DNA from: Bradyrhizobium sp. CB1717 | Lineage (GTDB): Bacteria; Pseudomonadota; Alphaproteobacteria; Rhizobiales; Xanthobacteraceae | Reading direction: 5' to 3' | Assembly: GCF_029714325.1 (NCBI RefSeq) | Contig: NZ_CP121666.1 | Location: 2,604,001-2,668,000 of the forward strand | DNA length: 64,000 nucleotides | In this document: one piece after another, positions 1 to 64,000 of the stretch | Layout: each line of letters starts with the position of its first letter | Numbering within the stretch: position 1 is the stretch's first letter | Program-made: the position numbers and the translations under genes | The notes under the pieces: model-generated | Databases searched by the model: none | What the model was told of the DNA's origin: nothing | What the model saw: the letters and a program-made list of their open reading frames with translations, nothing else

Positions 1-970
1 CCGCCAGCTTCGCGCCGAGGGGCTTGCCATCATCTACATCTCGCATCGCATGGACGAGGTCTACGCGCTCGGCGACCGCGTCACCGTGCTGCGCGACGGT
101 CGGCTGGTCGGGTCGCTCGACAAGCCTGAGATTCGCGCCGACACCATCGTCCGGCTGATGGTCGGGCGTGACGTCTCCTCGTTCTACAAGAAGGATCACG
201 ATCCCGAAGCGGGGCGGGGACATCCCGTGCTCGCAGCGATCGACATGGCCGACGGCCAGCGCGTCAAGGGTTGCTCGCTCACCGTGCATGCGGGCGAGGT
301 GGTTGGGCTTGCCGGCCTGATCGGCGCCGGCCGCACCGAGCTTGCGCATCTCATCATCGGCGCGGCGTCGAAAACCTCCGGCCGGCTCGAGCTGGAGGGA
401 CGTCCGGTCGAGATCCGCACGCCGGGCGAGGCGCTCGAGGCTGGCATCGCCTACCTGACGGAAGACAGAAAGGCGCTCGGCCTGTTTCTCGACATGTCGT
501 GCCTCGACAACATCAATCTCGCCGTGCTCGGGCGCGATGCGAAGCTCGGCTGGGTCCTGGATCGCGACAAGGCGCGTGAGCGCGCCGACCGGGCCTTCGC
601 AGGGCTCAGGATCCGCGCCGCCAATGTCGGCGTTCCCGCCGGAGGCCTGTCCGGCGGCAACCAGCAGAAGGTCCTGCTGTCGCGGCTGCTCGCCATTGCG
701 CCAAAGGTCCTCATCCTCGACGAGCCGACGCGCGGCGTCGACGTCGGTGCCAAGTCCGAGATCTATTCGATCATCGACAATCTCGCCAAAACCGGCACCG
801 CGATCCTCGTCATCTCGTCCGATCTGCCCGAGATCATCGGCATCTGCGACCGCGTCGTCGTCATGCGTAGCGGGCACATCGCGGGCGAGGTCACCCGCGG
901 CCCGAATTCGCCGCTGACGCAGGAAGACATCATGGCGTTTGCCACGGGGATGGAGCATCTCGATGCCTGA
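1..970 (+). CDS. Sugar ABC transporter ATP-binding protein (RbsA/MglA type), C-terminal part
   Basis: This is the 3' part of a two-domain ATPase that energises uptake of a sugar or polyol through a CUT2 (ribose/galactose-type) ABC transporter at the inner membrane. The reading frame is open from base 2, which encodes the H-loop of the first domain ([11 protein letters not shown]), so the start lies outside the window. The second domain has the degenerate Walker A usual for RbsA C-terminal domains (GLIGAGRTE), the signature LSGGNQQKV and Walker B ([13 protein letters not shown]). Its last codons overlap the permease gene by 8 bases, which indicates co-transcription. The transported sugar cannot be told from this sequence. 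Confidence 0.95.
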
Positions 971-2003
971 CAATGGTGCTTCGGAGGCCAAGCCCGCCCC
1001 GACGACGACCAACGGCGCTGCCGCAGAGACAAGGCGCCAGCGGATGCGGATGCTGATCAGCGCACTCGGCATGCTGCCGGTGCTGCTGATCCTCTGCATC
1101 GGCTTCCATTTTCTGTCCGAGGGCCGCTTCTTCACCGGACAAAATCTCGGCATCGTGCTGCAGCAGGCCGCGGTGAACACGGTGCTCGCCGCAGGCATGA
1201 CCTTCGTTATCCTCACCGGCGGCATCGACCTCTCGGTCGGCTCGATCCTGGCGGCCTCCGCGATGGCCGGGTTGACACTCTCCAAGATGCCGGAGCTCGG
1301 GATGCTGTGGCTGCCGGCTGCGCTGCTCACGGGTCTTGGCTTCGGGGTAGTCAACGGCGCGCTGATTGCGCTGCTCCGCCTGCCACCCTTCATCGTCACG
1401 CTCGGCTCGCTCACCGCGGTGCGCGGCCTGGCGCGACTGCTCGGCGCCGACACCACCGTGTTCAATCCATCGATTCCCTATGCTTTCATCGGCAACGGCT
1501 CGCTGACCCTCATTCCCGGCGTCGCGTCGATCCCGTGGCTCTCGGTGATCGCCCTGCTCGTCATCTTCGTCTCGTGGCTGGTGCTGCGCCGGACCGTGCT
1601 CGGCGTGCACATCTACGCGGTGGGCGGCAATGAAAGCGCGGCGCGGCTCGCCGGCATCAAGGTCTGGGCCGTGTTGATCTTCGTCTACGGTGTCTCCGGC
1701 CTTTTCGCCGGGCTCGGCGGCGCCATGCAGGCGGCGCGCCTCTATGCCGCCAACGGCCTGCAGCTCGGCCAGTCCTATGAGCTCGACGCGATCACCGCCG
1801 TGATTCTCGGCGGCACCTCCTTCGTCGGCGGCATCGGCTCGATCTGGGGCACACTGGTTGGCGCGCTGATCATCGCCGTGCTCTCGAACGGCCTCATCCT
1901 CATCGGTGTCTCCGACATCTGGCAATATGTGATCAAGGGCCTGGTGATCATCGGCGCCGTGGCGCTGGACCGTTACCGGCTGCAAGGCTCCGCCAGAACC
2001 TAA
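963..2003 (+). CDS. Sugar ABC transporter permease (RbsC type)
   Basis: Membrane component of the CUT2 transporter whose ATPase is encoded just upstream. The protein has 346 residues if translation starts at ATG 963, which overlaps the ATPase stop; an ATG at 939 is possible but lies deeper inside the upstream gene. A short polar N-terminus is followed by many hydrophobic segments typical of the BPD_transp_2 family, including the stretch [13 protein letters not shown] and the conserved [15 protein letters not shown]. The length fits RbsC-like permeases. The stop codon lies inside the first copy of a 20-bp tandem repeat. Confidence 0.94.
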
Positions 2004-2045
2004 GAGGCTCCGCCAGAACCTAAGGGGCTCCGCCAGAACCTGAAG
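1986..2045 (+). repeat. Three tandem copies of a 20-bp unit across the permease stop codon
   Basis: Units 1986-2005, 2006-2025 and 2026-2045 share GGCTCCGCCAGAACCT followed by AAGA, AAGG and GAAG. The first copy encodes the last permease residues and its stop codon. The unit length is not a multiple of three, so extra copies add further stop codons rather than a longer protein. It looks like slippage or local duplication in the spacer before the binding-protein gene. Confidence 0.9.
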
Positions 2046-2142
2046 GTCCGGTGCGCACCTGACAGCGCAAGGCTGATGCGAAATTCCGTTGCGGCAACTG
2101 GTCTGCCGCGCCGGGGACGAAGACAGACCAGGGAGGAAGTCC

Positions 2143-3090
2143 ATGTTGAAGACGATCACGCTTGCCGGCGCCGCGATGGCGCTCGCCCTGACCACCGTGC
2201 CGACCTTCGCCAAGGAGCTCAAGTCGATCGGCGTCTCGCTGGGATCGATGGGCAACCCGTTCTTCGTCGCGCTGTCGAAGGGCGCCGAGTTCGAGGCGAA
2301 GAAGACCAATCCCAATGTGAAGATCACCGCGGTCGGCTTCGAATACGATCTCGGCAAGCAGGTCACCCAGATCGACAATTTCATCGCCGCCGGCGTCGAC
2401 CTGATTCTGCTCAACCCCGGCGATCCAAAGGCGATCGGGCCGGCCATCAAGAAGGCGCAGGCGGCGGGCATCGTCGTCGTCGCCGTCGACACCGCGGCCG
2501 AAGGCGCCGATGCCACCGTGACCACGAACAACGTGCAGGCCGGCGAGATCTCGTGCCAGTACATCGTCGACAAACTGGGTGGCAAGGGCGACGTCATCAT
2601 CGAGAACGGGCCGCAAGTCTCCGCCGTGATCGACCGCGTCATCGGCTGCAAGAATGTCTTCTCGAAAAATCCCGGCATCAAGGTGCTGTCGAACGACCAG
2701 GACGGCAAGGGCTCGCGCGAGGGCGGTCTTACCGTCGCGCAGGGTTATCTGACCCGCTTCCCCAAGATCGACGCCATCTTCGCCATCAACGATCCGCAGG
2801 CGATCGGCACCGACCTTGCCGCGCGCCAGCAGAACCGCACGGGCATTGTCATAACCGCGGTGGACGGCGCGCCCGATATCGAGGCGGCACTGAAGGATCC
2901 GCAGTCGCCGCAGATCCAGGCCTCGGCTTCGCAGGACCCGTTCTTCATGGCGCGGCGGGCCGTGCAGGTCGGTGTCGGCATTCTCAACGGCCAAAAGCCG
3001 GCCTCGACCGTCGAGCTCCTGCCGTCCAAGCTCGTGACCAGGGATAACGTCGCCGAGTACAAGGGCTGGACCTCGGATCGTTCGCAGTAA
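2143..3090 (+). CDS. Sugar ABC transporter periplasmic binding protein (ribose-binding type)
   Basis: Periplasmic receptor of the CUT2 transporter. The start at ATG 2143 is chosen because GGGAGGA lies 5 bases upstream and it gives a proper signal peptide (MLKTITLAGAAMALALTT, cleavage after TFA). The 315-residue protein begins its mature part with the family pattern IGVSLGSMGNPFFVALSKG and contains FIAAGVDLILLNPGD and FAINDPQAIG, as in Peripla_BP_4 sugar receptors. It is the third gene of the operon, 139 bases after the permease. The ligand is unknown; such receptors take ribose, xylose, myo-inositol, erythritol and similar compounds. Confidence 0.93.
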   Translation: MLKTITLAGAAMALALTTVPTFAKELKSIGVSLGSMGNPFFVALSKGAEFEAKKTNPNVKITAVGFEYDLGKQVTQIDNFIAAGVDLILLNPGDPKAIGPAIKKAQAAGIVVVAVDTAAEGADATVTTNNVQAGEISCQYIVDKLGGKGDVIIENGPQVSAVIDRVIGCKNVFSKNPGIKVLSNDQDGKGSREGGLTVAQGYLTRFPKIDAIFAINDPQAIGTDLAARQQNRTGIVITAVDGAPDIEAALKDPQSPQIQASASQDPFFMARRAVQVGVGILNGQKPASTVELLPSKLVTRDNVAEYKGWTSDRSQ

Positions 3091-3126
3091 GACGCGGTCC
3101 GCCAGCACGCCCGAAACACGAATGAC

Positions 3127-3154
3127 CGGGCGGCGTTTTGATCGACGCCGCCCG
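3127..3154 (+). terminator. Hairpin between convergent genes
   Basis: A perfect 10-bp stem (CGGGCGGCGT pairing with ACGCCGCCCG) closes an 8-base loop. It lies 36 bases after the binding-protein stop and 42 bases before the end of the convergent gene on the minus strand. There is no clear T run on either side, so it may work weakly or with Rho. Confidence 0.5.
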
Positions 3155-3196
3155 CGGGTTGCCTGTTGTGTTAGCACGCATTCCACATCCTGCGAG

Positions 3197-4990
3197 CTAC
3201 GAACTCCGATACCAGCTCGCCAGGTTCCACGTGATGGTGTCCCAGCCCGAGATGTCGGCCATCAGGCTGTTGACGCCGGCGTTGACGATGTGGCGCGAGA
3301 GCAGCGGCAGGAACACGTGGGCCTCGCAGAAGATTTCGTCGACCTTCATCAGCAGTGCGGCGCGCTTGACCGGGTCGAGCTCGTTCTGTGCGGCCTTGTA
3401 GGCCTTGTCGGCTTCGGGATCGGAATAGCGCGAATTGTTGCGGCCGAGCCATTTGTTATCCTTGGTGGCGATCTCCCAGGAGACGCACTGGTTCAACAAG
3501 CGCTCCGGATCGGGCTGCGGTTGCGTCGTGTTGTACATCTCCATGTCGGCGTAGAATTTCGAATAGGTATCGGGGTTGCCGACATCAGAGGAGAAGAACA
3601 CCGATGCGGTGACCGCCTTGACCTCGATCTCGATGCCGGCTTTCTGGCAGGCCTGTTTGATGATGGCCTGCGTCTTCTGCCGCGGGGCGTTGGTCGAGGT
3701 CTGGAACACGTATTTGAGCTTCTTGCCGTCCTTCTCGCGGATGCCATCCGCGCCCCTGGTCCAGCCGGCTTCGTCGAGGATCTTGTTGGCCTTGTCGATG
3801 TCGAACTCGTATTTCAGCTTGGGCGACTTGAACTGCGTGGGCGCGTTGACGAAGCTCGCGGTTGCGATGGCGCCGCGTCCGTAGATGAACTTCTGGATCG
3901 AGTCGCGGTCGATCAGGAGATTGATCGCGCGGCGAACGGCGGGATCGGACAGCGTCGGGTGCTTGGTCTTGACGCTTGAACGCTCGCCGTCGACCTCGGT
4001 CCAGGGGTCCGTCGTGTTGAGGATGATGAACTCGACATTGCCGGAGGGCGTGATGTCGAGCTTTCCTTTGCCGCCCGCCTCCATGCGCTTGAGGACCTCC
4101 TCCTCCACCTGCATGTTCCAGGCGAAATCGTATTCGCCGGTCTGCAGCACGGCGCGCGCCGCAGAGACCGCATCGCCGCCGCCCTTGACCTCGATCGTGT
4201 CGAAATACGGTTGGTTCTTGATGTGATAGTCGGGATTGCGTTCGGCGCGGATCAAATCGCCCGGCTTGAACTCGACGAATTTGTATGGGCCGGTGCCGAC
4301 CGGCTTCAGATTGCCGGGAGCCTCGCGTGACTTTGCGCCGATATAATCGCCGAAATGATGCTTCGGCAGGATCTGGCCGACCTGGCCGCCGACGAACGGG
4401 TCGGCCCAAAACGGCGTCGGCGCCCTGAAGGTCACCTTGACGGCGTGGTCGTCGATCTTCTCGACCTTGATGTCCTTGTAGGAGCCCGTGGTGTACGCCG
4501 CGGTTGCGAGATCCGCGGCGTATTGCCAGGTGAAGACGACGTCGTCGGCGGTGAAGGGCTTGCCGTCATGCCATCTGACGCCCTGCTTCAGCTTCCAGAT
4601 CACGCTCATGCCGTCGGCCGCAAGGCCGCCGTTCGCCTTGGTCGGAACCTCTGCGGCAAGGCAGGGGATGAGATTGCCGTCCTTGTCCCAGCCGGCGAGC
4701 GGCTCGAAGAAGATGCGCGAGGCGATCTGGTCCTTGGTGCCGAGCGCGAAATGCGGATTGAGCAAAGTGGGCGCCTGCCAGAGCAGCATCTTGAGCGCGC
4801 CGCCGCCGCCGGCCTTGGTCGGCTTGTATGCGAGCGTCGCATCCGCCATCGCCACGTCGTTCCAGACGAGGATCTGGCTCGCGACCGGCGCTGCGATCCC
4901 GACCGCAGCCATGGTCCGGATGAACGAGCGTCGCGACAGCGTGCCTTGCTTCACCTCCGCGATCAGACCCCGGATGTCGTTTTCGTTCAT
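3197..4990 (-). CDS. ABC transporter substrate-binding protein, family 5 (peptide/opine type)
   Basis: Periplasmic receptor of the SBP_bac_5 family (DppA/OppA-like), 597 residues. Start MNENDIRG at 4990 has GGTGGAGG just upstream; a longer frame adds an unlikely N-terminus. It carries a twin-arginine signal (SRRSFIRTMAAVGIAAPVAS), followed by a long mature domain with family blocks such as GMSVIWKLKQGVRWHDGKPF and VRRAINLLIDRDSIQKF. No permease or ATPase of the Dpp/Opp class lies beside it, so it either serves a transporter encoded elsewhere or is a remnant of a larger operon. The gene upstream on the same strand is a TetR regulator, 159 bases away. Confidence 0.92.
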   Translation of the reverse strand: MNENDIRGLIAEVKQGTLSRRSFIRTMAAVGIAAPVASQILVWNDVAMADATLAYKPTKAGGGGALKMLLWQAPTLLNPHFALGTKDQIASRIFFEPLAGWDKDGNLIPCLAAEVPTKANGGLAADGMSVIWKLKQGVRWHDGKPFTADDVVFTWQYAADLATAAYTTGSYKDIKVEKIDDHAVKVTFRAPTPFWADPFVGGQVGQILPKHHFGDYIGAKSREAPGNLKPVGTGPYKFVEFKPGDLIRAERNPDYHIKNQPYFDTIEVKGGGDAVSAARAVLQTGEYDFAWNMQVEEEVLKRMEAGGKGKLDITPSGNVEFIILNTTDPWTEVDGERSSVKTKHPTLSDPAVRRAINLLIDRDSIQKFIYGRGAIATASFVNAPTQFKSPKLKYEFDIDKANKILDEAGWTRGADGIREKDGKKLKYVFQTSTNAPRQKTQAIIKQACQKAGIEIEVKAVTASVFFSSDVGNPDTYSKFYADMEMYNTTQPQPDPERLLNQCVSWEIATKDNKWLGRNNSRYSDPEADKAYKAAQNELDPVKRAALLMKVDEIFCEAHVFLPLLSRHIVNAGVNSLMADISGWDTITWNLASWYRSS

Positions 4991-5149
4991 CGGATGACCT
5001 CCACCTTCACAAAGAAAAATCGTCACCGGCATGCAAGTTACGTGCACTCTAGCTTGGGACGTTTGATGTCGTGGAGTCAAAGGGATGCCCTGCGGCGAAA
5101 TGGCGGATCAGCGGGTGTCAAGACCATGGTCTTGGCCGCCGCTCGACGG

Positions 5150-5851
5150 TCAAGCCGTCGGGCCGTCGCTCACTGGCGTTCCCTGGTCGTTCCGCACATA
5201 GCGCCAGAGCAGGTCGGCAATCTCGAGCCGCCGCTGTGCTTTCGCCTTCTGCGACGACATGTCCGCGGCGAATTGCGCCTCGAACGTATGCCGGTTGGCG
5301 ACCGAGAAGAAACAGAGTGCGTTCAGCGACATGTGCAGCTCGATCGGATCGATGCCGGGCCTGATCGCGCCGGCGCGAACGCCTCTGTCCAGCACCGCGG
5401 CGATCTGGCTGATGATCGGCCGCGTCATCTCCTTGAGCTTCTTGCTGCCGCGCATGTGCCGGCCGCGATGGATGTTCTCGATCGTGACCAGCCGGACATA
5501 TTCCGGGTTGGCCTGGTCGAAATCGAAGGTGAACTCGGCCAGCCTGCGGATCGCAGCCTCAGCCTCGAGCGCTTCGAGGTGTAGGTCCTGCTCGGCGATG
5601 CGCATCTTCGCATAGGCCATTTCGAGCACGGCCGTGAACAGCTCTTCCTTGGATTGGAAGTAATAGAAGATCAGCCGCTTGGTGACGTTGGCGCGCGCGG
5701 CGATGGCGTCGGTATTGCCTCCCGCAAGGCCGTTCTCGGCGAACTCGGCGAAGGCGATCTCCAGGATCTCGCGCTTGGTGCGTTCCCGGTCGCGCCGCCG
5801 GACCGGCGGCCGCTTGGCATCTTCGGGGGCGGGCTTTTCCCTGGTTCTCAT
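5150..5851 (-). CDS. TetR family transcriptional regulator
   Basis: DNA-binding repressor of the TetR family, 233 residues from ATG 5851; other in-frame starts at 5902 (ATG) and 5929 (TTG) are possible. The N-terminal helix-turn-helix runs from about residue 20 to 70 (ERTKREILEIAFAEFAENGL ... VTKRLIFYYFQSKEELF). The C-terminal ligand domain resembles the TetR_C group that keeps an H-x-x-R-rich helix (ENIHRGRHMRG). It is divergent from the sugar isomerase operon starting at 5974, and an operator-like palindrome lies between, so it is the probable regulator of that operon. The effector is unknown. Confidence 0.9.
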   Translation of the reverse strand: MRTREKPAPEDAKRPPVRRRDRERTKREILEIAFAEFAENGLAGGNTDAIAARANVTKRLIFYYFQSKEELFTAVLEMAYAKMRIAEQDLHLEALEAEAAIRRLAEFTFDFDQANPEYVRLVTIENIHRGRHMRGSKKLKEMTRPIISQIAAVLDRGVRAGAIRPGIDPIELHMSLNALCFFSVANRHTFEAQFAADMSSQKAKAQRRLEIADLLWRYVRNDQGTPVSDGPTA

Positions 5852-5919
5852 CCGGCGGTTCGATCCTCTGCGTCCGGTCAGGACTGCTGGCTCCTTACCC
5901 ATAGCCCAATCGGCGGTCC

Positions 5920-5948
5920 TTGACAGCAATTATCCCGCAGGTTAATTG
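5920..5948 (+). promoter_or_regulatory. Candidate sigma-70 promoter of the isomerase operon
   Basis: TTGACA at 5920-5925 and TAATTG at 5943-5948 are separated by 17 bases. The transcript would start within the palindrome that follows and leave a very short leader before the GTG at 5974. Confidence 0.55.
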
Positions 5949-5970
5949 TAATTACCCTATGGGATAATTA
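5949..5970. promoter_or_regulatory. Operator-like palindrome between the TetR gene and the isomerase operon
   Basis: A 22-bp near-perfect palindrome with 9 of 11 pairs matching: left arm TAATTACCCTA, right arm TGGGATAATTA. It directly follows the candidate -10 box. A related sequence (AATTATCCC ... GGTTAATT, about 5928-5947) lies inside the promoter spacer, so there may be two operators. Binding by the divergent TetR protein is inference. Confidence 0.6.
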
Positions 5971-5973
5971 GTC

Positions 5974-6834
5974 GTGATTGATCTCGGCCTTGCTCATCTG
6001 ACGGCATTGGACCTGGCGCCTCTCGCGCTCGTGCGAGAGGCCGCGAGCGCCGGCTTCAGCTTCATCGGCCTGCGCGCGATCCCTGCGACCGCCGGCGGGC
6101 CTGCCTATCCGACGCGGGTGGGGACGGACGCGCACCGCTTGCTCAAACGACTGCTCGCTGACGAGGGGGTGCGACTGAACGAGATCGAGTTCGTGCAGCT
6201 CACGCCGGGCGTCGACATTCCGGCGCTCGCGGGCCTGTTCGAGGCCGCGGCCGATCTCGGCGCGGTGGCGGTGACGGCATCGGGCGACGACGATGATTCC
6301 GCCCGCCTGACCGCGCATTTCGCCGAGCTCTGCGACCTCGCGCAGCAATTCGGTCTGCGTGTCGATCTGGAGTTCATGCGCTGGCGCGCGATCGGCTCGC
6401 TGCCGCAGGCCGAAGCGCTCGTGTGCGAGGCCGGCAGGGCGAACGGCAGCATTCTCGTCGATGCGCTGCATCTCCATCGCTCCGGCGGCAAGCCGGACGA
6501 TCTGATCCCGATCCCCGCGCACCATCTGCGTGCCGCGCAGATCTGCGACGCCGTCGCGCAAATGCCGGTGGGCGATGCGGCGATCATCGCCGAGGCGCGG
6601 GAAGGTCGGTTGCCGCCGGGCGAGGGCGCCTTGCCGCTCGGCGAGCTGCTGGACGTCCTTCCGGCGGACGCGAGTCTCAGCGTCGAGATGCCGTTGCCGG
6701 CCTTGGCCGTGCGCCCCCGGCTCGCCACGGCATTCAATGCCGCGAGGCGCCTGCTCGATCATCGGCCGCGAGGAACGTCGCGGCCGGGTCATCGCCGCCA
6801 GGCCGGCGGCTCAATCCAGATACGGAATGCCTGA
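5974..6834 (+). CDS. Sugar phosphate isomerase/epimerase family protein (TIM barrel)
   Basis: Xylose-isomerase-like TIM-barrel protein of 286 residues, in the superfamily that includes IolE/MocC, hydroxypyruvate isomerase and tagatose epimerase. Start is GTG 5974, the first usable codon after the promoter. Possible metal ligands of the superfamily are visible: Glu in VDLEFMRW, Asp and His in ILVDALHLH, and Glu in SVEMPLP. The last 25 residues (RPRGTSRPGHRRQAGG) look like a loose tail. It is first in the operon and overlaps the dehydrogenase gene by 8 bases, which suggests that the two enzymes act on the same cyclic or sugar substrate. Confidence 0.85.
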   Translation: MIDLGLAHLTALDLAPLALVREAASAGFSFIGLRAIPATAGGPAYPTRVGTDAHRLLKRLLADEGVRLNEIEFVQLTPGVDIPALAGLFEAAADLGAVAVTASGDDDDSARLTAHFAELCDLAQQFGLRVDLEFMRWRAIGSLPQAEALVCEAGRANGSILVDALHLHRSGGKPDDLIPIPAHHLRAAQICDAVAQMPVGDAAIIAEAREGRLPPGEGALPLGELLDVLPADASLSVEMPLPALAVRPRLATAFNAARRLLDHRPRGTSRPGHRRQAGGSIQIRNA

Positions 6835-7918
6835 GATGAAGAACATCACCATCGGCGTCATCGGCGCGGGACTGATCGGGCGGAAGCATCTCGCCAAGCT
6901 GGCCGAACGATCCGACTACGACCTCGTCGGCATCGCGGACGTGAACGCCGATCGGGCCGCCGCCGATCATCCCGGGACTCCCGTCTTTGCCGACTACCGG
7001 AAACTGCTCGACGAGGCGCAGCCCGATGCCGTGATCATCGCCTCGCCCAACCAGCTTCATGCCGAACAGGGTATCGCTTGCGCCCGGCGCGGGATTCACA
7101 TCCTGATCGAGAAGCCGGTCACCGATACGCGCGAGACTGCGGCAAGCCTGATCACCGAAGTGCGCAAGGCGGGCATCCAGTCGCTGGTCGGGCATCACCG
7201 CCGCCACCACCAGCAGGTCAAGACGCTCAGAGCGGTGCTCGGACAACGGCGGATCGGCGATGTCGTCGGGGTGTCGGCAATCTGGGCCACGCACAAGCCG
7301 GCTGCCTATTTCGAGGTGGCTCCATGGCGCTCGCAGGCCGGCGGCGGGCCGATCCTGATCAACCTCATCCACGAGATCGATTTCCTGCGCTTCACCGTCG
7401 GCGAGATCGTCGCGGTGGAGGCGGTTGCGTCGAACCGCCAGCGCGGCTTTGCGGTAGAGGATACCGCCGCGGCGCTGATCGAGTTCGACAGCGGCGCGCT
7501 CGGCACCTTCTTCATCAGCGACAGCGCCGTCTCGCCCTGGACGTCCGAGCAGGGGCTCGGCGAAGCTCCCGAATTTCCGTTCAGCGGCGAGAGCAGCTAC
7601 CGCTTCCTCGGTCGCCGCGGATCGATCGAATTTCCCGCACTCGTGCAATGGTCGCAAGCCGGTGACGCACAGAGCTGGAACGAGCCGATCCAGGCGCAGC
7701 GTATTCACGCCTCTTCGCTCGATCCCTATGTCGCCCAGCTCGATCATTTTCGCGACGTCATCCGCGGCAAGGCGCAGTCACTGCAGCCGGTCGAGGACGG
7801 CGCACGAAGCCTGATCGCGACCCTGGCCGTCGCCGAAGCGGCCTCAGGCGGACGACGCGTCGAACTGCGCGACCGCTACGAAACGCTCGCAAGCCCGGCC
7901 AAGCAAGGGGTTTCCTGA
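6827..7918 (+). CDS. Gfo/Idh/MocA family NAD(P)-dependent oxidoreductase
   Basis: Dehydrogenase of 363 residues acting on sugars, inositols or related compounds. The N-terminal Rossmann domain shows GVIGAGLIGRKHL and the family motif EKPVTDT near residue 95. The C-terminal domain contains INLIHEIDFLRF, the usual catalytic histidine/aspartate segment. Start ATG 6827 overlaps the previous gene; ATG 6836, two bases after the previous stop, is equally possible. Together with the TIM-barrel protein it recalls the MocA/MocC pair of rhizopine catabolism, but the transporter that follows is of the amino-acid/opine class. The substrate is therefore undetermined. Confidence 0.92.
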   Translation: MPEMKNITIGVIGAGLIGRKHLAKLAERSDYDLVGIADVNADRAAADHPGTPVFADYRKLLDEAQPDAVIIASPNQLHAEQGIACARRGIHILIEKPVTDTRETAASLITEVRKAGIQSLVGHHRRHHQQVKTLRAVLGQRRIGDVVGVSAIWATHKPAAYFEVAPWRSQAGGGPILINLIHEIDFLRFTVGEIVAVEAVASNRQRGFAVEDTAAALIEFDSGALGTFFISDSAVSPWTSEQGLGEAPEFPFSGESSYRFLGRRGSIEFPALVQWSQAGDAQSWNEPIQAQRIHASSLDPYVAQLDHFRDVIRGKAQSLQPVEDGARSLIATLAVAEAASGGRRVELRDRYETLASPAKQGVS

Positions 7919-8017
7919 GCGCGGACAATTCGCCGCCGCCCGGCGGACCAGAATGGGCAGAGCCACGGCGCAACTGCAACGACGCCGGCAAGAGGGCCGC
8001 CCGGAGGGAGGAACAAG

Positions 8018-8686
8018 GTGAACTACACGTTCGATTTTGGCCCCGTGCTGGACGGACTGCCGGATCTGCTGTGGGGCTGCGTCGGGACACTTCAGCTCGC
8101 GCTGTCCGGCATGGCGCTGGCCCTCGCGATCGGAATCGGCGGCGTCGCGCTGCGTCAGTCCCGCATCCCCGCGCTGCGCTGGTTCGTCATCGCCTTCGTC
8201 GAGGCGATCCGCAACACGCCGTTTCTCGGGCAGATCTATTTCGTCTTCTTCGCCTTGCCGCTGGTCGGCATTCGGCTCGATCCGACACTGACCGCGATCA
8301 TCGCGCTCGGCGTCAATGGCGGGGCCTATGCGATCGAAATCATCCGCGGCGGCGTGCAGTCGATCAGCAAGGGACAGGTGGAAGCCGGTCTCGCGCTCAG
8401 CCTCAGTCGGGCGCAGGTGTTCCGGCTGATCGTGCTGAAGCCGGCGCTGCGCGCGGTCTATCCGTCGCTGACCAGCCAGTTCATCATGCTGACACTGACG
8501 ACGAGCATCGCGTCCGCGATCTCGGCCTATGAGCTCACCTCGGTCGGGCAGACGATCGAGACCAACACCTTTCGCAGCTTCGAGGTCTATGGCGTCGTCA
8601 CGCTGCTCTATCTCGCGATGTCATGGATGCTGATGCGGATGTTCGCGCTGATCGATGCGCGCTGCTTCAGCTACCCCGTGAAGTGA
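8018..8686 (+). CDS. Polar amino acid/opine ABC transporter permease, subunit 1
   Basis: Inner-membrane subunit of a HisMQ-type transporter, 222 residues, start GTG 8018 preceded by GGGAGGAA. It has about five hydrophobic segments and the EAA-loop region ISKGQVEAGLALSLSRAQVFRLIVLKPALR, with the upstream IRNTPFLGQIYFVFFALP typical of His/Glu/Gln/Arg/opine permeases. It is followed after 7 bases by a second permease; such pairs form a heterodimer. It shares the operon with the isomerase and dehydrogenase, 99 bases downstream of the latter. Confidence 0.93.
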   Translation: MNYTFDFGPVLDGLPDLLWGCVGTLQLALSGMALALAIGIGGVALRQSRIPALRWFVIAFVEAIRNTPFLGQIYFVFFALPLVGIRLDPTLTAIIALGVNGGAYAIEIIRGGVQSISKGQVEAGLALSLSRAQVFRLIVLKPALRAVYPSLTSQFIMLTLTTSIASAISAYELTSVGQTIETNTFRSFEVYGVVTLLYLAMSWMLMRMFALIDARCFSYPVK

Positions 8687-8693
8687 GGGCGCC

Positions 8694-9335
8694 ATGGACC
8701 GGAATCAGTTCCTGTTCCTGATCAACGGCCTCAAATGGACGCTTGCGCTGTCCGCGATCGGCTTTGTGGTCGGCTCAGTCGCCGGCCTCGGCGTGGCGCT
8801 GGCGCGCACGTCGGGCCACCGCGTGCTGGAGCGCTGCACGGCCGCCTACATCGCCCTGTTCCAGGGCACGCCGCTCCTGATGCAATTGTTCGTCGTCTAC
8901 TACGGACTGGCGCTTGCCGGCCTGAAGCTGGATGCCTGGGTCTCGGTCTCGATCGGCTTCACGCTGCATTCCGGCGCTTTCCTCGGCGAGATATGGCGCG
9001 GCGCGATCGAAGCGGTGCCGAAGGGGCAGGTCGAGGCCGCGAAGGCGTTGAGCCTCAACTACATCTCGCTGATGAGGGACGTCGTCCTGCCGCAGGCGAT
9101 CCGCATCTCGCTGCCTGCGACGATCGGGTTTCTGGTCCAGCTGATCAAGGGAACGTCGCTGGCGGCGATCATCGGCTTTACCGAATTGATGCGGGCGGGG
9201 ACCATCGTTTCCAACCAGAACTTCAAGCCGCTACTCGTCCTCGGCTTGGTGTGCGCCCTCTACTTCGCGATCTGCTGGCCGCTGTCGCTCTATGGCGCAC
9301 GGCTCGAGCGCCGGATGGCCGTCGCCGCGCGATGA
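8694..9335 (+). CDS. Polar amino acid/opine ABC transporter permease, subunit 2
   Basis: Second membrane subunit, 213 residues, of the same importer. The family pattern YIALFQGTPLLMQLFVVYYG and the EAA loop (VPKGQVEAAKALSLNYISLM) are present. The gene starts at ATG 8694, 7 bases after its partner, with GAGGGCG upstream. It is followed 39 bases later by the binding protein, so permeases, receptor and ATPase are all present and the importer looks complete. Confidence 0.93.
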   Translation: MDRNQFLFLINGLKWTLALSAIGFVVGSVAGLGVALARTSGHRVLERCTAAYIALFQGTPLLMQLFVVYYGLALAGLKLDAWVSVSIGFTLHSGAFLGEIWRGAIEAVPKGQVEAAKALSLNYISLMRDVVLPQAIRISLPATIGFLVQLIKGTSLAAIIGFTELMRAGTIVSNQNFKPLLVLGLVCALYFAICWPLSLYGARLERRMAVAAR

Positions 9336-9374
9336 CGAGGCACAAGACATGACAGGACGAGACCAGAGGAGGGA

Positions 9375-10220
9375 ATGATGACCAACAGCAAGACCGGGGC
9401 AATCGATCGGCGTCGCGTGCTGGCGCTCGGCGCCGCGACCATCGCCGCGCCATTCGTGCTGGCGCGCGCCGCTTACGCCGTGACGCCGTCGGAGATCAAG
9501 GCGAGAGGCAAGGTCCTGATCGGCATCCAGGGCGACAATCCGCCCTGGGGATTCGTCGATGCGACGGGAAAGCAGGATGGATACGATGCGGAGATTTCGG
9601 CGCTGTTCGCCAGGGAGCTCGGCGTCCCGGCCGAGTTCACGCAACTGGCGGTGGCCAATCGTATCCCGGCCCTGACTTCGGGGCGCGTCGATATCCTGTT
9701 CGCGACCATGGCCATGCTGCCCGAGCGGGCCAAGGCCGTACAGTTCTCAAAACCCTACGGCGCGAACATCATCACCTTCATCGCGCCGAAGGATGTGGAG
9801 ATCAAATCTCCCGCGGACATGGGAAAATACGTCATCGGCGTTGCGCGCGGCAGCGTGCAGGACAGCGACGTAACGAAAGCCGCCCCATCGGGCACCACCA
9901 TCCGCCGCTTCGACGGCGACGCGCCGACCATGCAGGCGCTGCTGTCCGGTCAGGTCCAGGCCGTCGGTGGCAACATCTTCTACGTTCCGCGCCTCGATGA
10001 ATCGAAACCCGGCTATTACGAGAACAAGCTGGAATTCACCAAGCTCTACAACGGCGCCTGCACCCGGCTCGGAGAGAAGGAGATCAACGCCTTCGTCAAC
10101 GACTTCATCGGAAAGATCAGGGCCAATGGCGAGCTGGCGAAGATCTATCAGAAATGGATGAACAATCCGCTTCCGGCATTCCCCGACACCATTCCCGGCA
10201 TTCCCTTTGACGTCAGCTAG
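9375..10220 (+). CDS. ABC transporter substrate-binding protein, family 3 (amino acid/opine)
   Basis: Periplasmic receptor of the SBP_bac_3 class, 281 residues. The N-terminus has a twin-arginine-like signal ([20 protein letters not shown], cleavage after AYA). The mature part shows the class features [38 protein letters not shown] and a C-terminal [11 protein letters not shown]. Two adjacent ATGs (9375, 9378) follow GAGGAGGG. Its gene overlaps the frame before the ATPase gene by none of the chosen start. The ligand is unknown; amino acids and opines are both known for this family. Confidence 0.93.
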
Positions 10221-10236
10221 GCAGGGAGAGAACGTC

Positions 10237-11007
10237 ATGTCGGACCAAGGCGCGATGCAGTCCGCTTCCGAGCCGATGATCGCCATGCGCGGCGTCTGCA
10301 AATGGTACGGCACCTATCAGGTGTTGACCGATATCAGCCTGACGGTCCGCCCGGGCGAGAAGATCGTCTTGTGCGGGCCGTCCGGTTCGGGCAAGTCCAC
10401 GCTCATTCGCTGCATCAACGCGCTGGAAGCCTATCAGCGCGGCGAAGTCGTCGTCGGCGGCACGCGGCTGAACGATGCCGCCGGCGCGATCGACGCCGTG
10501 CGCCGCGAGGTCGGCATGGTGTTTCAGCAGTTCAACCTGTTTCCGCACATGACCGTGCTGGAAAACTGCATGCTGGCGCCGATGCGCTCGCGGGGGGTGC
10601 CGCGGGCGAGAGCCGAAGAGACTGCGCGCCGTCTGCTCGAGCGGGTCAAAATAGCGAACCAGGCCGAAAAATATCCGGCCCAGTTGTCGGGCGGCCAGCA
10701 ACAACGCGTCGCGATTGCGCGGGCGCTCTGCATGGAGCCCAAGGTCATGCTGTTCGACGAGCCGACCTCCGCCCTCGACCCAGAAATGGTCAAGGAGGTC
10801 CTCGACACCATGATCGCGCTCGCGACCGATGGCATGACCATGATCTGCGTCACCCATGAAATGGGATTCGCGCGCCAGGTCGCAGATCGCGTGATCTTCA
10901 TGGCCGAAGGCAGGATCGTCGAGGAAGCCGCGCCGGAGAGTTTCTTCAAGAATCCTCGGCACGATCGCACCAGGAAGTTTCTGGGAGAAATCCTGGCGGC
11001 GCATTGA
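10237..11007 (+). CDS. Polar amino acid ABC transporter ATP-binding protein (GlnQ/HisP type)
   Basis: ATPase of the importer, 256 residues from ATG 10237, which has GGGAGAG upstream; an in-frame codon at 10207 lies inside the preceding gene. All motifs are intact: Walker [11 protein letters not shown]-loop [11 protein letters not shown], signature [15 protein letters not shown], Walker [16 protein letters not shown] and H-loop [11 protein letters not shown]. It ends the operon that began at 5974. Confidence 0.95.
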
Positions 11008-11146
11008 GACCGAGTGGCGGGATGTACCCGACGATGTGTCGGGCTACGACACCGGCTGTTTCGCCGCTGGCAGCCGGTTTCCACTAGATGCGCGTTCCCG
11101 GGCGATCGGCCGCGCTGCAGCAACATGGCCCGGCTCTTGCCGGCCA

Positions 11147-11174
11147 GTATGATGGATATGTATAAACATCATAC
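11147..11174. promoter_or_regulatory. NikR-type nickel operator
   Basis: GTATGA at 11147-11152 and TCATAC at 11169-11174 are separated by exactly 16 bases, the arrangement known for the E. coli NikR operator. The perfect inverted repeat extends to 8 bp (GTATGATG/CATCATAC). It ends 11 bases before the GTG of the nickel/cobalt permease, so a bound repressor would block transcription or overlap the promoter. No nikR gene lies in the window. Confidence 0.8.
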
Positions 11175-11185
11175 TAGGAGGCGGC

Positions 11186-12232
11186 GTGGTTCGGTCAGGT
11201 GGTGTCTTGAGGCAGGCGTTCGAGCCTGGCGCGCTGTTCGGCGGGCTGATCGCCGCCAACATCGCCGCATGGGCTTTCGCCTTCGCAGCGTTCGGCGACC
11301 GGCCGACAGTGATGGCGACCGCGCTGCTCGCCTGGGTGTTCGGCCTGCGCCATGCCGTCGATGCCGACCACATCGCCGCGATCGACAATGCCGTGCGCAA
11401 GCTGATGCAGGCGGGCGATACGCCGCGCAGTGCCGGTCTCTATTTCGCGCTCGGCCATTCCACCGTCGTCCTGGTTGCGACCATGCTGCTCGCGCTCGGC
11501 GTCGTGAGCCTCGGCGGCGACAGCCTGCTCAAGGAGATCGGCTCCCTGATCGGCACCTCCGTGTCGGCGCTGTTCCTGCTGGTGATCGCGGCAATCAATC
11601 TCGCCATCTTCGCCGGGCTGTGGCGGATCCTGCGCGAGGTGCGCGAGCAGGGCATTCACGATGCTGTGAAGCTCGAGGCGCTGCTCGCGTCGCGCGGCTT
11701 CCTGGCGCGGCTGCTCGCCCCGATGTTCCGCCTCGTCACAAAGCCCTGGCACATGTATCCGCTCGGCCTGTTGTTCGGGCTCGGCTTCGACACCGCAACC
11801 GAGATCGGCCTGGTCGGCATCTCCGCCAGCGAAGCCGCGCGCAGCGTCTCGCTCGCGCATGTGCTGGTGTTCCCCGCGCTGTTCGCCGCCGGCATGGCGC
11901 TGGTCGACACCGCCGATTCCGCGCTGATGGTGAGCGCCTATCGCTGGGCCTTCGTCGATCCCTATCGCAAGCTCTGGTACAACCTCACGATCACCGGCGC
12001 CTCCGTCGCGGTCGCGCTGCTGGTCGGCGGCATCGAGGCGCTGGGTCTGATCGCGGACCGGCTCGGCCTGTCGGGTGGACCGTGGTCGCTGGTCGAGGCC
12101 CTCAACGATTCGCTCGCCAATGTCGGCTTTGCCGTGATCACGTTGTTCGTGATCGCATGGCTGATCTCGGTCGTGCTCTATCGCCGCATGGCTCCGAGCG
12201 GCCGGCGGCGCATGGTCGATCTGACGAGTTGA
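11186..12232 (+). CDS. Nickel/cobalt permease of the NiCoT family (HoxN/NixA/HupN type)
   Basis: Single-component inner-membrane permease for Ni2+ or Co2+, 348 residues. The family signature RHAVDADHIAAIDN (HX4DH) is at about residues 55-68, and the other NiCoT motifs LGHSTVV and LGFDTATEIG follow. Eight or so hydrophobic segments are visible. Start GTG 11186 has AGGAGG 4 bases upstream. The NikR-type operator directly in front points to nickel as substrate and to repression when nickel is plentiful, as expected for a permease that supplies hydrogenase or urease. Cobalt cannot be excluded from sequence alone. Confidence 0.92.
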   Translation: MVRSGGVLRQAFEPGALFGGLIAANIAAWAFAFAAFGDRPTVMATALLAWVFGLRHAVDADHIAAIDNAVRKLMQAGDTPRSAGLYFALGHSTVVLVATMLLALGVVSLGGDSLLKEIGSLIGTSVSALFLLVIAAINLAIFAGLWRILREVREQGIHDAVKLEALLASRGFLARLLAPMFRLVTKPWHMYPLGLLFGLGFDTATEIGLVGISASEAARSVSLAHVLVFPALFAAGMALVDTADSALMVSAYRWAFVDPYRKLWYNLTITGASVAVALLVGGIEALGLIADRLGLSGGPWSLVEALNDSLANVGFAVITLFVIAWLISVVLYRRMAPSGRRRMVDLTS

Positions 12233-12427
12233 GCAGGGACGCCGCGCCGGGCTGATCGCACCTCAGTGTGTCGCAACGGCAACAATCGGCGACTTTCCGC
12301 GATACTCGATCAGATCAAAATTCCGCGCGCCCTTGCGAACAACCAACTCGCGCCAACATAGCGTCCGGTAAAGATCACGCGCCAGGGGGCGGGTGAAACA
12401 GACGGCTGTCGACAGCGAGTGAGCATC

Positions 12428-12790
12428 ATGCGCGCGTTCTTCCGAATCGCGTTCGTTCTATCCGCCCTGTGGTTTCTTGCTCATCCGAACGCATCCCAGG
12501 CCCACGCCATCATCGTCTCATCCTCGCCGGCCGCCGGCGCGACCGTATCCGGCGACACCGTCGCGATCCGCCTGCACTTCAACAGCCGGATCGATCGCGC
12601 GCGCTCCAAATTGACGCTGCTGGCGCCAGACGGTGCGGCGCGCGCCCTGACGCCGGCTTCCGACGCGCCCGCGGACGAGCTCAATGCCGATGCGACGCGG
12701 CTGCCGGCAGGGGCGTGGCACCTGCGCTGGCAGGTGCTCAGCGTCGACGGCCACATCACCCGCGGCGACATCCCGTTCACCGTCCACTGA
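12428..12790 (+). CDS. copC: CopC-like periplasmic copper-binding protein
   Basis: Small secreted copper protein of the CopC family (YobA-like), 120 residues from ATG 12428; a GTG at 12419 is an alternative. A signal peptide (MRAFFRIAFVLSALWFLA) ends after SQA, leaving a mature protein that begins with His (HAIIVSSSPAAGATV), the N-terminal histidine that binds Cu(II) in this family. The C-terminal LSVDGHITRGDIPFTV supplies the second His/Asp ligand pair. Beta-sandwich length is typical. It lies one base before copD and the two form a copper-uptake unit. Confidence 0.9.
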   Translation: MRAFFRIAFVLSALWFLAHPNASQAHAIIVSSSPAAGATVSGDTVAIRLHFNSRIDRARSKLTLLAPDGAARALTPASDAPADELNADATRLPAGAWHLRWQVLSVDGHITRGDIPFTVH

Positions 12791-12791
12791 C

Positions 12792-14447
12792 GTGTACCTG
12801 CTCCTCGACATTTTCGGCTATCTGTCGGTGGTCCTGCGGGGCCTGATCCTGATCGCCCAGTCGTTCACGCTTGGCGGGCTTGCCTTTCAGTTGTTGCTGT
12901 GGGGGCCGCTGCAGCCGAGGCTCTCCGTCTATGGCCTCACGATCGAGGAGCGATGCCGCGCGTTCCTGCGGTTCAGCGCCTTCGCATTGGCGCTCCTCAC
13001 CGTCGCCTCGCTGGCGCTCAATGCGGCCGCGCTGGTCGGGACGCTCCAGGTGCCCTGGAGCGAGGCGGTCAGTGCCGATTTCGGCCGCGCGGATATCGTC
13101 ATCGCGGCCTGTGCATTGGGCATCGCAATCCTGGCCAACGGTCCCGCGCACCGGCTGCGGTCGGCCGCGCTTCTTGCCCTGTCGGTGCTGGCGCTGGCGA
13201 TGCAGACCCGGCTCACGCATGCAGCCAGCCGGCCGGACGTGCGCTGGCCGCTGCTGCTGTCCGACGCAGGCCACATGGCGGGGGCGGCGGTCTGGATCGG
13301 CGGTCTGCCCTATTTCCTGATCGCGCTGAACGGCTGCAAGGACGCCGGCGACTGGCGCCTCATCGCGCGCCGCTATTCGTTGATGTCGATGGCCGCGGTC
13401 GCCGCGATCGTCTGTGGCGGCCTGGTCATGGCGGCGAACTATATCGGCTCGGTCGCCGCGATCTACGGCACCGCCTATGGCGTCATGACGCTGGCCAAGC
13501 TCGGCCTGCTCCTGATGCTGCTGATGCTCGGCGCGGGCAATTACTTCCTGGTCGAGCGGCTGCGCCGCGACCCCACGACGCCGATCCTCCGCCTGAAGCG
13601 TTTCGCCGAGGTCGAGATCGGCATCGGCCTCACCGTGCTGCTTGCTGCGGCGTCCCTGACTTCATTGCCGCCGGGCGTCGATCTCCCGCGCGATCGCCTC
13701 GCCTGGCATGAGATCGTCGAGCGCGCGACGCCGCAATGGCCGCCGCGCCTGACCAGCCCGGATTACGACAAGCTCACCGTCGCGCAGCTGCAGGCCAAGA
13801 TCACGCTTGCGGACGCCGGGCGCGCCAACGCACAGGCGGCCTACGTTCCCGGCGAGGGCACGATCCTGCCGCGCAATGCCGAGGACATCGCCTGGTCCGA
13901 GTACAACCATCACTGGGCCGGCGTCTTCGTGGTGCTGATCGGGCTGCTGGCGCTGGTCGAGCATTTCCGCTGGGGCCGCTGGGCGCGGCACTGGCCGCTG
14001 CTGTTTCTGGCAATGGCCGCCTTCCTGTTCTTCCGCGCCGACGAGCAGGCCTGGCCACTTGGTCCTGCCGGCTTCTTCGAGTCGCTGCGCGATCCCGAAG
14101 TGGCGCAGCATCGCATCTTCGTGCTGCTGATCGCCGTGTTCGGCCTGTTCGAATGGCGCGTGCGTTTACGCGGCAGCAAGGCCGGGCCGGCAGCCCTGGT
14201 GTTTCCCCTCACCACGGCGCTTGGCGGCGCCCTGCTGCTCACACATTCCCATGCCATCGCCAACATCAAGGACCAGCTGCTCATCGAGATGAGCCACACC
14301 CCGCTCGCGCTCTGCGGTGTCGCAGCCGGCTGGGCGCGCTGGCTCGAGCTGCGGCTCGACGGACGGGTCAGCCGTGCGGCGGCCTGGATCTGGCCGGTCG
14401 CCTTCATCCTGGTCGGGCTGATCCTGCTGGACTACCGCGAAGCCTGA
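12792..14447 (+). CDS. copD: CopD family copper uptake membrane protein
   Basis: Polytopic inner-membrane protein of 551 residues, proposed partner of CopC in moving copper to the cytoplasm. Start GTG 12792 follows the copC stop by one base. The CopD domain occupies about the first 290 residues, including TLGGLAFQLLLWGP and SDAGHMAGAAVWIGGLPYFLIAL. A hydrophilic stretch with EYNHHWAG follows, then a second set of membrane segments ending with FAFILVGLILLDYREA-like sequence. The extra C-terminal membrane half makes it longer than the basic CopD; fusions of this kind are common in alphaproteobacteria. Confidence 0.87.
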   Translation: MYLLLDIFGYLSVVLRGLILIAQSFTLGGLAFQLLLWGPLQPRLSVYGLTIEERCRAFLRFSAFALALLTVASLALNAAALVGTLQVPWSEAVSADFGRADIVIAACALGIAILANGPAHRLRSAALLALSVLALAMQTRLTHAASRPDVRWPLLLSDAGHMAGAAVWIGGLPYFLIALNGCKDAGDWRLIARRYSLMSMAAVAAIVCGGLVMAANYIGSVAAIYGTAYGVMTLAKLGLLLMLLMLGAGNYFLVERLRRDPTTPILRLKRFAEVEIGIGLTVLLAAASLTSLPPGVDLPRDRLAWHEIVERATPQWPPRLTSPDYDKLTVAQLQAKITLADAGRANAQAAYVPGEGTILPRNAEDIAWSEYNHHWAGVFVVLIGLLALVEHFRWGRWARHWPLLFLAMAAFLFFRADEQAWPLGPAGFFESLRDPEVAQHRIFVLLIAVFGLFEWRVRLRGSKAGPAALVFPLTTALGGALLLTHSHAIANIKDQLLIEMSHTPLALCGVAAGWARWLELRLDGRVSRAAAWIWPVAFILVGLILLDYREA

Positions 14448-14452
14448 ACGCG

Positions 14453-15340
14453 CTATCCGTCGTACTGATCCGGCCCCATCGCCCACGACGTCTGATCGTG
14501 GCCGTACGCATAATTGCGGTTGTTGACCACAGGATTGCGATTGACCATCGGCCGCATGAACATCGGGTGGGTGGCGCTCCGCACCTCGTGCTCGACCGTG
14601 AACAGCGGCTTGCCGCTGTTGAGATCGACGATGTCGCAGAACCGGTATTGATATTGATTGTCCTCGCGCGAGATCAAATTGCGTGCGAGCAGCTTGCGGT
14701 ACGGGCCCGAGAAGTCGGTGATGTACATCTGCACATGATGCCCGTCATAGTCGCCCTGGGGCCGGTCGGTCTCGCGGAACAGCAGGTGCTGGTCGCGGCC
14801 CGTCTGTACCGCCGCAACGGCGCCGTCGCCATTGCGCAAACTAGCGGGCATGCCCATGACCTCCGGATAGAAGGCGCAGATCGCCGGCGTCGTTCCGATC
14901 GGCACGTCGAACTCGACATAGGGAATGCCGAGCGTGATGCGGCCGAAGCGCGCCGCGTCCGGTTCATAAACGCGCATGCGGTTGCCCCACGGGCACACGG
15001 CCTCGACATGGTCGTTGTGCTCCGTGAAGGCGAAGGCCGTGCCTTCGAGCTTCTTCGCGACCGATGCCAGTCGCGCCAGCAGCGCCTCGCGCCCCTCGAT
15101 GACGAGGCCGGTATGGCCGCGCAGCACCTGCGGCCTGCCGCTCGGAAGGTGGAACTGGCTCCGTCCGGCGTTGATCCACATGTTGGTGTCGGACACCATC
15201 AGATAGGGATCGCGGGTGAGCCCAAGTCCCGTGACGTAGAATAATGTCGCCAGGCGCTGATCCGGGACCTGGATGTTGACGTGCTCGAAATGAATCGCGT
15301 TGCCGAGATCTTCTGCGGATCGATCGAATTGTTGCGGCAT
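14453..15340 (-). CDS. VOC family (glyoxalase/dioxygenase superfamily) protein
   Basis: Protein of 295 residues from MPQQFDRSAEDL at 15340; a longer frame starting at 15388 adds a poor N-terminus. The first beta-alpha-beta-beta-beta unit (FEHVNIQVPDQRLATLFYVTGL) and a second near residue 150 (ITLGIPYVEFDVPIG ... ICAFYPEVMG) give two vicinal-oxygen-chelate modules. Possible metal ligands are the early His in HFEHVN and Glu in VEAVCPWGN. Its gene lies tail-to-tail with copD, 5 bases apart, and divergent from the CoA transferase. The reaction is unknown. Confidence 0.8.
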   Translation of the reverse strand: MPQQFDRSAEDLGNAIHFEHVNIQVPDQRLATLFYVTGLGLTRDPYLMVSDTNMWINAGRSQFHLPSGRPQVLRGHTGLVIEGREALLARLASVAKKLEGTAFAFTEHNDHVEAVCPWGNRMRVYEPDAARFGRITLGIPYVEFDVPIGTTPAICAFYPEVMGMPASLRNGDGAVAAVQTGRDQHLLFRETDRPQGDYDGHHVQMYITDFSGPYRKLLARNLISREDNQYQYRFCDIVDLNSGKPLFTVEHEVRSATHPMFMRPMVNRNPVVNNRNYAYGHDQTSWAMGPDQYDG

Positions 15341-15506
15341 GGCTGTGCGCTCTGGGTGAGGGGAAGGACAAGCCATACTAGAGCACAATTTCCGCCAGCC
15401 GAAACAGCTCGGCGATCACATCTTGAGGGCGGCATCACGCCTTTCGCCACCTTGCCGCGGCAACCAGTCCCTGTAATCTGGGCAAAAGACATCAAGGAAA
15501 GGACCT

Positions 15507-16694
15507 ATGGGAGGAGTTCTGGAAGGCGTGCGCGTCCTCGATTTCGGGCGCTATATCGCGGGGCCGTATTGCGCGACCCTGCTGGCCGAATTCGGCGCCG
15601 AGGTTATTCGCGTGGAGAAGCGCGACGGCAGCGAGGACCGCTTCGTCGCGCCGGTCGGTGAGGGCGGCGAAGGGGCGCTGTTCCTCCAGATCAACCGCAA
15701 CAAGAAGTGCATCACGCTCGATCCGATGAAGGTGGAGGGGCAGGAGGTGATGCGCCGCCTGATCGCGACCGCCGACGTGGTGGTCGCCAATCTGCCGCCG
15801 CAGACCCTGCGTGCGATGAAGCTCGATTACGACTCGCTTCGCGCGATCAAGCCCGACATCATCCTCACCACGGCAACGGCGTTCGGCGGGCCGGGACCGT
15901 GGTCCGATCGCGTCGGCTTCGACGGTGTCGGCCAGGTCATGTCGGGCTCGGTGTACATGACCGGCGCCGGCGATCCGCCCTACCGGGCCGCGGTGAACTG
16001 GGTCGATTTCGGTACCGCGTTGCATTGCGCCTTCGGGACGCTCGCCGCGCTGATCGAGCGCGGCAAGTCCGGCCGCGGGCAGATCGTCGAGGGCGCGCTG
16101 CTCGCAACCGCGCTGTCCTTCACCAATGCCACGCTGATCGAGCAGGCCGTGATCAACGTCAATCGCGTGCCGACCGGAAACCTTGGCCAGACCGCAGCGC
16201 CCGCCGACATCTACCGCACCAAGGACGGCTGGGTGCTGTGCCAGGTCACGGGACATCCGCTGTTCAAGCGCTGGGCCAAGCTGATGGGCGAGGAAGACAA
16301 ATGGCTGAACGATCCGCGCTTTGCCGACGACATCAGCCGCGGCAACAACGGCGCCGTCATCAGCGAACGGATGGCGCGCTGGTGCGCCGAACGCACCACG
16401 CAGGAGGCCGTCGACACCTTGGGCAAGGCGATGATCCCGACCGGACCCGTGTTGAGCCCGCAACAGGCGCTCGATCATCCGCACATCCGCGCCGCCGGTT
16501 TCATCCAGGAGGTCGACTATCCCGGCTTGCCGAAACCCGCGCCGGTGATGCGTGCCGCCGTGCGGCTGTCGGAGACGCCGGGAGAGATTGCGGCGCGTCC
16601 ACCTACGCTCGGTGAGCATACCGATCGCGTCCTCGCCGAGCTCGGCTATGACACGGCTGCAATCGCGGCGCTTCGGCAGAGCGGCATCATCTAG
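15507..16694 (+). CDS. CaiB/BaiF family CoA transferase (class III)
   Basis: Class III CoA transferase of 395 residues, which moves CoA between carboxylic acids. The N-terminal family block LEGVRVLDFGRYIAGPYCATLLAEFGAEVIRVE is intact. The catalytic aspartate is expected in AAVNWVDFGTALH (about residue 168). The C-terminus (PPTLGEHTDRVLAELGYD) is also typical. Start ATG 15507 follows AAGGAC. The malonate operon is next door but convergent, so a role with malonate or another dicarboxylate is only a suggestion; substrates of this family are not predictable from sequence. Confidence 0.9.
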   Translation: MGGVLEGVRVLDFGRYIAGPYCATLLAEFGAEVIRVEKRDGSEDRFVAPVGEGGEGALFLQINRNKKCITLDPMKVEGQEVMRRLIATADVVVANLPPQTLRAMKLDYDSLRAIKPDIILTTATAFGGPGPWSDRVGFDGVGQVMSGSVYMTGAGDPPYRAAVNWVDFGTALHCAFGTLAALIERGKSGRGQIVEGALLATALSFTNATLIEQAVINVNRVPTGNLGQTAAPADIYRTKDGWVLCQVTGHPLFKRWAKLMGEEDKWLNDPRFADDISRGNNGAVISERMARWCAERTTQEAVDTLGKAMIPTGPVLSPQQALDHPHIRAAGFIQEVDYPGLPKPAPVMRAAVRLSETPGEIAARPPTLGEHTDRVLAELGYDTAAIAALRQSGII

Positions 16695-16707
16695 CAGATG
16701 CGGCTGG

Positions 16708-16746
16708 ACTGGACCGCCGGCTGAAACGTTCAGGCGGCGGTCCAGT
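16708..16746. terminator. Strong hairpin between the CoA transferase and matB
   Basis: A perfect 12-bp stem (ACTGGACCGCCG with CGGCGGTCCAGT) is followed inward by a G-G mismatch and a further 5-bp stem (CTGAA/TTCAG) with an ACG loop. It lies 13 bases after the CoA transferase stop and 151 bases after the matB end on the other strand. No T run follows on either strand. Confidence 0.55.
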
Positions 16747-16897
16747 GCGATCTAGATGAACTTGGGGAAGTTCTAAGGCCGCGAGACAACGCTAACCCGT
16801 CCTGCGCAAACGCATCAAGTTTCGTAGTGTTGCTCCGGCGACAGATTCGTTGCCGCAGCCCGGAAATGGCCACACTTGCAGCAGCAGCGTGCCGCTT

Positions 16898-18421
16898 CTA
16901 GCCGGCCTTGGTCGTGTAAATCGTGGCGAAACGCTCGCGCAGCAGATTCTTCTGTACCTTGCCCATCGTGTTGCGCGGCAATGTGTCCACGAAGATGACG
17001 CGCTTGGGCTGCTTGAACTTGGCGAGACGTCCCGACAGCGCGTCGAGAATGACGCGCTCGTCCACCGACGAATTGGGCGAGCGGACCACGGCGGCGGTGA
17101 CGCCTTCGCCGAAGTCGGCGTGCGGCACGCCGACGACGGCGCTTTCGGACACCCCGGGAATGGCGTCGATCTCGGTCTCGATCTCCTTCGGATAGACGTT
17201 GAACCCGCCGGTGATGATGAGATCCTTGCCGCGGCCGACGATATGGAGATAGCCCTGCGCGTCGAGCTTGCCGAGGTCGCCAGTGATGAAGAAGCCGTCA
17301 GCGCGGAATTCAGTGGCGGTCTTGTCCGGCATGTTCCAGTAGCCGGCGAACACATTCGGCCCCTTCACCTCGATCATGCCGACGTCGCCAACGGGGAGGA
17401 TTGTGCCGGTCTCGGGATCGGTGACGCGAACCTCGACGGCGGGAAGCGGCCGGCCGACCGAGCCGGCAATGCGAGCCCCCTCGTAGGGATTGGACGCAAT
17501 CATGCCGGTCTCGGTCATGCCGTAGCGTTCCAGAATCGCATGCCCGGTCCGCTCCTTCCAGGCCCGGTGTGTCTCGGCCAGCAGCGGCGCCGAGCCGGCG
17601 ACGAACAGCCTCATGTTGGCGGTGGCTCGCTCGTCCAGGTTCGCACTCTCGAGCAGGCGGACATAGAAGGTCGGCACGCCCATCAGAACGGTGCTGCGCG
17701 CCATCGTTGCCAGAATGCGTTCGGCGTCGAACTTCTGCATGAACAGGATGCGCGCGCGTGCGGCGAAGGAGACGTTGCAGGCCACGAAGAGCCCGTGAAC
17801 GTGATAGATCGGCAGGGCATGGATCAGCACGTCCTTGCTCGCATAGCGCCACTCCTGGACGAGCGTCAGGGCGTTCGAAGAAAGATTGCCGTGCGTCAGC
17901 ATGGCTCCCTTCGAGCGGCCGGTCGTGCCCGACGTGTAGAGGATGGCTGCGAGATCGTCATTCGTCCTGGCGACGGTGTCGAATCCCGCCGGGAAGTCTG
18001 CCGCGGCATCGGCGAGCGAGCCCTTGCCGCGGTGATCGAGCGTCTCGACCCGGCCGCCTGCCTTGGCGGCGATGGCGCGCAAATCAGCTTCTTCCCGGGG
18101 ATCGCATACGATCAATGTCGGCTGCGCGTCGCGGATGAAATACTCGGTCTCAGTCGGCGTATAGGCGGTGTTGAGCGGCAGATAGACGGCGCCGGCGCGC
18201 AGCGTCGCAAGATACAGCGCGACGGCCTCGACGGATTTCTCGACCTTGGCTGCGACGCGGTGATTCGGGCCGATGCCGATCTTGGCGAGGAAATTCGCGC
18301 ACCTGCCGCTCAGCGCAGCAAGGTCGGCATAGCTCAAGGTCGTGCCGTCGTCCTTCTCGATGCAGATGGACTGGTCGGACTCCGCGCCGGCAAGCAGGCG
18401 ATCATACAGGTTCGAGGTCAT
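16898..18421 (-). CDS. matB: Malonyl-CoA synthetase (malonate-CoA ligase)
   Basis: Cytoplasmic AMP-forming ligase, 507 residues, that activates malonate to malonyl-CoA with ATP. The adenylation motifs are all present: YTSGTTGRSKGAMLTH near residue 165, GVPTFYVRLL, RYGMTETGMIASNPY, the hinge GRGKDLIITGGFNVYPKEIE and the C-terminal lysine region RNTMGKVQKNLLRE. Start overlaps the matA stop by 4 bases (ATGA), so the two are translationally coupled. It is the last gene of a malonate operon transcribed from 22771 downwards. Confidence 0.95.
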   Translation of the reverse strand: MTSNLYDRLLAGAESDQSICIEKDDGTTLSYADLAALSGRCANFLAKIGIGPNHRVAAKVEKSVEAVALYLATLRAGAVYLPLNTAYTPTETEYFIRDAQPTLIVCDPREEADLRAIAAKAGGRVETLDHRGKGSLADAAADFPAGFDTVARTNDDLAAILYTSGTTGRSKGAMLTHGNLSSNALTLVQEWRYASKDVLIHALPIYHVHGLFVACNVSFAARARILFMQKFDAERILATMARSTVLMGVPTFYVRLLESANLDERATANMRLFVAGSAPLLAETHRAWKERTGHAILERYGMTETGMIASNPYEGARIAGSVGRPLPAVEVRVTDPETGTILPVGDVGMIEVKGPNVFAGYWNMPDKTATEFRADGFFITGDLGKLDAQGYLHIVGRGKDLIITGGFNVYPKEIETEIDAIPGVSESAVVGVPHADFGEGVTAAVVRSPNSSVDERVILDALSGRLAKFKQPKRVIFVDTLPRNTMGKVQKNLLRERFATIYTTKAG

Positions 18422-19827
18422 GACGAGATCTTCCGTTGCGAGTTGGTGTGAGGACTGGGAACAAGGTCGCGCGATGACAATTTCGCGCGAAGCGCCTTCT
18501 TCACCTTGTCGGACGCCACGACGGTGCCGTGTTCGGCAAACGCTTCATGGTTCGCCTCGATGTGCTCGAGCGCGTAGAGATAGTTCACCATCAGCCCGTA
18601 CGACTGCTTCATGCCCTTGGCCGAGCTGTCGCCGAGGAAATTCAGCCGTTCCAGGCGCGCGCCGTTGCCGAGATGGAAGCGGGCGACCGGATCGGCTGGC
18701 TTGCCCGACGGCAGCTTCGCCTTCAGGAAGTAATAGGCGGCGAGCGCGGTGATCGGCTCTTTCGCCTGCGCAATGTCGCCGCCGTCGTCGAGCGCAGCCA
18801 TCGCCCGCCTTGTATCCTCGTCGATCGCGGCGGAGGCCTCGGTCTTGAGCTCGCGCCTCGCCCAGCCGGCAAAGCCGGGCACCGGCGACAGGGTGACGAA
18901 GGTCTTCAGGTTCGGCAGCTCGCGGGCGAGATCCTGCACCACCTGCTTGATCAGGAAATTGCCGAAGGAGACGCCGGCAAGGCCCTTTTGCGTGTTCGAG
19001 ATCGAGTAGAACACGGCGGTCGTCGCCTCGCGCGCGGCGATCGCCTGGCGCGACTTGTCCAGCAGCGGTCCGATCGCGCCGGGAATCTCCTTCGTGAGCG
19101 CGACCTCGACGAAGATCAGCGGCTCGTCGACCAGCTGCGGATGAAAGAACGCGTAGCAGCGGCGGTCCGGCGGCTCGAGCCGGTTGCGCAAATCGTCCCA
19201 GTCCTGGATCGCGTGGACGGCCTCATACCTGATGATCTTCTCCAGGATGTTCGCCGAGGTGGTCCAGTCGATCGGCCGCAGCACCAGAAAACCCCGGTTG
19301 AACCAGGACGAGAACAGGTGGACGAAATCGTCGTCGACGGCCTGGAGCTCGGGATGCCCGCGCAGCAGCGAGAGCAGCACCTCGCGCATCCGCACCAGCG
19401 AGGCCGTTCCGCCGGGAGCGAGGTTGAGGCGCCGGATCAGCTCCTGCCGGCGCGGCTCCGCGGCGGCATGGAGTGCCTCGAGCCTGGCGCCGTCGCCACC
19501 CTCCTTGCGCTGGTAGGCGGCGATCGCGAGCTCGATCGCGCGACGGTCCGGCCCGAACCGGTCGGCGAGGGAGGAGAGGAATTTGAGCCGCTGCGGCTCG
19601 GCCGCCCGCTCGAAGGCCGCAAGCAGCGATTGCGCGATCGCAACGCCGGAGGCCTCGCCGCGCCGCGACAGCAGTGCCTCGCCGAGAAGCTCGAGGTCGC
19701 GATCCTCGCTCCCGTCCCGTTCCGCCTTCATGCCCAGGACCGCGCGGCCGCGTTGCGTCAACGTGTCGATCAGCCCTTGCAGGAACTCGGGCGCGGCGAT
19801 GCGTCCGGATCGGATGTCGTTCAGCAT
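18418..19827 (-). CDS. matA: Malonyl-CoA decarboxylase
   Basis: Cytoplasmic enzyme of 469 residues that decarboxylates malonyl-CoA to acetyl-CoA, so malonate enters central metabolism after MatB. The MCD N-terminal helical domain runs to about residue 160; the C-terminal acetyltransferase-like domain contains AVFYSISNTQKGLAGVSFGNFLIKQV and the conserved segment TFVTLSPVPGFAGWA, with the family serine/histidine in this region. FHLGNGARLERLNFLGDSS near the end is also characteristic. GGAGG precedes the ATG at 19827. It follows the TRAP permease by 18 bases. Confidence 0.95.
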   Translation of the reverse strand: MLNDIRSGRIAAPEFLQGLIDTLTQRGRAVLGMKAERDGSEDRDLELLGEALLSRRGEASGVAIAQSLLAAFERAAEPQRLKFLSSLADRFGPDRRAIELAIAAYQRKEGGDGARLEALHAAAEPRRQELIRRLNLAPGGTASLVRMREVLLSLLRGHPELQAVDDDFVHLFSSWFNRGFLVLRPIDWTTSANILEKIIRYEAVHAIQDWDDLRNRLEPPDRRCYAFFHPQLVDEPLIFVEVALTKEIPGAIGPLLDKSRQAIAAREATTAVFYSISNTQKGLAGVSFGNFLIKQVVQDLARELPNLKTFVTLSPVPGFAGWARRELKTEASAAIDEDTRRAMAALDDGGDIAQAKEPITALAAYYFLKAKLPSGKPADPVARFHLGNGARLERLNFLGDSSAKGMKQSYGLMVNYLYALEHIEANHEAFAEHGTVVASDKVKKALRAKLSSRDLVPSPHTNSQRKISS

Positions 19828-19845
19828 GGTTCGTGCCTCCTCGGG

Positions 19846-21201
19846 TTATCGCGATGGCGGACCCATCACGAGGTTGGGCAGAAAGGTCGAGATCGACGGC
19901 ACCAGGCACAGCAGGACGACCGCGAACGCCATCAGCAGGACGAAAGGCAGCGTTCCCCAGATCACGTCCCGCAACGGGATGTCGGGTGCGATGTTCCTGA
20001 TGACGAAGATGTTGAGGCCGACAGGCGGATGGATGAGGCCCATCTCCATCACGATCGTCATCACCACGCCGAACCAGATCAGGTCGAAGCCGGCGTCCTT
20101 GAGCGGCGGCAGGATGATCGGCGCTGTCATGAGGATGATCGAGACCGGCGGCAGGAAGAAGCCGAGCACGACCACCAGCACCAGTATCGCGCCCAGCAGC
20201 ACCCACCGCGACAGCTGCATCGCGACGATCGCCTGTGCGGCGGCCTGGCTGATGTGGAGATAGCTCATGACATAGGAGTAGAGCAGCGACATGCCGATGA
20301 TCAGCATCAGCATGGTCGATTCCTTCAGCGTCGATTCCAGGATCGGACCGAGATCCCGCGGGCGCCACACGCCGTAGATCGAGGCGATCAGGGCCAGCGC
20401 CAGGATGCCGCCGAGGCCGGCGGTTTCTGACGGCGTGGCATAGCCGCCATAGAGCGCGATCATCACGCCGCTGAGCAGCACGACGAAGGGCAGCACGCGC
20501 GGCAGCGCGCCGAACCGCATCGCCATGGTGAAGCGCTCGTTCGACAGGATCGGATGCTGCGCCGGATCGGCCGCATAGGCGCGCTGCGCCGCCGCGTATT
20601 CGGCCTTGAACCTCAGCACCGCATAGGTCGCAAACAGCAGCACCAGGAGAAGGCCCGGCCCAATGCCGGCGAGGAAGAGACGTCCGAGCGACTGCTCGGC
20701 GGCGACCGCGTACAGGATCATGGTGATCGAGGGCGGCAGCAGGATGCCCAGCGTGCCGCCGGCGGCGATCACGCCCGCGGCAAAGCCGCCGGAATAGCCG
20801 CGCTTGCGCATCTCGGGAATGCCGGCAGAGCCGATCGCCGAGCAGGTCGCCGGAGACGATCCCGCCATCGCGGCGAACAGCGCGCAGGCGAAGACGTTGG
20901 CGATGCCGAGGCCGCCGGGAATGCGGCCCATCCAGACATGCAGCGCGCTATAGAGATCCTGTCCCGCCTTCGACTTGCCGATCGCCGCGCCCTTCAGGAT
21001 GAAGAGCGGGATCGCCAGCAACGTGATCGAGGCCATCTCCTCGTAGACGTTCTGCGTCACCGTATCGAGCGATGCGGCGGGCATGAAGTAGTACATGAAG
21101 ACGACGGCGACCGCGCCGAGCGCCAGCGCGATCGGCATGCCCGAGGCCATGACGGCGAGGGTCGCACCACCATACATCAGTCCGACGGCAAGCGTGCTCA
21201 T
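19846..21201 (-). CDS. matM: TRAP transporter large membrane subunit (DctM type), malonate
   Basis: Large permease of a TRAP dicarboxylate importer, 451 residues, about 12 hydrophobic segments. Start ATG 21201 has GGAGGAG upstream and overlaps the small-subunit stop by 4 bases. Family blocks are GSSPATCSAIGSAGIPEMRKRGY, ILLPPSITMILYAVAAEQS and IHPPVGLNIFVIRNIAPD. Its place between matQ and matA matches the malonate TRAP operon matPQMAB known from Sinorhizobium, where the TRAP system replaces the MatC carrier. Confidence 0.92.
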   Translation of the reverse strand: MSTLAVGLMYGGATLAVMASGMPIALALGAVAVVFMYYFMPAASLDTVTQNVYEEMASITLLAIPLFILKGAAIGKSKAGQDLYSALHVWMGRIPGGLGIANVFACALFAAMAGSSPATCSAIGSAGIPEMRKRGYSGGFAAGVIAAGGTLGILLPPSITMILYAVAAEQSLGRLFLAGIGPGLLLVLLFATYAVLRFKAEYAAAQRAYAADPAQHPILSNERFTMAMRFGALPRVLPFVVLLSGVMIALYGGYATPSETAGLGGILALALIASIYGVWRPRDLGPILESTLKESTMLMLIIGMSLLYSYVMSYLHISQAAAQAIVAMQLSRWVLLGAILVLVVVLGFFLPPVSIILMTAPIILPPLKDAGFDLIWFGVVMTIVMEMGLIHPPVGLNIFVIRNIAPDIPLRDVIWGTLPFVLLMAFAVVLLCLVPSISTFLPNLVMGPPSR

Positions 21202-21755
21202 TTGCTCCTCCATCCATCGAGGCTCGCGGCGAGCTGAAGCGCGATCTGCAGCGTCATCAGCGTCATGCCCAGCGACATCATGCTGTAGGGGATCCACAGC
21301 GGCGGGGCCCAGGTCGAGCCGGACACCTGGCCGTCGACCCAGGCTTCGTGGAACAGCGTCCAGGATTTCCAGGCGAAGAAGCAGCAGAACAGCAGGCTCG
21401 CGGTGTCGACCAAGAGCATGCGGATCGCATTGCCGCGTTTCGACAGATAGCCGGTGAGGGCCTCGATGCCGATATGGCCGCGTCCGCCCTGCACGAAGGC
21501 GGTGGAGAGGAACGTGGCGCCGACCAGCAGGAACACCGCAGCCTCGTCCTGCCAATAGGTTGCCGCGTTGAAGAAGTAGCGCGCGGCCACGCTGTAGCTC
21601 AGGATCGTGCTCGCGACGATAAGCGCGATCGAGCAGAGCACGACGATCGCCTTGTTGAGCAGGGCCATCGCGCGAGCGATCCGTCCCATCCGAGAACCGG
21701 GTCGCGCCGCCGTCACCGTGGCTGAATGGCCGAGATCGATGCCGTGCGCGCTCAT
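21198..21755 (-). CDS. matQ: TRAP transporter small membrane subunit (DctQ type), malonate
   Basis: Small four-helix membrane subunit, 185 residues from MSAHGIDLG at 21755. The DctQ pattern VAARYFFNAATYWQDEAAVFLLVGATFLSTAF is clear (arginine plus tryptophan-glutamate helix), followed by QGGRGHIGIEAL. It overlaps matP upstream and matM downstream by 4 bases each, so the three subunits are translationally coupled. A longer frame upstream is only read-through in the matP gene. Confidence 0.9.
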   Translation of the reverse strand: MSAHGIDLGHSATVTAARPGSRMGRIARAMALLNKAIVVLCSIALIVASTILSYSVAARYFFNAATYWQDEAAVFLLVGATFLSTAFVQGGRGHIGIEALTGYLSKRGNAIRMLLVDTASLLFCCFFAWKSWTLFHEAWVDGQVSGSTWAPPLWIPYSMMSLGMTLMTLQIALQLAASLDGWRSK

Positions 21756-22771
21756 GAGCCGGCCTCCATGGCAAGCTTGATCAGACGGGCGCAGTTCTCG
21801 TTCTTGCCCGCGTAGTCCTTCCAGGCCGTGTCGCGCGCAAGCTCGCGCCACGCCTGAACCGTCTTGTCGTCGAGATCGTGCACGGTCGCGCCGGCGGCCT
21901 GGTAGACCTTGGTCACGCGGACGTCGTCCTCCACCGCCGCCGCGCGGCCGAACGCTTCGAGCTCGGCGCCGACCGAGACGATGATGTCGCGCTCCTCGCT
22001 GGAAAGCCGGTCGAACACTGCCTTCGACATCACGAGCGGCTCGAGCATGAACCAGTAGCTCTTGGCTCGGCCGGTCGTCAGATGCTTGGCGAGCTCTTCG
22101 AGGCGGAACGAGGTCAGGCTGGTGGACGAGGTGAGGGCGGCATCGCACGCCCCGGTCTGCATCGCCGCATAGAGTTCGTTGGAGGGCAGCGACAGCACAG
22201 AGGCGCCGGCCGCCTGCAGCACGAGATCCATCTCGCGCGAGCCGCCGCGGACCTTCATGCCCTTGGCATCGCCGACCTCGACCAGCGGACGCGCACGGCT
22301 GGCGACGCCGCCGGCCTGCCAGATCCAGGTGATAATGACGAGGCCTTTGGCGGCGAGGAATTTGCTGAACTCCTGGCCGATCGGCTTGTTCTTCCAGCCG
22401 AGGCCTTCGTCGTAACCGGTGACGAGGCCCGGCATCAGGCCGATGTTCAGTTCGGGAAGATCGCCGCCGGCGTAGGAGATCGGGATGAGGCTCATGTCGA
22501 GCGCGCCTTTGCGCATCGCCGAGACCTGCGCGTTGGTCTTCATCAAGGACGAGCCCGGATAGATCTCGGCGGTCATCGCGCCCTTGCTGCGCTCCTGAAT
22601 CTGCGCCGCAAAGCGCCGGCAGAGCCGGTCGCGGAAGTCGCCCTCGGTCGCGGTGCCTCCTGGAAACTGGTGCGAGATCTTCAGCGTCGTGGCCGCGCGC
22701 GCCTCTCCGAACCGGAGCAAGGCCGGGGCCGCGATCCCCAAAGCCAGGGCTTGGCGTCTCGAAATCCTCAT
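21752..22771 (-). CDS. matP: TRAP transporter periplasmic binding protein (DctP type), malonate
   Basis: Periplasmic solute receptor, 339 residues from MRISRRQALALG at 22771, where GGGAGG lies upstream. The signal has a twin-arginine-like SRRQAL start. The mature domain shows the DctP pattern SHQFPGGTATEGDFRDRLCRRFAAQIQE and the conserved arginine segment GMKVRGGSREMDLVLQAAGA that clamps the carboxylate. It is the first gene of the malonate operon; MatR-like sites lie in the 123-base gap to the divergent regulator. Confidence 0.92.
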   Translation of the reverse strand: MRISRRQALALGIAAPALLRFGEARAATTLKISHQFPGGTATEGDFRDRLCRRFAAQIQERSKGAMTAEIYPGSSLMKTNAQVSAMRKGALDMSLIPISYAGGDLPELNIGLMPGLVTGYDEGLGWKNKPIGQEFSKFLAAKGLVIITWIWQAGGVASRARPLVEVGDAKGMKVRGGSREMDLVLQAAGASVLSLPSNELYAAMQTGACDAALTSSTSLTSFRLEELAKHLTTGRAKSYWFMLEPLVMSKAVFDRLSSEERDIIVSVGAELEAFGRAAAVEDDVRVTKVYQAAGATVHDLDDKTVQAWRELARDTAWKDYAGKNENCARLIKLAMEAGS

Positions 22772-22812
22772 TCCATACCTCCCGTTGCTAGATTGCATTT
22801 TTTATTTCTAAT

Positions 22813-22896
22813 CTTGCATACAATTACTATATCAACTGCATGCTGTATGTTTTGTCAAGCTTGTGGTATGGAATTGGCCTATAAGGTGCATACAAT
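22813..22896. promoter_or_regulatory. Two MatR-like operator sites in the divergent malonate promoter region
   Basis: CTTGCATACAAT (22813-22824) and GGTGCATACAAT (22885-22896) share TGCATACAAT and lie 72 bp apart, about seven helical turns. They match 10 and 9 of 12 positions of ATTGTATACAAT, the MatR site I recall from Rhizobium. The second site overlaps the matR start codon, which would allow self-repression; the first sits upstream of matP. Confidence 0.55.
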
Positions 22897-23578
22897 GAGC
22901 CAGGCCTTCAGACTGAAGCAGTCGATCGAAGACGCTGTGATTGCGGGGGAATTCCTGCCGGGCGACCGCCTGGACGAGGCCTCGCTCGCGGAGCGATTCG
23001 GGGTGTCGCGCACCCCCATTCGGGAGGCGCTGCTCCAGCTCGGCGCCGAAGGTTTCATCGATGTCCGCCCGCGCCGGGGCGCGATCGTCAGCGTTCCGTC
23101 ACCGACCCGGCTGTTCGAGATGTTCGAGACCATGGCCGAGATCGAAAGCGCGTGCGGGCGGCTGGCCGCGCGTCGGCTGACGCCGGACAATGACGCGGCG
23201 ATGGAGACGGCTCACCGCGCCTGCGAGATCGCCGCGCGCGAAGGCGACAGCGAGCAGTACTATGCCGACAACCGCAATTTTCACGAAGCGATCTATCGCG
23301 CCAGCCGCAACAGCTTTCTCGCCGATCAGGCCTTCGCCCTGCACAAGCGCTTAAGCGCCTATCGCCGCATCCAGCTTCGGGCGCGTAATCGTCTGCTGCA
23401 ATCGCTCCAGGAGCACGCCGGGATTCTCGAAGCGATCCGTGCCGGTGACGAGCAACTCGCCGCGACGCGACTTCACGACCACGTGCTGGTGCAGGGCGAG
23501 CGCTTCTCGGACATGGTGCTAGGCCTTGCCGGCGATCGGCGGTCGGATGCCGCCGGCAGCAGGAGCGGGACGAAATGA
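22895..23578 (+). CDS. matR: GntR family (FadR/FCD) regulator, probable malonate repressor
   Basis: Transcription factor of 227 residues from ATG 22895 (MSQAFRLKQSIEDAV); an ATG at 22868 would add 9 residues. The N-terminal winged helix contains LDEASLAERFGVSRTPIREALLQL, and the C-terminal all-helical FCD effector domain has the metal-ligand pattern with DNRNFHEAIYRASRN and LQEHAGILEAIRAGD. It is divergent from matPQMAB, as matR is in Rhizobium, and malonate is the likely effector. The tail (DRRSDAAGSRSGTK) is short and disordered. Confidence 0.88.
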   Translation: MSQAFRLKQSIEDAVIAGEFLPGDRLDEASLAERFGVSRTPIREALLQLGAEGFIDVRPRRGAIVSVPSPTRLFEMFETMAEIESACGRLAARRLTPDNDAAMETAHRACEIAAREGDSEQYYADNRNFHEAIYRASRNSFLADQAFALHKRLSAYRRIQLRARNRLLQSLQEHAGILEAIRAGDEQLAATRLHDHVLVQGERFSDMVLGLAGDRRSDAAGSRSGTK

Positions 23579-23627
23579 GCGGAGACGGGCTGACGACGTT
23601 CGCCAGTCTGGCTCGCCGATCCGCTCA
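23576..23627. terminator. Inverted repeat joining two convergent stop codons
   Basis: TGAGCGGA (23576-23583) and TCCGCTCA (23620-23627) are perfect complements. The first contains the matR stop and the second the stop of the convergent TetR gene. The 36-base loop makes a simple terminator doubtful, but it may act on both strands. Confidence 0.3.
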
Positions 23628-24203
23628 CCCTCCGCCGCCGAGCTTGATGGCGGCCTCGACCGCGCTCTCCAGAATTTCTTCCGACAATTGCCGGTCGTTG
23701 ACCGCGCGCGACAATTGTAGTGCGCCGACCATCGTGGCGTAGATCGCGATCGCCCCGCGGCGCCGATCGTCCGCTGAACCTTGCGGGAGCTGCTCGGCCA
23801 TCAGCGCGATGATGTCGGACATCTTCGCGGTGAAGGCCTCGCGCGTCGCCTTCGGGTGCCGCGCGATCTCGGATACGAGCGCCGCGGTTGGGCAGCCGGT
23901 CGCCACGCGGTCGCGATGTCTCGGCGAGAGGTAGTCGCGGATCGTGGTCTCGAGCGCAATCCCGTTCGCGAGATTGTCTTTGTGCCGCTGCTCGCGCCAT
24001 TCCAGCGCATCCAGCAGCACCGTGCGCACCAGATCCTCCTTGGATTCAAAGTGCGTGTAGAAGGCGCCATTGGTGAGGCCCGCCGCCGACATGATGCCGG
24101 CAAGCCCGACAGCGGCGATGCCGCTCTCGCGGAACTGTGCCGATGCGACGTCGAGAATGTGCCGCCGTGTCGCGTCCCTGTGCCCCTTGTCGTAGCGCGC
24201 CAT
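23625..24203 (-). CDS. TetR family regulator, probable repressor of the MATE pump
   Basis: Repressor of 191 residues from MARYDKGHRDATRRHIL at 24203, with GAGGAGG upstream. The helix-turn-helix covers about residues 11-57 (GIAAVGLAGIMSAAGLTNGAFYTHFESKEDL). The C-terminal domain with GCPTAALVSEIARHP is typical of the TetR group that controls drug efflux or quinone/oxidative responses (conserved Cys in GCP). It is divergent from the MATE gene, with a 9-bp inverted repeat between them, so local repression is likely. Confidence 0.9.
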   Translation of the reverse strand: MARYDKGHRDATRRHILDVASAQFRESGIAAVGLAGIMSAAGLTNGAFYTHFESKEDLVRTVLLDALEWREQRHKDNLANGIALETTIRDYLSPRHRDRVATGCPTAALVSEIARHPKATREAFTAKMSDIIALMAEQLPQGSADDRRRGAIAIYATMVGALQLSRAVNDRQLSEEILESAVEAAIKLGGGG

Positions 24204-24260
24204 CCAGCCTCCTCGCGATCCGGTGTTCGGCCCGGCCACAAAATCGTGAGGCGCGGCCAT

Positions 24261-24303
24261 ATTGCATTACGATCATAATAATAGATTATACTCATAATGC
24301 AAT
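24261..24303. promoter_or_regulatory. Inverted repeat in the TetR/MATE promoter region
   Basis: ATTGCATTA (24261-24269) and TAATGCAAT (24295-24303) are perfect complements, 25 bases apart in an AT-rich stretch that also holds ATAAT-AG-ATTAT at about 24278-24289. The contrast with the high-GC surroundings and the position 57 bases from the TetR start and 40 from the MATE start suit an operator over divergent promoters. Confidence 0.5.
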
Positions 24304-24343
24304 GGGCGGCCGTCCGGCGGTCCGAAAGATGAAGGATCGCACC

Positions 24344-25789
24344 ATGTCCGTCGAGGATGCCGCCGCGCCGCCCTTGTCCGCTGCACAATTCGTGGCCCGC
24401 CCGGCGGCCCCGCTTCGCCAGGCGGCGCAGGCCGCCCCGAGCGCGGCCGAGCAGAGGCGCGCTGCACTGCTGACGGCGCCGATCCTCTCCACGCTCCTCA
24501 AGCTCGCCGCGCCGACCGTGACCGTCCTGGTGGCGCAGACCGCGGTTAACATCGCAGAGGCCTATTATGTCGGCTTCCTCGGCACCGACGCCCTGGCGGG
24601 CGCGGCGCTGGTGTTCCCGATCTTCATGCTGATGACCATGATGTCCAATGGCGGGTTCGGTTCCGGCGTTGCATCTTCTGTCGCCCGCGCGGTCGGCGCA
24701 GGCCGCCGCGACGATGCGGAGGCGGCGCTGTTTCATGCCGTGGTGCTCGCGATCATCGCGGGCGGCGTGTTCACGTCGGGCGTGATCTTCGGAGGCCCGC
24801 ATCTCTATCGCGCCCTCGGCGGCACGGACGGTGCGCTCGCTGCCGCCACCACCTATTCCAACTATCTTTTCGCCGGCGCCATCCCGGTGTGGATCGTCAA
24901 CCTCCAGGCGGCCGCGCTGCGCGGCTCCGGCAATGTCAGGGTGCCTGCGCTGGTGACGCTGGTCGGCGCGATCGTGACCATTCCGGTCTCGCCGGCCCTG
25001 ATCTTCGGCTTCGGGCCGATCCCGCGACTGGGCATCGGCGGCGCCGGCGTCGCCTTCGGTCTTTACTATGGTGCGGCCATGCTGTTCCTGCTGCGCTACA
25101 TGGCGTCGGGGGCGACCGGCCTGCGGCTGCACATCGTGCCATTGCGCGCAAGAATCTTCGGCGACATGCTGAAGGTCGGCATTCCCACTGCGTTCAACGC
25201 CGTGCTGACCAATCTCACTGTCATCCTCGTCACCGGCGCGGTCGGCCTGTTCGGCACCTCTGCGCTCGCCGGCTACGGCATCGCCTCGCGGCTCGACTAC
25301 ATCATGATCCCGCTGCTGTTCGGCATCAGCACGGCGACGCTGACCATGGTCGGCGTCAACATGGGGGCCGGGCAGTTGGCGCGGGCGCGGAGAATCGGCT
25401 GGATCAGCGGCGCCGTCGGTATGGCCATGACGGGCACGATCGGCCTGCTGGTCGCGATCGTCCCGACCGCCTGGCTCCACCTCTTCAGCCACGACGCGGA
25501 GGTGGTGAGCGAGGGCATGACGTACCTGCGCATCGTCGCGCCGGCCTATGCCGCGCTCGGCTTCGGCTTCGTGACGTCCTTCGCTGTCCAGGGCACCGGC
25601 CGTGCCATGGGCCCGCTCGCGTCCTCGGTCGCGCGCATCCTGATCGCGGCTGGCGGCGGCTGGATCGCTGTAGCAGGCTTTGGTGCCGGTATGGCGGGAC
25701 TCGCCGCCATGGTCACGGTCTCGCTGGTCACCTATGCGGCAATTTGCACGCTGATCATGCTGTCGCCGTCGACTTGGCGGTCCGAATAG
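24344..25789 (+). CDS. MATE family multidrug efflux protein
   Basis: Inner-membrane cation-coupled exporter, 481 residues from ATG 24344 (AAGGA 8 bases upstream); in-frame ATGs at 24329 and 24302 would add 5 or 14 residues. After a 40-residue polar start there are about 12 hydrophobic segments in two matching halves: APTVTVLVAQTAVNIAEAYYVGFLG with AAALRGSGN in the first and GIPTAFNAVLTNLTVILVTGAVGLFG with VQGTGRAMGP in the second. The substrate is unknown. The last 35 bases overlap a possible small gene on the other strand. Confidence 0.93.
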   Translation: MSVEDAAAPPLSAAQFVARPAAPLRQAAQAAPSAAEQRRAALLTAPILSTLLKLAAPTVTVLVAQTAVNIAEAYYVGFLGTDALAGAALVFPIFMLMTMMSNGGFGSGVASSVARAVGAGRRDDAEAALFHAVVLAIIAGGVFTSGVIFGGPHLYRALGGTDGALAAATTYSNYLFAGAIPVWIVNLQAAALRGSGNVRVPALVTLVGAIVTIPVSPALIFGFGPIPRLGIGGAGVAFGLYYGAAMLFLLRYMASGATGLRLHIVPLRARIFGDMLKVGIPTAFNAVLTNLTVILVTGAVGLFGTSALAGYGIASRLDYIMIPLLFGISTATLTMVGVNMGAGQLARARRIGWISGAVGMAMTGTIGLLVAIVPTAWLHLFSHDAEVVSEGMTYLRIVAPAYAALGFGFVTSFAVQGTGRAMGPLASSVARILIAAGGGWIAVAGFGAGMAGLAAMVTVSLVTYAAICTLIMLSPSTWRSE

Positions 25790-26024
25790 GGGCCGTTGAT
25801 CGGATGCTGGCGACGCCGATTGCCAGCACCGACATCAAGAGCACAGTCGTCAGCAGTTCCACCGCGGTCTTCGGCTCGGCCAGCCAGCGCGAGACCTTTT
25901 CGGTAGAGGACAGCGTGGCACGCTTGCTAAGGGGCGTCGTATTGCCTGCGAATTCGTTTCCTATTTTGTGCCGAATGGAGAAGGTGTTCTTCGCCGTGCG
26001 TGCCAATTTGGATTTCCTTTTCAT
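25755..26024 (-). CDS. Possible small single-span membrane protein
   Basis: An 89-residue frame from MKRKSKLARTAKNTF, with a basic N-terminus and one hydrophobic helix near the end (TAVELLTTVLLMSVLAIGVA) followed by positive residues. The stretch is lower in GC than its neighbours and otherwise lacks a gene. No good ribosome site is seen and no family is recognised. It overlaps the MATE 3' end by 35 bases. Could be noncoding. Confidence 0.3.
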   Translation of the reverse strand: MKRKSKLARTAKNTFSIRHKIGNEFAGNTTPLSKRATLSSTEKVSRWLAEPKTAVELLTTVLLMSVLAIGVASIRSTAPIRTAKSTATA

Positions 26025-26088
26025 TGATTTCGTCTCGCGGAGAAGCGAATACGGTTCCAATGATTGTCGTTGAGTGATGGAGACCAAG

Positions 26089-26871
26089 ATGTCGTTTCGC
26101 CTCCCCCTGATCCTCTCGGCCGTGCTCGCCGCATGGTCCGCCGCAGCCGCGGCCGAGACCATCAAGATCGGCGTGACGCCGGGGCCGCATGCGCAGATCC
26201 TCGAAGCCGTGAAGCCGATCGCCGCCAAGCAGGGCCTCGACATCCAGCTGCTCGAGTTCTCCGATTACGTGGTGCCGAACGCCGCGCTCGATGCCGGCGA
26301 GATCCAGGCCAATTCGTTCCAGAACCAGCCCTATCTCGACAACCAGAAGGCCGACCGCGGCTACAAGATCGAGTCCGTCGGCCTCACCGTGAACTTCCCG
26401 ATCGGCGTCTATTCGAAGAAGCACAAGGCCTTCGCCGACATCCCCGAGGGCGGCAAGGTGTCGATCCCGAACGATCCGACAAATGGCGGACGCGTGCTGC
26501 TGCTGCTGCGCGACAAGGGCGCGATCAAGCTGAAGGACGGCACGGGCTTCAAGCCGACGGTGCTCGACATCACCGAGAATCCCAAGAAGCTGAAGTTCAT
26601 CGAGGTCGATGCGGCGCAGGCTCCGCGCGCACTCGACGACGTCGACGCAGCCGCGATCAACACCAATTATGCAACCCAGGCGGGCCTCGATCCGGTCAAG
26701 GACCCGATCCTGCGCGAGGACCCGAAGGGGCCCTATGTCAACCTGATCGCCGTGCGCACCGCCGACAAGGACAAGCCCTGGGTCAAGATCCTCGTGGACA
26801 GCTATCACACGCCCGAGGTCAAGGAGTTCGTCCTGACCAAGTTCAAGGGCGCGGTGCTGCCGAGCTGGTAG
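26089..26871 (+). CDS. NlpA/MetQ family substrate-binding protein
   Basis: Periplasmic receptor of 260 residues from ATG 26089 (GGAGA upstream; an ATG at 26077 is possible). The signal peptide ends in AAAAA before ETIKIGVTPGPHAQILEAV; there is no lipobox cysteine, unlike classic MetQ. Family blocks include LEFSDYVVPNAALDAGEIQANSFQNQPYL and the ANTNYA-like AAINTNYATQAGL. MetN and MetI genes are not beside it. The gene leads into the flavin monooxygenase cluster, so it may bind a sulfur or amino-acid compound used by that pathway, but this is inference. Confidence 0.88.
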   Translation: MSFRLPLILSAVLAAWSAAAAAETIKIGVTPGPHAQILEAVKPIAAKQGLDIQLLEFSDYVVPNAALDAGEIQANSFQNQPYLDNQKADRGYKIESVGLTVNFPIGVYSKKHKAFADIPEGGKVSIPNDPTNGGRVLLLLRDKGAIKLKDGTGFKPTVLDITENPKKLKFIEVDAAQAPRALDDVDAAAINTNYATQAGLDPVKDPILREDPKGPYVNLIAVRTADKDKPWVKILVDSYHTPEVKEFVLTKFKGAVLPSW

Positions 26872-26913
26872 GCAGTCTGCCCAGCCAGAGTCCAGCGCAG
26901 GAGGGATGATCCG

Positions 26914-26938
26914 GCGGGCAGCCTTGCGCAATGCCCGC
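26914..26938 (+). terminator. Hairpin between the NlpA-type gene and the monooxygenase
   Basis: GCGGGCA and TGCCCGC form a 7-bp stem over an 11-base loop containing TTGCGCAA. It is followed by CTTGTCT rather than a T run. It may lower read-through from the binding-protein gene. Confidence 0.4.
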
Positions 26939-26997
26939 TTGTCTGGAGCTGCGGCAACCGACATCATCGGGGCCCATCCTCGCCCGACAGGGATCGT

Positions 26998-28035
26998 ATG
27001 AAACGCTTTGCAAATCTGAAACGCCTGGGCTTCTTCACGCGGCTGCTCGACGAGGCGCCGCCGGCGGACCGCTACCGCTTCGCGGCCGAGCAGATCGTGC
27101 GCGCCGAGAGGGCCGGGCTCGATTCCGCGTGGATCGCGCAGCATCATTTTCACGAGCGCGAAGGCGGCCTGCCGTCGCCCTTCACCTTCCTCGGCTATGT
27201 CGCAGCGCAGACCTCGCGCATCCGTCTCGGCACCGGCATCGTGACGCTGCCGCTGGAGAGTGCAGTGAGGGTGGCGGAGGACGCCGCGGTGCTCGATCTC
27301 CTCTGCAACGGCCGCTTCGAGCTCGGCGTCGGCACCGGCGGCAACCCGTCCGCCTTTACCGCCTTCGGCCTCGACGGCGCCCAGCGCAACGAGATCTTTG
27401 CACGCAATCTGGACATCGTCCGCAAGGCACTGACCGGCAAGCCGCTCGACGGCGGCGACACGCTCTATCCGCAGCGGCCGCAACTGGACAAGCGCATCTG
27501 GCAGGCGACATTCTCCGTCGCCGGCGGCGCCCGCGCCGGCAAGGCCGGCGATGGCCTCCTGCTGTCGCGCACCCAGCCGCGATCCAAGGACGCGCCGAAC
27601 GCGACGCTCGCCGAGATCCAGAACCCGATCATCGACGCCTATCTCGAAGCGCTGCCGCCCGGCTGCGAGCCGCGCATCATGGCCTCGCGTAGCGTCTTCG
27701 TCGCCGACGACCATCGCGAGGCGCTGCGGCTTGCCGATGTCGGACTGCGCCGCGCGCTGCCGCAATTCATGAAGGGCGGTCACCTTCCGCCGGGTGAGAC
27801 GCTGGAGGAGATGATCACCGCGTTCGACACCCATGTCGGCGCCGCCGACGAGGTGATCGCCTCGCTCCGCACCGATGCCACGCTGGAGCGGGTGACCGAT
27901 CTGGTCTTCCAGGTGCATTCGGTCGATGCGCCGCACCCCTATGTCCTGCGCTCGATCGAGCTCGTCGCCGACAAGGTCGCGCCGGCGCTGGGCTGGACCC
28001 GGACGGCGGCCAAAGACGTTGCTCTCGCAGGCTAG
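26998..28035 (+). CDS. LLM class (luciferase-like) flavin-dependent monooxygenase
   Basis: Cytoplasmic FMN- or F420-type oxidoreductase of the bacterial luciferase superfamily, 345 residues. The N-terminal TIM-barrel start LKRLGFFTRLLDEAPPADRYRFAAEQIVRAERAGLDSAWIAQHHFHERE and the loop TSRIRLGTGIVTLPLESAVRVAEDAAVLDLLCNGRFELGVGTGG-like sequence are typical. I associate this type with the TIGRFAM group of putative FMN-dependent monooxygenases found together with Avi_7169/Avi_7170 proteins, which are the next two genes here. The substrate is unknown; oxidative removal of sulfur or carbon groups is usual for the class. Start ATG 26998 has AGGGA upstream. Confidence 0.88.
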   Translation: MKRFANLKRLGFFTRLLDEAPPADRYRFAAEQIVRAERAGLDSAWIAQHHFHEREGGLPSPFTFLGYVAAQTSRIRLGTGIVTLPLESAVRVAEDAAVLDLLCNGRFELGVGTGGNPSAFTAFGLDGAQRNEIFARNLDIVRKALTGKPLDGGDTLYPQRPQLDKRIWQATFSVAGGARAGKAGDGLLLSRTQPRSKDAPNATLAEIQNPIIDAYLEALPPGCEPRIMASRSVFVADDHREALRLADVGLRRALPQFMKGGHLPPGETLEEMITAFDTHVGAADEVIASLRTDATLERVTDLVFQVHSVDAPHPYVLRSIELVADKVAPALGWTRTAAKDVALAG

Positions 28036-28069
28036 CCGGGATGAATGTGATCGCGTTGCACGAGGCTGA

Positions 28070-28672
28070 ATGATGGCACCAAAGGATATCATCGACACGC
28101 TCGCCGGGATCGAGCCCGGCTCCACCCTGGACGCCATCCGCGCGCGTCGCCTGCAGGCGCGCGAGAACGCGCAAAAGAGCTATCTCTCGCTGTTCGAGCC
28201 GATCGACGCCGGCGATTTTTCGCTTACCGAACGCGCCGCGGTCGCGGCCTTCGTGACCGGGCTCCATGGCGAGTCGCCTGTGGCGGCCTTCTATCGTGAG
28301 AAGCTCGCCGCGAACGCAGACGGAACGGCGCTGGTCGAGGCGATCAAGTCCGAGATCGCGCGCGGCAGGACCTCGGGTCCCTATGGCGCCTTTCCGGCCG
28401 GCCCGCTGTCGGACGAGAACAAGACTGGCTTGATCTATCGCGTCAGCGCGGAACGCAAACCGCAGCTTGGCACCCGGCTGGTTGCGGCGCTCGAGCATGC
28501 GCATCTGCTGGTCTTCCGCCCGCGCGATGCCGCATCCGCCGACATGAAGGCGCTGCTGGCTGCTGGCTGGTCGACCACCGGCATCGTCACGTTCTCCCAG
28601 CTCGTTGCGTTCCTGTCGTTTCAGGTCCGCGTCGTCAGCGGCTTGCGCACGCTCGCAGCGGCAAGCGCTTAG
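28070..28672 (+). CDS. CMD domain protein, Avi_7170-like
   Basis: Cytoplasmic protein of 200 residues, all-helical, related to carboxymuconolactone decarboxylase/AhpD proteins. N-terminal IIDTLAGIEPGSTLDAIRARRLQARENAQKSYLSLF and a C-terminal helix LLAAGWSTTGIVTFSQLVAFLSFQVRVVSGL match what I remember of the Avi_7170 family. It lacks the CXXC pair of true AhpD enzymes, so it is probably a partner of the next gene product. Start is the first of two adjacent ATGs at 28070. It follows the monooxygenase by 34 bases. Confidence 0.8.
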   Translation: MMAPKDIIDTLAGIEPGSTLDAIRARRLQARENAQKSYLSLFEPIDAGDFSLTERAAVAAFVTGLHGESPVAAFYREKLAANADGTALVEAIKSEIARGRTSGPYGAFPAGPLSDENKTGLIYRVSAERKPQLGTRLVAALEHAHLLVFRPRDAASADMKALLAAGWSTTGIVTFSQLVAFLSFQVRVVSGLRTLAAASA

Positions 28673-28683
28673 GAGGTTGCATC

Positions 28684-29259
28684 ATGAGCACCATCAATCC
28701 GCCCGTCGTGTTCACCCAGGACGAGCTCGGCTGGGTCTCGTGGATCGACCCGCTGCCCGAGGCCGAGCTGACCGAGCGGCACTTCGCCGGCCTCGTCGAT
28801 CGTGCCCGCGCCAAGTCGGAATACTTTCGTCTTCTGGTGCGCGATCCTGAGGTTCTGGAGGCCCGTACCAAGACCGACAAGGACATCTTCTATAACGTTG
28901 CCGACGGCCTGCCGCGTGCCGAGCGCGAGCTCGCAGCCGCCGCGACCTCGCGCTACAACGGCTGCATCTATTGCGCCTCCGTGCATGCGCGTTTCGCCAG
29001 CACCTATTCCAAGCGCCGCGACGACGTGCAGCGGCTGCTCGACGAAGGCGTCGGGGCCGATCTCGGCGAGCGCTGGAATGCCGTGGTCAAGGCCTCCGTG
29101 GCTCTGGCCGAGACGCCGATCGCCTTCGGTCCCGACAATATCGCGGAGCTGCGCAGTGCCGGTCTCGACGATGCCGAGATTGTCGACGTCATCAACGGCG
29201 CCTCGTTCTTCAACTGGGCGAACCGGCTGATGCTGTCGCTCGGCGAGCCCTCGAAATAG
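28684..29259 (+). CDS. Alkylhydroperoxidase-domain protein, Avi_7169-like
   Basis: AhpD-like protein of 191 residues with the redox pair in RYNGCIYCASVHARF (CXXC plus His), about residues 97-107. The helix DIFYNVADGLPRAERELAAAATS precedes it and FFNWANRLMLSLG ends it. GGAGG lies upstream of ATG 28684, 11 bases after the CMD gene. It probably works with the CMD protein and the flavin monooxygenase, perhaps removing peroxides or carrying out a disulfide-linked step. The actual reaction is not known. Confidence 0.83.
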   Translation: MSTINPPVVFTQDELGWVSWIDPLPEAELTERHFAGLVDRARAKSEYFRLLVRDPEVLEARTKTDKDIFYNVADGLPRAERELAAAATSRYNGCIYCASVHARFASTYSKRRDDVQRLLDEGVGADLGERWNAVVKASVALAETPIAFGPDNIAELRSAGLDDAEIVDVINGASFFNWANRLMLSLGEPSK

Positions 29260-29317
29260 GCAATCTCACCGGCACAAGAATTGCTGCTTGTATCAACTAA
29301 AGTGGATGGAGCCGTGC

Positions 29318-30475
29318 ATGAGCAACATCGATCGTCGTACCCTGGTCAAGGGCTCGCTCGCCGCCATGATGGCGGGGGCGGCCTTCTCGCGTAGCGCGTT
29401 TGCGCAATCCTCCGAGCCGATCCTGCTCGGCGTCAGCGGCCCCCTGACCGGGCCGAACGCGCAATATGGCACGCAGTGGAAGCAGGGTTTTGACCTCGCG
29501 CTCGACGAGATCCAGGCGGCCGGCGGCATCAATGGCCGCAAGCTCGCTTATCAATTCGAGGACAGCCAGAGCGATCCGCGCCAGTCGGTGGCGATCGCCC
29601 AAAAGTTCGTTTCCAATCCCGCCATCGTGCTGGAGCTCGGCGATTTTTCCAGCCCCGCGTCGATGGCGGCTTCGCCGATCTACCAGCGCGCGGGCCTCGT
29701 GCAGTTCGGTTTCACCAATTCGCATCCCGACTTCACCAAGGGTGGCGACTTCATGTGGAGCACGTCGGTCAGCCAGGCCGACGAGCAGCCGCTGCTGGCG
29801 TCCTACGCGGTGAGGCGCCTCAAGCTGAAGAAGCTCGCGGTGCTGCACCTCAACACCGATTGGGGCCGCACCAGCCGCGACTATTTCGTCAACGCCGCCA
29901 AAGAATACGGCGCGGAGATTGCGGTCACCGAAGGCTACATCGCGGAAGAGCGCGACTTCCGCTCCACGCTGGTGCGCGTACGCGATGCCAATCCCGACGG
30001 ACTGATCCTGATCTCCTATTATTCGGACGGCGCATTGATCGCGCGCCAGGCGCGGCAGGTCGGATTGAAGCAGGTGATCTGCGCCGCCAGCTCGGTCTAC
30101 TCGCCGAAATTTCTGGAGCTCGGCGGTGAGGCGGTCGAGGACGTTCACGTCGGCACGCGCTATTTTCCGGAAGACCCGCGGCCGGAAGTGCAGAAGTTCA
30201 TTTCCGGCTTCAAGAGGAAGTACAACGGGCTGGAGCCCGACGCCTTCAACGCCTACGCCTACGACGCGATGAACATGGCGGCCGCGGTGGTGAGGATCGG
30301 CGGCACCGATCGCAAGGCGATCCGCGAGGCCTTCACCAAGGTGAAGGACGTCCCGAGCGTCATCTTTGGCACCGCGACGTTCGACGTCGCGACCCGACGC
30401 GTCAAAGGCGCCATGAACGCGGAGCTCGTCGTGCGCAAGGGCCAGTTCGCGCTCTGGGACGGCAAGCCGACCTGA
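29318..30475 (+). CDS. Branched-chain amino acid-type ABC transporter binding protein
   Basis: Periplasmic receptor of the Peripla_BP_6 class (LivK-like), 385 residues from MSNIDRRTLVKG at 29318; a frame from 29288 adds a weak leader. A twin-arginine signal (DRRTLVKGSLAAMMAGAAF) ends after FAQ. The mature part begins PILLGVSGPLTGPNAQYGTQWKQGFDLALDEI, the class hallmark, with NTDWGRTSRDYF in the middle. Ligands of this class range from branched-chain amino acids to amides and aromatic acids; here it is probably the substrate of the flavin monooxygenase cluster. Confidence 0.92.
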   Translation: MSNIDRRTLVKGSLAAMMAGAAFSRSAFAQSSEPILLGVSGPLTGPNAQYGTQWKQGFDLALDEIQAAGGINGRKLAYQFEDSQSDPRQSVAIAQKFVSNPAIVLELGDFSSPASMAASPIYQRAGLVQFGFTNSHPDFTKGGDFMWSTSVSQADEQPLLASYAVRRLKLKKLAVLHLNTDWGRTSRDYFVNAAKEYGAEIAVTEGYIAEERDFRSTLVRVRDANPDGLILISYYSDGALIARQARQVGLKQVICAASSVYSPKFLELGGEAVEDVHVGTRYFPEDPRPEVQKFISGFKRKYNGLEPDAFNAYAYDAMNMAAAVVRIGGTDRKAIREAFTKVKDVPSVIFGTATFDVATRRVKGAMNAELVVRKGQFALWDGKPT

Positions 30476-30481
30476 CCTGAT

Positions 30482-30503
30482 GGCCGGAGCGGGGGCTCCG
30501 GCC
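30482..30503 (+). terminator. Attenuator-like hairpin between the binding-protein and permease genes
   Basis: A perfect 9-bp stem (GGCCGGAGC/GCTCCGGCC) with a GGGG loop begins 6 bases after the binding-protein stop and is followed by the pyrimidine-rich GCTTTCCTCTCTT. This position is usual for hairpins that keep receptor mRNA more abundant than permease mRNA. Confidence 0.65.
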
Positions 30504-30531
30504 GCTTTCCTCTCTTCGCGGTGATATCAGC

Positions 30532-32355
30532 GTGTCTTCCTGGCTCGACTACACGATCAACGGGCTGATCGTCGGCAATGTCTACGCCCTCGTGGCGGTC
30601 GGGCTCGCGCTGATCTTCGGCGTCAGCCGGCTGATCAACTTCGCGCAAGGTTCGATCTATCTGGTCGGCGCCTATATCGGCTGGGTCGCGGTGGTGCAGC
30701 TGCATACGCCGCTGCCGCTCACCATCATCGTGGTGGCGGCGGCCGCGGCGGTGGTCGGCCTGATCATCGAGCGGTTCGGCCTGCGTCCACTGCAGAACTC
30801 GGTGCGCATCGCGCCGCTGCTGGCGACCATCGGCATCAGCTTCGTGCTCGATCAGCTTGTGATGCTGACCTTCTCGCCCAATCCGCGCGCGCTGCCGAGC
30901 CAGCTGCCGGATGTTCGCTTCCAGGTCGGCGGCGGCACCATCGGTCCGCTCGATCTCTTGATCGCCGGCGTCGGCCTCACCAGTGCGCTCTTGCTGTTCG
31001 TGTTCCTGCGCTACAGCAAGCTGGGCTGGGCCGTGCGCGCCGCCTCGCAGGACCGCGACGCCGCGATGCAGATGGGCGTCGACGTCAACCGCGTCAATCA
31101 GGCGGTGTTCGGCATCGCCGCCGCGCTCGGCGGCGTCTCCGGCATGCTGGTCGGCATGTACTACAACCAGATCGACACCGCGATGAGCCTGCAGGCGACG
31201 CTGAAGGGCGTCGTCGCCGAGGTCGTCGGCGGCGCCGGCAATGTGCCGGGCGCCGTGATCGGCAGCCTGCTGCTGGGATTGGTCGAAAGCTACGGCGTCG
31301 CCGTGTTCGGCACCAGCTATCGCAATCTGTTCGCGTTCCTGCTCTTGGTCGTCGTGCTGGTGCTGCGGCCGAACGGCCTCTTCGCCAGCGCGCGGCAGGC
31401 GCCGCCCGAGCCGCTCACCGGCACCTTCATCGCGCCGAGCCGCCCCGTGCGCATTCCGCGCTGGGCCCTGGCTGTCGCCGCCGTCGGCTTTGCGATCCTG
31501 CCGTTCTTCCCGGTGTCCTTCTACGTGCTCCAGACCCTGATCAATGCCTGGCTGCTCGGCATGCTCGCGCTCAGCCTGACGCTGGTTGCGGGCACGGTGG
31601 GGCAGGTCTCGCTCGGACATGCCGCGCTGCTTGCGATCGGCGCTTATACGTCGGCGCTGCTGTCGCTGACACTCTCCGTCCCTGTCGGCCTGGCCGTGAT
31701 CGGCGGCGGCCTGATGAGCGCCGCGCTCGGCACGCTGCTGATCTCGCCGTCCTTCCGCCTGCGCGGGCATTATGTTTCGATCGCCACCCTTGCCATCGGC
31801 GAGATCGTGTCGCTGGTGATCCTGAACTGGGAAAGCGTGACGCGCGGTCCGATCGGCATTTCCGGCATCCCGCCGCTGTCGCTGTTCGGCTACGACCTGA
31901 TCAGCCCGTCCTCGATCTACTGGTTCAGTTTTGCGGTGATGACCGTGCTGGCGCTGCTGCAAGGACGCCTGCTGGGCTCGCATCTCGGCCGTAGCTTCCG
32001 TGCCATCCGCGACGACGACATTGCCGCGCGCGCCTATGGGCTCAGCCTCAATCGATACAAATCGCTGGCCTTCATCTTCGGCGGTTTTGCCGCCGGCGTC
32101 AGCGGCGGCATCGCCGCGCATCTCTACTCCTACATCAACCACGAGACCTTCAACACGCAACAATCGATCCTGGCGCTGACCGTCGTCATCCTCGGCGGTC
32201 TCGGCAATGTGGTCGGCGCGATCGTCGGGGCAGTGGCGCTGGTCGGGCTGCCTGAGGTGTTCCGGATCGCGGCGGAGTATCGCATCCTGATCTACGGCAT
32301 CGTGCTCTTGCTGCTGGTGCGGTTCAGGCCGCAGGGCCTGTTGGGGACGATCTGA
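30532..32355 (+). CDS. Fused LivH-LivM branched-chain-type ABC permease
   Basis: Both membrane subunits of a LIV-type importer in one chain of 607 residues. Residues 1 to about 290 are LivH-like ([39 protein letters not shown] ... [17 protein letters not shown]). A linker rich in proline ([21 protein letters not shown]) leads to the LivM-like half ([32 protein letters not shown] ... [24 protein letters not shown] ... [13 protein letters not shown]). Start GTG 30532. The stop overlaps the next ATG by one base (TGATG). Confidence 0.93.
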
Positions 32356-33203
32356 TGGCGGAGCAGCACAATCCCATGCTGTCTCTGCGCGGGCTGACGC
32401 GCCGCTTCGGTGGCCTGACCGCCGTCGACGCCATCGATCTCGACCTCGCCAGGGGCGAACTGATCAGCATCATCGGCCCGAACGGCGCCGGCAAGACGAC
32501 GCTGTTCAATCTCGTGACCGGGCTCGATCGGCCGGATGCAGGTACTGTGAGCTTCGAGGGCCAGGACATCACCGGCCTGTCGCCGGAGCGACTTGCGGGC
32601 CAAGGCATCGCGCGCACCTTTCAGCTCGGCCGCGTCTTCGGCAATCTCAGCGTCATGGACAATGTCCTGATCGGCGCCCACACGCGGCTGCGCGCCGTGA
32701 AGCCGGCGGTGCCGGTGATCGGCCCGCTGCTCGAACTGGGCCTGGCGCTGCTGCGCCCGGCCAGCGTCAAGGCGGAAGAGGAGCGGCTGCGCGAGGAGGT
32801 GAGGGCCATCCTCGCCCGCTTCGGCGAGCGGCTGCTGCCGCGCATCGACCAGCCTGCCTATAGCCTGTCTTACGCCAATCGGCGCCGCGTCGAGATCGCG
32901 CGTGCTCTGGCGCTGAAGCCGCGCCTTTTGCTGCTCGACGAGCCGACCGCCGGCATGAATCCGACCGAGACCGCGGAGATGCAGGCACTGGTCGCCGAGC
33001 TGAAGGCGGAAGGGCTGACCATCCTCCTGATCGAGCACAAGCTGGAGATGGTGATGCGCCTGTCCGACCGTGTCATCGTCATGGACGAGGGCAAGAAGAT
33101 CGCGGAAGGACCGGGCGAACAGGTGCGAACCGATCCCAAGGTGATCGAGGCCTATCTCGGCCACGGGCTATCAGGGACGGCGGAGCAGGAGAGTGCGGCA
33201 TGA
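32355..33203 (+). CDS. Branched-chain-type ABC transporter ATPase, LivG-like
   Basis: ATPase of 282 residues. Walker A GPNGAGKTT, Walker B LLLLDEPTAGMNPTE and H-loop LIEHKLEMVM are intact; the signature is YSLSYANRRRVEIARAL, in keeping with LivG proteins where LSGGQ is replaced. It carries the LivG-type insertion after the Q-loop (FQLGRVFGNLSVMDNVLIG ...). It overlaps the permease by one base and the next ATPase gene by four. Confidence 0.94.
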   Translation: MAEQHNPMLSLRGLTRRFGGLTAVDAIDLDLARGELISIIGPNGAGKTTLFNLVTGLDRPDAGTVSFEGQDITGLSPERLAGQGIARTFQLGRVFGNLSVMDNVLIGAHTRLRAVKPAVPVIGPLLELGLALLRPASVKAEEERLREEVRAILARFGERLLPRIDQPAYSLSYANRRRVEIARALALKPRLLLLDEPTAGMNPTETAEMQALVAELKAEGLTILLIEHKLEMVMRLSDRVIVMDEGKKIAEGPGEQVRTDPKVIEAYLGHGLSGTAEQESAA

Positions 33204-33940
33204 CGGCGAACGTCCCCGAACCGCTGCTGGCGCTATCGAACGTCAACACCTTCTACGGCCAAGCCCAGGTGCATTTCGACCTCTCGATCACGGTCGCGCG
33301 CGGCCACATCGTCTGCCTGCTCGGCGGCAACGCCAGCGGCAAGTCGACGACGATGAAGATCATCCTCGGTCTGGTCAAACCGCGCTCGGGCGAGGTGACG
33401 TTCGACGGCGCCTCGCTGATCGGGCTTTCCACGCCGCAGATCGTTCGCCGCGGCATCGCCTCGGTGCCGGAGGCGCGGCGGCTGTTCGCAGACATGAGCG
33501 TGCGCGAGAACATTTTGATGGGCGCCTTCGTGCGCAACGACCGCGACGCGGTGGCGCAGGATCTCGACAGGATGCTGACGCTGTTCCCCAAGCTCGGCCA
33601 GCGGCTGTCGCAGCGCGCAGGCTCCTTGTCCGGCGGCGAGCAGCAGATGGTCGCCATGGCGCGGGCGCTGATGAGCCGGCCCCGTATGATCGTGATGGAC
33701 GAGCCGACCATGGGCCTGTCGCCGCTCTATGTCGACCGAGTGCTGGAGCTGATCCGCACCATCAACCAGGAGGGCGTCTCGGTGTTTATGGTCGAGCAGA
33801 ACGCCAGCCTCGCGCTGGAGATCGCGCATGAAGCCTATGTGCTGCAGACCGGCAAGATCGTGCTGTCGGGCGCGGCGCGGGCGCTGAAGGACGATCCGCG
33901 CGTGCGCGACGCCTATCTCGGCGGCTCCGAGGCGGCGTAG
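33200..33940 (+). CDS. Branched-chain-type ABC transporter ATPase, LivF-like
   Basis: Second ATPase of the LIV-type importer, 246 residues. Walker A is GGNASGKST (Asn-Ala where LivF usually has Asn-Gly-Ala), the signature LSGGEQQMVAMARALM, Walker B MIVMDEPTMGLSPL and H-loop FMVEQNASLALEIAHEAYVLQ. ATG 33200 overlaps the LivG stop (ATGA). It is the last gene of the cluster and ends 4 bases before the convergent HerA-like gene. Confidence 0.94.
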   Translation: MTANVPEPLLALSNVNTFYGQAQVHFDLSITVARGHIVCLLGGNASGKSTTMKIILGLVKPRSGEVTFDGASLIGLSTPQIVRRGIASVPEARRLFADMSVRENILMGAFVRNDRDAVAQDLDRMLTLFPKLGQRLSQRAGSLSGGEQQMVAMARALMSRPRMIVMDEPTMGLSPLYVDRVLELIRTINQEGVSVFMVEQNASLALEIAHEAYVLQTGKIVLSGAARALKDDPRVRDAYLGGSEAA

Positions 33941-33944
33941 CGCT

Positions 33945-35459
33945 TTAGGCCGAAGCCGCGCTCGGCGCCGGCTCCGCCGGCAGATCGTCGCCATTGGGAT
34001 CGCCGGGCGCGGTCGCCCAGGCCAATTCCACCAGCGTCACGATCCTGCGGCCGCCGCCGTCGAGCTGGACGACGATGAGACCCTGCTCCTCCATATAACC
34101 GAGCAGGCGCTGCGCGCGGCGCAGCGAGTGTGAACCATAAGCCCGCGCGATCGCGGCATCGCCGGGGCAGGGCCAGCCTTCCTTCGCCGCGCGCGCGATC
34201 ATCATGAACACGCCCTGCATGTCGTCGGGCAGGATCGAGGCGCGCAGCGACACGTCCTGCCAGGCGTCGTCTTCAGTGAGATCGGTACCGACGCCGGCGC
34301 GCGCATGCGTCAGCATGCGGCGGAATTCGTTGAGATCGGGCACTGCTGCCCCTAAGCCCTCGATGCGGCAGCGGACCACGAATTCCTGATACAGCACGCC
34401 GATGGCGCGGAAGCCGGCGTCGGGCTCGGCCAGCACGGCCCGCAGGGTACGATCGACGCGCTCGCGCCGCTCGGCGAGTTCTTCGGCGCTGACGGACACC
34501 TCGATCGGCTCCGCGCGCACGTCCGGCACGGCAGCCGCCTTCGCGGCGCGGAGCTGCTCGAGCAGGTCGGGCGCAGGCCGGCGCTGCGGCCGGCTGGCAT
34601 CGGGCGGCGGCGCGGCCAGGATCACGGCGCGCGCATCCTCCAGCATTGCCCCCGGCAGCGGCATCAGCCGCGGCGTGGAATTGCGCGGCTGGGTGTCGGT
34701 CGCGCCGATGTTCAGACGTAGCGGACGGCGCGACAGCGCAGGTCCCAGCGCCATGAACTGGCCGCGTTCGAGATCGCGAAAGGCTTCGGCCTGCCGCCGC
34801 TCCATGCCGAGCAGATCGGCGGCGCGCGCCATGTCGATGTCGAGGAAGGTGCGGCCCATCAGGAAGTTGGAGGCTTCGGCCGCGACGTTCTTGGCGAGCT
34901 TGGCGAGGCGCTGGGTCGCGATGATGCCGGCGAGCCCGCGCTTGCGGCCGCGGCACATCAAATTGGTCATGGCGCCGAGCGAGAGCTTTCGCGCCTCGTC
35001 CGAGACTTCGCCCGCGACCGCCGGCGCGAACAGCTGCGCCTCGTCGACCACCACCAGCATCGGGTACCAATGATCGCGGTCGACATCGAACATCCCGCCG
35101 AGAAAGGCCGCGGCGCGCCGCATCTGGTTCTCGGCATCCAGCCCTTCGAGATTGAGCACGGTGGAGACGCGATGCAGCCGCGCGCGCTCGCCGGCAACCT
35201 GGAGGCCGCGCTCGGTGTGGTCCTCGGCGTCGATCACGAGATGGCCGAAGCGCTCGGCCAGCGTGACGAAATCGCCTTCGGGATCGATGATGGCCTGCTG
35301 CACCCAGGGCGCGCTCTGCTCCAGCAGCCGCCGCAACAGATGCGACTTGCCGGAGCCCGAATTGCCCTGCACCAGGAGACGGGTCGCCAGCAGTTCCTCG
35401 AGGTCCATGGCCGCCGCGGCGCCTGCCGTGGTCTGCCCCATCTCGATCGCAACCGTCAT
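33945..35459 (-). CDS. HerA-like (DUF87) ATP-binding protein with C-terminal winged helix
   Basis: FtsK/HerA-superfamily ATPase of 504 residues. Walker A GNSGSGKSHLLRRLLEQ is at about residues 32-48, Walker B MLVVVDEAQLFAPA near 134, and a basic segment CRGRKRGLAGIIATQRLAKLA follows, as in HerA sensor/arginine-finger regions. After a proline-rich linker the C-terminal third (AIARAYGSHSLRRAQRLLGYMEEQGLIVVQLDGGGRRI) looks like a winged helix. No NurA nuclease or defence partner is next to it. Role unknown: DNA translocation in repair, plasmid or phage response are all possible. Confidence 0.82.
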   Translation of the reverse strand: MTVAIEMGQTTAGAAAAMDLEELLATRLLVQGNSGSGKSHLLRRLLEQSAPWVQQAIIDPEGDFVTLAERFGHLVIDAEDHTERGLQVAGERARLHRVSTVLNLEGLDAENQMRRAAAFLGGMFDVDRDHWYPMLVVVDEAQLFAPAVAGEVSDEARKLSLGAMTNLMCRGRKRGLAGIIATQRLAKLAKNVAAEASNFLMGRTFLDIDMARAADLLGMERRQAEAFRDLERGQFMALGPALSRRPLRLNIGATDTQPRNSTPRLMPLPGAMLEDARAVILAAPPPDASRPQRRPAPDLLEQLRAAKAAAVPDVRAEPIEVSVSAEELAERRERVDRTLRAVLAEPDAGFRAIGVLYQEFVVRCRIEGLGAAVPDLNEFRRMLTHARAGVGTDLTEDDAWQDVSLRASILPDDMQGVFMMIARAAKEGWPCPGDAAIARAYGSHSLRRAQRLLGYMEEQGLIVVQLDGGGRRIVTLVELAWATAPGDPNGDDLPAEPAPSAASA

Positions 35460-35564
35460 GTCCCCGACTCAAGTCCCCATCATCCGCGGACAGGGGCTTA
35501 TCAATCCCGCCGCGGCGCGTCGAGCGCTGCAGCGCGAATCAGGCCGCGTTGCCCACGGCGGCGT

Positions 35565-36383
35565 TCAGGCGTGATTCGAGAGACGTAGAAGTGCGGGCCG
35601 GTAGGGCGCCTGCGGGTCGTCGTCCTCGTTCTCCGGAATCGCGCAGGAGCCGAACTCCTGCCTGATCCGCTCGATCTCGGCGATGCGCGCATGCAGCCGC
35701 TGCAAATGTTCAGGCGACCGCGCCCGCCAGAACCGGAATGTGTCGGCCGTGAGCGGCAGGAACGCCGTTCCGAACAATGTCGGCTCGGGAACGACGGTGC
35801 GTCCGAGCAGCAGGAACCGCTCGGCGCCGGAGACGACAAGGGTCGCATAACCGCGATTGCCGATCCGCCTGATCCCGTTCAGCGACCATTCGGCGAGCTT
35901 GCTGAAATACGGCTCCTCGCGCCAGCGATCGGGACAATCGTCATCGACGGTGACGTTGACGGCGTCCTGGCTGAAATGCACCACGATGCCCGACTTCGCC
36001 GGAAACCAGTCGTCGTCGAGATGGCCCTGCAGCCAGGCGCAGACGAAGGACCGGCACATCTGCGGACGGCGCTCGTAGATCGTGCATCCGGTCCCGGCCT
36101 GCCAATGCCGGCACAGCTGGTTCACCGGCTTGTCGACGCCGGCCACTTCGAGGATGTCGCAGCAGGCGTTGCACGATCCGCATTGCCGCGCGGGCATTGT
36201 GGTCTTGGGCAGGCCGGTCGCACGAAAGCCCTGGCCGTCGCGGACCAGCAGCTTCTGCTTCTCCAGCGCCGTCAGCGCACGTTCGATCTTGAGACGGGAC
36301 AGCCCGGTGGCGTCGATCACGCCCTTCATCGTCGTCGCGCCCGCCTCCACCGCGCGGACGACGCTCAGCATCGCCTGGTCCAT
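35565..36383 (-). CDS. YkgJ family cysteine-cluster protein with N-terminal winged helix
   Basis: Protein of 272 residues from MDQAMLSVVRAVE at 36383; the frame can extend to a TTG at 36413. Residues 1-60 form a small winged helix (TTMKGVIDATGLSRLKIERALTALEKQKLLVRDGQGF). The metal-binding YkgJ motif follows: CGSCNACCD near residue 68, then C in NQLCRHW, GCTIYERRPQMCRSFVC. These cysteines probably bind zinc or an Fe-S cluster. The joining of a DNA-binding-like domain to the cluster suggests a sensor, but the function is not known. Confidence 0.82.
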   Translation of the reverse strand: MDQAMLSVVRAVEAGATTMKGVIDATGLSRLKIERALTALEKQKLLVRDGQGFRATGLPKTTMPARQCGSCNACCDILEVAGVDKPVNQLCRHWQAGTGCTIYERRPQMCRSFVCAWLQGHLDDDWFPAKSGIVVHFSQDAVNVTVDDDCPDRWREEPYFSKLAEWSLNGIRRIGNRGYATLVVSGAERFLLLGRTVVPEPTLFGTAFLPLTADTFRFWRARSPEHLQRLHARIAEIERIRQEFGSCAIPENEDDDPQAPYRPALLRLSNHA

Positions 36384-36721
36384 GGCTTCTTCTGTTCTTG
36401 TGGGGATGCCCAACGCGGGTTGCGCAAACCAATGCCGGAAAAGGTGATTTACAAAGCTATGTTGCTGACGCCTATGCGCGAAGCAAGAAGACGGGACGTG
36501 CGCGGCGACACGATCGCGTGATCAGGGCTGCGCGCTCGCTCTCGTTGCATTGGTGCGACACCGGGAACCGTTTGCTCGATTGACGGGATTGCGACGCATC
36601 GGTGCTGCGCGAACCGCGCCCCGGCGCGGTCACGCGGGTCGCGGTCACCGGCCTGATCTGGCTTCAATCATTGCCGAGCGCGTGAAGGCCGACGCCAGCG
36701 CGTGCGACGGACGCGGCGCGC
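36384..36721. other. Gap upstream of the cysteine-cluster gene
   Basis: No gene is supported here. It must hold the promoter of the minus-strand gene at 36383 and the end of the minus-strand gene at 36722, but I see no clear hairpin or promoter box. Confidence 0.5.
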
Positions 36722-37786
36722 TTACTGTGCGCCCGATCCGCCCTGCACGATCTTCTCGTTCAGCTTCTGGTCCACGGTCTCCACCGTGCGGTCGATCTCG
36801 GCATTGGGTACGCCGAGCTGATGCGAGATCAGCTTCACCAGGAGGTCGACGCGCTCGATGAAGGGCGCGCCGCTTGCGACCGCGCGCGCGGCCGAAGACG
36901 GCTTGAGCAGGCTTTCGGCGGCCTTGGCGTATTTCGCGAATGGCACCTGGTCCTGCGGATCGGCACCGAGGCGGCGGGCGAGGGCATCGACATGGTCGTA
37001 GATCGTCTGCGAGCGTGCGAGGTCGCCATGCACGGCGTCGCGGATCGATTGCGGCTCGTTCGGGGTGATGCAGCGGTAATTGCCGGTGAGCAGCATCGAC
37101 CATTTCGCCAGCGGCACGAACAGGGAATCGAACACCTTCAGCTTCACCGGCACGTCGTGGCCGTCGAGCGTCACGGCGTCGATGTCGGCTTCGAGCTCGC
37201 GCAACAGCTTGTTGTGCTTCTCGTCCGCGAAGACCGATGCCTTGAAATTGGTGGGCAGGCCGACATGAAGCACGTTCGCGGCTTCCTCCGGCGGGCGGAA
37301 GGCCTGCGGGTCGGGCGAGCACAGCGTCACCAGCCCCGGCTCGAACCGCTCCCACACCTGCGCGTTGGTGTAGGCCTCCTCGAGGTCCATGTCGGCAAGC
37401 GCCGGAATCCGCTTCAGGTAGGGCAGCGGCGGCATGTTCATGATCGACAGGCACGGCAGCTTCGCCGCGGCGATCTTGACCATGAGGACGCGCACCGTGT
37501 GGTTGGTGTATTGCGGCTCCTGCATCGCCAGGCCAACCAGATCGTAACGGGAGAGATCGACGTTGGCCGGCGTCACGGCATCGAGCTTCCCGGGAAGGTT
37601 GCGCGAGAAGATTGCCCGGTGCACGGCCTCGTCGCGCAACTTGATGCGCACCTCGGTACCGTCGCGATTGATGAGCTCTGCGGTCTTGGCGCGGCAGACC
37701 AGGGTCACATTGTGCCCCGCCATCAGCAGCTTCGTGCCCAGCAGGGAGCCGTAGGAAGCCCCGAGAATCAGAATGTTACGCGCCAT
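36722..37786 (-). CDS. Ketopantoate reductase (ApbA/PanE)-like protein
   Basis: NADP-dependent dehydrogenase-like protein of 354 residues from MARNILILGASYGSLLG at 37786, where AAGGGA lies upstream. The N-terminal Rossmann fold has GASYGSLLGTKLLMAGHNVTLVCRA, in which the usual GxGxxG is GASYGS. The C-terminal helical domain contains PLAKWSMLLTGNYRCI, which occupies the place of the ApbA Lys/Asn active-site helix. It differs enough from PanE that another substrate is likely. It stands alone between long gaps. Confidence 0.7.
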   Translation of the reverse strand: MARNILILGASYGSLLGTKLLMAGHNVTLVCRAKTAELINRDGTEVRIKLRDEAVHRAIFSRNLPGKLDAVTPANVDLSRYDLVGLAMQEPQYTNHTVRVLMVKIAAAKLPCLSIMNMPPLPYLKRIPALADMDLEEAYTNAQVWERFEPGLVTLCSPDPQAFRPPEEAANVLHVGLPTNFKASVFADEKHNKLLRELEADIDAVTLDGHDVPVKLKVFDSLFVPLAKWSMLLTGNYRCITPNEPQSIRDAVHGDLARSQTIYDHVDALARRLGADPQDQVPFAKYAKAAESLLKPSSAARAVASGAPFIERVDLLVKLISHQLGVPNAEIDRTVETVDQKLNEKIVQGGSGAQ

Positions 37787-38679
37787 GTTTCGTCCCTTGG
37801 AGATGTCATGTGATTTTTGCGCCCGGCCATCGTCCGAGGGGGCGTTTGCCGGGCATGTAAAGCGAAGTGGCCGGCTATGGCAACTGGGATAATGCATACA
37901 AGGGCGCCGGAAGGTCAGGCGGGCAAGCCCGGTCGCGCCGTGGCCACCGAAGTGCGGACGAATCGGCCGGGCGACGGCTGCAGATCCGCTCGTTGCTTGA
38001 AACAAGTTATTTCCGGACGTTCGGAATGTTTGTATGCGAATGAGCGCGCTCAGGGAGCCGGCTCGTCGATTTCCGGCACGTCGACAGTCGGAAAATTCCG
38101 GGCGAAGACAATCGTCAGCGACGAAGCGGCAATCGGCCGCATCTGCCATCGCTGCCGTGATTGGCGGCGCGCCGCATGTACCCATAAGAAGTTCATGAAA
38201 CGCCGATACGGGTCATGCCTCTTCTGTCATCAAACGGCATCCAAATTTTAGTCGTTAGCCGCAACAAAAAACTGCAAACGGAAGGCTGCAAAAATGGCAA
38301 AGTGGCGCGGGGCCATAACTGTAGATCAGCAATGGAGCTGAGACGTGACGATTGAGTTGGAGTCGGCGTGCAACTTGTGTTGAGACCGACTGATGGGGGT
38401 GGCACACCGTGTGGCCCAGTGCCCGCGCGAAGCGAAGACGAACTGAACATCGGATGGGATTTCGCTTCACCTAAGGCTCGATCCCCGCGGGGGGGTGCTC
38501 TGTCTCTGCGCGGAATGGCAGCGAAACAGATCGACGAGGCCGACGGCATCAGCAGACGCAAGCGTGATGCACGCGACCAGGTACGCCTGGGATCGCATCG
38601 AGCAGACGTGCACGGCGTTGCGCTGACGGCGCAGCCTGCAAGTCTGGCCAATCGCTGACGGCGCCGTTCGGGGAAAGAA
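37787..38679. other. Long gap without a supported gene
   Basis: About 890 bases between divergent genes. Open frames here (for example 38368-38658, plus strand) lack ribosome sites and family features. A short inverted repeat TTCCG-GACGTT-CGGAA lies near 38010, and the stretch around 38260-38300 is A-rich (AACAAAAAACTGC ... GCTGCAAAAATGGC). It holds at least the promoter regions of both flanking genes; I cannot assign more. Confidence 0.5.
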
Positions 38680-39762
38680 ATGGAAGGTCATTATTGGCCT
38701 CACGGCGCCAGCGATGGCGCCGGCGGAGGCCTGGTACGCTTGCGAAAGCGCGCGTCCGAATTCTTCGAAAGTCTGTCTGTCGCGGAGCTTTCGCGTGAGG
38801 CGCACAGGCATCTGTGGGTTTCAGACTGGTTGAGGCTCGCGGGAGACTATCGGAGCTCCGCCGAATCCGCGCGCGCAGATGGTGCCGGCCGGATCGCGCG
38901 CGAAGCGTGGATGTGCGCGCTCATGGCGTTCGAAGTCGCGCGAAGCCTGTCGTCTCCGGGAGATCTGGCGAGCGCCGACTTCGCGGACAAGGTCGGTCTC
39001 AGCCTGAGAAGCTTCGCGGACGATGCGGTTCACGCGATCGAGCGCGTCGAGATTGACGGCTTCGATCAGGGCGCGTTGACCGGCTACTTCCTGCCGGCGC
39101 TCCGTCACGGGCCTTCCGCGCCCGCGGTCATCTGCGTCGCCGACGAGGACATCACCCTGGCCTCGATGGTGAGCAGGCTGTTGCCCGCCGCGCTGCGCCG
39201 TAACATGTCGCTTCTGCTCATCGATGCCGGCAATTCGCCTGTTCGTCGCCCGCTCAAACAGGAGCATATCCTCCAATGCTGGCTGGACTATCTGGAGGCT
39301 CGCCCGGATGTCGACGCGCAGCGGATCGCGATCTACGGCGAAGGGGCGGGCGCCAGTCATGCCTCCCGCCTCGTCCTCTCGGATCGCAGGATAGCCGCCG
39401 CCGTGTGCGACGGCGGCCTTTTGCGGCTGGTCACGCAGCGTGCATCGGTTCATTGGATGACAGGCGTTGAGCAGGTTGCCGCGGGCGAAGTCCCGATGCG
39501 TCCGCTGCCGTCGTCGCGCCGGATGGCCTGCCCGGTTCTCATGGTGGTCGGCAGCCGCTCGATGATGCGCGAGCAGGAGGCGCTCGAGCTGCAAGCCGGC
39601 TATCGTCAGGCCGGAGCCGACTGCTCGGTCGTCGTGCCGAACCGCATCCCGTATCCTCTGGGCGAGGTCGAGAACTTCGTCACGGTGGATGACTTCATTT
39701 TCGAGTGGCTCGACGCCAAACTTGGAGCGGCCCGTCGCCTCGACCCCGTCACCTATCTCTAG
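38680..39762 (+). CDS. Alpha/beta-hydrolase-fold protein lacking the nucleophile
   Basis: Protein of 360 residues with a helical cap of about 120 residues, then an alpha/beta hydrolase core like FrsA (DUF1100) and related esterases: APAVICVADEDITLASMV, HILQCWLDYLEARPDVDAQRIAIYGEGAGASHASRLVLSDRRIAAAV and a late strand ACPVLMVVGSRSMM. The nucleophile elbow GxSxG reads G-E-G-A-G, so Ser is replaced by Gly (codon GGG at 39343-39345), and the region where the catalytic His is expected (YPLGEVENFVTVDDF) has none. It is probably not a normal esterase; binding or structural role possible. Confidence 0.75.
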   Translation: MEGHYWPHGASDGAGGGLVRLRKRASEFFESLSVAELSREAHRHLWVSDWLRLAGDYRSSAESARADGAGRIAREAWMCALMAFEVARSLSSPGDLASADFADKVGLSLRSFADDAVHAIERVEIDGFDQGALTGYFLPALRHGPSAPAVICVADEDITLASMVSRLLPAALRRNMSLLLIDAGNSPVRRPLKQEHILQCWLDYLEARPDVDAQRIAIYGEGAGASHASRLVLSDRRIAAAVCDGGLLRLVTQRASVHWMTGVEQVAAGEVPMRPLPSSRRMACPVLMVVGSRSMMREQEALELQAGYRQAGADCSVVVPNRIPYPLGEVENFVTVDDFIFEWLDAKLGAARRLDPVTYL

Positions 39763-39897
39763 CGCGTGAGCCGCATGACCGAGCCGCGGTCTTCTCGCGG
39801 CGAACGCGGCACAGTCATACGGGGACAACGGCCTGATGCGCGCCGAGGATTCTTTCCCATGCCGTCACGCCTTGGCTGCGTCGGGAAGAGCCGCGGA

Positions 39898-40377
39898 TCA
39901 CGACACGTCGATGGCCAGCAGCCGTGCAGCGAGCCGGGCATTCTTGGCGATGGTCGCGAGCGCGGCATTCAGATCGGCGAGGGTCTTTTCGTCGAGCTCG
40001 TTGAACATGGTCGAATTCAGGGCGAGCTTCCGCTTGGACAGTTTTTCGATGTCCGTTGTCGCCTTTTCCGTCAGCGACATCAGAACGAAGCGGGCGTCGT
40101 CGGCTGCGGGCCGTCGCGACAGGAAGCCGCCCTTCTCGAGACTCTTGGTCTGGTTGGTTACGAAGGCGGGGTGGATCCGCAGCTTGTTCGCAATGTCGAT
40201 TCCGGCGACGCCACGTCCCTCGTCCAGCTCGGTGATGGCCATCAGGATCAGCCATTGCGGCTCGGTGATGCCCAGCAGTCCGGCCCAGCTGCTGTGGATG
40301 TCCTCCAGCTGCGAGTGGATTTCAACGATATTCCAGATGAAGTCCGTAATCGCCCGGTCGAGCTTCTTCTCGATCAT
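39898..40377 (-). CDS. MarR family transcriptional regulator
   Basis: Winged-helix regulator of 159 residues. The MarR core runs from GITEPQWLILMAITELDEG to IANKLRIHPAFVTNQTKSLEKGGFLSRRPAADDARFVLMSLTEKATTDIEKL, with recognition helix and wing intact. It is convergent with the hydrolase-like gene (135-base gap) and divergent from the porin across 517 bases. Target genes cannot be told; self-regulation is usual for the family. Confidence 0.88.
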   Translation of the reverse strand: MIEKKLDRAITDFIWNIVEIHSQLEDIHSSWAGLLGITEPQWLILMAITELDEGRGVAGIDIANKLRIHPAFVTNQTKSLEKGGFLSRRPAADDARFVLMSLTEKATTDIEKLSKRKLALNSTMFNELDEKTLADLNAALATIAKNARLAARLLAIDVS

Positions 40378-40600
40378 GTGGCTTCCCCCCGTTGGCCTCG
40401 ATCATTTTTCTTTTTGTCTTGATCGGTCTTGTACCGGGATATTGGCAAGCCGTCTCGCCCATCGTTGCGCGAAAACTTCACTGGGAAAATCGTGCCGGCA
40501 CTTAATACTTGCAGAAAACAATTAATTGAGTTACGTCTCTTGCACTCAGAATTTGCTGCTCTTGACCATAGTCAACGGACGGCGATGTGAGACCTCCAAG
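40378..40600. other. Gap upstream of an orphan terminator; possible small RNA
   Basis: No protein gene is supported between the MarR start and the terminator at 40601-40636, yet the terminator points along the plus strand. This suggests a short untranslated transcript. GACCTCCAA just before the hairpin includes ACCTCCA (40592-40598), complementary to the porin ribosome site TGGAGGT (40881-40887). A promoter could not be placed with confidence. Confidence 0.35.
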
Positions 40601-40636
40601 AAAGCCCTCGGGATGCCCCCTGAGGGCTTTTTCTTT
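40601..40636 (+). terminator. Orphan intrinsic terminator
   Basis: Perfect 9-bp stem AAAGCCCTC/GAGGGCTTT with a 12-base loop, followed by TTCTTTT. No coding region ends upstream on this strand within 800 bases. Confidence 0.75.
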
Positions 40637-40723
40637 TATTTCAGGTGCTTGCACCGGCCCAGAGACTCCTGTTGCTTGCAGGCAACAGCCTTTTCCGAAC
40701 TTGCGCTTCAGCAAATCAATGAA

Positions 40724-40752
40724 TTGAGGCCATTGTTTTTATAAACTATATG
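40724..40752 (+). promoter_or_regulatory. Candidate porin promoter
   Basis: TTGAGG and TATATG are separated by 17 bases in an AT-rich patch. The leader to the porin start would be about 135 bases and contains a 13-bp direct repeat (40790-40802 and 40803-40815, TCAGTCCGGACCT and TCAGTGCGGACCT). Confidence 0.45.
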
Positions 40753-40894
40753 TGAATCCACGACGGAGGGGGGGCACCTCGCTGTCGTTTCAGTCCGGAC
40801 CTTCAGTGCGGACCTGAATTGAACGGAAATTGAGAGGGTCAAGCGGCCTCCACCGAGGAGCCGAGCCCCCTGAACCGACCTGGAGGTTTATCTA

Positions 40895-42469
40895 ATGAAG
40901 TTGACGAAGACGCTCTTTCTCGGCTCGGCAGCCGGCCTGATGGCCGTCTCCGGTGCGTTCGCAGCCGATCTCCCCGTGAAGGCCAAGGCGGTCGAATACG
41001 TGAAGGTCTGCTCGCTGTACGGCGCCGGCTTCTACTACATCCCGGGCACCGACACCTGCATCAAGCTCGGTGGTTACCTGCGCGCTGACGCCGTGCTGGG
41101 CTCCAACTCGGACTTCAACCCGAACCAGAGCGGTACCGCCGGTGCGCGCAACCGCATGATGAACTACTATACCTTCCGCGCTCGTGAAGACCTGAACATC
41201 GACACGCGCACGGCCACCGAATACGGCGTGGTCCGTACCTTCTTCGACGGCGTGTTCACCTGGACGACCGGCAACTATACGCCCACCGGTTCGGCGACGG
41301 GTGCGACCCAGTACAGCGGTACGCTCGGTCTCAACGCTGCTGGCACCGGCCTCGTCGGCTCGGGCAGCGGCAACGTCAACGGCACCGACGGCAACACCTC
41401 GGCCGGTGCGCTCGGCGTGTACTACGCCTTCATCCAGTTCGCTGGCTTCACGATGGGTAAGGCCGTGTCGCAGTTCGACGCGCCCTGGACCAACTATCCC
41501 GGCAACATCACCGACAACCTCGTCGGCGGCAGCGGCACCGTGACCGGCGTCACCCAGTTCACCTACACGGCCGATTTCGGCCAGGGCGTGACGGCGTCGT
41601 TCTCGGCTGAAGATGCGACCGCGTACTATCAGGCCGGCAACCTCAACATGACCGGCGCGACCGCCTCCGGCATCCTCGGTGGCTCGTACGGCACCAACGC
41701 AATCGGCGGCTCGCGTTCGCCGAACCTCGTGGGTCAGGTGCGTGTCGACCAGGCCTGGGGCCTGTTCCAGGCGTCGGTGGCTGCGCATGACAACCACGTG
41801 GGCTACTACGGCGCGACGGAAACCACCGGCCACCCCGACGACAAGTGGGGCTGGGCGGTTCAGCTCGCTCTGTCGATCAAGAACATCCCGACCGGCGCGG
41901 GTGACACGATCAACATCCAGGGCGTCTACACCGACGGTGCGACCCGCTACAACTTCCAGAACCTGTCGGGCAGCAGCTACGCGCTGTTCGGTAGCTCGAG
42001 CACGGCCTACGGCAGCGTCGGCTTCGCCAATGCTCCTGACACCGTCTTCGTGACCGGCAGCTCGCAGGAAACCGTCAAGACCTGGGGCTTCCGCGGCGCC
42101 TACACCCACAACTGGGATCCCTACTGGAACACCGCGCTCTACGGTGCCTATGCTCAGGCCCAGTTCGGCACGCTGGCCAAGACCTCGATCTGCGGCGCCG
42201 GTGGCGCTGGCGGCACGTTCGGCAGCCTGGCCGGTGTCACCTCGTGTAACCCGGACTTCGCGATCGGCCAGCTCGGTATCGTCACCCGCTGGACCCCGGT
42301 CAAGAACCTGACCTTCTCGGCCGACCTCTCCTGGACGCACCTCGACCAGAAGTATTCTGGCGTGGTTGCCATCGCTCCGTCGAGCACGACCGCCAAGCCA
42401 GCCGCGACCTACGAGCTGAAGGATCAGGACTCGATCGCGATGATCCTCCGCGCTCAGCGCAACTGGTAA
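40895..42469 (+). CDS. Outer-membrane porin, alphaproteobacterial (Omp2b-like) type
   Basis: Trimeric beta-barrel porin of 524 residues for passive uptake of small solutes. The signal MKLTKTLFLGSAAGLMAVSGAFA is followed by the genus-typical start ADLPVKAKAVEYVKVCSLYGAGFYYIPGTDTCIKLGGYLRAD. Strands alternate with Gly/Ser/Thr-rich loops (residues about 130-180) and the chain ends in Trp (ILRAQRNW), close to the aromatic C-terminus needed for barrel assembly. GGAGG is 8 bases before ATG 40895. Codon choice is notably biased, as in highly expressed genes. A strong terminator follows. Confidence 0.95.
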   Translation: MKLTKTLFLGSAAGLMAVSGAFAADLPVKAKAVEYVKVCSLYGAGFYYIPGTDTCIKLGGYLRADAVLGSNSDFNPNQSGTAGARNRMMNYYTFRAREDLNIDTRTATEYGVVRTFFDGVFTWTTGNYTPTGSATGATQYSGTLGLNAAGTGLVGSGSGNVNGTDGNTSAGALGVYYAFIQFAGFTMGKAVSQFDAPWTNYPGNITDNLVGGSGTVTGVTQFTYTADFGQGVTASFSAEDATAYYQAGNLNMTGATASGILGGSYGTNAIGGSRSPNLVGQVRVDQAWGLFQASVAAHDNHVGYYGATETTGHPDDKWGWAVQLALSIKNIPTGAGDTINIQGVYTDGATRYNFQNLSGSSYALFGSSSTAYGSVGFANAPDTVFVTGSSQETVKTWGFRGAYTHNWDPYWNTALYGAYAQAQFGTLAKTSICGAGGAGGTFGSLAGVTSCNPDFAIGQLGIVTRWTPVKNLTFSADLSWTHLDQKYSGVVAIAPSSTTAKPAATYELKDQDSIAMILRAQRNW

Positions 42470-42493
42470 GATCTGTCGAAAGATCTGAAAGAG

Positions 42494-42523
42494 CACCCGG
42501 CGGGAAACCGCCGGGTGTTTTTT
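42494..42523 (+). terminator. Porin terminator
   Basis: Perfect 10-bp stem CACCCGGCGG/CCGCCGGGTG with a GAAA loop and six T residues, 25 bases after the porin stop. Confidence 0.93.
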
Positions 42524-42564
42524 GTTGTGCGAGGCTGATCATTTGAGGCCGAGGCGCCGAAGCC

Positions 42565-42656
42565 CCGTAGGCCGGGTGAAGCGCAGCGCAATCCGGGAAA
42601 GGTGTCTCGCCGAACGCGCGGTCCCGGATTTCGCTTCCGCGCCATCCGGGCTACGG
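42565..42656. repeat. Palindromic intergenic repeat 1
   Basis: Outer arms CCGTAGGCCGGGT and ATCCGGGCTACGG match with two mismatches, and an inner pair AATCCGGGA/TCCCGGATT is perfect. The shape is that of a REP-like mobile palindrome; similar sequences are, as I remember, frequent in Bradyrhizobium intergenic DNA. Confidence 0.65.
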
Positions 42657-43127
42657 CGCCGGGTGTGTCGCCCGGCTGTCAATCCGCTCGCGCAAAAATA
42701 TTCCGCTTTGCCGAAATTCGGATTTGTCGTATATCTCGCCCATCCCGGCTCATCCTTGAGGGGCGATCATGTGGTCGTCGTTTTCGCGAGCCGGGTTTGC
42801 GGTGGACGCGGCAGCGTCGGGCGCGAAAGGTGCGGGCAGGGAGGGTAGTCCCCGGTGAGCTCGCGGCCGCGTGCGGACGAACGGCGCTGACAGGTTCGTC
42901 TCGTCTGTAAGTTTCCGGCTCCGTCGACAGGGCTGGGAAAACTGCGGCGAAATGGCGGGCCGCGCGTACGGCAAAACCGTGTGGTCCTGGCCGTCGTTGC
43001 TACGGTCAAGCTCTTGCGGATGCGGTGATCGCGTCAACCGGCGCGGTGCTGGTGAATTCCGTGAGCGTGAGGGAGGCCAGAAGGAATTCGGCTCCCGGGA
43101 GAGCGCGGCATAAGCCGTCCGACCATC

Positions 43128-43242
43128 GCGCAGGGAAGGCCGAGTGATTGGCTCCACCTGTATGCTGCTGTGCGGTTCCTTTGCGCTACATCTTCGCGCA
43201 GCGGACCGCGGGTGCGAGGTCAGCACCCGGCCTTCCCTGCGC
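43128..43242. repeat. Palindromic intergenic repeat 2
   Basis: GCGCAGGGAAGGCCG (43128-43142) and CGGCCTTCCCTGCGC (43228-43242) are a perfect 15-bp inverted repeat enclosing 85 bases. The flanking sequence looks like a longer dispersed element known to me from Bradyrhizobium-type genomes. Confidence 0.65.
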
Positions 43243-43364
43243 CCTCTTGGCTAGAGAGGGTGGAGAGACCAAGCAAAGCTCGGGCGAATTGCGCCGCGAG
43301 GATGCGGAGGCGTGTCTGTAAGTTGAAATGCAAGCCGAAAGAGCGACGCTGCTGCCTCATACTC

Positions 43365-43444
43365 CGTCATTGCGAGCGCAGCGAAGCAATCCAGAATCCC
43401 TCCGCGGAAAGACTCTGGATTGATTCGCTGCGCTCGCAATGACG
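43365..43444. repeat. Palindromic intergenic repeat 3
   Basis: Two 31-base arms (43365-43395 and 43414-43444), each built on CATTGCGAGCGCAGCGAAG, pair with a single mismatch around an 18-base loop. This 80-bp hairpin is typical of short dispersed palindromes in this group. It ends 36 bases before a MarR gene on the minus strand and may end its transcript. Confidence 0.8.
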
Positions 43445-43479
43445 ATGATGAAGCCAGTCGCCCGGAAATTGCGCGCGCC

Positions 43480-44127
43480 TCAGCCCTGGCTCGCCACCCG
43501 CGCGCGATCGAGATGCTCCTCGATCTTGGGGCGGTCGCGGGTGCGCTCGAAGCTGGTGCAGAGCAGCTCGGTCTCCTCGAGCGAAACAGGGGCGCGATAC
43601 AACCGGCACATGAACTCGGCGGTTGTACGCCCCTTTGCCGCGGCTGGTCCGAGGCCTGGGCTGCGTTCGGCGAGAAACATGCAGTCCCGGCAGATGCTGG
43701 CATCGAGTCGCTGATGCGCGGCGTCGAGGTGATTGAGGATCTCGCGCATCGAGTCGCGCAAGCGGATGCACTCGTCGGTCCCGAGCGCCGTGACAGCATT
43801 CACCACGTGATTGATCGGATCGTGCTGGCTCAGGCACTTCTCGCCCTGCGCGGTGACATGGAGCACCACGGAGCGCTTGTCCTCATGCGAGGGTTTGCGC
43901 ACCAGGAAGGACTTGCTCTCCAGCGTCTTCACGATCTGCGATGCCGTCGCCCTGGTGGCGCCGATGAAGCCGGCGAGCGCGGACGGTGTGCGCGAAAACC
44001 TGTTGGCGCGGCCGAGAAACCGCAGCGCCATCCATTCCCGATCGCGCAATCCATGCTGATTGCCTTCGAAATACCAAGCCCGCGCCGCCTGGACCAGCAG
44101 CTCGACGGCTTCTCTTGCCAATGGCAT
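43480..44127 (-). CDS. MarR family regulator with cysteine-containing C-terminal tail
   Basis: Winged-helix protein of 215 residues. The MarR core includes REWMALRFLGRANRFSRTPSALAGFIGATRATASQIVKTLESKSFLVRKPSHEDKRSVVLHVTAQGEKCL. After it comes an extra tail of about 65 residues with three cysteines (ICRDCMFL and EFMCRLYRAPVSLEETELLC), which might bind a metal or sense oxidation; such tails occur in some rhizobial MarR proteins. It stands alone between two gene-poor gaps, and its targets are unknown. Confidence 0.85.
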   Translation of the reverse strand: MPLAREAVELLVQAARAWYFEGNQHGLRDREWMALRFLGRANRFSRTPSALAGFIGATRATASQIVKTLESKSFLVRKPSHEDKRSVVLHVTAQGEKCLSQHDPINHVVNAVTALGTDECIRLRDSMREILNHLDAAHQRLDASICRDCMFLAERSPGLGPAAAKGRTTAEFMCRLYRAPVSLEETELLCTSFERTRDRPKIEEHLDRARVASQG

Positions 44128-44985
44128 GGATTCCTACCTCGCCCCCGGAACTTCGTCTGCGGCGTCCCGAAGCCGCCTTGCGCCCTGGCTCGCGAATCCT
44201 TCGAGGAACGTCAGACCTCTGGAGGCGTCCGATGAGCACGTCGTGCCCGGCCTCCGCTCGATGGCAGAGACTGCAATGCGCCCGATACTGACCAATGAGC
44301 GAGGTGCAGTCCGGAGCGCGAGGCTACGTCGCCGATGGCATGCCAATCGCGTCGTCGCACGGGAGCCCGGGTTGCCGTCACCAGCGAATGATGGATCGGA
44401 GTTGTTCAACCGAAGCCCCTGAAGTTCAAGTCACACGCACACGTTTCTTATCTTCCGCCGAAACGATGAATGAGCTTCTCAACAAAATCAAGTAGAGACG
44501 CTCTCGGAGACTGGATGTCGTCGCAGGCGAATGTAACGTTCAAGACAATCTCGCTTTCAGGAACACATGATAGTGAATGCAATACGCTGTCCCGCGCGCA
44601 ACATGCGCGCAACTATACGACGGTTTGATTGCACAGCATGTTGATGTCTGCCGTTGATGCAGGTTGATCGAAGCTTGTGCATGACAAACGCGATCTGTGT
44701 TGATGAATCATCCACAACTTGTGCGATCTGCGGGAGAATTGCCCGAGGGAACCCGAAGGAATTGCACGCGGCGGTTGTTGTGGGCGCGATTCGGAGAATC
44801 GATGATTCGCTTCGCCTGCCACGCGGCCGCCCATGCTCCTCCGAACGGTTGAAACGCTCATGAGAGGAAGGGCGGCAGCCATGGGTGTGCTTGCGCCGAC
44901 AGCGTGGCGGCATGCGTGAACGGCTGTCGGGATCGTGAGCAAGGCGAAATCGCGGGCGCCGCGCGCCCCGTCCCGGCCTGCTAAG
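44128..44985. other. Gap without a supported gene
   Basis: About 860 bases before the flagellar region. A 69-codon frame at 44654-44863 (plus) has no ribosome site or known family. The stretch 44440-44700 is lower in GC than its surroundings. No hairpin of note was seen. Confidence 0.5.
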
Positions 44986-45051
44986 GCATGTTCCGGCCCC
45001 GGAGGGCCGCGTTAGCGCAAGGTACGAAGCGGTTGTCCGGAAAGATCATGC
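44986..45051. repeat. Imperfect palindromic intergenic element
   Basis: GCATG-TTCCGG at the left pairs with CCGGAAAGATCATGC at the right, with an inner GGCCC-CGGA-GGGCC hairpin and GCGTTAGCGCAAGG between. I remember closely related sequences, often linked to the GCGCGATGA hairpin that follows here, as very common in Bradyrhizobium intergenic regions. Confidence 0.5.
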
Positions 45052-45068
45052 GCAAACAACAACCTAGA

Positions 45069-45101
45069 GCGCGATGACGATTCATCCGAATCTCATCGCG
45101 C
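45069..45101 (-). terminator. Hairpin just after fliI
   Basis: GCGCGATGA and TCATCGCGC form a 9-bp stem that continues with GATT/AATC after a one-base bulge. It ends 2 bases before the fliI stop on the minus strand and is followed on that strand by CTAGGTTGTTGTTT. It probably ends the DUF1217-flgF-fliI transcript. Confidence 0.6.
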
Positions 45102-45102
45102 G

Positions 45103-46428
45103 TCAGTCGCCCTTGAGCATGTCCCGGAGCTCGCGGAACGGGTCGGCGCTTGGCGGCGCGGAGGCCTCCTGCCGCATCGCGTTGTAGATTCGCGGAACCA
45201 TGTCGACCGCCTGGTCGAGGCCCGAATCGCGTCCGGGCTGGTATCCGCCCATCAGGCGCAGGTCGCGGGTGTCCTCGTATTTGGCGATCATGGTGCGCAG
45301 CTTGCTCACCAATTCGCGTTCCTCGGGGTCCCAGACGTTGTGGGCGAGGCGGGAGACCGAGGCGAGGACGTCCACGGCCGGATAGCGGGCCTGATCGGCG
45401 ATGTGCCTGGAGAGCACGATGTGCCCGTCGAGCGTGCTGCGGATGGTGTCGGCGATCGGCTCGTTGTGGTCGTCGCCGTCGACCAGCACGGAGAAGATGC
45501 CGGTGATCGTGCCGGATCCCTCTTCGCCGGGGCCGGCGCGCTCCAGGAGGCGCGGCAGGTCGGTGAAGACCGTCGGTGCGTAGCCGCGCGCCACCGCGGG
45601 CTCGCCGGCGGCGAGCGCGACCTCGCGCGCCGCGTGGGCGAAGCGGGTGATCGAATCGACCATGAGCAGGACCGATTCGCCCCGGTCGCGGAAATACTCG
45701 GCAACCGCCATGGCCGTCTTCGGCGCCAGCCGCCGCATCATCGGGCTTTCATCGCCCGTCGATACGATGGTGACGGCACGGCTGCGGTTATTGCCGAGCA
45801 CGTCCTCGATGAATTCGCGCACCTCGCGGCCGCGCTCGCCGACCAGCGCCAGCACGACGGTGTCAAAACCCTGGCTGCGGGCGAGCATGGCGAGCAGCGT
45901 CGATTTGCCGACGCCGGAGCCGGCGAAGATGCCGACGCGCTGGCCGGCGCAGATCGGGGAAAACAGGTCGATGACGCGCACGCCGGTACGCAGCGGCTTA
46001 TGGACGCGCGCGCGCTTCATGGCCGACGGCGCCTCGGCCTCCGCCGAGACGGCGCGCGATCCCGGCGTGAGCGGACCCTGTCCGTCCAAGGGGGCGCCGA
46101 GCGCGTTGATGACGCGGCCCTTCCAGCTCGGATCGGGCGCGAAGGACAGCGGCGGCATCCGATAGGCGACCGAGCCAAGGCCGCCACCGAACTGCCGGTC
46201 GAACGGCTTGGCGATGATGCCGTCGCTGTCGATCCGGACCACTTCGCCGATCTGGGGCTTGCCGCCGGAATTGACGCCGATCAGCTCACCCAGCCTGACG
46301 AAGCGCGACAGGCCGGAGACACGGAAATGCGTCGGTGCGATCTCGGAGATCGCGCCGCTGACGCTGGCCAGGGGAGTGCTCTGCTGAAGCTCCAGCAGCG
46401 CCCACTCGAGTTGCCGAAGAGCGTTCAA
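45103..46428 (-). CDS. fliI: Flagellum-specific ATPase FliI
   Basis: Cytoplasmic ATPase of the flagellar type III export apparatus, 441 residues, related to F1 beta. Walker A is GSGVGKST near residue 168, Walker B LLMVDSITRFAHAAREVALAAGE near 255, with the FliI/YscN signature LPRLLERAGPGEEGSGTITGIFSVLVDGDDHNEPIAD. Length and N-terminus (MNALRQLEWALLELQQS) are normal. It is the last gene of a minus-strand operon that starts at 47997; flgF lies 48 bases upstream. Confidence 0.97.
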   Translation of the reverse strand: MNALRQLEWALLELQQSTPLASVSGAISEIAPTHFRVSGLSRFVRLGELIGVNSGGKPQIGEVVRIDSDGIIAKPFDRQFGGGLGSVAYRMPPLSFAPDPSWKGRVINALGAPLDGQGPLTPGSRAVSAEAEAPSAMKRARVHKPLRTGVRVIDLFSPICAGQRVGIFAGSGVGKSTLLAMLARSQGFDTVVLALVGERGREVREFIEDVLGNNRSRAVTIVSTGDESPMMRRLAPKTAMAVAEYFRDRGESVLLMVDSITRFAHAAREVALAAGEPAVARGYAPTVFTDLPRLLERAGPGEEGSGTITGIFSVLVDGDDHNEPIADTIRSTLDGHIVLSRHIADQARYPAVDVLASVSRLAHNVWDPEERELVSKLRTMIAKYEDTRDLRLMGGYQPGRDSGLDQAVDMVPRIYNAMRQEASAPPSADPFRELRDMLKGD

Positions 46429-46476
46429 GGAAACCGTCCACCCTCATTGCGCACGCGGCGCACTCTACTTGCGATT

Positions 46477-47205
46477 CTATTTGCCCGGCTCGCCCAGCGT
46501 CCGGATTGCGTTCTGCAGCGAGCTCTCGGTACCCTCGATCATCGAATTGGTGCCGTCGAAGGCGCGCGAGGCTGCCATCAGCTTGGTCAATTCCATCATC
46601 GGATTGGCGCCGGACCCCTCGACATAGCCCTGCTTGAAGCCGTCGCGGGAGAAATCGGCGATCGCGGTCGCAGGCCGGTCGGGCGTGACGCCGGAATTGC
46701 CGTAGCGCTCGAGATTGGCGTCGGCGGGAATGTTGAACAGGCCGATGGTGCCGATCTCGTTGTTGTCCTGGGTGATCGCGCCGCTGCGCGAGATCGAGAC
46801 CGGTCCGCCGTTCGGGTCGAGCGTGATCTGCGCGCCGCCGGCATCGACGACGGGGAAGCCCGACACCGTCTGAAGGTCGCCGTTGGCGGCGATCTGGAGG
46901 CGGCCGTCACGCGTATAGACCGTGCCGTTCGGGCCGGCGAAGGCGAGCCAGCCCTGTCCGACCACGGCGACGTCGAGCGGATTGCCGCTCTCGGTGATGT
47001 TGCCTTGCTCGCGCGAGATGATGTTGTCGCCGGGCGAGGAGAAGGCGACCGGGTTCGCGCCGGCCTTGGACAGCACGGTCTCGAACTTCACCACGTCGGT
47101 GCGGAATGCCGCCGTGTTGACGTTGGCAACGTTGTTGGCGATCGTCTGGAGGCGCTTTTCGAGGGCGACCTGCGCCGACAATCCCACATAGAGAGCGGAT
47201 TGCAT
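46477..47205 (-). CDS. flgF: Flagellar basal-body rod protein FlgF
   Basis: Proximal rod protein, 242 residues, exported through the flagellar type III system. The N-terminal rod motif (MQSALYVGLSAQVALEKRLQTIANNVANVNTAAFRTDVVKFE) and the C-terminal coiled-coil-forming helix (MELTKLMAASRAFDGTNSMIEGTESSLQNAIRTLG) are both typical; no cleaved signal. The gene stops 48 bases before fliI and starts 3 bases after the DUF1217 gene. Confidence 0.95.
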   Translation of the reverse strand: MQSALYVGLSAQVALEKRLQTIANNVANVNTAAFRTDVVKFETVLSKAGANPVAFSSPGDNIISREQGNITESGNPLDVAVVGQGWLAFAGPNGTVYTRDGRLQIAANGDLQTVSGFPVVDAGGAQITLDPNGGPVSISRSGAITQDNNEIGTIGLFNIPADANLERYGNSGVTPDRPATAIADFSRDGFKQGYVEGSGANPMMELTKLMAASRAFDGTNSMIEGTESSLQNAIRTLGEPGK

Positions 47206-47208
47206 GAC

Positions 47209-47997
47209 TTACCTGTTGAACTTGATGTTCTGAAGCGTCGTGAGCACGTTGGTATCCATGCTGACCGACGTCGCTGCGCCGGCGATCAGGACCAGCGCGG
47301 GATTGGTCGAGGTGTCGCTCTGGGCCTGGGTCGCATCCCACATCGCCGCGAAGCGCTGCACGAATTTGGTGACCTTGGTCGGGTCCTGGAAATCGGTGAG
47401 ATCGATCTTGTCCGTGATCATCTTGGCCTGGACATCGATGTCGGACGAGCTGATCGTGGCCGGCCAGCCCATCGCCGTCTGCACCACCTGCGTCAGCGCC
47501 TTGTCGGCGAGGATCTGGTAGGCGTTGGTGATCGTGGAGGCCTTGCGGGTGAAATAGAGCGCCAGCCGCAGACCTTCGTTCTGGTCGCCGGCCTTCTCCT
47601 CCATCGTCTGCGTGACGTATTGGGTCGCCGTACCGGTCGTGGCCGCCGCGGCCTGGGTCGCCTGGTCGCCGAGCGCGGCAAAGTTGAAGGCGGTGGCGAA
47701 CTGCCGGTAGCGGGTGTCGGTGAGCTTGTTGGCGAAGGCGTCCTTGTCCGAGATCCCCTCGGTCAGCACCTTGCGCATGAACGCCTTGGCATAGGTCATG
47801 TCGCTGAGGCCGTAGGCCTTCATCGCATAGCTGTAGAGGCGGTAGTCCTTCAGGAAGTCGTCGATCGTCTTCACATTGCCGATATGGCTGAGAAAATAAT
47901 CGGTCTCGCGGCTGACGTCGGGCTCCTGCGCGACCTGGGTCATCGACTTGCCCAGGTCATTGGTCAGTCTGGTGTAATCCGCGATGGTGGATAGCAT
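47209..47997 (-). CDS. DUF1217 flagellar-cluster protein
   Basis: Protein of 262 residues, mostly helical, beginning MLSTIADYTRLTNDLGKSMTQVAQEPDVSRETDYFLSHIGNVKTIDDFLKDYRLY. It matches the DUF1217 family, which is confined to alphaproteobacteria and sits with flgF in rhizobial flagellar clusters. No signal peptide; the Thr/Ala-rich centre and the helices at both ends resemble axial proteins that leave through the flagellar export gate, but its function is not known to me. It is the first gene of the minus-strand operon and is divergent from motA. Confidence 0.85.
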   Translation of the reverse strand: MLSTIADYTRLTNDLGKSMTQVAQEPDVSRETDYFLSHIGNVKTIDDFLKDYRLYSYAMKAYGLSDMTYAKAFMRKVLTEGISDKDAFANKLTDTRYRQFATAFNFAALGDQATQAAAATTGTATQYVTQTMEEKAGDQNEGLRLALYFTRKASTITNAYQILADKALTQVVQTAMGWPATISSSDIDVQAKMITDKIDLTDFQDPTKVTKFVQRFAAMWDATQAQSDTSTNPALVLIAGAATSVSMDTNVLTTLQNIKFNR

Positions 47998-48046
47998 GAC
48001 ACGCGTCCCTCTGGCCGCAATGGCGACATCGTCCCAAGCTGCCGCG

Positions 48047-48098
48047 AATTGCTTGCGCGAGGCTGGCGACGCGGGAAGCCAGCTTCGCGCAAGCGTCG
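48047..48098. promoter_or_regulatory. 16-bp inverted repeat in the divergent DUF1217/motA promoter region
   Basis: GCTTGCGCGAGGCTGG (48051-48066) and CCAGCTTCGCGCAAGC (48079-48094) pair with one G-T mismatch around 12 bases. Read outward, each arm is a copy of the element close to GCCTCGCRCAAGCTTCG that also precedes fliF and the flagellin genes. The outward arms end about 49 bases from the DUF1217 start and 42 bases from the motA start, so they suit a shared divergent promoter or activator site. Confidence 0.6.
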
Positions 48099-48140
48099 CC
48101 GACTAGATACTCCCGACGGGATCGGCGATGGAGCGGCGCG

Positions 48141-49037
48141 TTGGGCAGTTTCGTGGGGATTTTCATCACGGTGGCGGCGCTGCTCGGCGGATTTGCCGCC
48201 ATGGGCGGGCATCTGGCCGTGCTGATGCAGCCGTGGGAATTCGTCATCATCATCGGCACCGCGGTCGGCACCTTCATCCTGGCCAATCCGTGGAAGACGG
48301 TGGTCGACAGCGGGGTGGCCTGCATGCAGGCCATCACCAACGCGGTGCCGGGACAGCGTTATTACCTCGACCTGCTCGGGGCGCTGCACGCCCTGATGCG
48401 TGAGCTCAGGGGCAAGGGCCGCAACGAGGTGGAGGCGCATATCGACGATCCCTCGTCCTCCGAGATCTTCAAGGCGTTCCCCAGCGTGCTCGGTGACCCC
48501 TCGCTGCTTCAGTTCATCTGCGACTATGTCCGTCTCATCATCATGGGCAACGCGCGCACGCACGAGATCGAGGCGCTGATGGACGAGGAGATCCACACCA
48601 TCGTGAAGAGCAAGCTGGCGCCCTACCATGCGCTGGTGACGGTATCCGAGGCGATGCCGGCCCTCGGCATCGTCGCTGCGGTGCTCGGCGTCATCAAGGC
48701 GATGGGCGCGCTCGACCAGTCGCCGAAGCTGCTCGGCGGCTTCATCGGCGCGGCCCTGGTCGGGACCTTCGCCGGCATCTTCATATCCTATGGCGTCCTT
48801 TCGCCGTTCGCGATCAAGATCAAGATGACGCGCGAGAAGAGGTGCCGGCCCTACATCATCGTCAAGCAGACGCTGCTGGCGTTCATGAACGGCGCCATGC
48901 CGCAGATCGCGGTCGAGCACGGCCGCAAGATGATCTCGAGCAACGAGCGTCCCTCGATCGACGTCGTCGAGAACGAGACGATCGCGGGTCCCAAGGCCGT
49001 CCCGAGCGAGGCTGAACCGAAGGCTGCGCGCGCATGA
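48141..49037 (+). CDS. motA: Flagellar motor stator protein MotA
   Basis: Inner-membrane stator subunit, 298 residues, with four hydrophobic segments: GSFVGIFITVAALLGGFAAMGGHL and WEFVIIIGTAVGTFILANPW at the start, EAMPALGIVAAVLGVIKAMGAL and GGFIGAALVGTFAGIFISYGVLSPFA later, and the cytoplasmic loop between. The charged loop residues that contact FliG are in the region RELRGKGRNEVEAHIDDP. Start is TTG 48141 with TGGAG upstream; no in-frame ATG fits. Its stop overlaps fliM by four bases. motB is not in the window. Confidence 0.95.
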   Translation: MGSFVGIFITVAALLGGFAAMGGHLAVLMQPWEFVIIIGTAVGTFILANPWKTVVDSGVACMQAITNAVPGQRYYLDLLGALHALMRELRGKGRNEVEAHIDDPSSSEIFKAFPSVLGDPSLLQFICDYVRLIIMGNARTHEIEALMDEEIHTIVKSKLAPYHALVTVSEAMPALGIVAAVLGVIKAMGALDQSPKLLGGFIGAALVGTFAGIFISYGVLSPFAIKIKMTREKRCRPYIIVKQTLLAFMNGAMPQIAVEHGRKMISSNERPSIDVVENETIAGPKAVPSEAEPKAARA

Positions 49038-49975
49038 CGATGGAAGACGTCGAGGTCGATCAGCGGAAGCAGCTGCCGAACTACCTGCTGGATGCGGCGG
49101 GTATCTCCATCGAACGCATGCCGATGCTCAATGTGATCTTCGATCGCATGGCGGCATCTTGCACCGACAGCCTGCAGCCGATGGCGGGAACGCCCTGCTA
49201 CTTCTCGGTCAACGGCATCACCAACGACCCTCTCGGCGACATCATCAAGGACTACGAGGGCAACGCGGTGGCCGCCGTGCTCTATGCCGAGCAGTGGGAT
49301 TCGCGCGTCATCATCATGCTGGATCGCGACTTCGTGTTCACGATGGTCGAGGCGATGTTCGGCTCCGACGGCGCCGAGCCGCCGCTCGACGTCGAGCGCA
49401 CCTTCTCGAACATCGAGATCCGGCTGGTCCAGGCCCTGTTCGAGCGGTTCGCCAAGGCACTGCAAGGCGCCTTCGCCGGCACGTCCAACGTCACCTTCCG
49501 TGTCGAGCGGGTCGAGACGGCCATGGCGTCGCTGGCGATCGGGCGCGCCAGCAACATGTCGATCTGCGCGAACATGATGGTGCAGGCGCTCTATCGCGGC
49601 GGCCAGATGTTCCTGATCATTCCGCACTCCGCGCTCAACCCGCTCAGGCAGAAGCTTGCAACTGTCACCGCCAGCGACGGCCGCACGACCGATCCGCGTT
49701 GGCGCGAGCAGATGGAGAGCGAGGTCAACAAGACCGAAGTGACGTTGACTGCCGTGCTCGACGAGAAGATGGTGACCCTCGGCGACGTCGTGAAGTTCCA
49801 GGTCGGGCAGGTGCTCGAGCTCGAAGCCACGCCACGCTCGCTGGCCCGTCTCGAAAGCAATAATCAGGTGCTGTTCTGGTGTCAGATCGGCCAGCTGGAT
49901 GGCTATTACGCCATGCAGGTGTCCGATCCCGTGGATCAGAAACGGGAGTTCGTCGATGATATCCTATCTCGTTGA
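49034..49975 (+). CDS. fliM: Flagellar motor switch protein FliM
   Basis: C-ring protein, 313 residues, that binds phosphorylated CheY and controls rotor direction. The middle CheC-like domain holds NVIFDRMAASCTDSLQPM and FVFTMVEAMFGSDGAEPPLDVERTFSNIEIRLVQALFERF; the C-terminal SpoA-like domain runs from about residue 230 (NKTEVTLTAVLDEKMVTLGDVVKFQVGQVLEL). The N-terminal CheY-binding peptide LSQDEIDAL is not present; the chain begins MTMEDVEVDQRKQLPNYLLDA, as in other rhizobial FliM proteins. The start overlaps the motA stop (ATGA). Confidence 0.93.
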   Translation: MTMEDVEVDQRKQLPNYLLDAAGISIERMPMLNVIFDRMAASCTDSLQPMAGTPCYFSVNGITNDPLGDIIKDYEGNAVAAVLYAEQWDSRVIIMLDRDFVFTMVEAMFGSDGAEPPLDVERTFSNIEIRLVQALFERFAKALQGAFAGTSNVTFRVERVETAMASLAIGRASNMSICANMMVQALYRGGQMFLIIPHSALNPLRQKLATVTASDGRTTDPRWREQMESEVNKTEVTLTAVLDEKMVTLGDVVKFQVGQVLELEATPRSLARLESNNQVLFWCQIGQLDGYYAMQVSDPVDQKREFVDDILSR

Positions 49976-50270
49976 TGCCGTGCTGCTCATTGCCCTCGCC
50001 TTCACCAGCATGCGGGTGACCAAGATGCACCGCGAGCTGGCGCGGTTGCGCAGCTATCAGGGCGAATTCTCGACCATCGTCCACGAGACGGCGGGCGCCT
50101 TCGACACGGTCATCACGGCGGCTCATGACTCCACTGCAAACCTCGGGCGACTCGCCAACGTGCTCGGCGCGAAGATCGACCAGGCTCACGAGGCGATCGC
50201 GGCGCTCGATGCCAGGAGCGGGCTCGCACCGGTCACGGCCGCCGGCGGCGCGGACGTGAACAAGCACTGA
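49956..50270 (+). CDS. Small membrane-anchored protein between fliM and fliN (DUF6468-like)
   Basis: Protein of 104 residues from ATG 49956, overlapping the fliM end by 20 bases. One N-terminal hydrophobic helix (ISYLVDAVLLIALAFTSMRV) is followed by a charged helical part (THKMHRELARLRSYQGEF-like) and a region TANLGRLANVLGAKIDQAHEAIAAL likely to form a coiled coil. I believe it belongs to DUF6468, found at this place in alphaproteobacterial flagellar operons. A role at the motor or export gate is possible; no function is known to me. Confidence 0.8.
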   Translation: MISYLVDAVLLIALAFTSMRVTKMHRELARLRSYQGEFSTIVHETAGAFDTVITAAHDSTANLGRLANVLGAKIDQAHEAIAALDARSGLAPVTAAGGADVNKH

Positions 50271-50346
50271 AGTCCGGACTGGCGGAACAAGGACGATCGG
50301 GACGTCGCGGCGTTCCCGGAGTGGAAATACCAAGAGGCAATACCAA

Positions 50347-50721
50347 ATGGCGCAATCCTTCGACTATGAGTCTGCACCTGCATCGGGAGAGGCCGAGACG
50401 TCTCCGCTGGAGCGGCTGGCGGAGATCGCCCAGCGCACCGCCGAGGAGACCGGCAAGTTCGCCAATGTCGACGCTATCCTGCGCATTCCCGTCACCATGC
50501 AGGTGGTGCTCGGCTCGGCGACCATTCCGGTGGCGAACCTGATGAAGCTCGGCCGTGGCGCGGTCGTTCCGCTCGATCACCGGGTCGGGGAGCCCGTCGA
50601 CGTCGTCGTCAACGGCCGCATCGTCGCTCGCGGCGAGGTGGTCGTGGTCGAAGAGGACAATTCCCGCTTCGGCGTCTCGCTCACGGAGATCGTCGGGCCG
50701 CTGGGGCAGGGTGATACCTGA
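50347..50721 (+). CDS. fliN: Flagellar motor switch protein FliN
   Basis: C-ring protein of 124 residues. A polar N-terminal stretch of about 40 residues precedes the SpoA domain: VDAILRIPVTMQVVLGSATIPVANLMKLGRGAVVPLDHRVGEPVDVVVNGRIVARGEVVVVEEDNSRFGVSLTEIV. It forms the lower ring with FliM and helps FliH-FliI docking. The gene ends 2 bases before fliG. Confidence 0.95.
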   Translation: MAQSFDYESAPASGEAETSPLERLAEIAQRTAEETGKFANVDAILRIPVTMQVVLGSATIPVANLMKLGRGAVVPLDHRVGEPVDVVVNGRIVARGEVVVVEEDNSRFGVSLTEIVGPLGQGDT

Positions 50722-50723
50722 AC

Positions 50724-51764
50724 ATGGCGGCACCGGTCGGCATCGCTCCCGTCAAGCAGCGAGGCGTTACCACGCTGGGCGGCACGGAAAAGGTCGCCGC
50801 GCTCCTGCTGGCGATGGGCCGGCAGGCGGCCGCGAGCGTGCTTCAGCAGTTCGAGCCGCAGGAGATCCGCATCGTCACCAAGGCGGCGGCGGAGCTGCGG
50901 CCGATCACGGCGCAGGAGCTTGAGGGAATCGTCGAGGAGTTCGCCCAGCAGTTCTCGATGGGTGCGAACATTCTCGGCACCCTCGGTGGCCTGGAAGCCG
51001 TGCTCGGCGACGTGCTTCCGGCCGACCAGGTCTCGGCGATCATGACGGACCTGCTCGGCAATTCGAGCCGGTCGGTGTGGGACCGCGTCTCGTCGGTGTC
51101 GGAAAATTCGCTGGCGACCTACCTCTCCAAGGAGCATCCGCAGACCGCGGCGCTCATCCTGTCCAAGGTCAAGCCGTCCTGCGCCGCCAAGGTGATGAGC
51201 CAGCTGCCGTCGAGCCTGCGCAACGAGCTGATGCGGCGTGTGCTGAGCCTCAAGCCGATCGTCGACGACGCGATGAAGGTCCTCGAGAAGACGCTGCACG
51301 AAGATCTGACGCTGAATTTCGCCCGCAACCTCGGCGCGGACACCTATGCCCGTGTCGCCGACATCATCAACAAGATGGAGCGCGGCCACATCGAGGACAT
51401 ACTGAAGAGCCTGTCGGAGAAGCGACCGAAGTCGGCCGAGGTGCTGAAGGAGCTGCTGTTCACCTTCGACGACGTCATCAACCTGGCGCCGAAGGCGCGC
51501 ACCATGATCTTCGACCAGGTTCCGACCGACCGCATCGTGGTCGCGCTGAAGGGCACCGACAAGCACTTCCGCGAGCTGATCCTGTCCGCGGTCGCCTCGC
51601 GCGTCCGCCGCGTCGTCGAGGCCGAGCTCGCGATCGGCGAGCCGTCGAACCAGCGCGACGTGCTCGAGGCGCGCCGTGTGATCACCGACCTCGCACTCGA
51701 CCTCGCGGAGAAGGGCGAAATCGAGCTCAACCCCGACCAGGAGGATGAGCTGGTCTTCCGCTGA
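50724..51764 (+). CDS. fliG: Flagellar motor switch protein FliG
   Basis: Rotor protein of 346 residues that links FliF to the C-ring and takes torque from MotA. The N-terminal FliF-binding domain contains LGGTEKVAALLLAMGRQAAASVLQQFEPQEI; the middle domain includes the EHPQ motif (SKEHPQTAALILSKVKP); the C-terminal torque helix carries the charged pattern DVINLAPKARTMIFDQVPTDRIVVALKGTDKHFRELILSAVASRVRRVVEAEL. GGAGG-like sequence is weak. fliN precedes by 2 bases, flhB follows after 13. Confidence 0.96.
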   Translation: MAAPVGIAPVKQRGVTTLGGTEKVAALLLAMGRQAAASVLQQFEPQEIRIVTKAAAELRPITAQELEGIVEEFAQQFSMGANILGTLGGLEAVLGDVLPADQVSAIMTDLLGNSSRSVWDRVSSVSENSLATYLSKEHPQTAALILSKVKPSCAAKVMSQLPSSLRNELMRRVLSLKPIVDDAMKVLEKTLHEDLTLNFARNLGADTYARVADIINKMERGHIEDILKSLSEKRPKSAEVLKELLFTFDDVINLAPKARTMIFDQVPTDRIVVALKGTDKHFRELILSAVASRVRRVVEAELAIGEPSNQRDVLEARRVITDLALDLAEKGEIELNPDQEDELVFR

Positions 51765-51777
51765 CCGCTGAACGGGC

Positions 51778-52863
51778 ATGGCAGAAACATCCGATCAGGA
51801 GAGCAAGACAGAAGAGCCGACCGAGAAGAAAGTCCGTGATTCGCTCGAACAGGGCAAAATTCCGGTCTCTCGGGAGGCATCCATCTTCGCCTCGATGGCC
51901 GCGCTGATGGTGATCCAGGCATTCCTGATCGGCCAGGGCGTGCAGCAATTGGTGCCGACTCTGAAGGGGTTGCTCGACGATCCCGAGGGCTTTCCCCTCG
52001 GCACCGGGGCCGACGCGCTGAACCTCCTCACCGTGGTGGGGCTTCAGGCGTTTCGATTCCTGGTGCCGCTGCTCGTCATCCTGGTGGTGTTCGGACTCGC
52101 TGCATCGCTGCTGCAAAATGCGCCGCGCCTGGTGCTGCAGCGTATCGCGCCGGACCTGTCGCGGATCTCCCCGATCGGCGGCTGGAGCCGGCTGTTCGGA
52201 AAGCAGGGCCTCGTCGAGTTTGCCAAGTCGCTGTTCAAGCTCGGCTCGGTGAGCGCCGTGGTCGCCTTCGTGCTGCGCTCGTCCGAAGCGAAGGCGTTCG
52301 AGGCGATGTACACCGATCCGGTTGCGCTGCCGGAGATGATCCTCAACATCGCGATGCGGATCGTCTCGGCCATCTGCATCGCGACCATCGTCCTGGTCGC
52401 GATCGATCTCGCCTGGGCGCGCTTTCACTGGCGGCGCGAGCTGCGCATGACCAAGCAGGAAATCAAGGACGAGCACAAGCAGGCCGAGGGCGATCCGCTG
52501 GTCAAGGCGCGCCTGCGCTCGCTGGCGCGCGACCGCTCGCGGCAACGGATGATCGCTTCCGCTGCGCGCGCGACGCTCGTGATCGCGAACCCGACGCACT
52601 TTGCGATCGCGCTGCGCTACAAGCGTGAAGAAAACCCGGCGCCGCTCGTCGTGGCCAAGGGCATGGACGTGATCGCGCTCAAGATCCGCGAGGTCGCCGA
52701 GCAGAACAGGATCCCGGTGATCGAGAACAAGGCCTTGGCGCGCGCGCTCTACGAGGCGGTTCAGGTCGATCAGGTGATTCCGGCGGAGTTCTTCCGGCCG
52801 GTCGCCGAGATCATCTACTTCCTGCAGTCGAAGCAGACACCGCGCCCCGAGAAGGTTCAGTAG
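51778..52863 (+). CDS. flhB: Flagellar export protein FlhB
   Basis: Export-gate membrane protein and substrate-specificity switch, 361 residues. The polar start (AETSDQESKTEEPTEKKVRDSLEQGKIPVSRE) is the family signature, followed by four hydrophobic segments to about residue 215 and the cytoplasmic domain with the autocleavage site NPTH in VIANPTHFAIALRYKREENPAPLV. The end carries KTPRPEKVQ-like charged residues. It closes the motA-flhB block; 64 bases separate it from flgB. Confidence 0.95.
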   Translation: MAETSDQESKTEEPTEKKVRDSLEQGKIPVSREASIFASMAALMVIQAFLIGQGVQQLVPTLKGLLDDPEGFPLGTGADALNLLTVVGLQAFRFLVPLLVILVVFGLAASLLQNAPRLVLQRIAPDLSRISPIGGWSRLFGKQGLVEFAKSLFKLGSVSAVVAFVLRSSEAKAFEAMYTDPVALPEMILNIAMRIVSAICIATIVLVAIDLAWARFHWRRELRMTKQEIKDEHKQAEGDPLVKARLRSLARDRSRQRMIASAARATLVIANPTHFAIALRYKREENPAPLVVAKGMDVIALKIREVAEQNRIPVIENKALARALYEAVQVDQVIPAEFFRPVAEIIYFLQSKQTPRPEKVQ

Positions 52864-52927
52864 ATTTCCGAGGATGGTGCTTCGCCCAACAGCTTGACGA
52901 AAGCTTAACGCCCTAGGGTTCTCCCGA

Positions 52928-53329
52928 ATGGACCAGAATGGGGCTGTCGTGGGACCGCTTTATCTCTTCGAACTGGCATCGTCGCAGGCGCGGTACCTCG
53001 AGCTCCGCCAGTCGACCATCGCGACCAACGTCGCCAATGCCAATACGCCGGGCTTCAAGGCGCGCGACGTCGAGCCGTTCAACAAGGTGCTCGACACGAT
53101 GCCGGTCAGGCTTGCGACGACATCGCCGTCACACCTGCAGCTGTCCGCGGCCGAAACCGACACGCGCGCGACGGCCAAGAAGGACAGCTGGGAAGTGGTG
53201 CACTCCGGCAATTCCGTCAGCCTCGAGCAAGAGATGATCAAGGGCAACGACGTCAATCGCGACTACTCGATGAATTCGGCGGTCGTGCGCTCGTTCCACC
53301 GCATGCTGCTGTCGAGCGTGAAGACCTGA
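52928..53329 (+). CDS. flgB: Flagellar basal-body rod protein FlgB
   Basis: Proximal rod protein, 133 residues. The rod motif ARYLELRQSTIATNVANANTPGFKARDV is at about residues 20-46 and the C-terminal helix NSAVVRSFHRMLLSSVKT ends it. Start ATG 52928; a GTG at 52949 would remove seven residues. First of a run of rod genes; the 64-base gap upstream has a weak version of the flagellar element (GCTTCGCCCAACAGCTT, 52879-52895). Confidence 0.93.
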   Translation: MDQNGAVVGPLYLFELASSQARYLELRQSTIATNVANANTPGFKARDVEPFNKVLDTMPVRLATTSPSHLQLSAAETDTRATAKKDSWEVVHSGNSVSLEQEMIKGNDVNRDYSMNSAVVRSFHRMLLSSVKT

Positions 53330-53340
53330 GGTGAATTGAC

Positions 53341-53757
53341 ATGCTGGACTCACTGAGCGCCTCTCTGACGGTTGCGAGCTCCGGGCTCGAGGCGCAGTCG
53401 ACGCGCATGCGCATCGTCTCGGAAAATCTCGCCAACGCGACCTCGACGGGCCGCACCGCCGGCGCCGATCCGTATCAGCGCAAGACCATCACGTTCGATG
53501 CCGCGATGGACCGTGCCTCGGGCGCGCAGCTCGCGAAGGTCAAGGAAATCGGCGTCGACACCACGCCGTACCGCGTCGAGTACGACCCCGGGCATCCCGC
53601 CGCCGACAAGGCCGGCTACGTCAAGCTGCCGAACGTCAACATGATGATCGAGATGGCCGACATGCGGGAAGTCAACCGATCCTATGAAGCCAATCTCCAG
53701 GTGGTGAAGCAGGTGAGGTCGATGCTGGGCATGACCATCGACCTTCTGAGGAGCTGA
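53341..53757 (+). CDS. flgC: Flagellar basal-body rod protein FlgC
   Basis: Rod protein of 138 residues with the N-terminal rod motif [41 protein letters not shown] and the C-terminal [37 protein letters not shown]. It begins 11 bases after flgB and ends 2 bases before fliE. Confidence 0.95.
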
Positions 53758-53759
53758 CA

Positions 53760-54089
53760 ATGCTTGAGGCGATTTCATCCACCGCGATTTCCGCAGGCCA
53801 AGCGGCATCCCGCGCCACCGAAACGCAGGCCATCGCGCCGGCTGCGCCGACGTCAATCCAGTCGATCGACGATGTTGGATTCGAGTCGGTGATGAAGCAG
53901 GTGACGACGGACGCGATCGGTACGCTGAAGGCCGGCGAAGCGGCGTCGATCTCGGCGATGCAGGGCAAGGAATCGACGCGGAAGGTCGTGGAAGCATTGA
54001 TGTCGGCCGAGCAGGCCTTGCAGACGGCGGTCGCGGTTCGCGACAAGGTCGTGCAGGCCTACCAGGAAGTCGTCCGGATGTCGATTTGA
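53760..54089 (+). CDS. fliE: Flagellar hook-basal body protein FliE
   Basis: Small rod/MS-ring junction protein, 109 residues. The C-terminal family block SIQSIDDVGFESVMKQVTTDAIGTLKAGEAASISAMQGKESTRKVVEALMSAEQALQTAVAVRDKVVQAYQEVVRMSI is clear, after a 35-residue flexible start rich in Ala. It lies between flgC and flgG as in other rhizobia. Confidence 0.93.
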   Translation: MLEAISSTAISAGQAASRATETQAIAPAAPTSIQSIDDVGFESVMKQVTTDAIGTLKAGEAASISAMQGKESTRKVVEALMSAEQALQTAVAVRDKVVQAYQEVVRMSI

Positions 54090-54107
54090 TCTGAAGGAGT
54101 GGGTTAA

Positions 54108-54896
54108 GTGAAATCGCTCGCCATTGCGGCTACGGGCATGAATGCCCAGCAGACCAATATCGAAGTCATCGCGAACAACATCGCCAACATCAACTCGACG
54201 TCGTACAAGCGGGCGCGCGCCGAATTCACCGATCTGTTCTATCAGATGGACCGCATGCAGGGCGTCGCCAACGTCAACGGTTCGTCGCCGATCCCGGAGG
54301 GCGCCAATCTCGGTCTCGGCGTCAAGTCGGCGGCGATCCGCAAGCTGCACATCCAGGGTGCGCTCACCCAGACCGGCAACCCTTACGACCTCGCGATCAA
54401 CGGTCGCGGCTGGTTCCAGGTGCTGGGCCCCAACAACGAGGTGCAGTACACCCGCGCGGGTTCGTTTAACGTCAATGCCAACAGTCAGCTCGTCACCACC
54501 GACGGCTATCTGCTGGATCCCGCAATCACCATCCCGCAGGGAACGGTCGAGGTCACGGTCAATGCTACCGGCCAGGTATTTGCCAAGCTGGACACGGAAG
54601 TGAACCCGCGGCAGATCGGCCAGCTCAACCTCGCCAATTTCGCCAACGAAGCGGGCCTCGAGCCGCTGGGCAGCAATCTCTATCGCGAGACCACGGCGTC
54701 CGGCACGCCGGTCGTCGGGCTGCCGGGCGATGCCGGCTACGGCAAGATCAATCAGAAATATCTCGAAGCCTCGAACGTCGATCCCGTCAAGGAAATCACC
54801 GAGTTGATCTCGGCGCAGCGCGCCTACGAAATGAACGCCAAGGTCATCCAGGCCTCGGATGAAATGGCCTCGACGGTATCGAAGGGCCTTCGTTAG
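54108..54896 (+). CDS. flgG: Flagellar distal rod protein FlgG
   Basis: Distal rod protein of 262 residues, start GTG 54108 with GAAGGAG upstream. The N-terminal motif [45 protein letters not shown], the central [17 protein letters not shown] and the C-terminal [27 protein letters not shown] are all standard. It is followed 13 bases later by flgA. Confidence 0.96.
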
Positions 54897-54909
54897 TTCC
54901 GGTGTGTCC

Positions 54910-55386
54910 ATGTTGAACAGGGTGGGCCTGATCGTGCGCGGGTTGGCCGCCGTGCTGCTGGTTCTCGCCTCGGTGCGCGTCGCCGTCGCCGAGGAGAAGC
55001 GGCTTCCCGTGCCTGCCGTCTCGATCCGTGCCGGCGAGCTGATCCGGGACGACATGATCACGGAGCGCGCCTTCGCGCCGAACGTGCTCGGCGTCGCCAT
55101 GTTCATCGAAGGACGCCAGGTCCTGGTCGGTCGCATGGCCCGGCGCGCGCTGCTGCCGGGCCAGCCGATCCCGACCAACTCGGTGGAGGATCCCTGGACC
55201 GTCGCCCGCGGCGCCATGGTCAAGGTCGTCGTCGAAGACAGCGGCCTGTCGATCGTCACTTACGGTTCGGCAATGCAGTCGGGCGCGGCCGGCGCGCTCA
55301 TCCCGGTACGCAACACCGATACCGGCGTGATCATCAGGGGCGTCGTCCAACCGGACGGCACCGTCAAGGTCGTGGACGGATCATGA
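54910..55386 (+). CDS. flgA: Flagellar P-ring assembly chaperone FlgA
   Basis: Periplasmic chaperone for FlgI, 158 residues from MLNRVGLIVRG at 54910, with a signal peptide ending AVA. The SAF-like domain contains VSIRAGELIRDDMITERAFAPN and GRMARRALLPGQPIPTNSVEDPWTVARGAMVKVVVEDSGLSIVTYGSAMQSG. It overlaps flgI by four bases (ATGA). Confidence 0.92.
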   Translation: MLNRVGLIVRGLAAVLLVLASVRVAVAEEKRLPVPAVSIRAGELIRDDMITERAFAPNVLGVAMFIEGRQVLVGRMARRALLPGQPIPTNSVEDPWTVARGAMVKVVVEDSGLSIVTYGSAMQSGAAGALIPVRNTDTGVIIRGVVQPDGTVKVVDGS

Positions 55387-56513
55387 CCAGAGTCCTGCTT
55401 GCGCTCGTCCTGCTGCTTTGCGCCGCCAGCGCCCAGGCCGCCGTCCGCATCAAGGACATTGCCGATATCAAGGGGCTGCGCGAAAACCAGATCGTCGGCT
55501 ATGGCCTCGTCATCGGCCTGAATGGAACCGGCGACACGCTGCGCAATGCCCCGTTCACGGAGCAGTCCCTGCAATCGATGCTCGAGAACATGGGCATCAA
55601 CGTCAGGAACGAAACCACGAGCACCACCAATCCGACGCGCCCGACCACGCTGCGCACGCGCAACGTCGCGGCGGTGATGGTGACGGCAGACCTGCCGCCC
55701 TCGATCGGGCCCGGCGAGCGGATGGACGTGACGGTGTCCTCGCTCGGCGATGCGACCTCGCTGCTCGGCGGCACGCTGGTGATGACGTCGCTGCGCGCCG
55801 CGGACGGTGCGGTCTATGCGGTGGCCCAAGGCGCGGTCACGGTTGCCGGCTACAGCGTGGGCGGCCAGGCCCAGAGCGTCAGCCAGGGCACGCCGACCGC
55901 CGGACGCATTCCGAACGGCGCGCTGGTCGAGCGCGAGGTGCAGGGAAGCCTCCATGAAATGGAGTTCCTGGTGCTGGAGCTCAAGAACCCCGACTTCGTC
56001 ACTGCGACGCGCATCCTGGACGCCGTCAACCGCTACGCCGGCGGCCGCTACCGCTCGCAGATCGCCTTCGAGCGCGACTATCGGACTATCGTGCTGTCGA
56101 AGCCGCGCCATGTTGGCCCGGTCCGCTTCCTGGCGGAAATCGGCGAACTGACGGTTGAACCGGATACTCCGGCGCGGGTGGTGATCAACGAGCGCACCGG
56201 CACGGTGGTGATCGGACGCGACGTGCGGATATCGACGGTTGCGGTGACGCACGGCAATCTGACGGTCCGCGTCACCGAGATGCCCGTGGTGTCGCAGCCG
56301 GCACCGTTCTCGCGGGGCCAGACGGTGGTCGTCCCCCAGACCGTGGTCGAGGCGAACGAGGCCGGATCGCAGGTGGCCATTCTGAGCGGCGTCGACCTCC
56401 AGCGCCTGGTTCGCGGATTGAACCAGATCGGCCTCAAGCCATCGGGCATCATCGCCATTCTCCAGGCGATCAAGACGGCCGGCGCGCTGCAGGCCGATGT
56501 CATCGTCCAATGA
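55383..56513 (+). CDS. flgI: Flagellar P-ring protein FlgI
   Basis: Periplasmic ring protein, 376 residues. Signal MTRVLLALVLLLCAASAQA, then VRIKDIADIKGLRENQIVGYGLVIGLNGTGD, the family start. Conserved blocks ATSLLGGTLVMTSLRAADGAVYAVAQGA and LQRLVRGLNQIGLKPSGIIAILQAIKTAGALQADVIVQ are present. Overlaps flgA by four bases. Confidence 0.96.
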   Translation: MTRVLLALVLLLCAASAQAAVRIKDIADIKGLRENQIVGYGLVIGLNGTGDTLRNAPFTEQSLQSMLENMGINVRNETTSTTNPTRPTTLRTRNVAAVMVTADLPPSIGPGERMDVTVSSLGDATSLLGGTLVMTSLRAADGAVYAVAQGAVTVAGYSVGGQAQSVSQGTPTAGRIPNGALVEREVQGSLHEMEFLVLELKNPDFVTATRILDAVNRYAGGRYRSQIAFERDYRTIVLSKPRHVGPVRFLAEIGELTVEPDTPARVVINERTGTVVIGRDVRISTVAVTHGNLTVRVTEMPVVSQPAPFSRGQTVVVPQTVVEANEAGSQVAILSGVDLQRLVRGLNQIGLKPSGIIAILQAIKTAGALQADVIVQ

Positions 56514-56544
56514 TGCATAAGCGTCGTGCAAGCTTGGTCGCTCA

Positions 56545-57372
56545 ATGCTCAGGTCTCGACCGAGAATCGCACGCGCTCCGATGCTGAAGCTGGATCACAA
56601 AGCCAAACTCCTTCTGCTGGTCGCGGCCGTGGCGCTCACGGGCGCTTCGCCCGTGCTTGCGCTGGATGAAGCCAAGGCGTCGAAGCCGCTCAACCTGCTT
56701 TCCTTCGCGCGTGCTCGCGCGCCAGGACCGCAGAAGCCGGCCCCCGCGTCGCCGATACCGGGCGATAATGCATCAATCCGGGCGGCTGCGTGGGCGGCCG
56801 AAGATTCCGGGCCCGCAACTACCGGCGCGGTGCCGGCACCCGAGCCTCCTGCTTCTGCTCCTGCCCGTGCAGCGGCACCCGCACCAGCTGCCGCGCCCGC
56901 GCGTCCGGCCAAGCCCGGCAGCGTCACGGCGCCGGCGAAGCCTGCACCGCAGCAGGCCGTTGGGTCCGCCGACAACGAGGTCGCCCTGTTCTGCAGCAAC
57001 GTGGCCGATCCCGCCGTCGACGCGAGGCTCGCCTGGCAGATCAAGGAGCTGGAGAAGGCCGAGACCCAGCTCCGCGAGCGGATCGCCGAGGTCGAGGCCA
57101 AGCGCGCCGAATACGAGAAGTGGATGGCGCTGCGCGACGACTTCCTGAAGAAGGCCGAGGCCCAAGTCGTCGAGATCTATTCGCGGATGAAGCCGGACGC
57201 CGCGGCCACCCAGATCGCCGGCATGTCGGACGAGACCGCTGCAGCCGTGCTTGCCAAGCTCAGCCCGAGGAGCTCGAGCGCAATTTTCAACGAGATGGAT
57301 ACGGCGCGCGCCGCGCACCTTGCCGACGTGCTCGGCGGAATGCGCCGCGTGGATGACGGAAAGACCAAATAG
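56545..57372 (+). CDS. motE: MotE-like periplasmic motility protein
   Basis: Protein of 275 residues (ATG 56545; ATG 56581 is equally plausible and gives a cleaner signal, MLKLDHKAKLLLLVAAVALTG ... VLA). After the signal comes a Pro/Ala-rich linker of about 90 residues, then a coiled coil (LAWQIKELEKAETQLRERIAEVEAKRAEYEKWMALRDDFL) and an MgtE N-domain-like end (IYSRMKPDAAATQIAGMSDETAAAVLAKLSPRSSSAIFNEMD). This order fits MotE, described in Sinorhizobium as a chaperone for the motor protein MotC. It lies between flgI and flgH, as there. Confidence 0.8.
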   Translation: MLRSRPRIARAPMLKLDHKAKLLLLVAAVALTGASPVLALDEAKASKPLNLLSFARARAPGPQKPAPASPIPGDNASIRAAAWAAEDSGPATTGAVPAPEPPASAPARAAAPAPAAAPARPAKPGSVTAPAKPAPQQAVGSADNEVALFCSNVADPAVDARLAWQIKELEKAETQLRERIAEVEAKRAEYEKWMALRDDFLKKAEAQVVEIYSRMKPDAAATQIAGMSDETAAAVLAKLSPRSSSAIFNEMDTARAAHLADVLGGMRRVDDGKTK

Positions 57373-58068
57373 ATGAAGAATCTGATCCTCATCCTGTCGC
57401 TCCTGATGCTTGCCGGATGCGTCGGTGACCCGAACGAGATCCTGACCGGTCCGCGATTGTCGCCGGTCGGCAGCGGTCTGAGGACGCAGGCCGATCCGAT
57501 TCCGGTGACGCCGCGCGTGCGCACGCCCGTCAGCTACCGCTCGACCTGGGACGACGGCACCGATCTCTACCGCGATCCCCGCGCGCGGCGCACCGGCGAC
57601 GTCGTGACGGTGATCATCTCGATGCAGGACAAGGCCAAGCTCGACAACAAGACCGATCGCTCGCGCGATTCGCAGATCAAGTTCGGGCTGGACTGGCTGA
57701 TGGACGTCGCGGGATGGAGCGACAAGGGCTCCACCAGCGCCAATCTCAGCACCAACACGCAGATCAAGGGCAACGGTCAGATCGATCGCACCGAGGACAT
57801 CAAGCTGTCCATCGCCGCAATCGTCACCGACGTGTTGCCGAACGGCAATATGATGATCAGCGGTTCGCAGGAATTCCGCGTCAACACCGAGATGCGCGTG
57901 CTCAATGTCGGCGGCATCGTGCGTCCGCGCGATATTTCGCGGACCAACACGATCTCCTACGACAAGATCGCGGAGGCGCGCGTGTCCTATGGTGGTCGCG
58001 GAAACCTGTCTGACGTGCAGCAGCCTGGATGGGGGCATCGGATCTATGACACCGTGGCACCGTTCTGA
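57373..58068 (+). CDS. flgH: Flagellar L-ring protein FlgH
   Basis: Outer-membrane lipoprotein ring subunit, 231 residues. The signal ends in the lipobox LAGC at residue 16. Typical blocks are SLWDDGTDLYRDPRARRTGDVVTVIISMQDKAKLDN and NLSDVQQPGWGHRIYDTVAPF near the C-terminus. It begins one base after the preceding stop. Confidence 0.95.
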   Translation: MKNLILILSLLMLAGCVGDPNEILTGPRLSPVGSGLRTQADPIPVTPRVRTPVSYRSTWDDGTDLYRDPRARRTGDVVTVIISMQDKAKLDNKTDRSRDSQIKFGLDWLMDVAGWSDKGSTSANLSTNTQIKGNGQIDRTEDIKLSIAAIVTDVLPNGNMMISGSQEFRVNTEMRVLNVGGIVRPRDISRTNTISYDKIAEARVSYGGRGNLSDVQQPGWGHRIYDTVAPF

Positions 58069-58110
58069 GGTTCGTGGCGGCATGACCGCGCTGCGAGGGC
58101 AGGGGACGCC

Positions 58111-58554
58111 ATGCGCCTGATTGCGGCCATCCTGGCGCTGACCCTGGTCGCGATCGGTGCGGGCGCACTCGCGGGCCTGCATCTGTTCGCGGCCGCCGAG
58201 CGCGTCGCCGACGCGAAGAAGAGCGCCTCGGAGCCGCCGATCGCGTCAAGCTACGCCGGCAGCGCCCGGCTTCGCAAACTGTCCCCGATCGTGACCAATC
58301 TGGCCGCGCCGGCCAACAACTGGGCCCGCGTCGAGGCCTCCATGGTGACGGAAAGCATGAGCGACGAGGAAGCCGGCATCCTGGCCGCCCATATCAGCGA
58401 GGACATCGTGACCTATCTGCGGTCGTCGTCGGTCACGCAATTCGAGGGATCGCGCGGCCTCCAGCACCTGCGCGACGACCTGACCGAGCGCGCCAATATC
58501 CGCTCGTCCGGCAAGGTCCGCGAATTGATCATAGAGACGTTGGTGATCCAGTGA
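58111..58554 (+). CDS. fliL: Flagellar basal-body-associated protein FliL
   Basis: Stator-associated protein, 147 residues, with one N-terminal membrane helix (LIAAILALTLVAIGAGALAGLHLFAAAERV) and a periplasmic domain. The C-terminal part (AHISEDIVTYLRSSSVTQFEGSRGLQHLRDDLTERANIRSSGKVRELIIETLVIQ) matches FliL, including the terminal LVIQ. It overlaps fliP by four bases (GTGA). Confidence 0.92.
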   Translation: MRLIAAILALTLVAIGAGALAGLHLFAAAERVADAKKSASEPPIASSYAGSARLRKLSPIVTNLAAPANNWARVEASMVTESMSDEEAGILAAHISEDIVTYLRSSSVTQFEGSRGLQHLRDDLTERANIRSSGKVRELIIETLVIQ

Positions 58555-59291
58555 GAGTGAAAGTCCTGCTGCTCGCGTTGCTTCTGGCCGTGCTGCCCGA
58601 GGTGGCGCTGGCCCAGATCCCGGACCTCAACTCGCTGCTGCCTCCCGGCAACGGCTCGACCAGCGGCCGCATCATCCAGCTGATGGCGCTGATCACGGTG
58701 CTGTCGGTAGCGCCGGGGCTGCTCATCATGGTGACGAGCTTCACGCGATTTGCGGTGGCGCTGTCGTTCCTGCGCTCCGGCCTCGGCCTCCAGACCACGC
58801 CGGCCAATCTCGTGATGGTCAGCCTCGCGCTGTTCATGACCTTCTACGTGATGGCGCCGACCTTCGACCGCGCCTGGGAGACCGGCGTCCAGCCTCTCAT
58901 GAAGAACGAGATCTCGGAGGAGGAGGCCTATCTGAAGATCACCGATCCGTTCCGCGAATTCATGCTGGCTCATGTCCGCGACAAGGATCTGCAGACCTTC
59001 GAGTCGCTCGCCGCCGAAAGCTTTCGCAAGAAGTTCGACGACAAGCGCGTCGATCTGCGCGTGATCATTCCGGCCTTCATGATCTCCGAGCTCCGGCGCT
59101 CGTTCGAGATCGGCTTCCTCATCATGCTGCCGTTCCTCGTCATCGACATGATCGTGGCGACGCTGACGATGTCGATGGGCATGATGATGATGCCGCCGAC
59201 GATCCTCGCCCTGCCGTTCAAGATGCTGTTCTTCGTGCTGATCGACGGCTGGAACCTGCTGGCCTCCGGACTGGTGCGGTCGTTCTCGTAG
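58551..59291 (+). CDS. fliP: Flagellar export-gate protein FliP
   Basis: Membrane protein of the type III export gate, 246 residues, start GTG 58551. A cleavable signal (VKVLLLALLLAVLPEVALAQ) is followed by IPDLNSLLPPG, and the family blocks SVAPGLLIMVTSFTRFAVALSFLRSGLGLQTTPANLVMVSLALFMTFYVMAP and PAFMISELRRSFEIGFLIMLPFLVIDMIVATLTMSMGMMMMPP. It ends the operon that runs from motA or flgB. Confidence 0.96.
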   Translation: MRVKVLLLALLLAVLPEVALAQIPDLNSLLPPGNGSTSGRIIQLMALITVLSVAPGLLIMVTSFTRFAVALSFLRSGLGLQTTPANLVMVSLALFMTFYVMAPTFDRAWETGVQPLMKNEISEEEAYLKITDPFREFMLAHVRDKDLQTFESLAAESFRKKFDDKRVDLRVIIPAFMISELRRSFEIGFLIMLPFLVIDMIVATLTMSMGMMMMPPTILALPFKMLFFVLIDGWNLLASGLVRSFS

Positions 59292-59315
59292 CAGCCGCGA
59301 TCGCCGGCCGGCCGG

Positions 59316-59369
59316 TTATGGTTAGCAAGAAGTACCGACTTATGGTTACCGGAGGGTAATGGTAACCAT
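59316..59369. promoter_or_regulatory. Repeated ATGGTTA half-sites upstream of the first flagellin gene
   Basis: TTATGGTTA occurs at 59316-59324 and again at 59340-59348 (24 bp apart). The second copy is part of a perfect inverted repeat ATGGTTACC (59342-59350) / GGTAACCAT (59361-59369) with 10 bases between. The reversed half TAACCAT resembles half of a CtrA box. The position, 37 bases before the shared flagellar element, suggests activator binding at this promoter only; the other two flagellin genes lack it. Confidence 0.5.
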
Positions 59370-59405
59370 ATGATTTTGCTACTAAATTCAAGCCGATCTT
59401 AATCT

Positions 59406-59420
59406 GCGGGCAAGATTTCG
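59406..59420 (+). promoter_or_regulatory. Flagellar element before flagellin gene 1 (weak copy)
   Basis: GCGGGCAAGATTTCG shares CAAG-(1-2 bases)-TTCG and a TAG 10-11 bases after CAAG with the copies at 60624 and 61876. Distance to the start codon (135 bases) is close to theirs. Confidence 0.4.
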
Positions 59421-59466
59421 CGTGCTAGCAATGCGGCACGGCGGGTTGGACCTCACCCACATCAGT

Positions 59467-59550
59467 CCAAAGGCATGATGCCGCCCCTCCGTACCGGTGA
59501 AAGCCCGGTATGTCCCCTCGTGAAAATGTAACGCGTACATAAAGGGACAT
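59467..59550 (+). promoter_or_regulatory. Conserved leader RNA of flagellin gene 1
   Basis: A box AAAGGCATGATGCCGCCC (59469-59486) is followed by a hairpin with stem TACCGG/CCGGTA (59492-59497, 59505-59510) and loop TGAAAGC. The next bases, ATGTCCC (59510-59516), pair with GGGACAT (59544-59550), which contains the ribosome site AAGGGA. The structure could hide the start region; the same plan recurs in genes 2 and 3. Confidence 0.7.
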
Positions 59551-59555
59551 TCGCA

Positions 59556-60503
59556 ATGTCAAGCCTGCTTACGAACTCGACCGCCATGACCGCGCTCCAG
59601 ACCCTGCGGTCTGTCAGCTCGCAGCTCGCCACCACGCAGACCCGCATCTCCACCGGCCAGCGCGTGTCGACCGCTTCGGACAACGCTGCCTATTGGTCGA
59701 TCGCAACCTCGATGCGCTCCGACAACGCCGCGCTCGCCGCCGTCTCCGACTCGCTCGGTCTGTCCGCCGCGACCGTCGACACCGAATACACCGCTCTGAA
59801 CACGGTCATCGGCGACAAGGACTCCGGCCTGACCAAGCTGCAGGCGCTGCTGGTCGAAGCCAAGACCGCCGGTATCGACCGCTCCAAGATCCAGGCAGAC
59901 GTCACCCAGATCCAGGCGCAGCTGAAGTCGACGGCCAACTCGGCCACGATCAACGGCATCAACTGGCTGAGCATCGACGTCACGCCCTCGTCGTCCACGG
60001 CCACGCCGACGAGCTTCAACCTCGTGTCGTCGTACTCGCGTGTCGGCAGCACGCCCACCATCGGTACCATCACCGTGACGACCGCCACCTACGCGCTCTA
60101 CACCACCGGCGGCTCAACGGCCAGCGGCATCCTGGATACGGTGACCGGCAACAGCACGACCGGGTTCGCGTCGGTTTCCTCGCTCAACATCGGCTCGCTG
60201 ACCGACTCGGCGACCGACCAGGCCAAGCTCGACGGCTACATCGCGCAGGTCACCGCCGCAATCGGCACGGTTGCCTCGGCCGCCGCCAATCTCGGTGCGG
60301 TCAAGAACCGTATCTCGACCAACACGGAGTTCGTCAAGAACCTGATGGACTCGGTGGATCGTGGTATCGGCCAGCTCGTCGACGCCGACATGAACCAGGA
60401 GTCCACCCGTCTGTCGGCCCTCCAGGTCCAGCAGCAGCTCGGCGTTCAGGCGCTCTCGATCGCCAACAACAGCAGCCAGAGCATCCTGTCGCTGTTCCGC
60501 TAA
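59556..60503 (+). CDS. lafA: Flagellin 1 (lateral, LafA-type)
   Basis: Filament protein of 315 residues. Both conserved ends are present: the N-terminal coiled coil (SSLLTNSTAMTALQTLRSVSSQLATTQTRISTGQRVSTASDNAAYWSIATSMRSDNAALAAVSD) and the C-terminal one (AAANLGAVKNRISTNTEFVKNLMDSVDRGIGQLVDADMNQESTRLSALQVQQQLGVQALSIANNSSQSILSLFR). The variable middle is short and rich in Thr/Ser. The size suits the thin lateral flagellin of Bradyrhizobium rather than the large subpolar one. It is about 85% like the two next flagellins by eye. Confidence 0.95.
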   Translation: MSSLLTNSTAMTALQTLRSVSSQLATTQTRISTGQRVSTASDNAAYWSIATSMRSDNAALAAVSDSLGLSAATVDTEYTALNTVIGDKDSGLTKLQALLVEAKTAGIDRSKIQADVTQIQAQLKSTANSATINGINWLSIDVTPSSSTATPTSFNLVSSYSRVGSTPTIGTITVTTATYALYTTGGSTASGILDTVTGNSTTGFASVSSLNIGSLTDSATDQAKLDGYIAQVTAAIGTVASAAANLGAVKNRISTNTEFVKNLMDSVDRGIGQLVDADMNQESTRLSALQVQQQLGVQALSIANNSSQSILSLFR

Positions 60504-60522
60504 ACTTCAGGTCATCTGGAGA

Positions 60523-60559
60523 GGGCCGCGCTTCTCGCGAAGCGCGGCCCTTTTTTTTG
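60523..60559 (+). terminator. Terminator of flagellin gene 1
   Basis: Perfect 12-bp stem AGGGCCGCGCTT/AAGCGCGGCCCT with a CTCGCG loop and a run of eight T. Confidence 0.95.
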
Positions 60560-60623
60560 GGCGTGACGCCGCGTCCGCGCCATGATCCAGGCTCGGTGTT
60601 GCAACTGAGGCACAGAGCCACAA

Positions 60624-60640
60624 GCCTCGCACAAGCTTCG
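60624..60640 (+). promoter_or_regulatory. Flagellar element before flagellin gene 2
   Basis: GCCTCGCACAAGCTTCG, the best match to the shared element, 137 bases before the start codon; TAG lies 10 bases after its CAAG. It is repeated almost exactly before gene 3. Confidence 0.55.
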
Positions 60641-60692
60641 ACGGATAGCCTCACCGCTACGACAGGTTGGGTCCTTCACCGCATTTCGGTGA

Positions 60693-60772
60693 CCCAAAGG
60701 CATGACGCCGCCCTGCCGTACCGGTGCAAGCCCGGTATGTCCCCAAACTCAATTCAATCGTCAAAGGGACAT
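60693..60772 (+). promoter_or_regulatory. Conserved leader RNA of flagellin gene 2
   Basis: Same plan as gene 1: AAAGGCATGACGCCGCCC box, TACCGG/CCGGTA stem (60719-60724, 60732-60737) with loop TGCAAGC, then TGTCCC (60738-60743) pairing with GGGACA (60766-60771) that covers the ribosome site. Start codon at 60778. Confidence 0.7.
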
Positions 60773-60777
60773 CAAAA

Positions 60778-61728
60778 ATGGGTTCTAGCCTTCTCACCAA
60801 CTCGTCTGCAATGACCGCGCTGCAGACCCTCCGCAACGTCAGCTCGCAGCTTGCGACCACGCAGAACCGGATCTCGACCGGCCAGCGCGTGTCGACCGCT
60901 TCGGATAACTCCGCCTATTGGTCGATCGCGACCTCGATGCGCTCCGACAACGCCGCGCTCTCCGCGGTCTCCGACTCGCTCGGTCTGTCGGCCGCGATGG
61001 TCGACACCGAATACACCGCTCTGAACACGGTCATCGGCGACAAGGAGTCTGGCCTGACCAAGCTCCAGGCGCTGCTGGTCGAAGCCAAGACCGCCGGTAT
61101 CGACCGGACCAAGATCCAGTCGGAAGTCACCCAGATCCAGCAGGATATGAAGCTCAAGGCCAGCTCGGCCACGATCAACGGCATCAACTGGCTGAGCATC
61201 GACGTTACGCCCTCGTCGTCCACGGCCACGCCGACGACCTTCAACCTCGTGTCGTCGTACTCGCGTGTCGGCGGTACGCCCACGATCGGCTCCATCACGG
61301 TGACGACCGCCACCTTCGCGCTCTACACCACCGGCGGCTCAACCACGTCCGGCATCCTGGATACGGTGACCGGCAACAGCACGACCGGGTTCGCATCGGT
61401 CGCCACGCTCGCCATCGGCTCGCTGACCGACTCGGCGACTGACCAGGCCAAGCTCGACGGCTACATCAACCAGGTCACCGCAGCGATCAACACGGTTGCC
61501 TCGGCCGCCGCCAATCTCGGTGCCGTCAAGAACCGTATCGCGACCAACACCGAATTCGTCAAGAACCTGATGGACTCCGTGGATCGCGGTATCGGCCAGC
61601 TCGTCGACGCCGACATGAACGCGGAATCGACGCGCCTGCAGGCGCTTCAGACCCAGCAGCAGCTCGGCGTCCAGGCGCTCTCGATCGCCAACCAGAACAG
61701 CCAGAGCATCCTGTCGCTGTTCCGCTAA
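60778..61728 (+). CDS. lafA: Flagellin 2 (lateral, LafA-type)
   Basis: Filament protein of 316 residues from MGSSLLTNSSAM at 60778; the upstream extension of the frame runs through the leader and is not used, since AAGGGA lies 8 bases before this ATG. It has the same conserved ends as flagellin 1. By direct reading it differs from flagellin 3 at only three residues (Gly/Ser at 2, Val/Ile near 261, Arg/Lys at the end). It has its own leader and terminator, so it is an independent transcription unit. Confidence 0.95.
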   Translation: MGSSLLTNSSAMTALQTLRNVSSQLATTQNRISTGQRVSTASDNSAYWSIATSMRSDNAALSAVSDSLGLSAAMVDTEYTALNTVIGDKESGLTKLQALLVEAKTAGIDRTKIQSEVTQIQQDMKLKASSATINGINWLSIDVTPSSSTATPTTFNLVSSYSRVGGTPTIGSITVTTATFALYTTGGSTTSGILDTVTGNSTTGFASVATLAIGSLTDSATDQAKLDGYINQVTAAINTVASAAANLGAVKNRIATNTEFVKNLMDSVDRGIGQLVDADMNAESTRLQALQTQQQLGVQALSIANQNSQSILSLFR

Positions 61729-61745
61729 GCTTCAAACCATCGCAG

Positions 61746-61779
61746 AGGGCCGCGCTTCGCGAGAAGCGCGGCCCTTTTT
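61746..61779 (+). terminator. Terminator of flagellin gene 2
   Basis: The same 12-bp stem AGGGCCGCGCTT/AAGCGCGGCCCT as after gene 1, with loop CGCGAG and five T. The reuse of the stem shows that the unit was duplicated with its terminator. Confidence 0.95.
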
Positions 61780-61875
61780 CATTTGGTGTGCGTTGGTCGC
61801 GCGCCATGACTTTCGCACCTCGCCCCTCGTACGTCGATTTGACGCACCCTGTTGCGGTCCGGTCACGGGGCACAA

Positions 61876-61892
61876 GCCTCGCACAAACTTCG
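61876..61892 (+). promoter_or_regulatory. Flagellar element before flagellin gene 3
   Basis: GCCTCGCACAAACTTCG, one base different from the gene 2 copy, 128 bases before the start codon. Confidence 0.55.
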
Positions 61893-61938
61893 CATGCTAT
61901 CGCCACCGTTACGTCAGGTTGAGCGCGCTTTTCCGCAG

Positions 61939-62015
61939 CCCAAAGGCATGATGCCGCCCTGTCGTACCGGTGTAAGCCCGGTATGTCCCTAACAATTCAA
62001 TCTTCAAAGGGGCGT
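61939..62015 (+). promoter_or_regulatory. Conserved leader RNA of flagellin gene 3
   Basis: AAAGGCATGATGCCGCCC box, TACCGG/CCGGTA stem (61965-61970, 61978-61983) with loop TGTAAGC, then TGTCCCT (61984-61990) opposite AGGGGCG (62008-62014). Two A-to-G changes in the second strand keep pairing as U-G, which supports a selected base-paired state over the ribosome site. Confidence 0.7.
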
Positions 62016-62020
62016 CAAGA

Positions 62021-62971
62021 ATGAGTTCAAGTCTGCTCACCAACTCGTCTGCAATGACCGCGCTGCAGACCCTCCGCAACGTCAGCTCGCAGCTCGCGAC
62101 CACGCAGAACCGGATCTCGACCGGCCAGCGCGTGTCGACCGCTTCGGATAACTCCGCCTATTGGTCGATCGCGACCTCGATGCGCTCCGACAACGCCGCG
62201 CTCTCCGCGGTCTCCGACTCGCTCGGTCTGTCGGCCGCGATGGTCGACACCGAATACACCGCTCTGAACACGGTCATCGGCGACAAGGAATCCGGCCTGA
62301 CCAAGCTCCAGGCGCTGCTGGTCGAAGCCAAGACCGCCGGTATCGACCGCACCAAGATCCAGTCGGAAGTCACCCAGATCCAGCAGGATATGAAGCTGAA
62401 GGCCAGCTCGGCCACGATCAACGGCATCAACTGGCTGAGCATCGACGTTACGCCCTCGTCGTCCACGGCCACGCCGACGACCTTCAACCTCGTGTCTTCG
62501 TACTCGCGTGTCGGCGGTACGCCCACGATCGGCTCCATCACGGTGACGACCGCCACCTTCGCGCTCTACACCACCGGCGGCTCAACCACGTCCGGCATCC
62601 TGGATACGGTGACCGGCAACAGCACGACCGGGTTCGCATCGGTCGCCACGCTCGCCATCGGCTCGCTGACCGACTCGGCGACTGACCAGGCCAAGCTCGA
62701 CGGCTACATCAACCAGGTCACCGCAGCGATCAACACGGTTGCCTCGGCCGCCGCCAATCTCGGTGCCATCAAGAACCGTATCGCGACCAACACCGAATTC
62801 GTCAAGAACCTGATGGACTCCGTGGATCGCGGTATCGGCCAGCTCGTCGACGCCGACATGAACGCGGAATCGACGCGCCTGCAGGCGCTTCAGACCCAGC
62901 AGCAGCTCGGCGTCCAGGCGCTCTCGATCGCCAACCAGAACAGCCAGAGCATCCTGTCGCTGTTCAAGTAA
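62021..62971 (+). CDS. lafA: Flagellin 3 (lateral, LafA-type)
   Basis: Filament protein of 316 residues, nearly identical to flagellin 2 at protein level (three differences seen) and with only scattered silent changes in DNA. Start ATG 62021 has AGGGG 8 bases upstream. Ends in SILSLFK instead of SILSLFR. The near identity points to a recent duplication or to gene conversion between the two copies. Confidence 0.95.
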   Translation: MSSSLLTNSSAMTALQTLRNVSSQLATTQNRISTGQRVSTASDNSAYWSIATSMRSDNAALSAVSDSLGLSAAMVDTEYTALNTVIGDKESGLTKLQALLVEAKTAGIDRTKIQSEVTQIQQDMKLKASSATINGINWLSIDVTPSSSTATPTTFNLVSSYSRVGGTPTIGSITVTTATFALYTTGGSTTSGILDTVTGNSTTGFASVATLAIGSLTDSATDQAKLDGYINQVTAAINTVASAAANLGAIKNRIATNTEFVKNLMDSVDRGIGQLVDADMNAESTRLQALQTQQQLGVQALSIANQNSQSILSLFK

Positions 62972-62987
62972 GCTCGGCTTTGGAAAC

Positions 62988-63013
62988 GACCGTGCTCCCT
63001 CGGGAGCACGGTC
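62988..63013 (+). terminator. Hairpin after flagellin gene 3
   Basis: GACCGTGCTCCC pairs with GGGAGCACGGTC around a TC turn (12 bp). It lacks a T run and its stem is unrelated to those after genes 1 and 2. Confidence 0.6.
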
Positions 63014-63208
63014 TCCGCCATGGCCGGCGGATATGATGGCACAGGATGTGCCCGCAATTGATCCCCTGACGCCAGGTCTCGGGCAGTACGCCGCAGCCGA
63101 TCGCGCCGCGATGAGTCCGGTTGTGCATCTGTTGCCGATACGCGCGATAGCGTCTCCCCGATTTCTTGTAAATTTACCACGCCTCGCCCGCGAACCGACA
63201 CATTCGTG

Positions 63209-63225
63209 GCCTCGCGCAACCTTCA
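63209..63225 (+). promoter_or_regulatory. Flagellar element before fliF
   Basis: GCCTCGCGCAACCTTCA matches the shared element and ends 51 bases before the fliF start, the same distance as the copies before the DUF1217 operon and motA. The rest of the 305-base gap from 62972 holds the hairpin above and a small palindrome GGCACA-GGA-TGTGCC at 63038-63052. Confidence 0.55.
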
Positions 63226-63276
63226 GACAAGGTTGGCAGCGGAGTGTCCTCTACGTTCGCATTGGTACGAGGTCAT

Positions 63277-64000
63277 ATGCTGTTCAGTCGTGCGCAGATA
63301 CAGCAACTGCTCAACAATCTGCTGGAGCTCGGGCCACGACGGCTGATGGCCCTGGGACTGATCGGCTTTGCCGTTCTCGTCACCGTCGTCGGCGGTGCGT
63401 ATTATCTGAGCCGGCCCGAGTTCGAGACGCTCTATACCGGCCTCACCCGCGAAGACGTGACGCGCATGGGCGCTGCGCTGCGCGAGCAGAACATCGCCTT
63501 CGACGTCAATACCGCCGGTGACGCCGTCTCGGTGCGTCCGAGTCAGACCATGCAGGCGCGGATGCTGCTCGCCGAGAAGGGCCTGCCGACCAGCGCCAAT
63601 TCCGGCTACGAGCTGTTCGACAAGATCGGCTCGCTCGGCCTGACCTCGTTCATGCAGGAAGTGACGAAGCTGCGCGCACTCGAGGGCGAGATCGCGCGAA
63701 CCGTTCAGCTGATGAAGGGTGTGAAGGCGGCGCGCGTGCACATCGTGCTGCCGGTGCGCGGCTCGTTCCGCGGGACCCAGCAGCCGCCATCGGCATCGGT
63801 CGTGCTGCGCACCGACGGCGCGATCGAGGCGCGCACGGCGCAGTCGATCCGTCATCTCGTCGCGGCCGCCATCCCCGGCATGAGCCGCGACAAGGTGACG
63901 GTGCTGGATGCCGACGGCTCGATGCTGCTCGCCGAGGAGGACGAGGCGAGCGCCGCGCCGACCAAGATGGCGAGCCTGCAGAAGACGGTCGGCGGAATGG
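63277..64000 (+). CDS. fliF: Flagellar MS-ring protein FliF, N-terminal part
   Basis: Inner-membrane ring protein on which the basal body is built. The frame from ATG 63277 (GAGG 4 bases upstream) stays open to the window end, giving 241 residues of a protein usually about 540-560 long. Visible parts are the first membrane helix (LMALGLIGFAVLVTVVGGAYYLS), the ring-building domain with FETLYTGLTREDVTRMGAALREQNIAFDV and MLLAEKGLPTSANSGYELFDKIGSLGLTSFMQEV, and VKAARVHIVLPVRGSFRGTQQPPSASVVLR. It begins a new unit behind its own copy of the flagellar element. Confidence 0.96.
   Translation, partial: MLFSRAQIQQLLNNLLELGPRRLMALGLIGFAVLVTVVGGAYYLSRPEFETLYTGLTREDVTRMGAALREQNIAFDVNTAGDAVSVRPSQTMQARMLLAEKGLPTSANSGYELFDKIGSLGLTSFMQEVTKLRALEGEIARTVQLMKGVKAARVHIVLPVRGSFRGTQQPPSASVVLRTDGAIEARTAQSIRHLVAAAIPGMSRDKVTVLDADGSMLLAEEDEASAAPTKMASLQKTVGGM

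Follow-up and report, generated by a model that had tools for sequence, protein, structure and literature searches.

The window analysed here, a stretch of 64,000 nucleotides from Bradyrhizobium sp. CB1717, carries three lateral-type flagellin genes in a row behind a series of flagellar genes. Their leaders repeat the same short elements in the same order, which raises the question of whether they hold a regulatory RNA and, if so, which protein might act on it. All three (3/3) contain the box AAAGGCATGAYGCCGCCC, which can form a hairpin of the type GGC-AUGAY-GCC, followed by a UACCGG/CCGGUA hairpin and a UGUCCC arm facing GGGACA at the Shine-Dalgarno (SD) region (Table 1). The first-pass annotation of this DNA had described this order, and that observation was confirmed, with the box beginning 2–3 bases inside the starts given there. 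Equally correct were its observations that the 7-nt hairpin loops (TGAAAGC, TGCAAGC and TGTAAGC in leaders 1, 2 and 3) vary in one base and that the third copy changes GGGACA to GGGGCG with pairing kept, here by two U-G pairs. Pfam Flagellin_N and Flagellin_C are present in all three downstream proteins; for the second gene, an alternative upstream GTG is not preferred because it would read through the leader. In the whole genome, the exact 18-base box (0 mismatches) occurs only at the three leader sites and covariance model R1 finds only these leaders at E ≤ 1, while four large flagellins and an additional flagellin-like gene are without the element. A box-like site with one mismatch (window 15427–15444, minus strand) is not followed by such a hairpin and was taken as chance. 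The flaF and flbT genes of CB1717 are located about 10 kb beyond the window end.

Table 1. Leader elements, flagellin genes and upstream flagellar genes in the window.
Feature	Position	Strand	Basis or remark
Flagellar genes 5' of leaders	51778..59291	+	scanned ones only
flhB	51778-52863	+	
FlgE/F/G-type rod protein	54108-54896	+	
flgI	55383-56513	+	
fliL	58111-58554	+	
fliP	58551-59291	+	
Box, leader 1, AAAGGCATGATGCCGCCC, GGC/GCC hairpin, AUGAU loop	59469..59486	+	sequence; helix covariation
TACCGG/CCGGTA hairpin, leader 1	59492..59510	+	
UGUCCC anti-SD arm, leader 1	59511..59516	+	
GGGACA, SD arm, leader 1	59544..59549	+	
Flagellin gene 1, 315 aa, lateral type	59556..60503	+	start codon 59556
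Box, leader 2, AAAGGCATGACGCCGCCC	60696..60713	+	
TACCGG/CCGGTA hairpin, leader 2	60719..60737	+	
UGUCCC anti-SD arm, leader 2	60738..60743	+	
GGGACA, SD arm, leader 2	60766..60771	+	
Flagellin gene 2, 316 aa	60778..61728	+	start codon 60778
Box, leader 3, AAAGGCATGATGCCGCCC	61942..61959	+	
TACCGG/CCGGTA hairpin, leader 3	61965..61983	+	
UGUCCC anti-SD arm, leader 3	61984..61989	+	
GGGGCG, SD arm, leader 3	62009..62014	+	
Flagellin gene 3, 316 aa	62021..62971	+	start codon 62021

Three paralogues alone are little proof of a pattern, and it is the recurrence across the order with compensatory changes that lifts this one above chance. The covariance-model search of the order that the first-pass annotation had proposed was run with model R1: of 397 genomes, 107 carry the element, and they belong to 39 of 141 sampled genera. 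To look beyond the order, model R2 was run with strict filters on 385 genomes of the class and gave matches in 2, both from the window's own genus and one being that of CB1717 itself. Flagellin-like genes (by BLAST) lie downstream of 120 of the 132 leaders read. The earlier argument that an RNA of this kind should not stand before unrelated genes held in the main, the exceptions being a few elements before sensor or chemotaxis genes, such as the MCP gene of L358; some precede protoglobin genes. The UGUCCC arm is lost before the protoglobin genes and in leaders L132, L139, L148, L153, L157 and L284.

Sequence comparison shows three conserved helices, namely the box hairpin with a loop that is usually AUGAN, the CCGG hairpin and the arm pairing over the SD, and compensatory changes were found in all three, where their absence from homologous leaders would have spoken against the earlier proposal. 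In an alignment of 104 leaders fitted to the covariance model, both sides had changed in 10/15 pairs, with 63 double-change cells against 8.0 ± 5.9 in shuffles. When 89 leaders were aligned by sequence only, both sides had changed in 7/15 pairs, a number reached by 1 of 500 shuffles; there were 44 double-change cells (10.7 ± 5.6 in shuffles) and the score was 0.149 against 0.101 ± 0.004, with 0/500 shuffles as high. Registers slid along these 89 leaders also gave 4–7 double-changed pairs, but only 13–18 cells compared with 44. Of the 89 leaders, 22 carry an arm other than UGUCCC, and these arms paired better with the downstream region of their own leader than with swapped ones (0/2000 permutations as good). 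The unpaired probability of the SD was 0.142, compared with 0.274 when the upstream part was shuffled, and was lower in 75/85 leaders.

Single-sequence folding energies of the three window leaders lay near the shuffle mean (z of −0.95, −1.10 and −1.18). Leaders 1 and 2 had no box hairpin in their minimum-energy folds, and leader 3 had no CCGG hairpin when upstream sequence was included; the RNAalifold energy was only −7.31 kcal/mol. Within the CCGG hairpin, the second pair failed in 27/89 leaders and the first in 13/89. Taken together, the comparison of leaders supports well the view that the element forms a real RNA fold, and it is presumably transcribed within the mRNA. The earlier suggestion of a structured leader able to mask the SD is supported, with compensatory changes in homologous leaders. 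Directly after the hairpin come a U and a G that do not vary in any of the 89 leaders of the sequence-only alignment. These two bases can pair in two ways: pairing with the dinucleotide preceding the hairpin lengthens the hairpin and shortens the SD helix, and pairing with the SD arm lengthens the SD helix.

Other readings of the conserved sequence were weighed against an RNA switch. A leader peptide starting at the box AUG was rejected, the frames relative to the flagellin being scattered (18/36/29 of 83) with a stop inside the leader in 44/83. Alternatively, what is conserved could be the DNA itself, as an operator for a regulator such as Rem/LafR; in favour of this, the box GGC-N5-GCC is a short dyad whose position relative to the genes of a regulated system is fixed. 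The operator reading is scarcely credible, as the helix changes are compensatory and the last helix includes the SD itself, with arms that change together at a separation of 15–35 bases in the 56 leaders having both UGUCCC and GGGACA; in 83 leaders the box stands 70–94 bases ahead of the start codon, and more than 5 bases upstream of the box conservation falls off. A ligand riboswitch or an RNA thermometer is very improbable. T-loops are known in tRNA and cobalamin riboswitches, and the 7-nt UGNRA-plus-two loop of the window is T-loop-like and kept in many other leaders, also outside the family (e.g., L061, L069, L071 and L079); SD masking would suit a thermometer, and two Rfam matches far below threshold point the same way (twister-sister, a partial match of 17 bases on hairpin 2 at E 8.8, and c-di-GMP-II-GAG, intragenic on the opposite strand at E 1.3). 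The T-loop reading was nevertheless rejected because some leaders keep the helices with loops quite different in length and sequence, and a riboswitch is further opposed by the lack of any Rfam family at threshold and of a large invariant unpaired core.

The element is an RNA family absent from Rfam 15. Across the window and 20 related leader loci, none of its 4227 families reached the gathering threshold. The first-pass annotation had left it between a new motif and the known flg-Rhizobiales motif (RF01736), and the latter is ruled out: RF01736 has no gathering match in the window, does not figure among the 14 matches that the leader region gave at E ≤ 10 and has no match in the 20 related loci. 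It is likewise a candidate cis-regulatory RNA near flagellar genes of the same order and occurs in this genome, but it has 141 positions, a different sequence and three stem-loops, and here it lies at C1:3774865-3775011 before flgF, away from the three flagellin leaders. The gene downstream of RF01736 was scanned as flgF in this genome and two others (3/17 matches) and judged by eye in the rest, where L052 and L055 differ. A printed description of the element was not found in the literature searched, which covered subscription papers thinly, and one may exist.

The distribution of the element follows that of one version of FlbT, here called FlbT-A as the clade going with the element, the other clade being B. 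Among the 397 genomes, 107 have both the element and FlbT-A, 0 have the element only, 8 have FlbT-A only and 282 have neither, so that 282/290 genomes without the element are also without FlbT-A. In a tree of FlbT, one side of a branch with 100/100 support holds 24 element-linked rows and 2 on other contigs of element genomes, and the other side holds 29 rows of which 0/29 are linked to the element, although the program warns that long branches meet at this split. A laxer search of the eight FlbT-A-only genomes revealed weak elements before flagellins in four (E 3e-4 to 0.008), and in the genomes G314, G489, G502 and G540, which have FlbT-A, no element was detected. Model R2 gave 8 weak matches (E 0.027 to 0.47) in 7 of 30 genomes without FlbT-A; these were discarded, as 0/7 loci read precede a flagellin. 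The element is a good candidate FlbT target because it goes with one FlbT version in the sampled genomes, and a link to FlbT is favoured. Binding itself is what this co-occurrence suggests, and since FlbT-A shares the flagellar cluster of the element, the association may mirror the whole flagellar system instead.

We propose, with a probability of about 0.6, that the element is an RNA acting in cis in the leaders of late flagellar mRNAs, where the UGUCCC arm closes the SD and FlbT-A frees it. By default, the arm would pair with the SD region and keep translation low. FlbT-A, encoded with the hook genes, would recognise the box and hairpin and favour the SD-free form, possibly with FlaF or a flagellin aiding or counteracting it, and the flagellin would be translated once the flagellum is ready. 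The switch point may be the invariant U-G common to the hairpin and the SD helix. Published reviews describe FlbT as a translational inducer of the lateral flagellins LafA1/LafA2 in B. diazoefficiens (PMC8429497) and as an activator in Brucella (PMC4347634, PMC9812332). In other alphaproteobacteria it is reported to act on the flagellin 5' UTR, and its mechanism has been listed as unresolved, FlbT having opposite effects from one bacterium to another.

Two alternatives keep the RNA and change the role of FlbT-A. The leader may mask the SD or govern mRNA stability with FlaF, a flagellin, a ribonuclease, an sRNA or no partner at all, while FlbT-A only travels with the cluster. The structural evidence stands independently of FlbT, and FlbT-A, FlaF, hook genes and flagellin form one common cluster, so any of them would show equal co-occurrence; the reported action of FlbT on flagellin 5' UTRs in other alphaproteobacteria and on LafA translation in Bradyrhizobium makes this somewhat unlikely. 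As FlbT with the FljJ flagellin is reported to do in Caulobacter, FlbT-A might instead bind and hold the SD helix closed until relieved by secretion. A helix that covers the SD would be the natural form of a repressed state, and NCBIfam names both FlbT clades repressor; the activation reported in Bradyrhizobium and Brucella renders this quite unlikely.

Freeing of the SD by FlbT-A remains the preferred reading. Its extension, in which the element is the RNA target of an activator FlbT clade across Hyphomicrobiales, is more tentative and falls a little short of even odds; it would be a protein-operated translational switch with a U-G shared by the recognition hairpin and the SD helix, uniting flagellins and perhaps some chemoreceptors in one late regulon. 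If so, what sets the two FlbT clades apart would be that this RNA is read by only one of them, and the activation by FlbT reported in rhizobia could then be squared with its repression in Caulobacter. With a defined RNA element, a switch point and a partner clade that are both predicted, and possibly further targets, the question of how FlbT acts can be addressed directly by ordinary reporter assays in a soybean symbiont.

In the CsrA/FliW system, the SD of a flagellin leader is also the target of a small RNA-binding protein. FlbT gave no clear CsrA signal: hhalign probabilities were 4.4% for clade B and 0.1–0.7% for clade A, a weak motif resemblance from which no kinship is claimed, and CsrA was absent among the 50 Foldseek and VIA-align matches listed (both FlbT models for Foldseek), the helical domain dominating the fold searches. 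The FlbT-regulated flagellin 5' UTR of Caulobacter likewise combines a flagellin leader, an FlbT-family protein and post-transcriptional control, which is said to extend to Che transcripts. Unlike in our proposal, FlbT represses there, and the strictly filtered R2 search of the class gave no match outside the window's genus. The element shares with FlbT-controlled leaders its place directly 5' of flagellin starts with the SD included, and an FlbT-family protein is present in 107/107 genomes that carry it.

The window closes with a flagellar cluster of the lateral type, in which flhB, rod and ring genes, fliL and fliP are followed by three flagellin genes, and flaF and flbT start approximately 10 kb beyond the window end in a genome of 9.2 Mb. 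The structured leader element that the first-pass annotation had proposed upstream of all three flagellins was found there when the sequence was checked. The box AAAGGCATGAYGCCGCCC comes first, followed by a UACCGG/CCGGUA hairpin, a UGUCCC arm, A/U-rich sequence and, at the Shine-Dalgarno (SD) site, GGGACA; in leader 3, the SD arm is GGGGCG instead of GGGACA, with pairing retained. Three copies within a single genome could be young duplicates, and the folding energies of the window leaders are ordinary (z about -1); the case rests on comparative evidence. We put the probability that the element is a real, order-wide structured leader RNA missing from Rfam 15 at about 0.93. Two GC-rich hairpins with T runs, recognized by eye after flagellin genes 1 and 2, are probably intrinsic terminators, and therefore each window flagellin may be a separate transcript. 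A minus-strand sequence one base off the box has no hairpin behind it and looks like chance.

Locations of the leader features in the window and of related loci (C1, contig of the window's genome; C4, contig of genome G556)
Feature	Sequence	Start	End
Element box, leader 1	window	59469	
Element box, leader 2	window	60696	
Element box, leader 3	window	61942	
Start codon, flagellin gene 1	window	59556	
Start codon, flagellin gene 2	window	60778	
Start codon, flagellin gene 3	window	62021	
UGNRA-type hairpin loop (example)	window	59498	59504
Hairpin and T run after gene 1	window	60523	60558
Hairpin and T run after gene 2	window	61747	61779
Box-like sequence (-)	window	15427	15444
Second FlbT and four large flagellins	C1	3749338	3758150
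Further flagellin-like pair, gene 1	C1	2760791	2761201
Further flagellin-like pair, gene 2	C1	2769031	2769420
RF01736	C1	3774865	3775011
Broken clade-A FlbT frame	C4	43313	43684

A sequence-pattern search found the element in 24 of 198 genomes of the family. The first-pass annotation had suggested searching the order with a covariance model; such a model (R1, built on 26 leaders) matched 107 of 397 order genomes and 39 of 141 genera (E <= 1e-3), its rows summing to 150 matches, and in the window's own genome it matched the three window leaders and no others. When a second model, R2, was run over 385 genomes of the class with strict filters, two had matches, both of the window's own genus.

Compensatory changes, on which the earlier reading depended, are present in the homologous leaders. 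In a model-fitted alignment of 104 leaders (100 loci supplied), 10 of 15 pairs changed on both sides, with 63 both-sided cells vs 8.0+-5.9 with shuffled partners. Because this alignment was fitted to the model, 89 of the leaders were realigned on sequence without reference to the model: both sides changed in 7 of 15 pairs, a number reached by 1 of 500 shuffles, and none of 500 reached the 44 both-sided cells (10.7+-5.6 in shuffles) or the score of 0.149 (0.101+-0.004). Pairing cells in these 89 leaders make up 94.2% in the true register vs 32-49% in slid registers, where 4-7 pairs also changed on both sides, yet with just 13-18 such cells. The box helix varies from GGC/GCC to AGC/GCU, UGC/GCA or GAC/GUC, the CCGG stem to UCGG/CCGA or, in L135, GCUGC/GCAGC, and the SD helix from UGUCCC/GGGACA to UGUUCC/GGAACA or UGUCUUUC/GAAAGACG; the box loop is AUGAN in 84/89 leaders. 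As counter-evidence, CCGG hairpin pair 2 is broken in 27/89 leaders and pair 1 in 13/89, the RNAalifold consensus fold is weak, single-sequence folds lack the box hairpin in two window leaders, and one window leader loses the CCGG hairpin when folded with upstream sequence. In many leaders the hairpin loop consists of UGNRA and two further bases with a closing G-C pair, the signature of a T-loop; elsewhere other loops take its place.

For masking of the SD site, the 22 leaders with an altered arm were put through a swap test that located the arms by the sequence-only alignment; none of 2000 permutations paired the altered arms as well as the SD regions of their own leaders did. The computed SD unpaired probability is 0.142 vs 0.274 with a shuffled upstream part, and accessibility lies below the average of the leader's own controls in 75 of 85 leaders, and below all 12 of its own shuffles in 22. 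Against this, the arm is missing in L132, L139, L148, L153 and L157; in L139, L148 and L153, the predicted pairing of the SD is with an ACCU close by or inside a longer fold. The U and G following the hairpin are invariant in all 89 aligned rows. They form pairs with the SD arm in 86 and 84 leaders, respectively; the two bases preceding the hairpin could serve as their alternative partners in 79 and 78. We infer two overlapping forms of the leader, between which the shared U and G would be the switch point.

Downstream DNA was read for 132 leaders, namely the 104 aligned ones and 28 more from the pattern search and R1, a part of all R1 matches. The proposed link to flagellin genes stood for 120 (98/104 and 22/28), in which a flagellin-like ORF comes next by BLAST against the window flagellins, one of them (L109) without a Pfam domain; it did not extend to a few leaders before HAMP, protoglobin or CheA-type genes. 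L112 and L124 are contig ends whose start resembles flagellin, and in L176 and L178 the flagellin ORF lies slightly further downstream. Among the eight left over, Pfam gave a HAMP domain behind L122 and L161 and protoglobin behind L143 and L174, whose leaders lack the UGUCCC arm; these cut stretches look like chemoreceptors. L183 resembles L143 in appearance, the Pfam scan having covered L143 and L174. CheA-type kinase domains stand behind L179, a weak R1 match (E 6e-4) that may be due to chance, and there was no Pfam match behind L118 and L182. An exact-pattern scan of a named genome collection, independent of the R1 sampling, gave at least 119 stretches; the 80 loci analysed hold 95 pattern matches among the matches listed. 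Among these matches listed, 83 have a flagellin ORF by BLAST, nine more begin like flagellin with the DNA cut or frame misread, and one each is cut after 4 bases (L352), precedes an MCP (L358) or is unclear (L367); genera among the matches listed are Bradyrhizobium, Agrobacterium, Ensifer, Rhizobium and Shinella, and further Mesorhizobium, Hyphomicrobium, Microvirga, Xanthobacter and Tardiphaga. A similar cluster lies on an annotated Phyllobacterium plasmid, where the flagellin has the element in front of it and flaF-flbT follow downstream. The sensor or chemotaxis genes behind the element or its arm-less version (L122, L161, L358, L143, L174, L183 and, weakly, L179) perhaps reflect a wider late regulon.

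FlbT (PF07378) is present in 287 of the 397 order genomes. For a tree, 55 FlbT rows were taken from 39 chosen genomes (from 40 genomes and 57 places, two G122 fragments omitted); it separates 26 from 29 rows with support of 100/100, at a split where the tree program warns that long branches meet. On the 26-row side (clade A), 24 have an element no more than 60 kb away and two are on other contigs of element genomes; on the 29-row side (clade B), none is element-linked. The NCBIfam models NF001995 and NF009432 represent clades A and B, respectively; of seven rows scanned, five pass one model's cut-off and two fall below, scoring best with the matching model. Scores of the clade-A profile have a bimodal distribution in the 397 genomes (>= 131 bits vs <= 58), and a stop-broken frame in G556 with 87 bits was scored as absent. 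Element and clade A occur together in 107 genomes, the element only in 0, clade A only in 8 and neither in 282, rows that are not independent events since the sampled genomes are related. With laxer filters, weak elements precede flagellins in four of the eight (G352, G399, G434, G450; E 3e-4 to 0.008) and no element was found in G314, G489, G502 and G540; among 30 genomes that lack clade A, the strongest match had E 0.027 and none of seven loci read precedes a flagellin. In genera g1, g143, g115 and g153, element genomes have at least two FlbT matches and the others one, except G559, with two FlbT that the tree places in clade B, and G122, whose single gene is in two pieces. It is likely that clade-A FlbT exerts its effect through the element, and slightly favoured that it does so by freeing the SD. 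In G556 (1.6 Mb), four stop codons break the FlbT frame and two weak elements persist before flagellin-like starts.

In the window's genome, the clade-B FlbT adjoins four large flagellins without the element; three of their leaders have AGAARGGTAA a short distance ahead of the ATG, a sequence that differs from the element. A further flagellin-like pair without the element, located roughly 95 kb beyond the lateral flagellins, perhaps belongs to a third flagellar system.

Neither the window nor 20 related leader loci gave a match at threshold to any Rfam 15 family. The first-pass annotation had offered flg-Rhizobiales (RF01736) or a new motif as the identity of the element, and the former does not hold: RF01736 does not match the three leaders and sits in a different flagellar region of the same genome, before flgF (NCBIfam FlgF models). 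In Caulobacter, FlbT is a repressor of flagellin translation and has the flagellin FljJ as its partner (PMC3930126, PMC7591256); it is described in Brucella as an activator of unresolved mechanism (PMC4347634, PMC9812332). The lateral-cluster gene list in PMC6406911 fits the window cluster, and in B. diazoefficiens LafA1 and LafA2 are said to be translationally induced by flbT, under LafR (PMC8429497).
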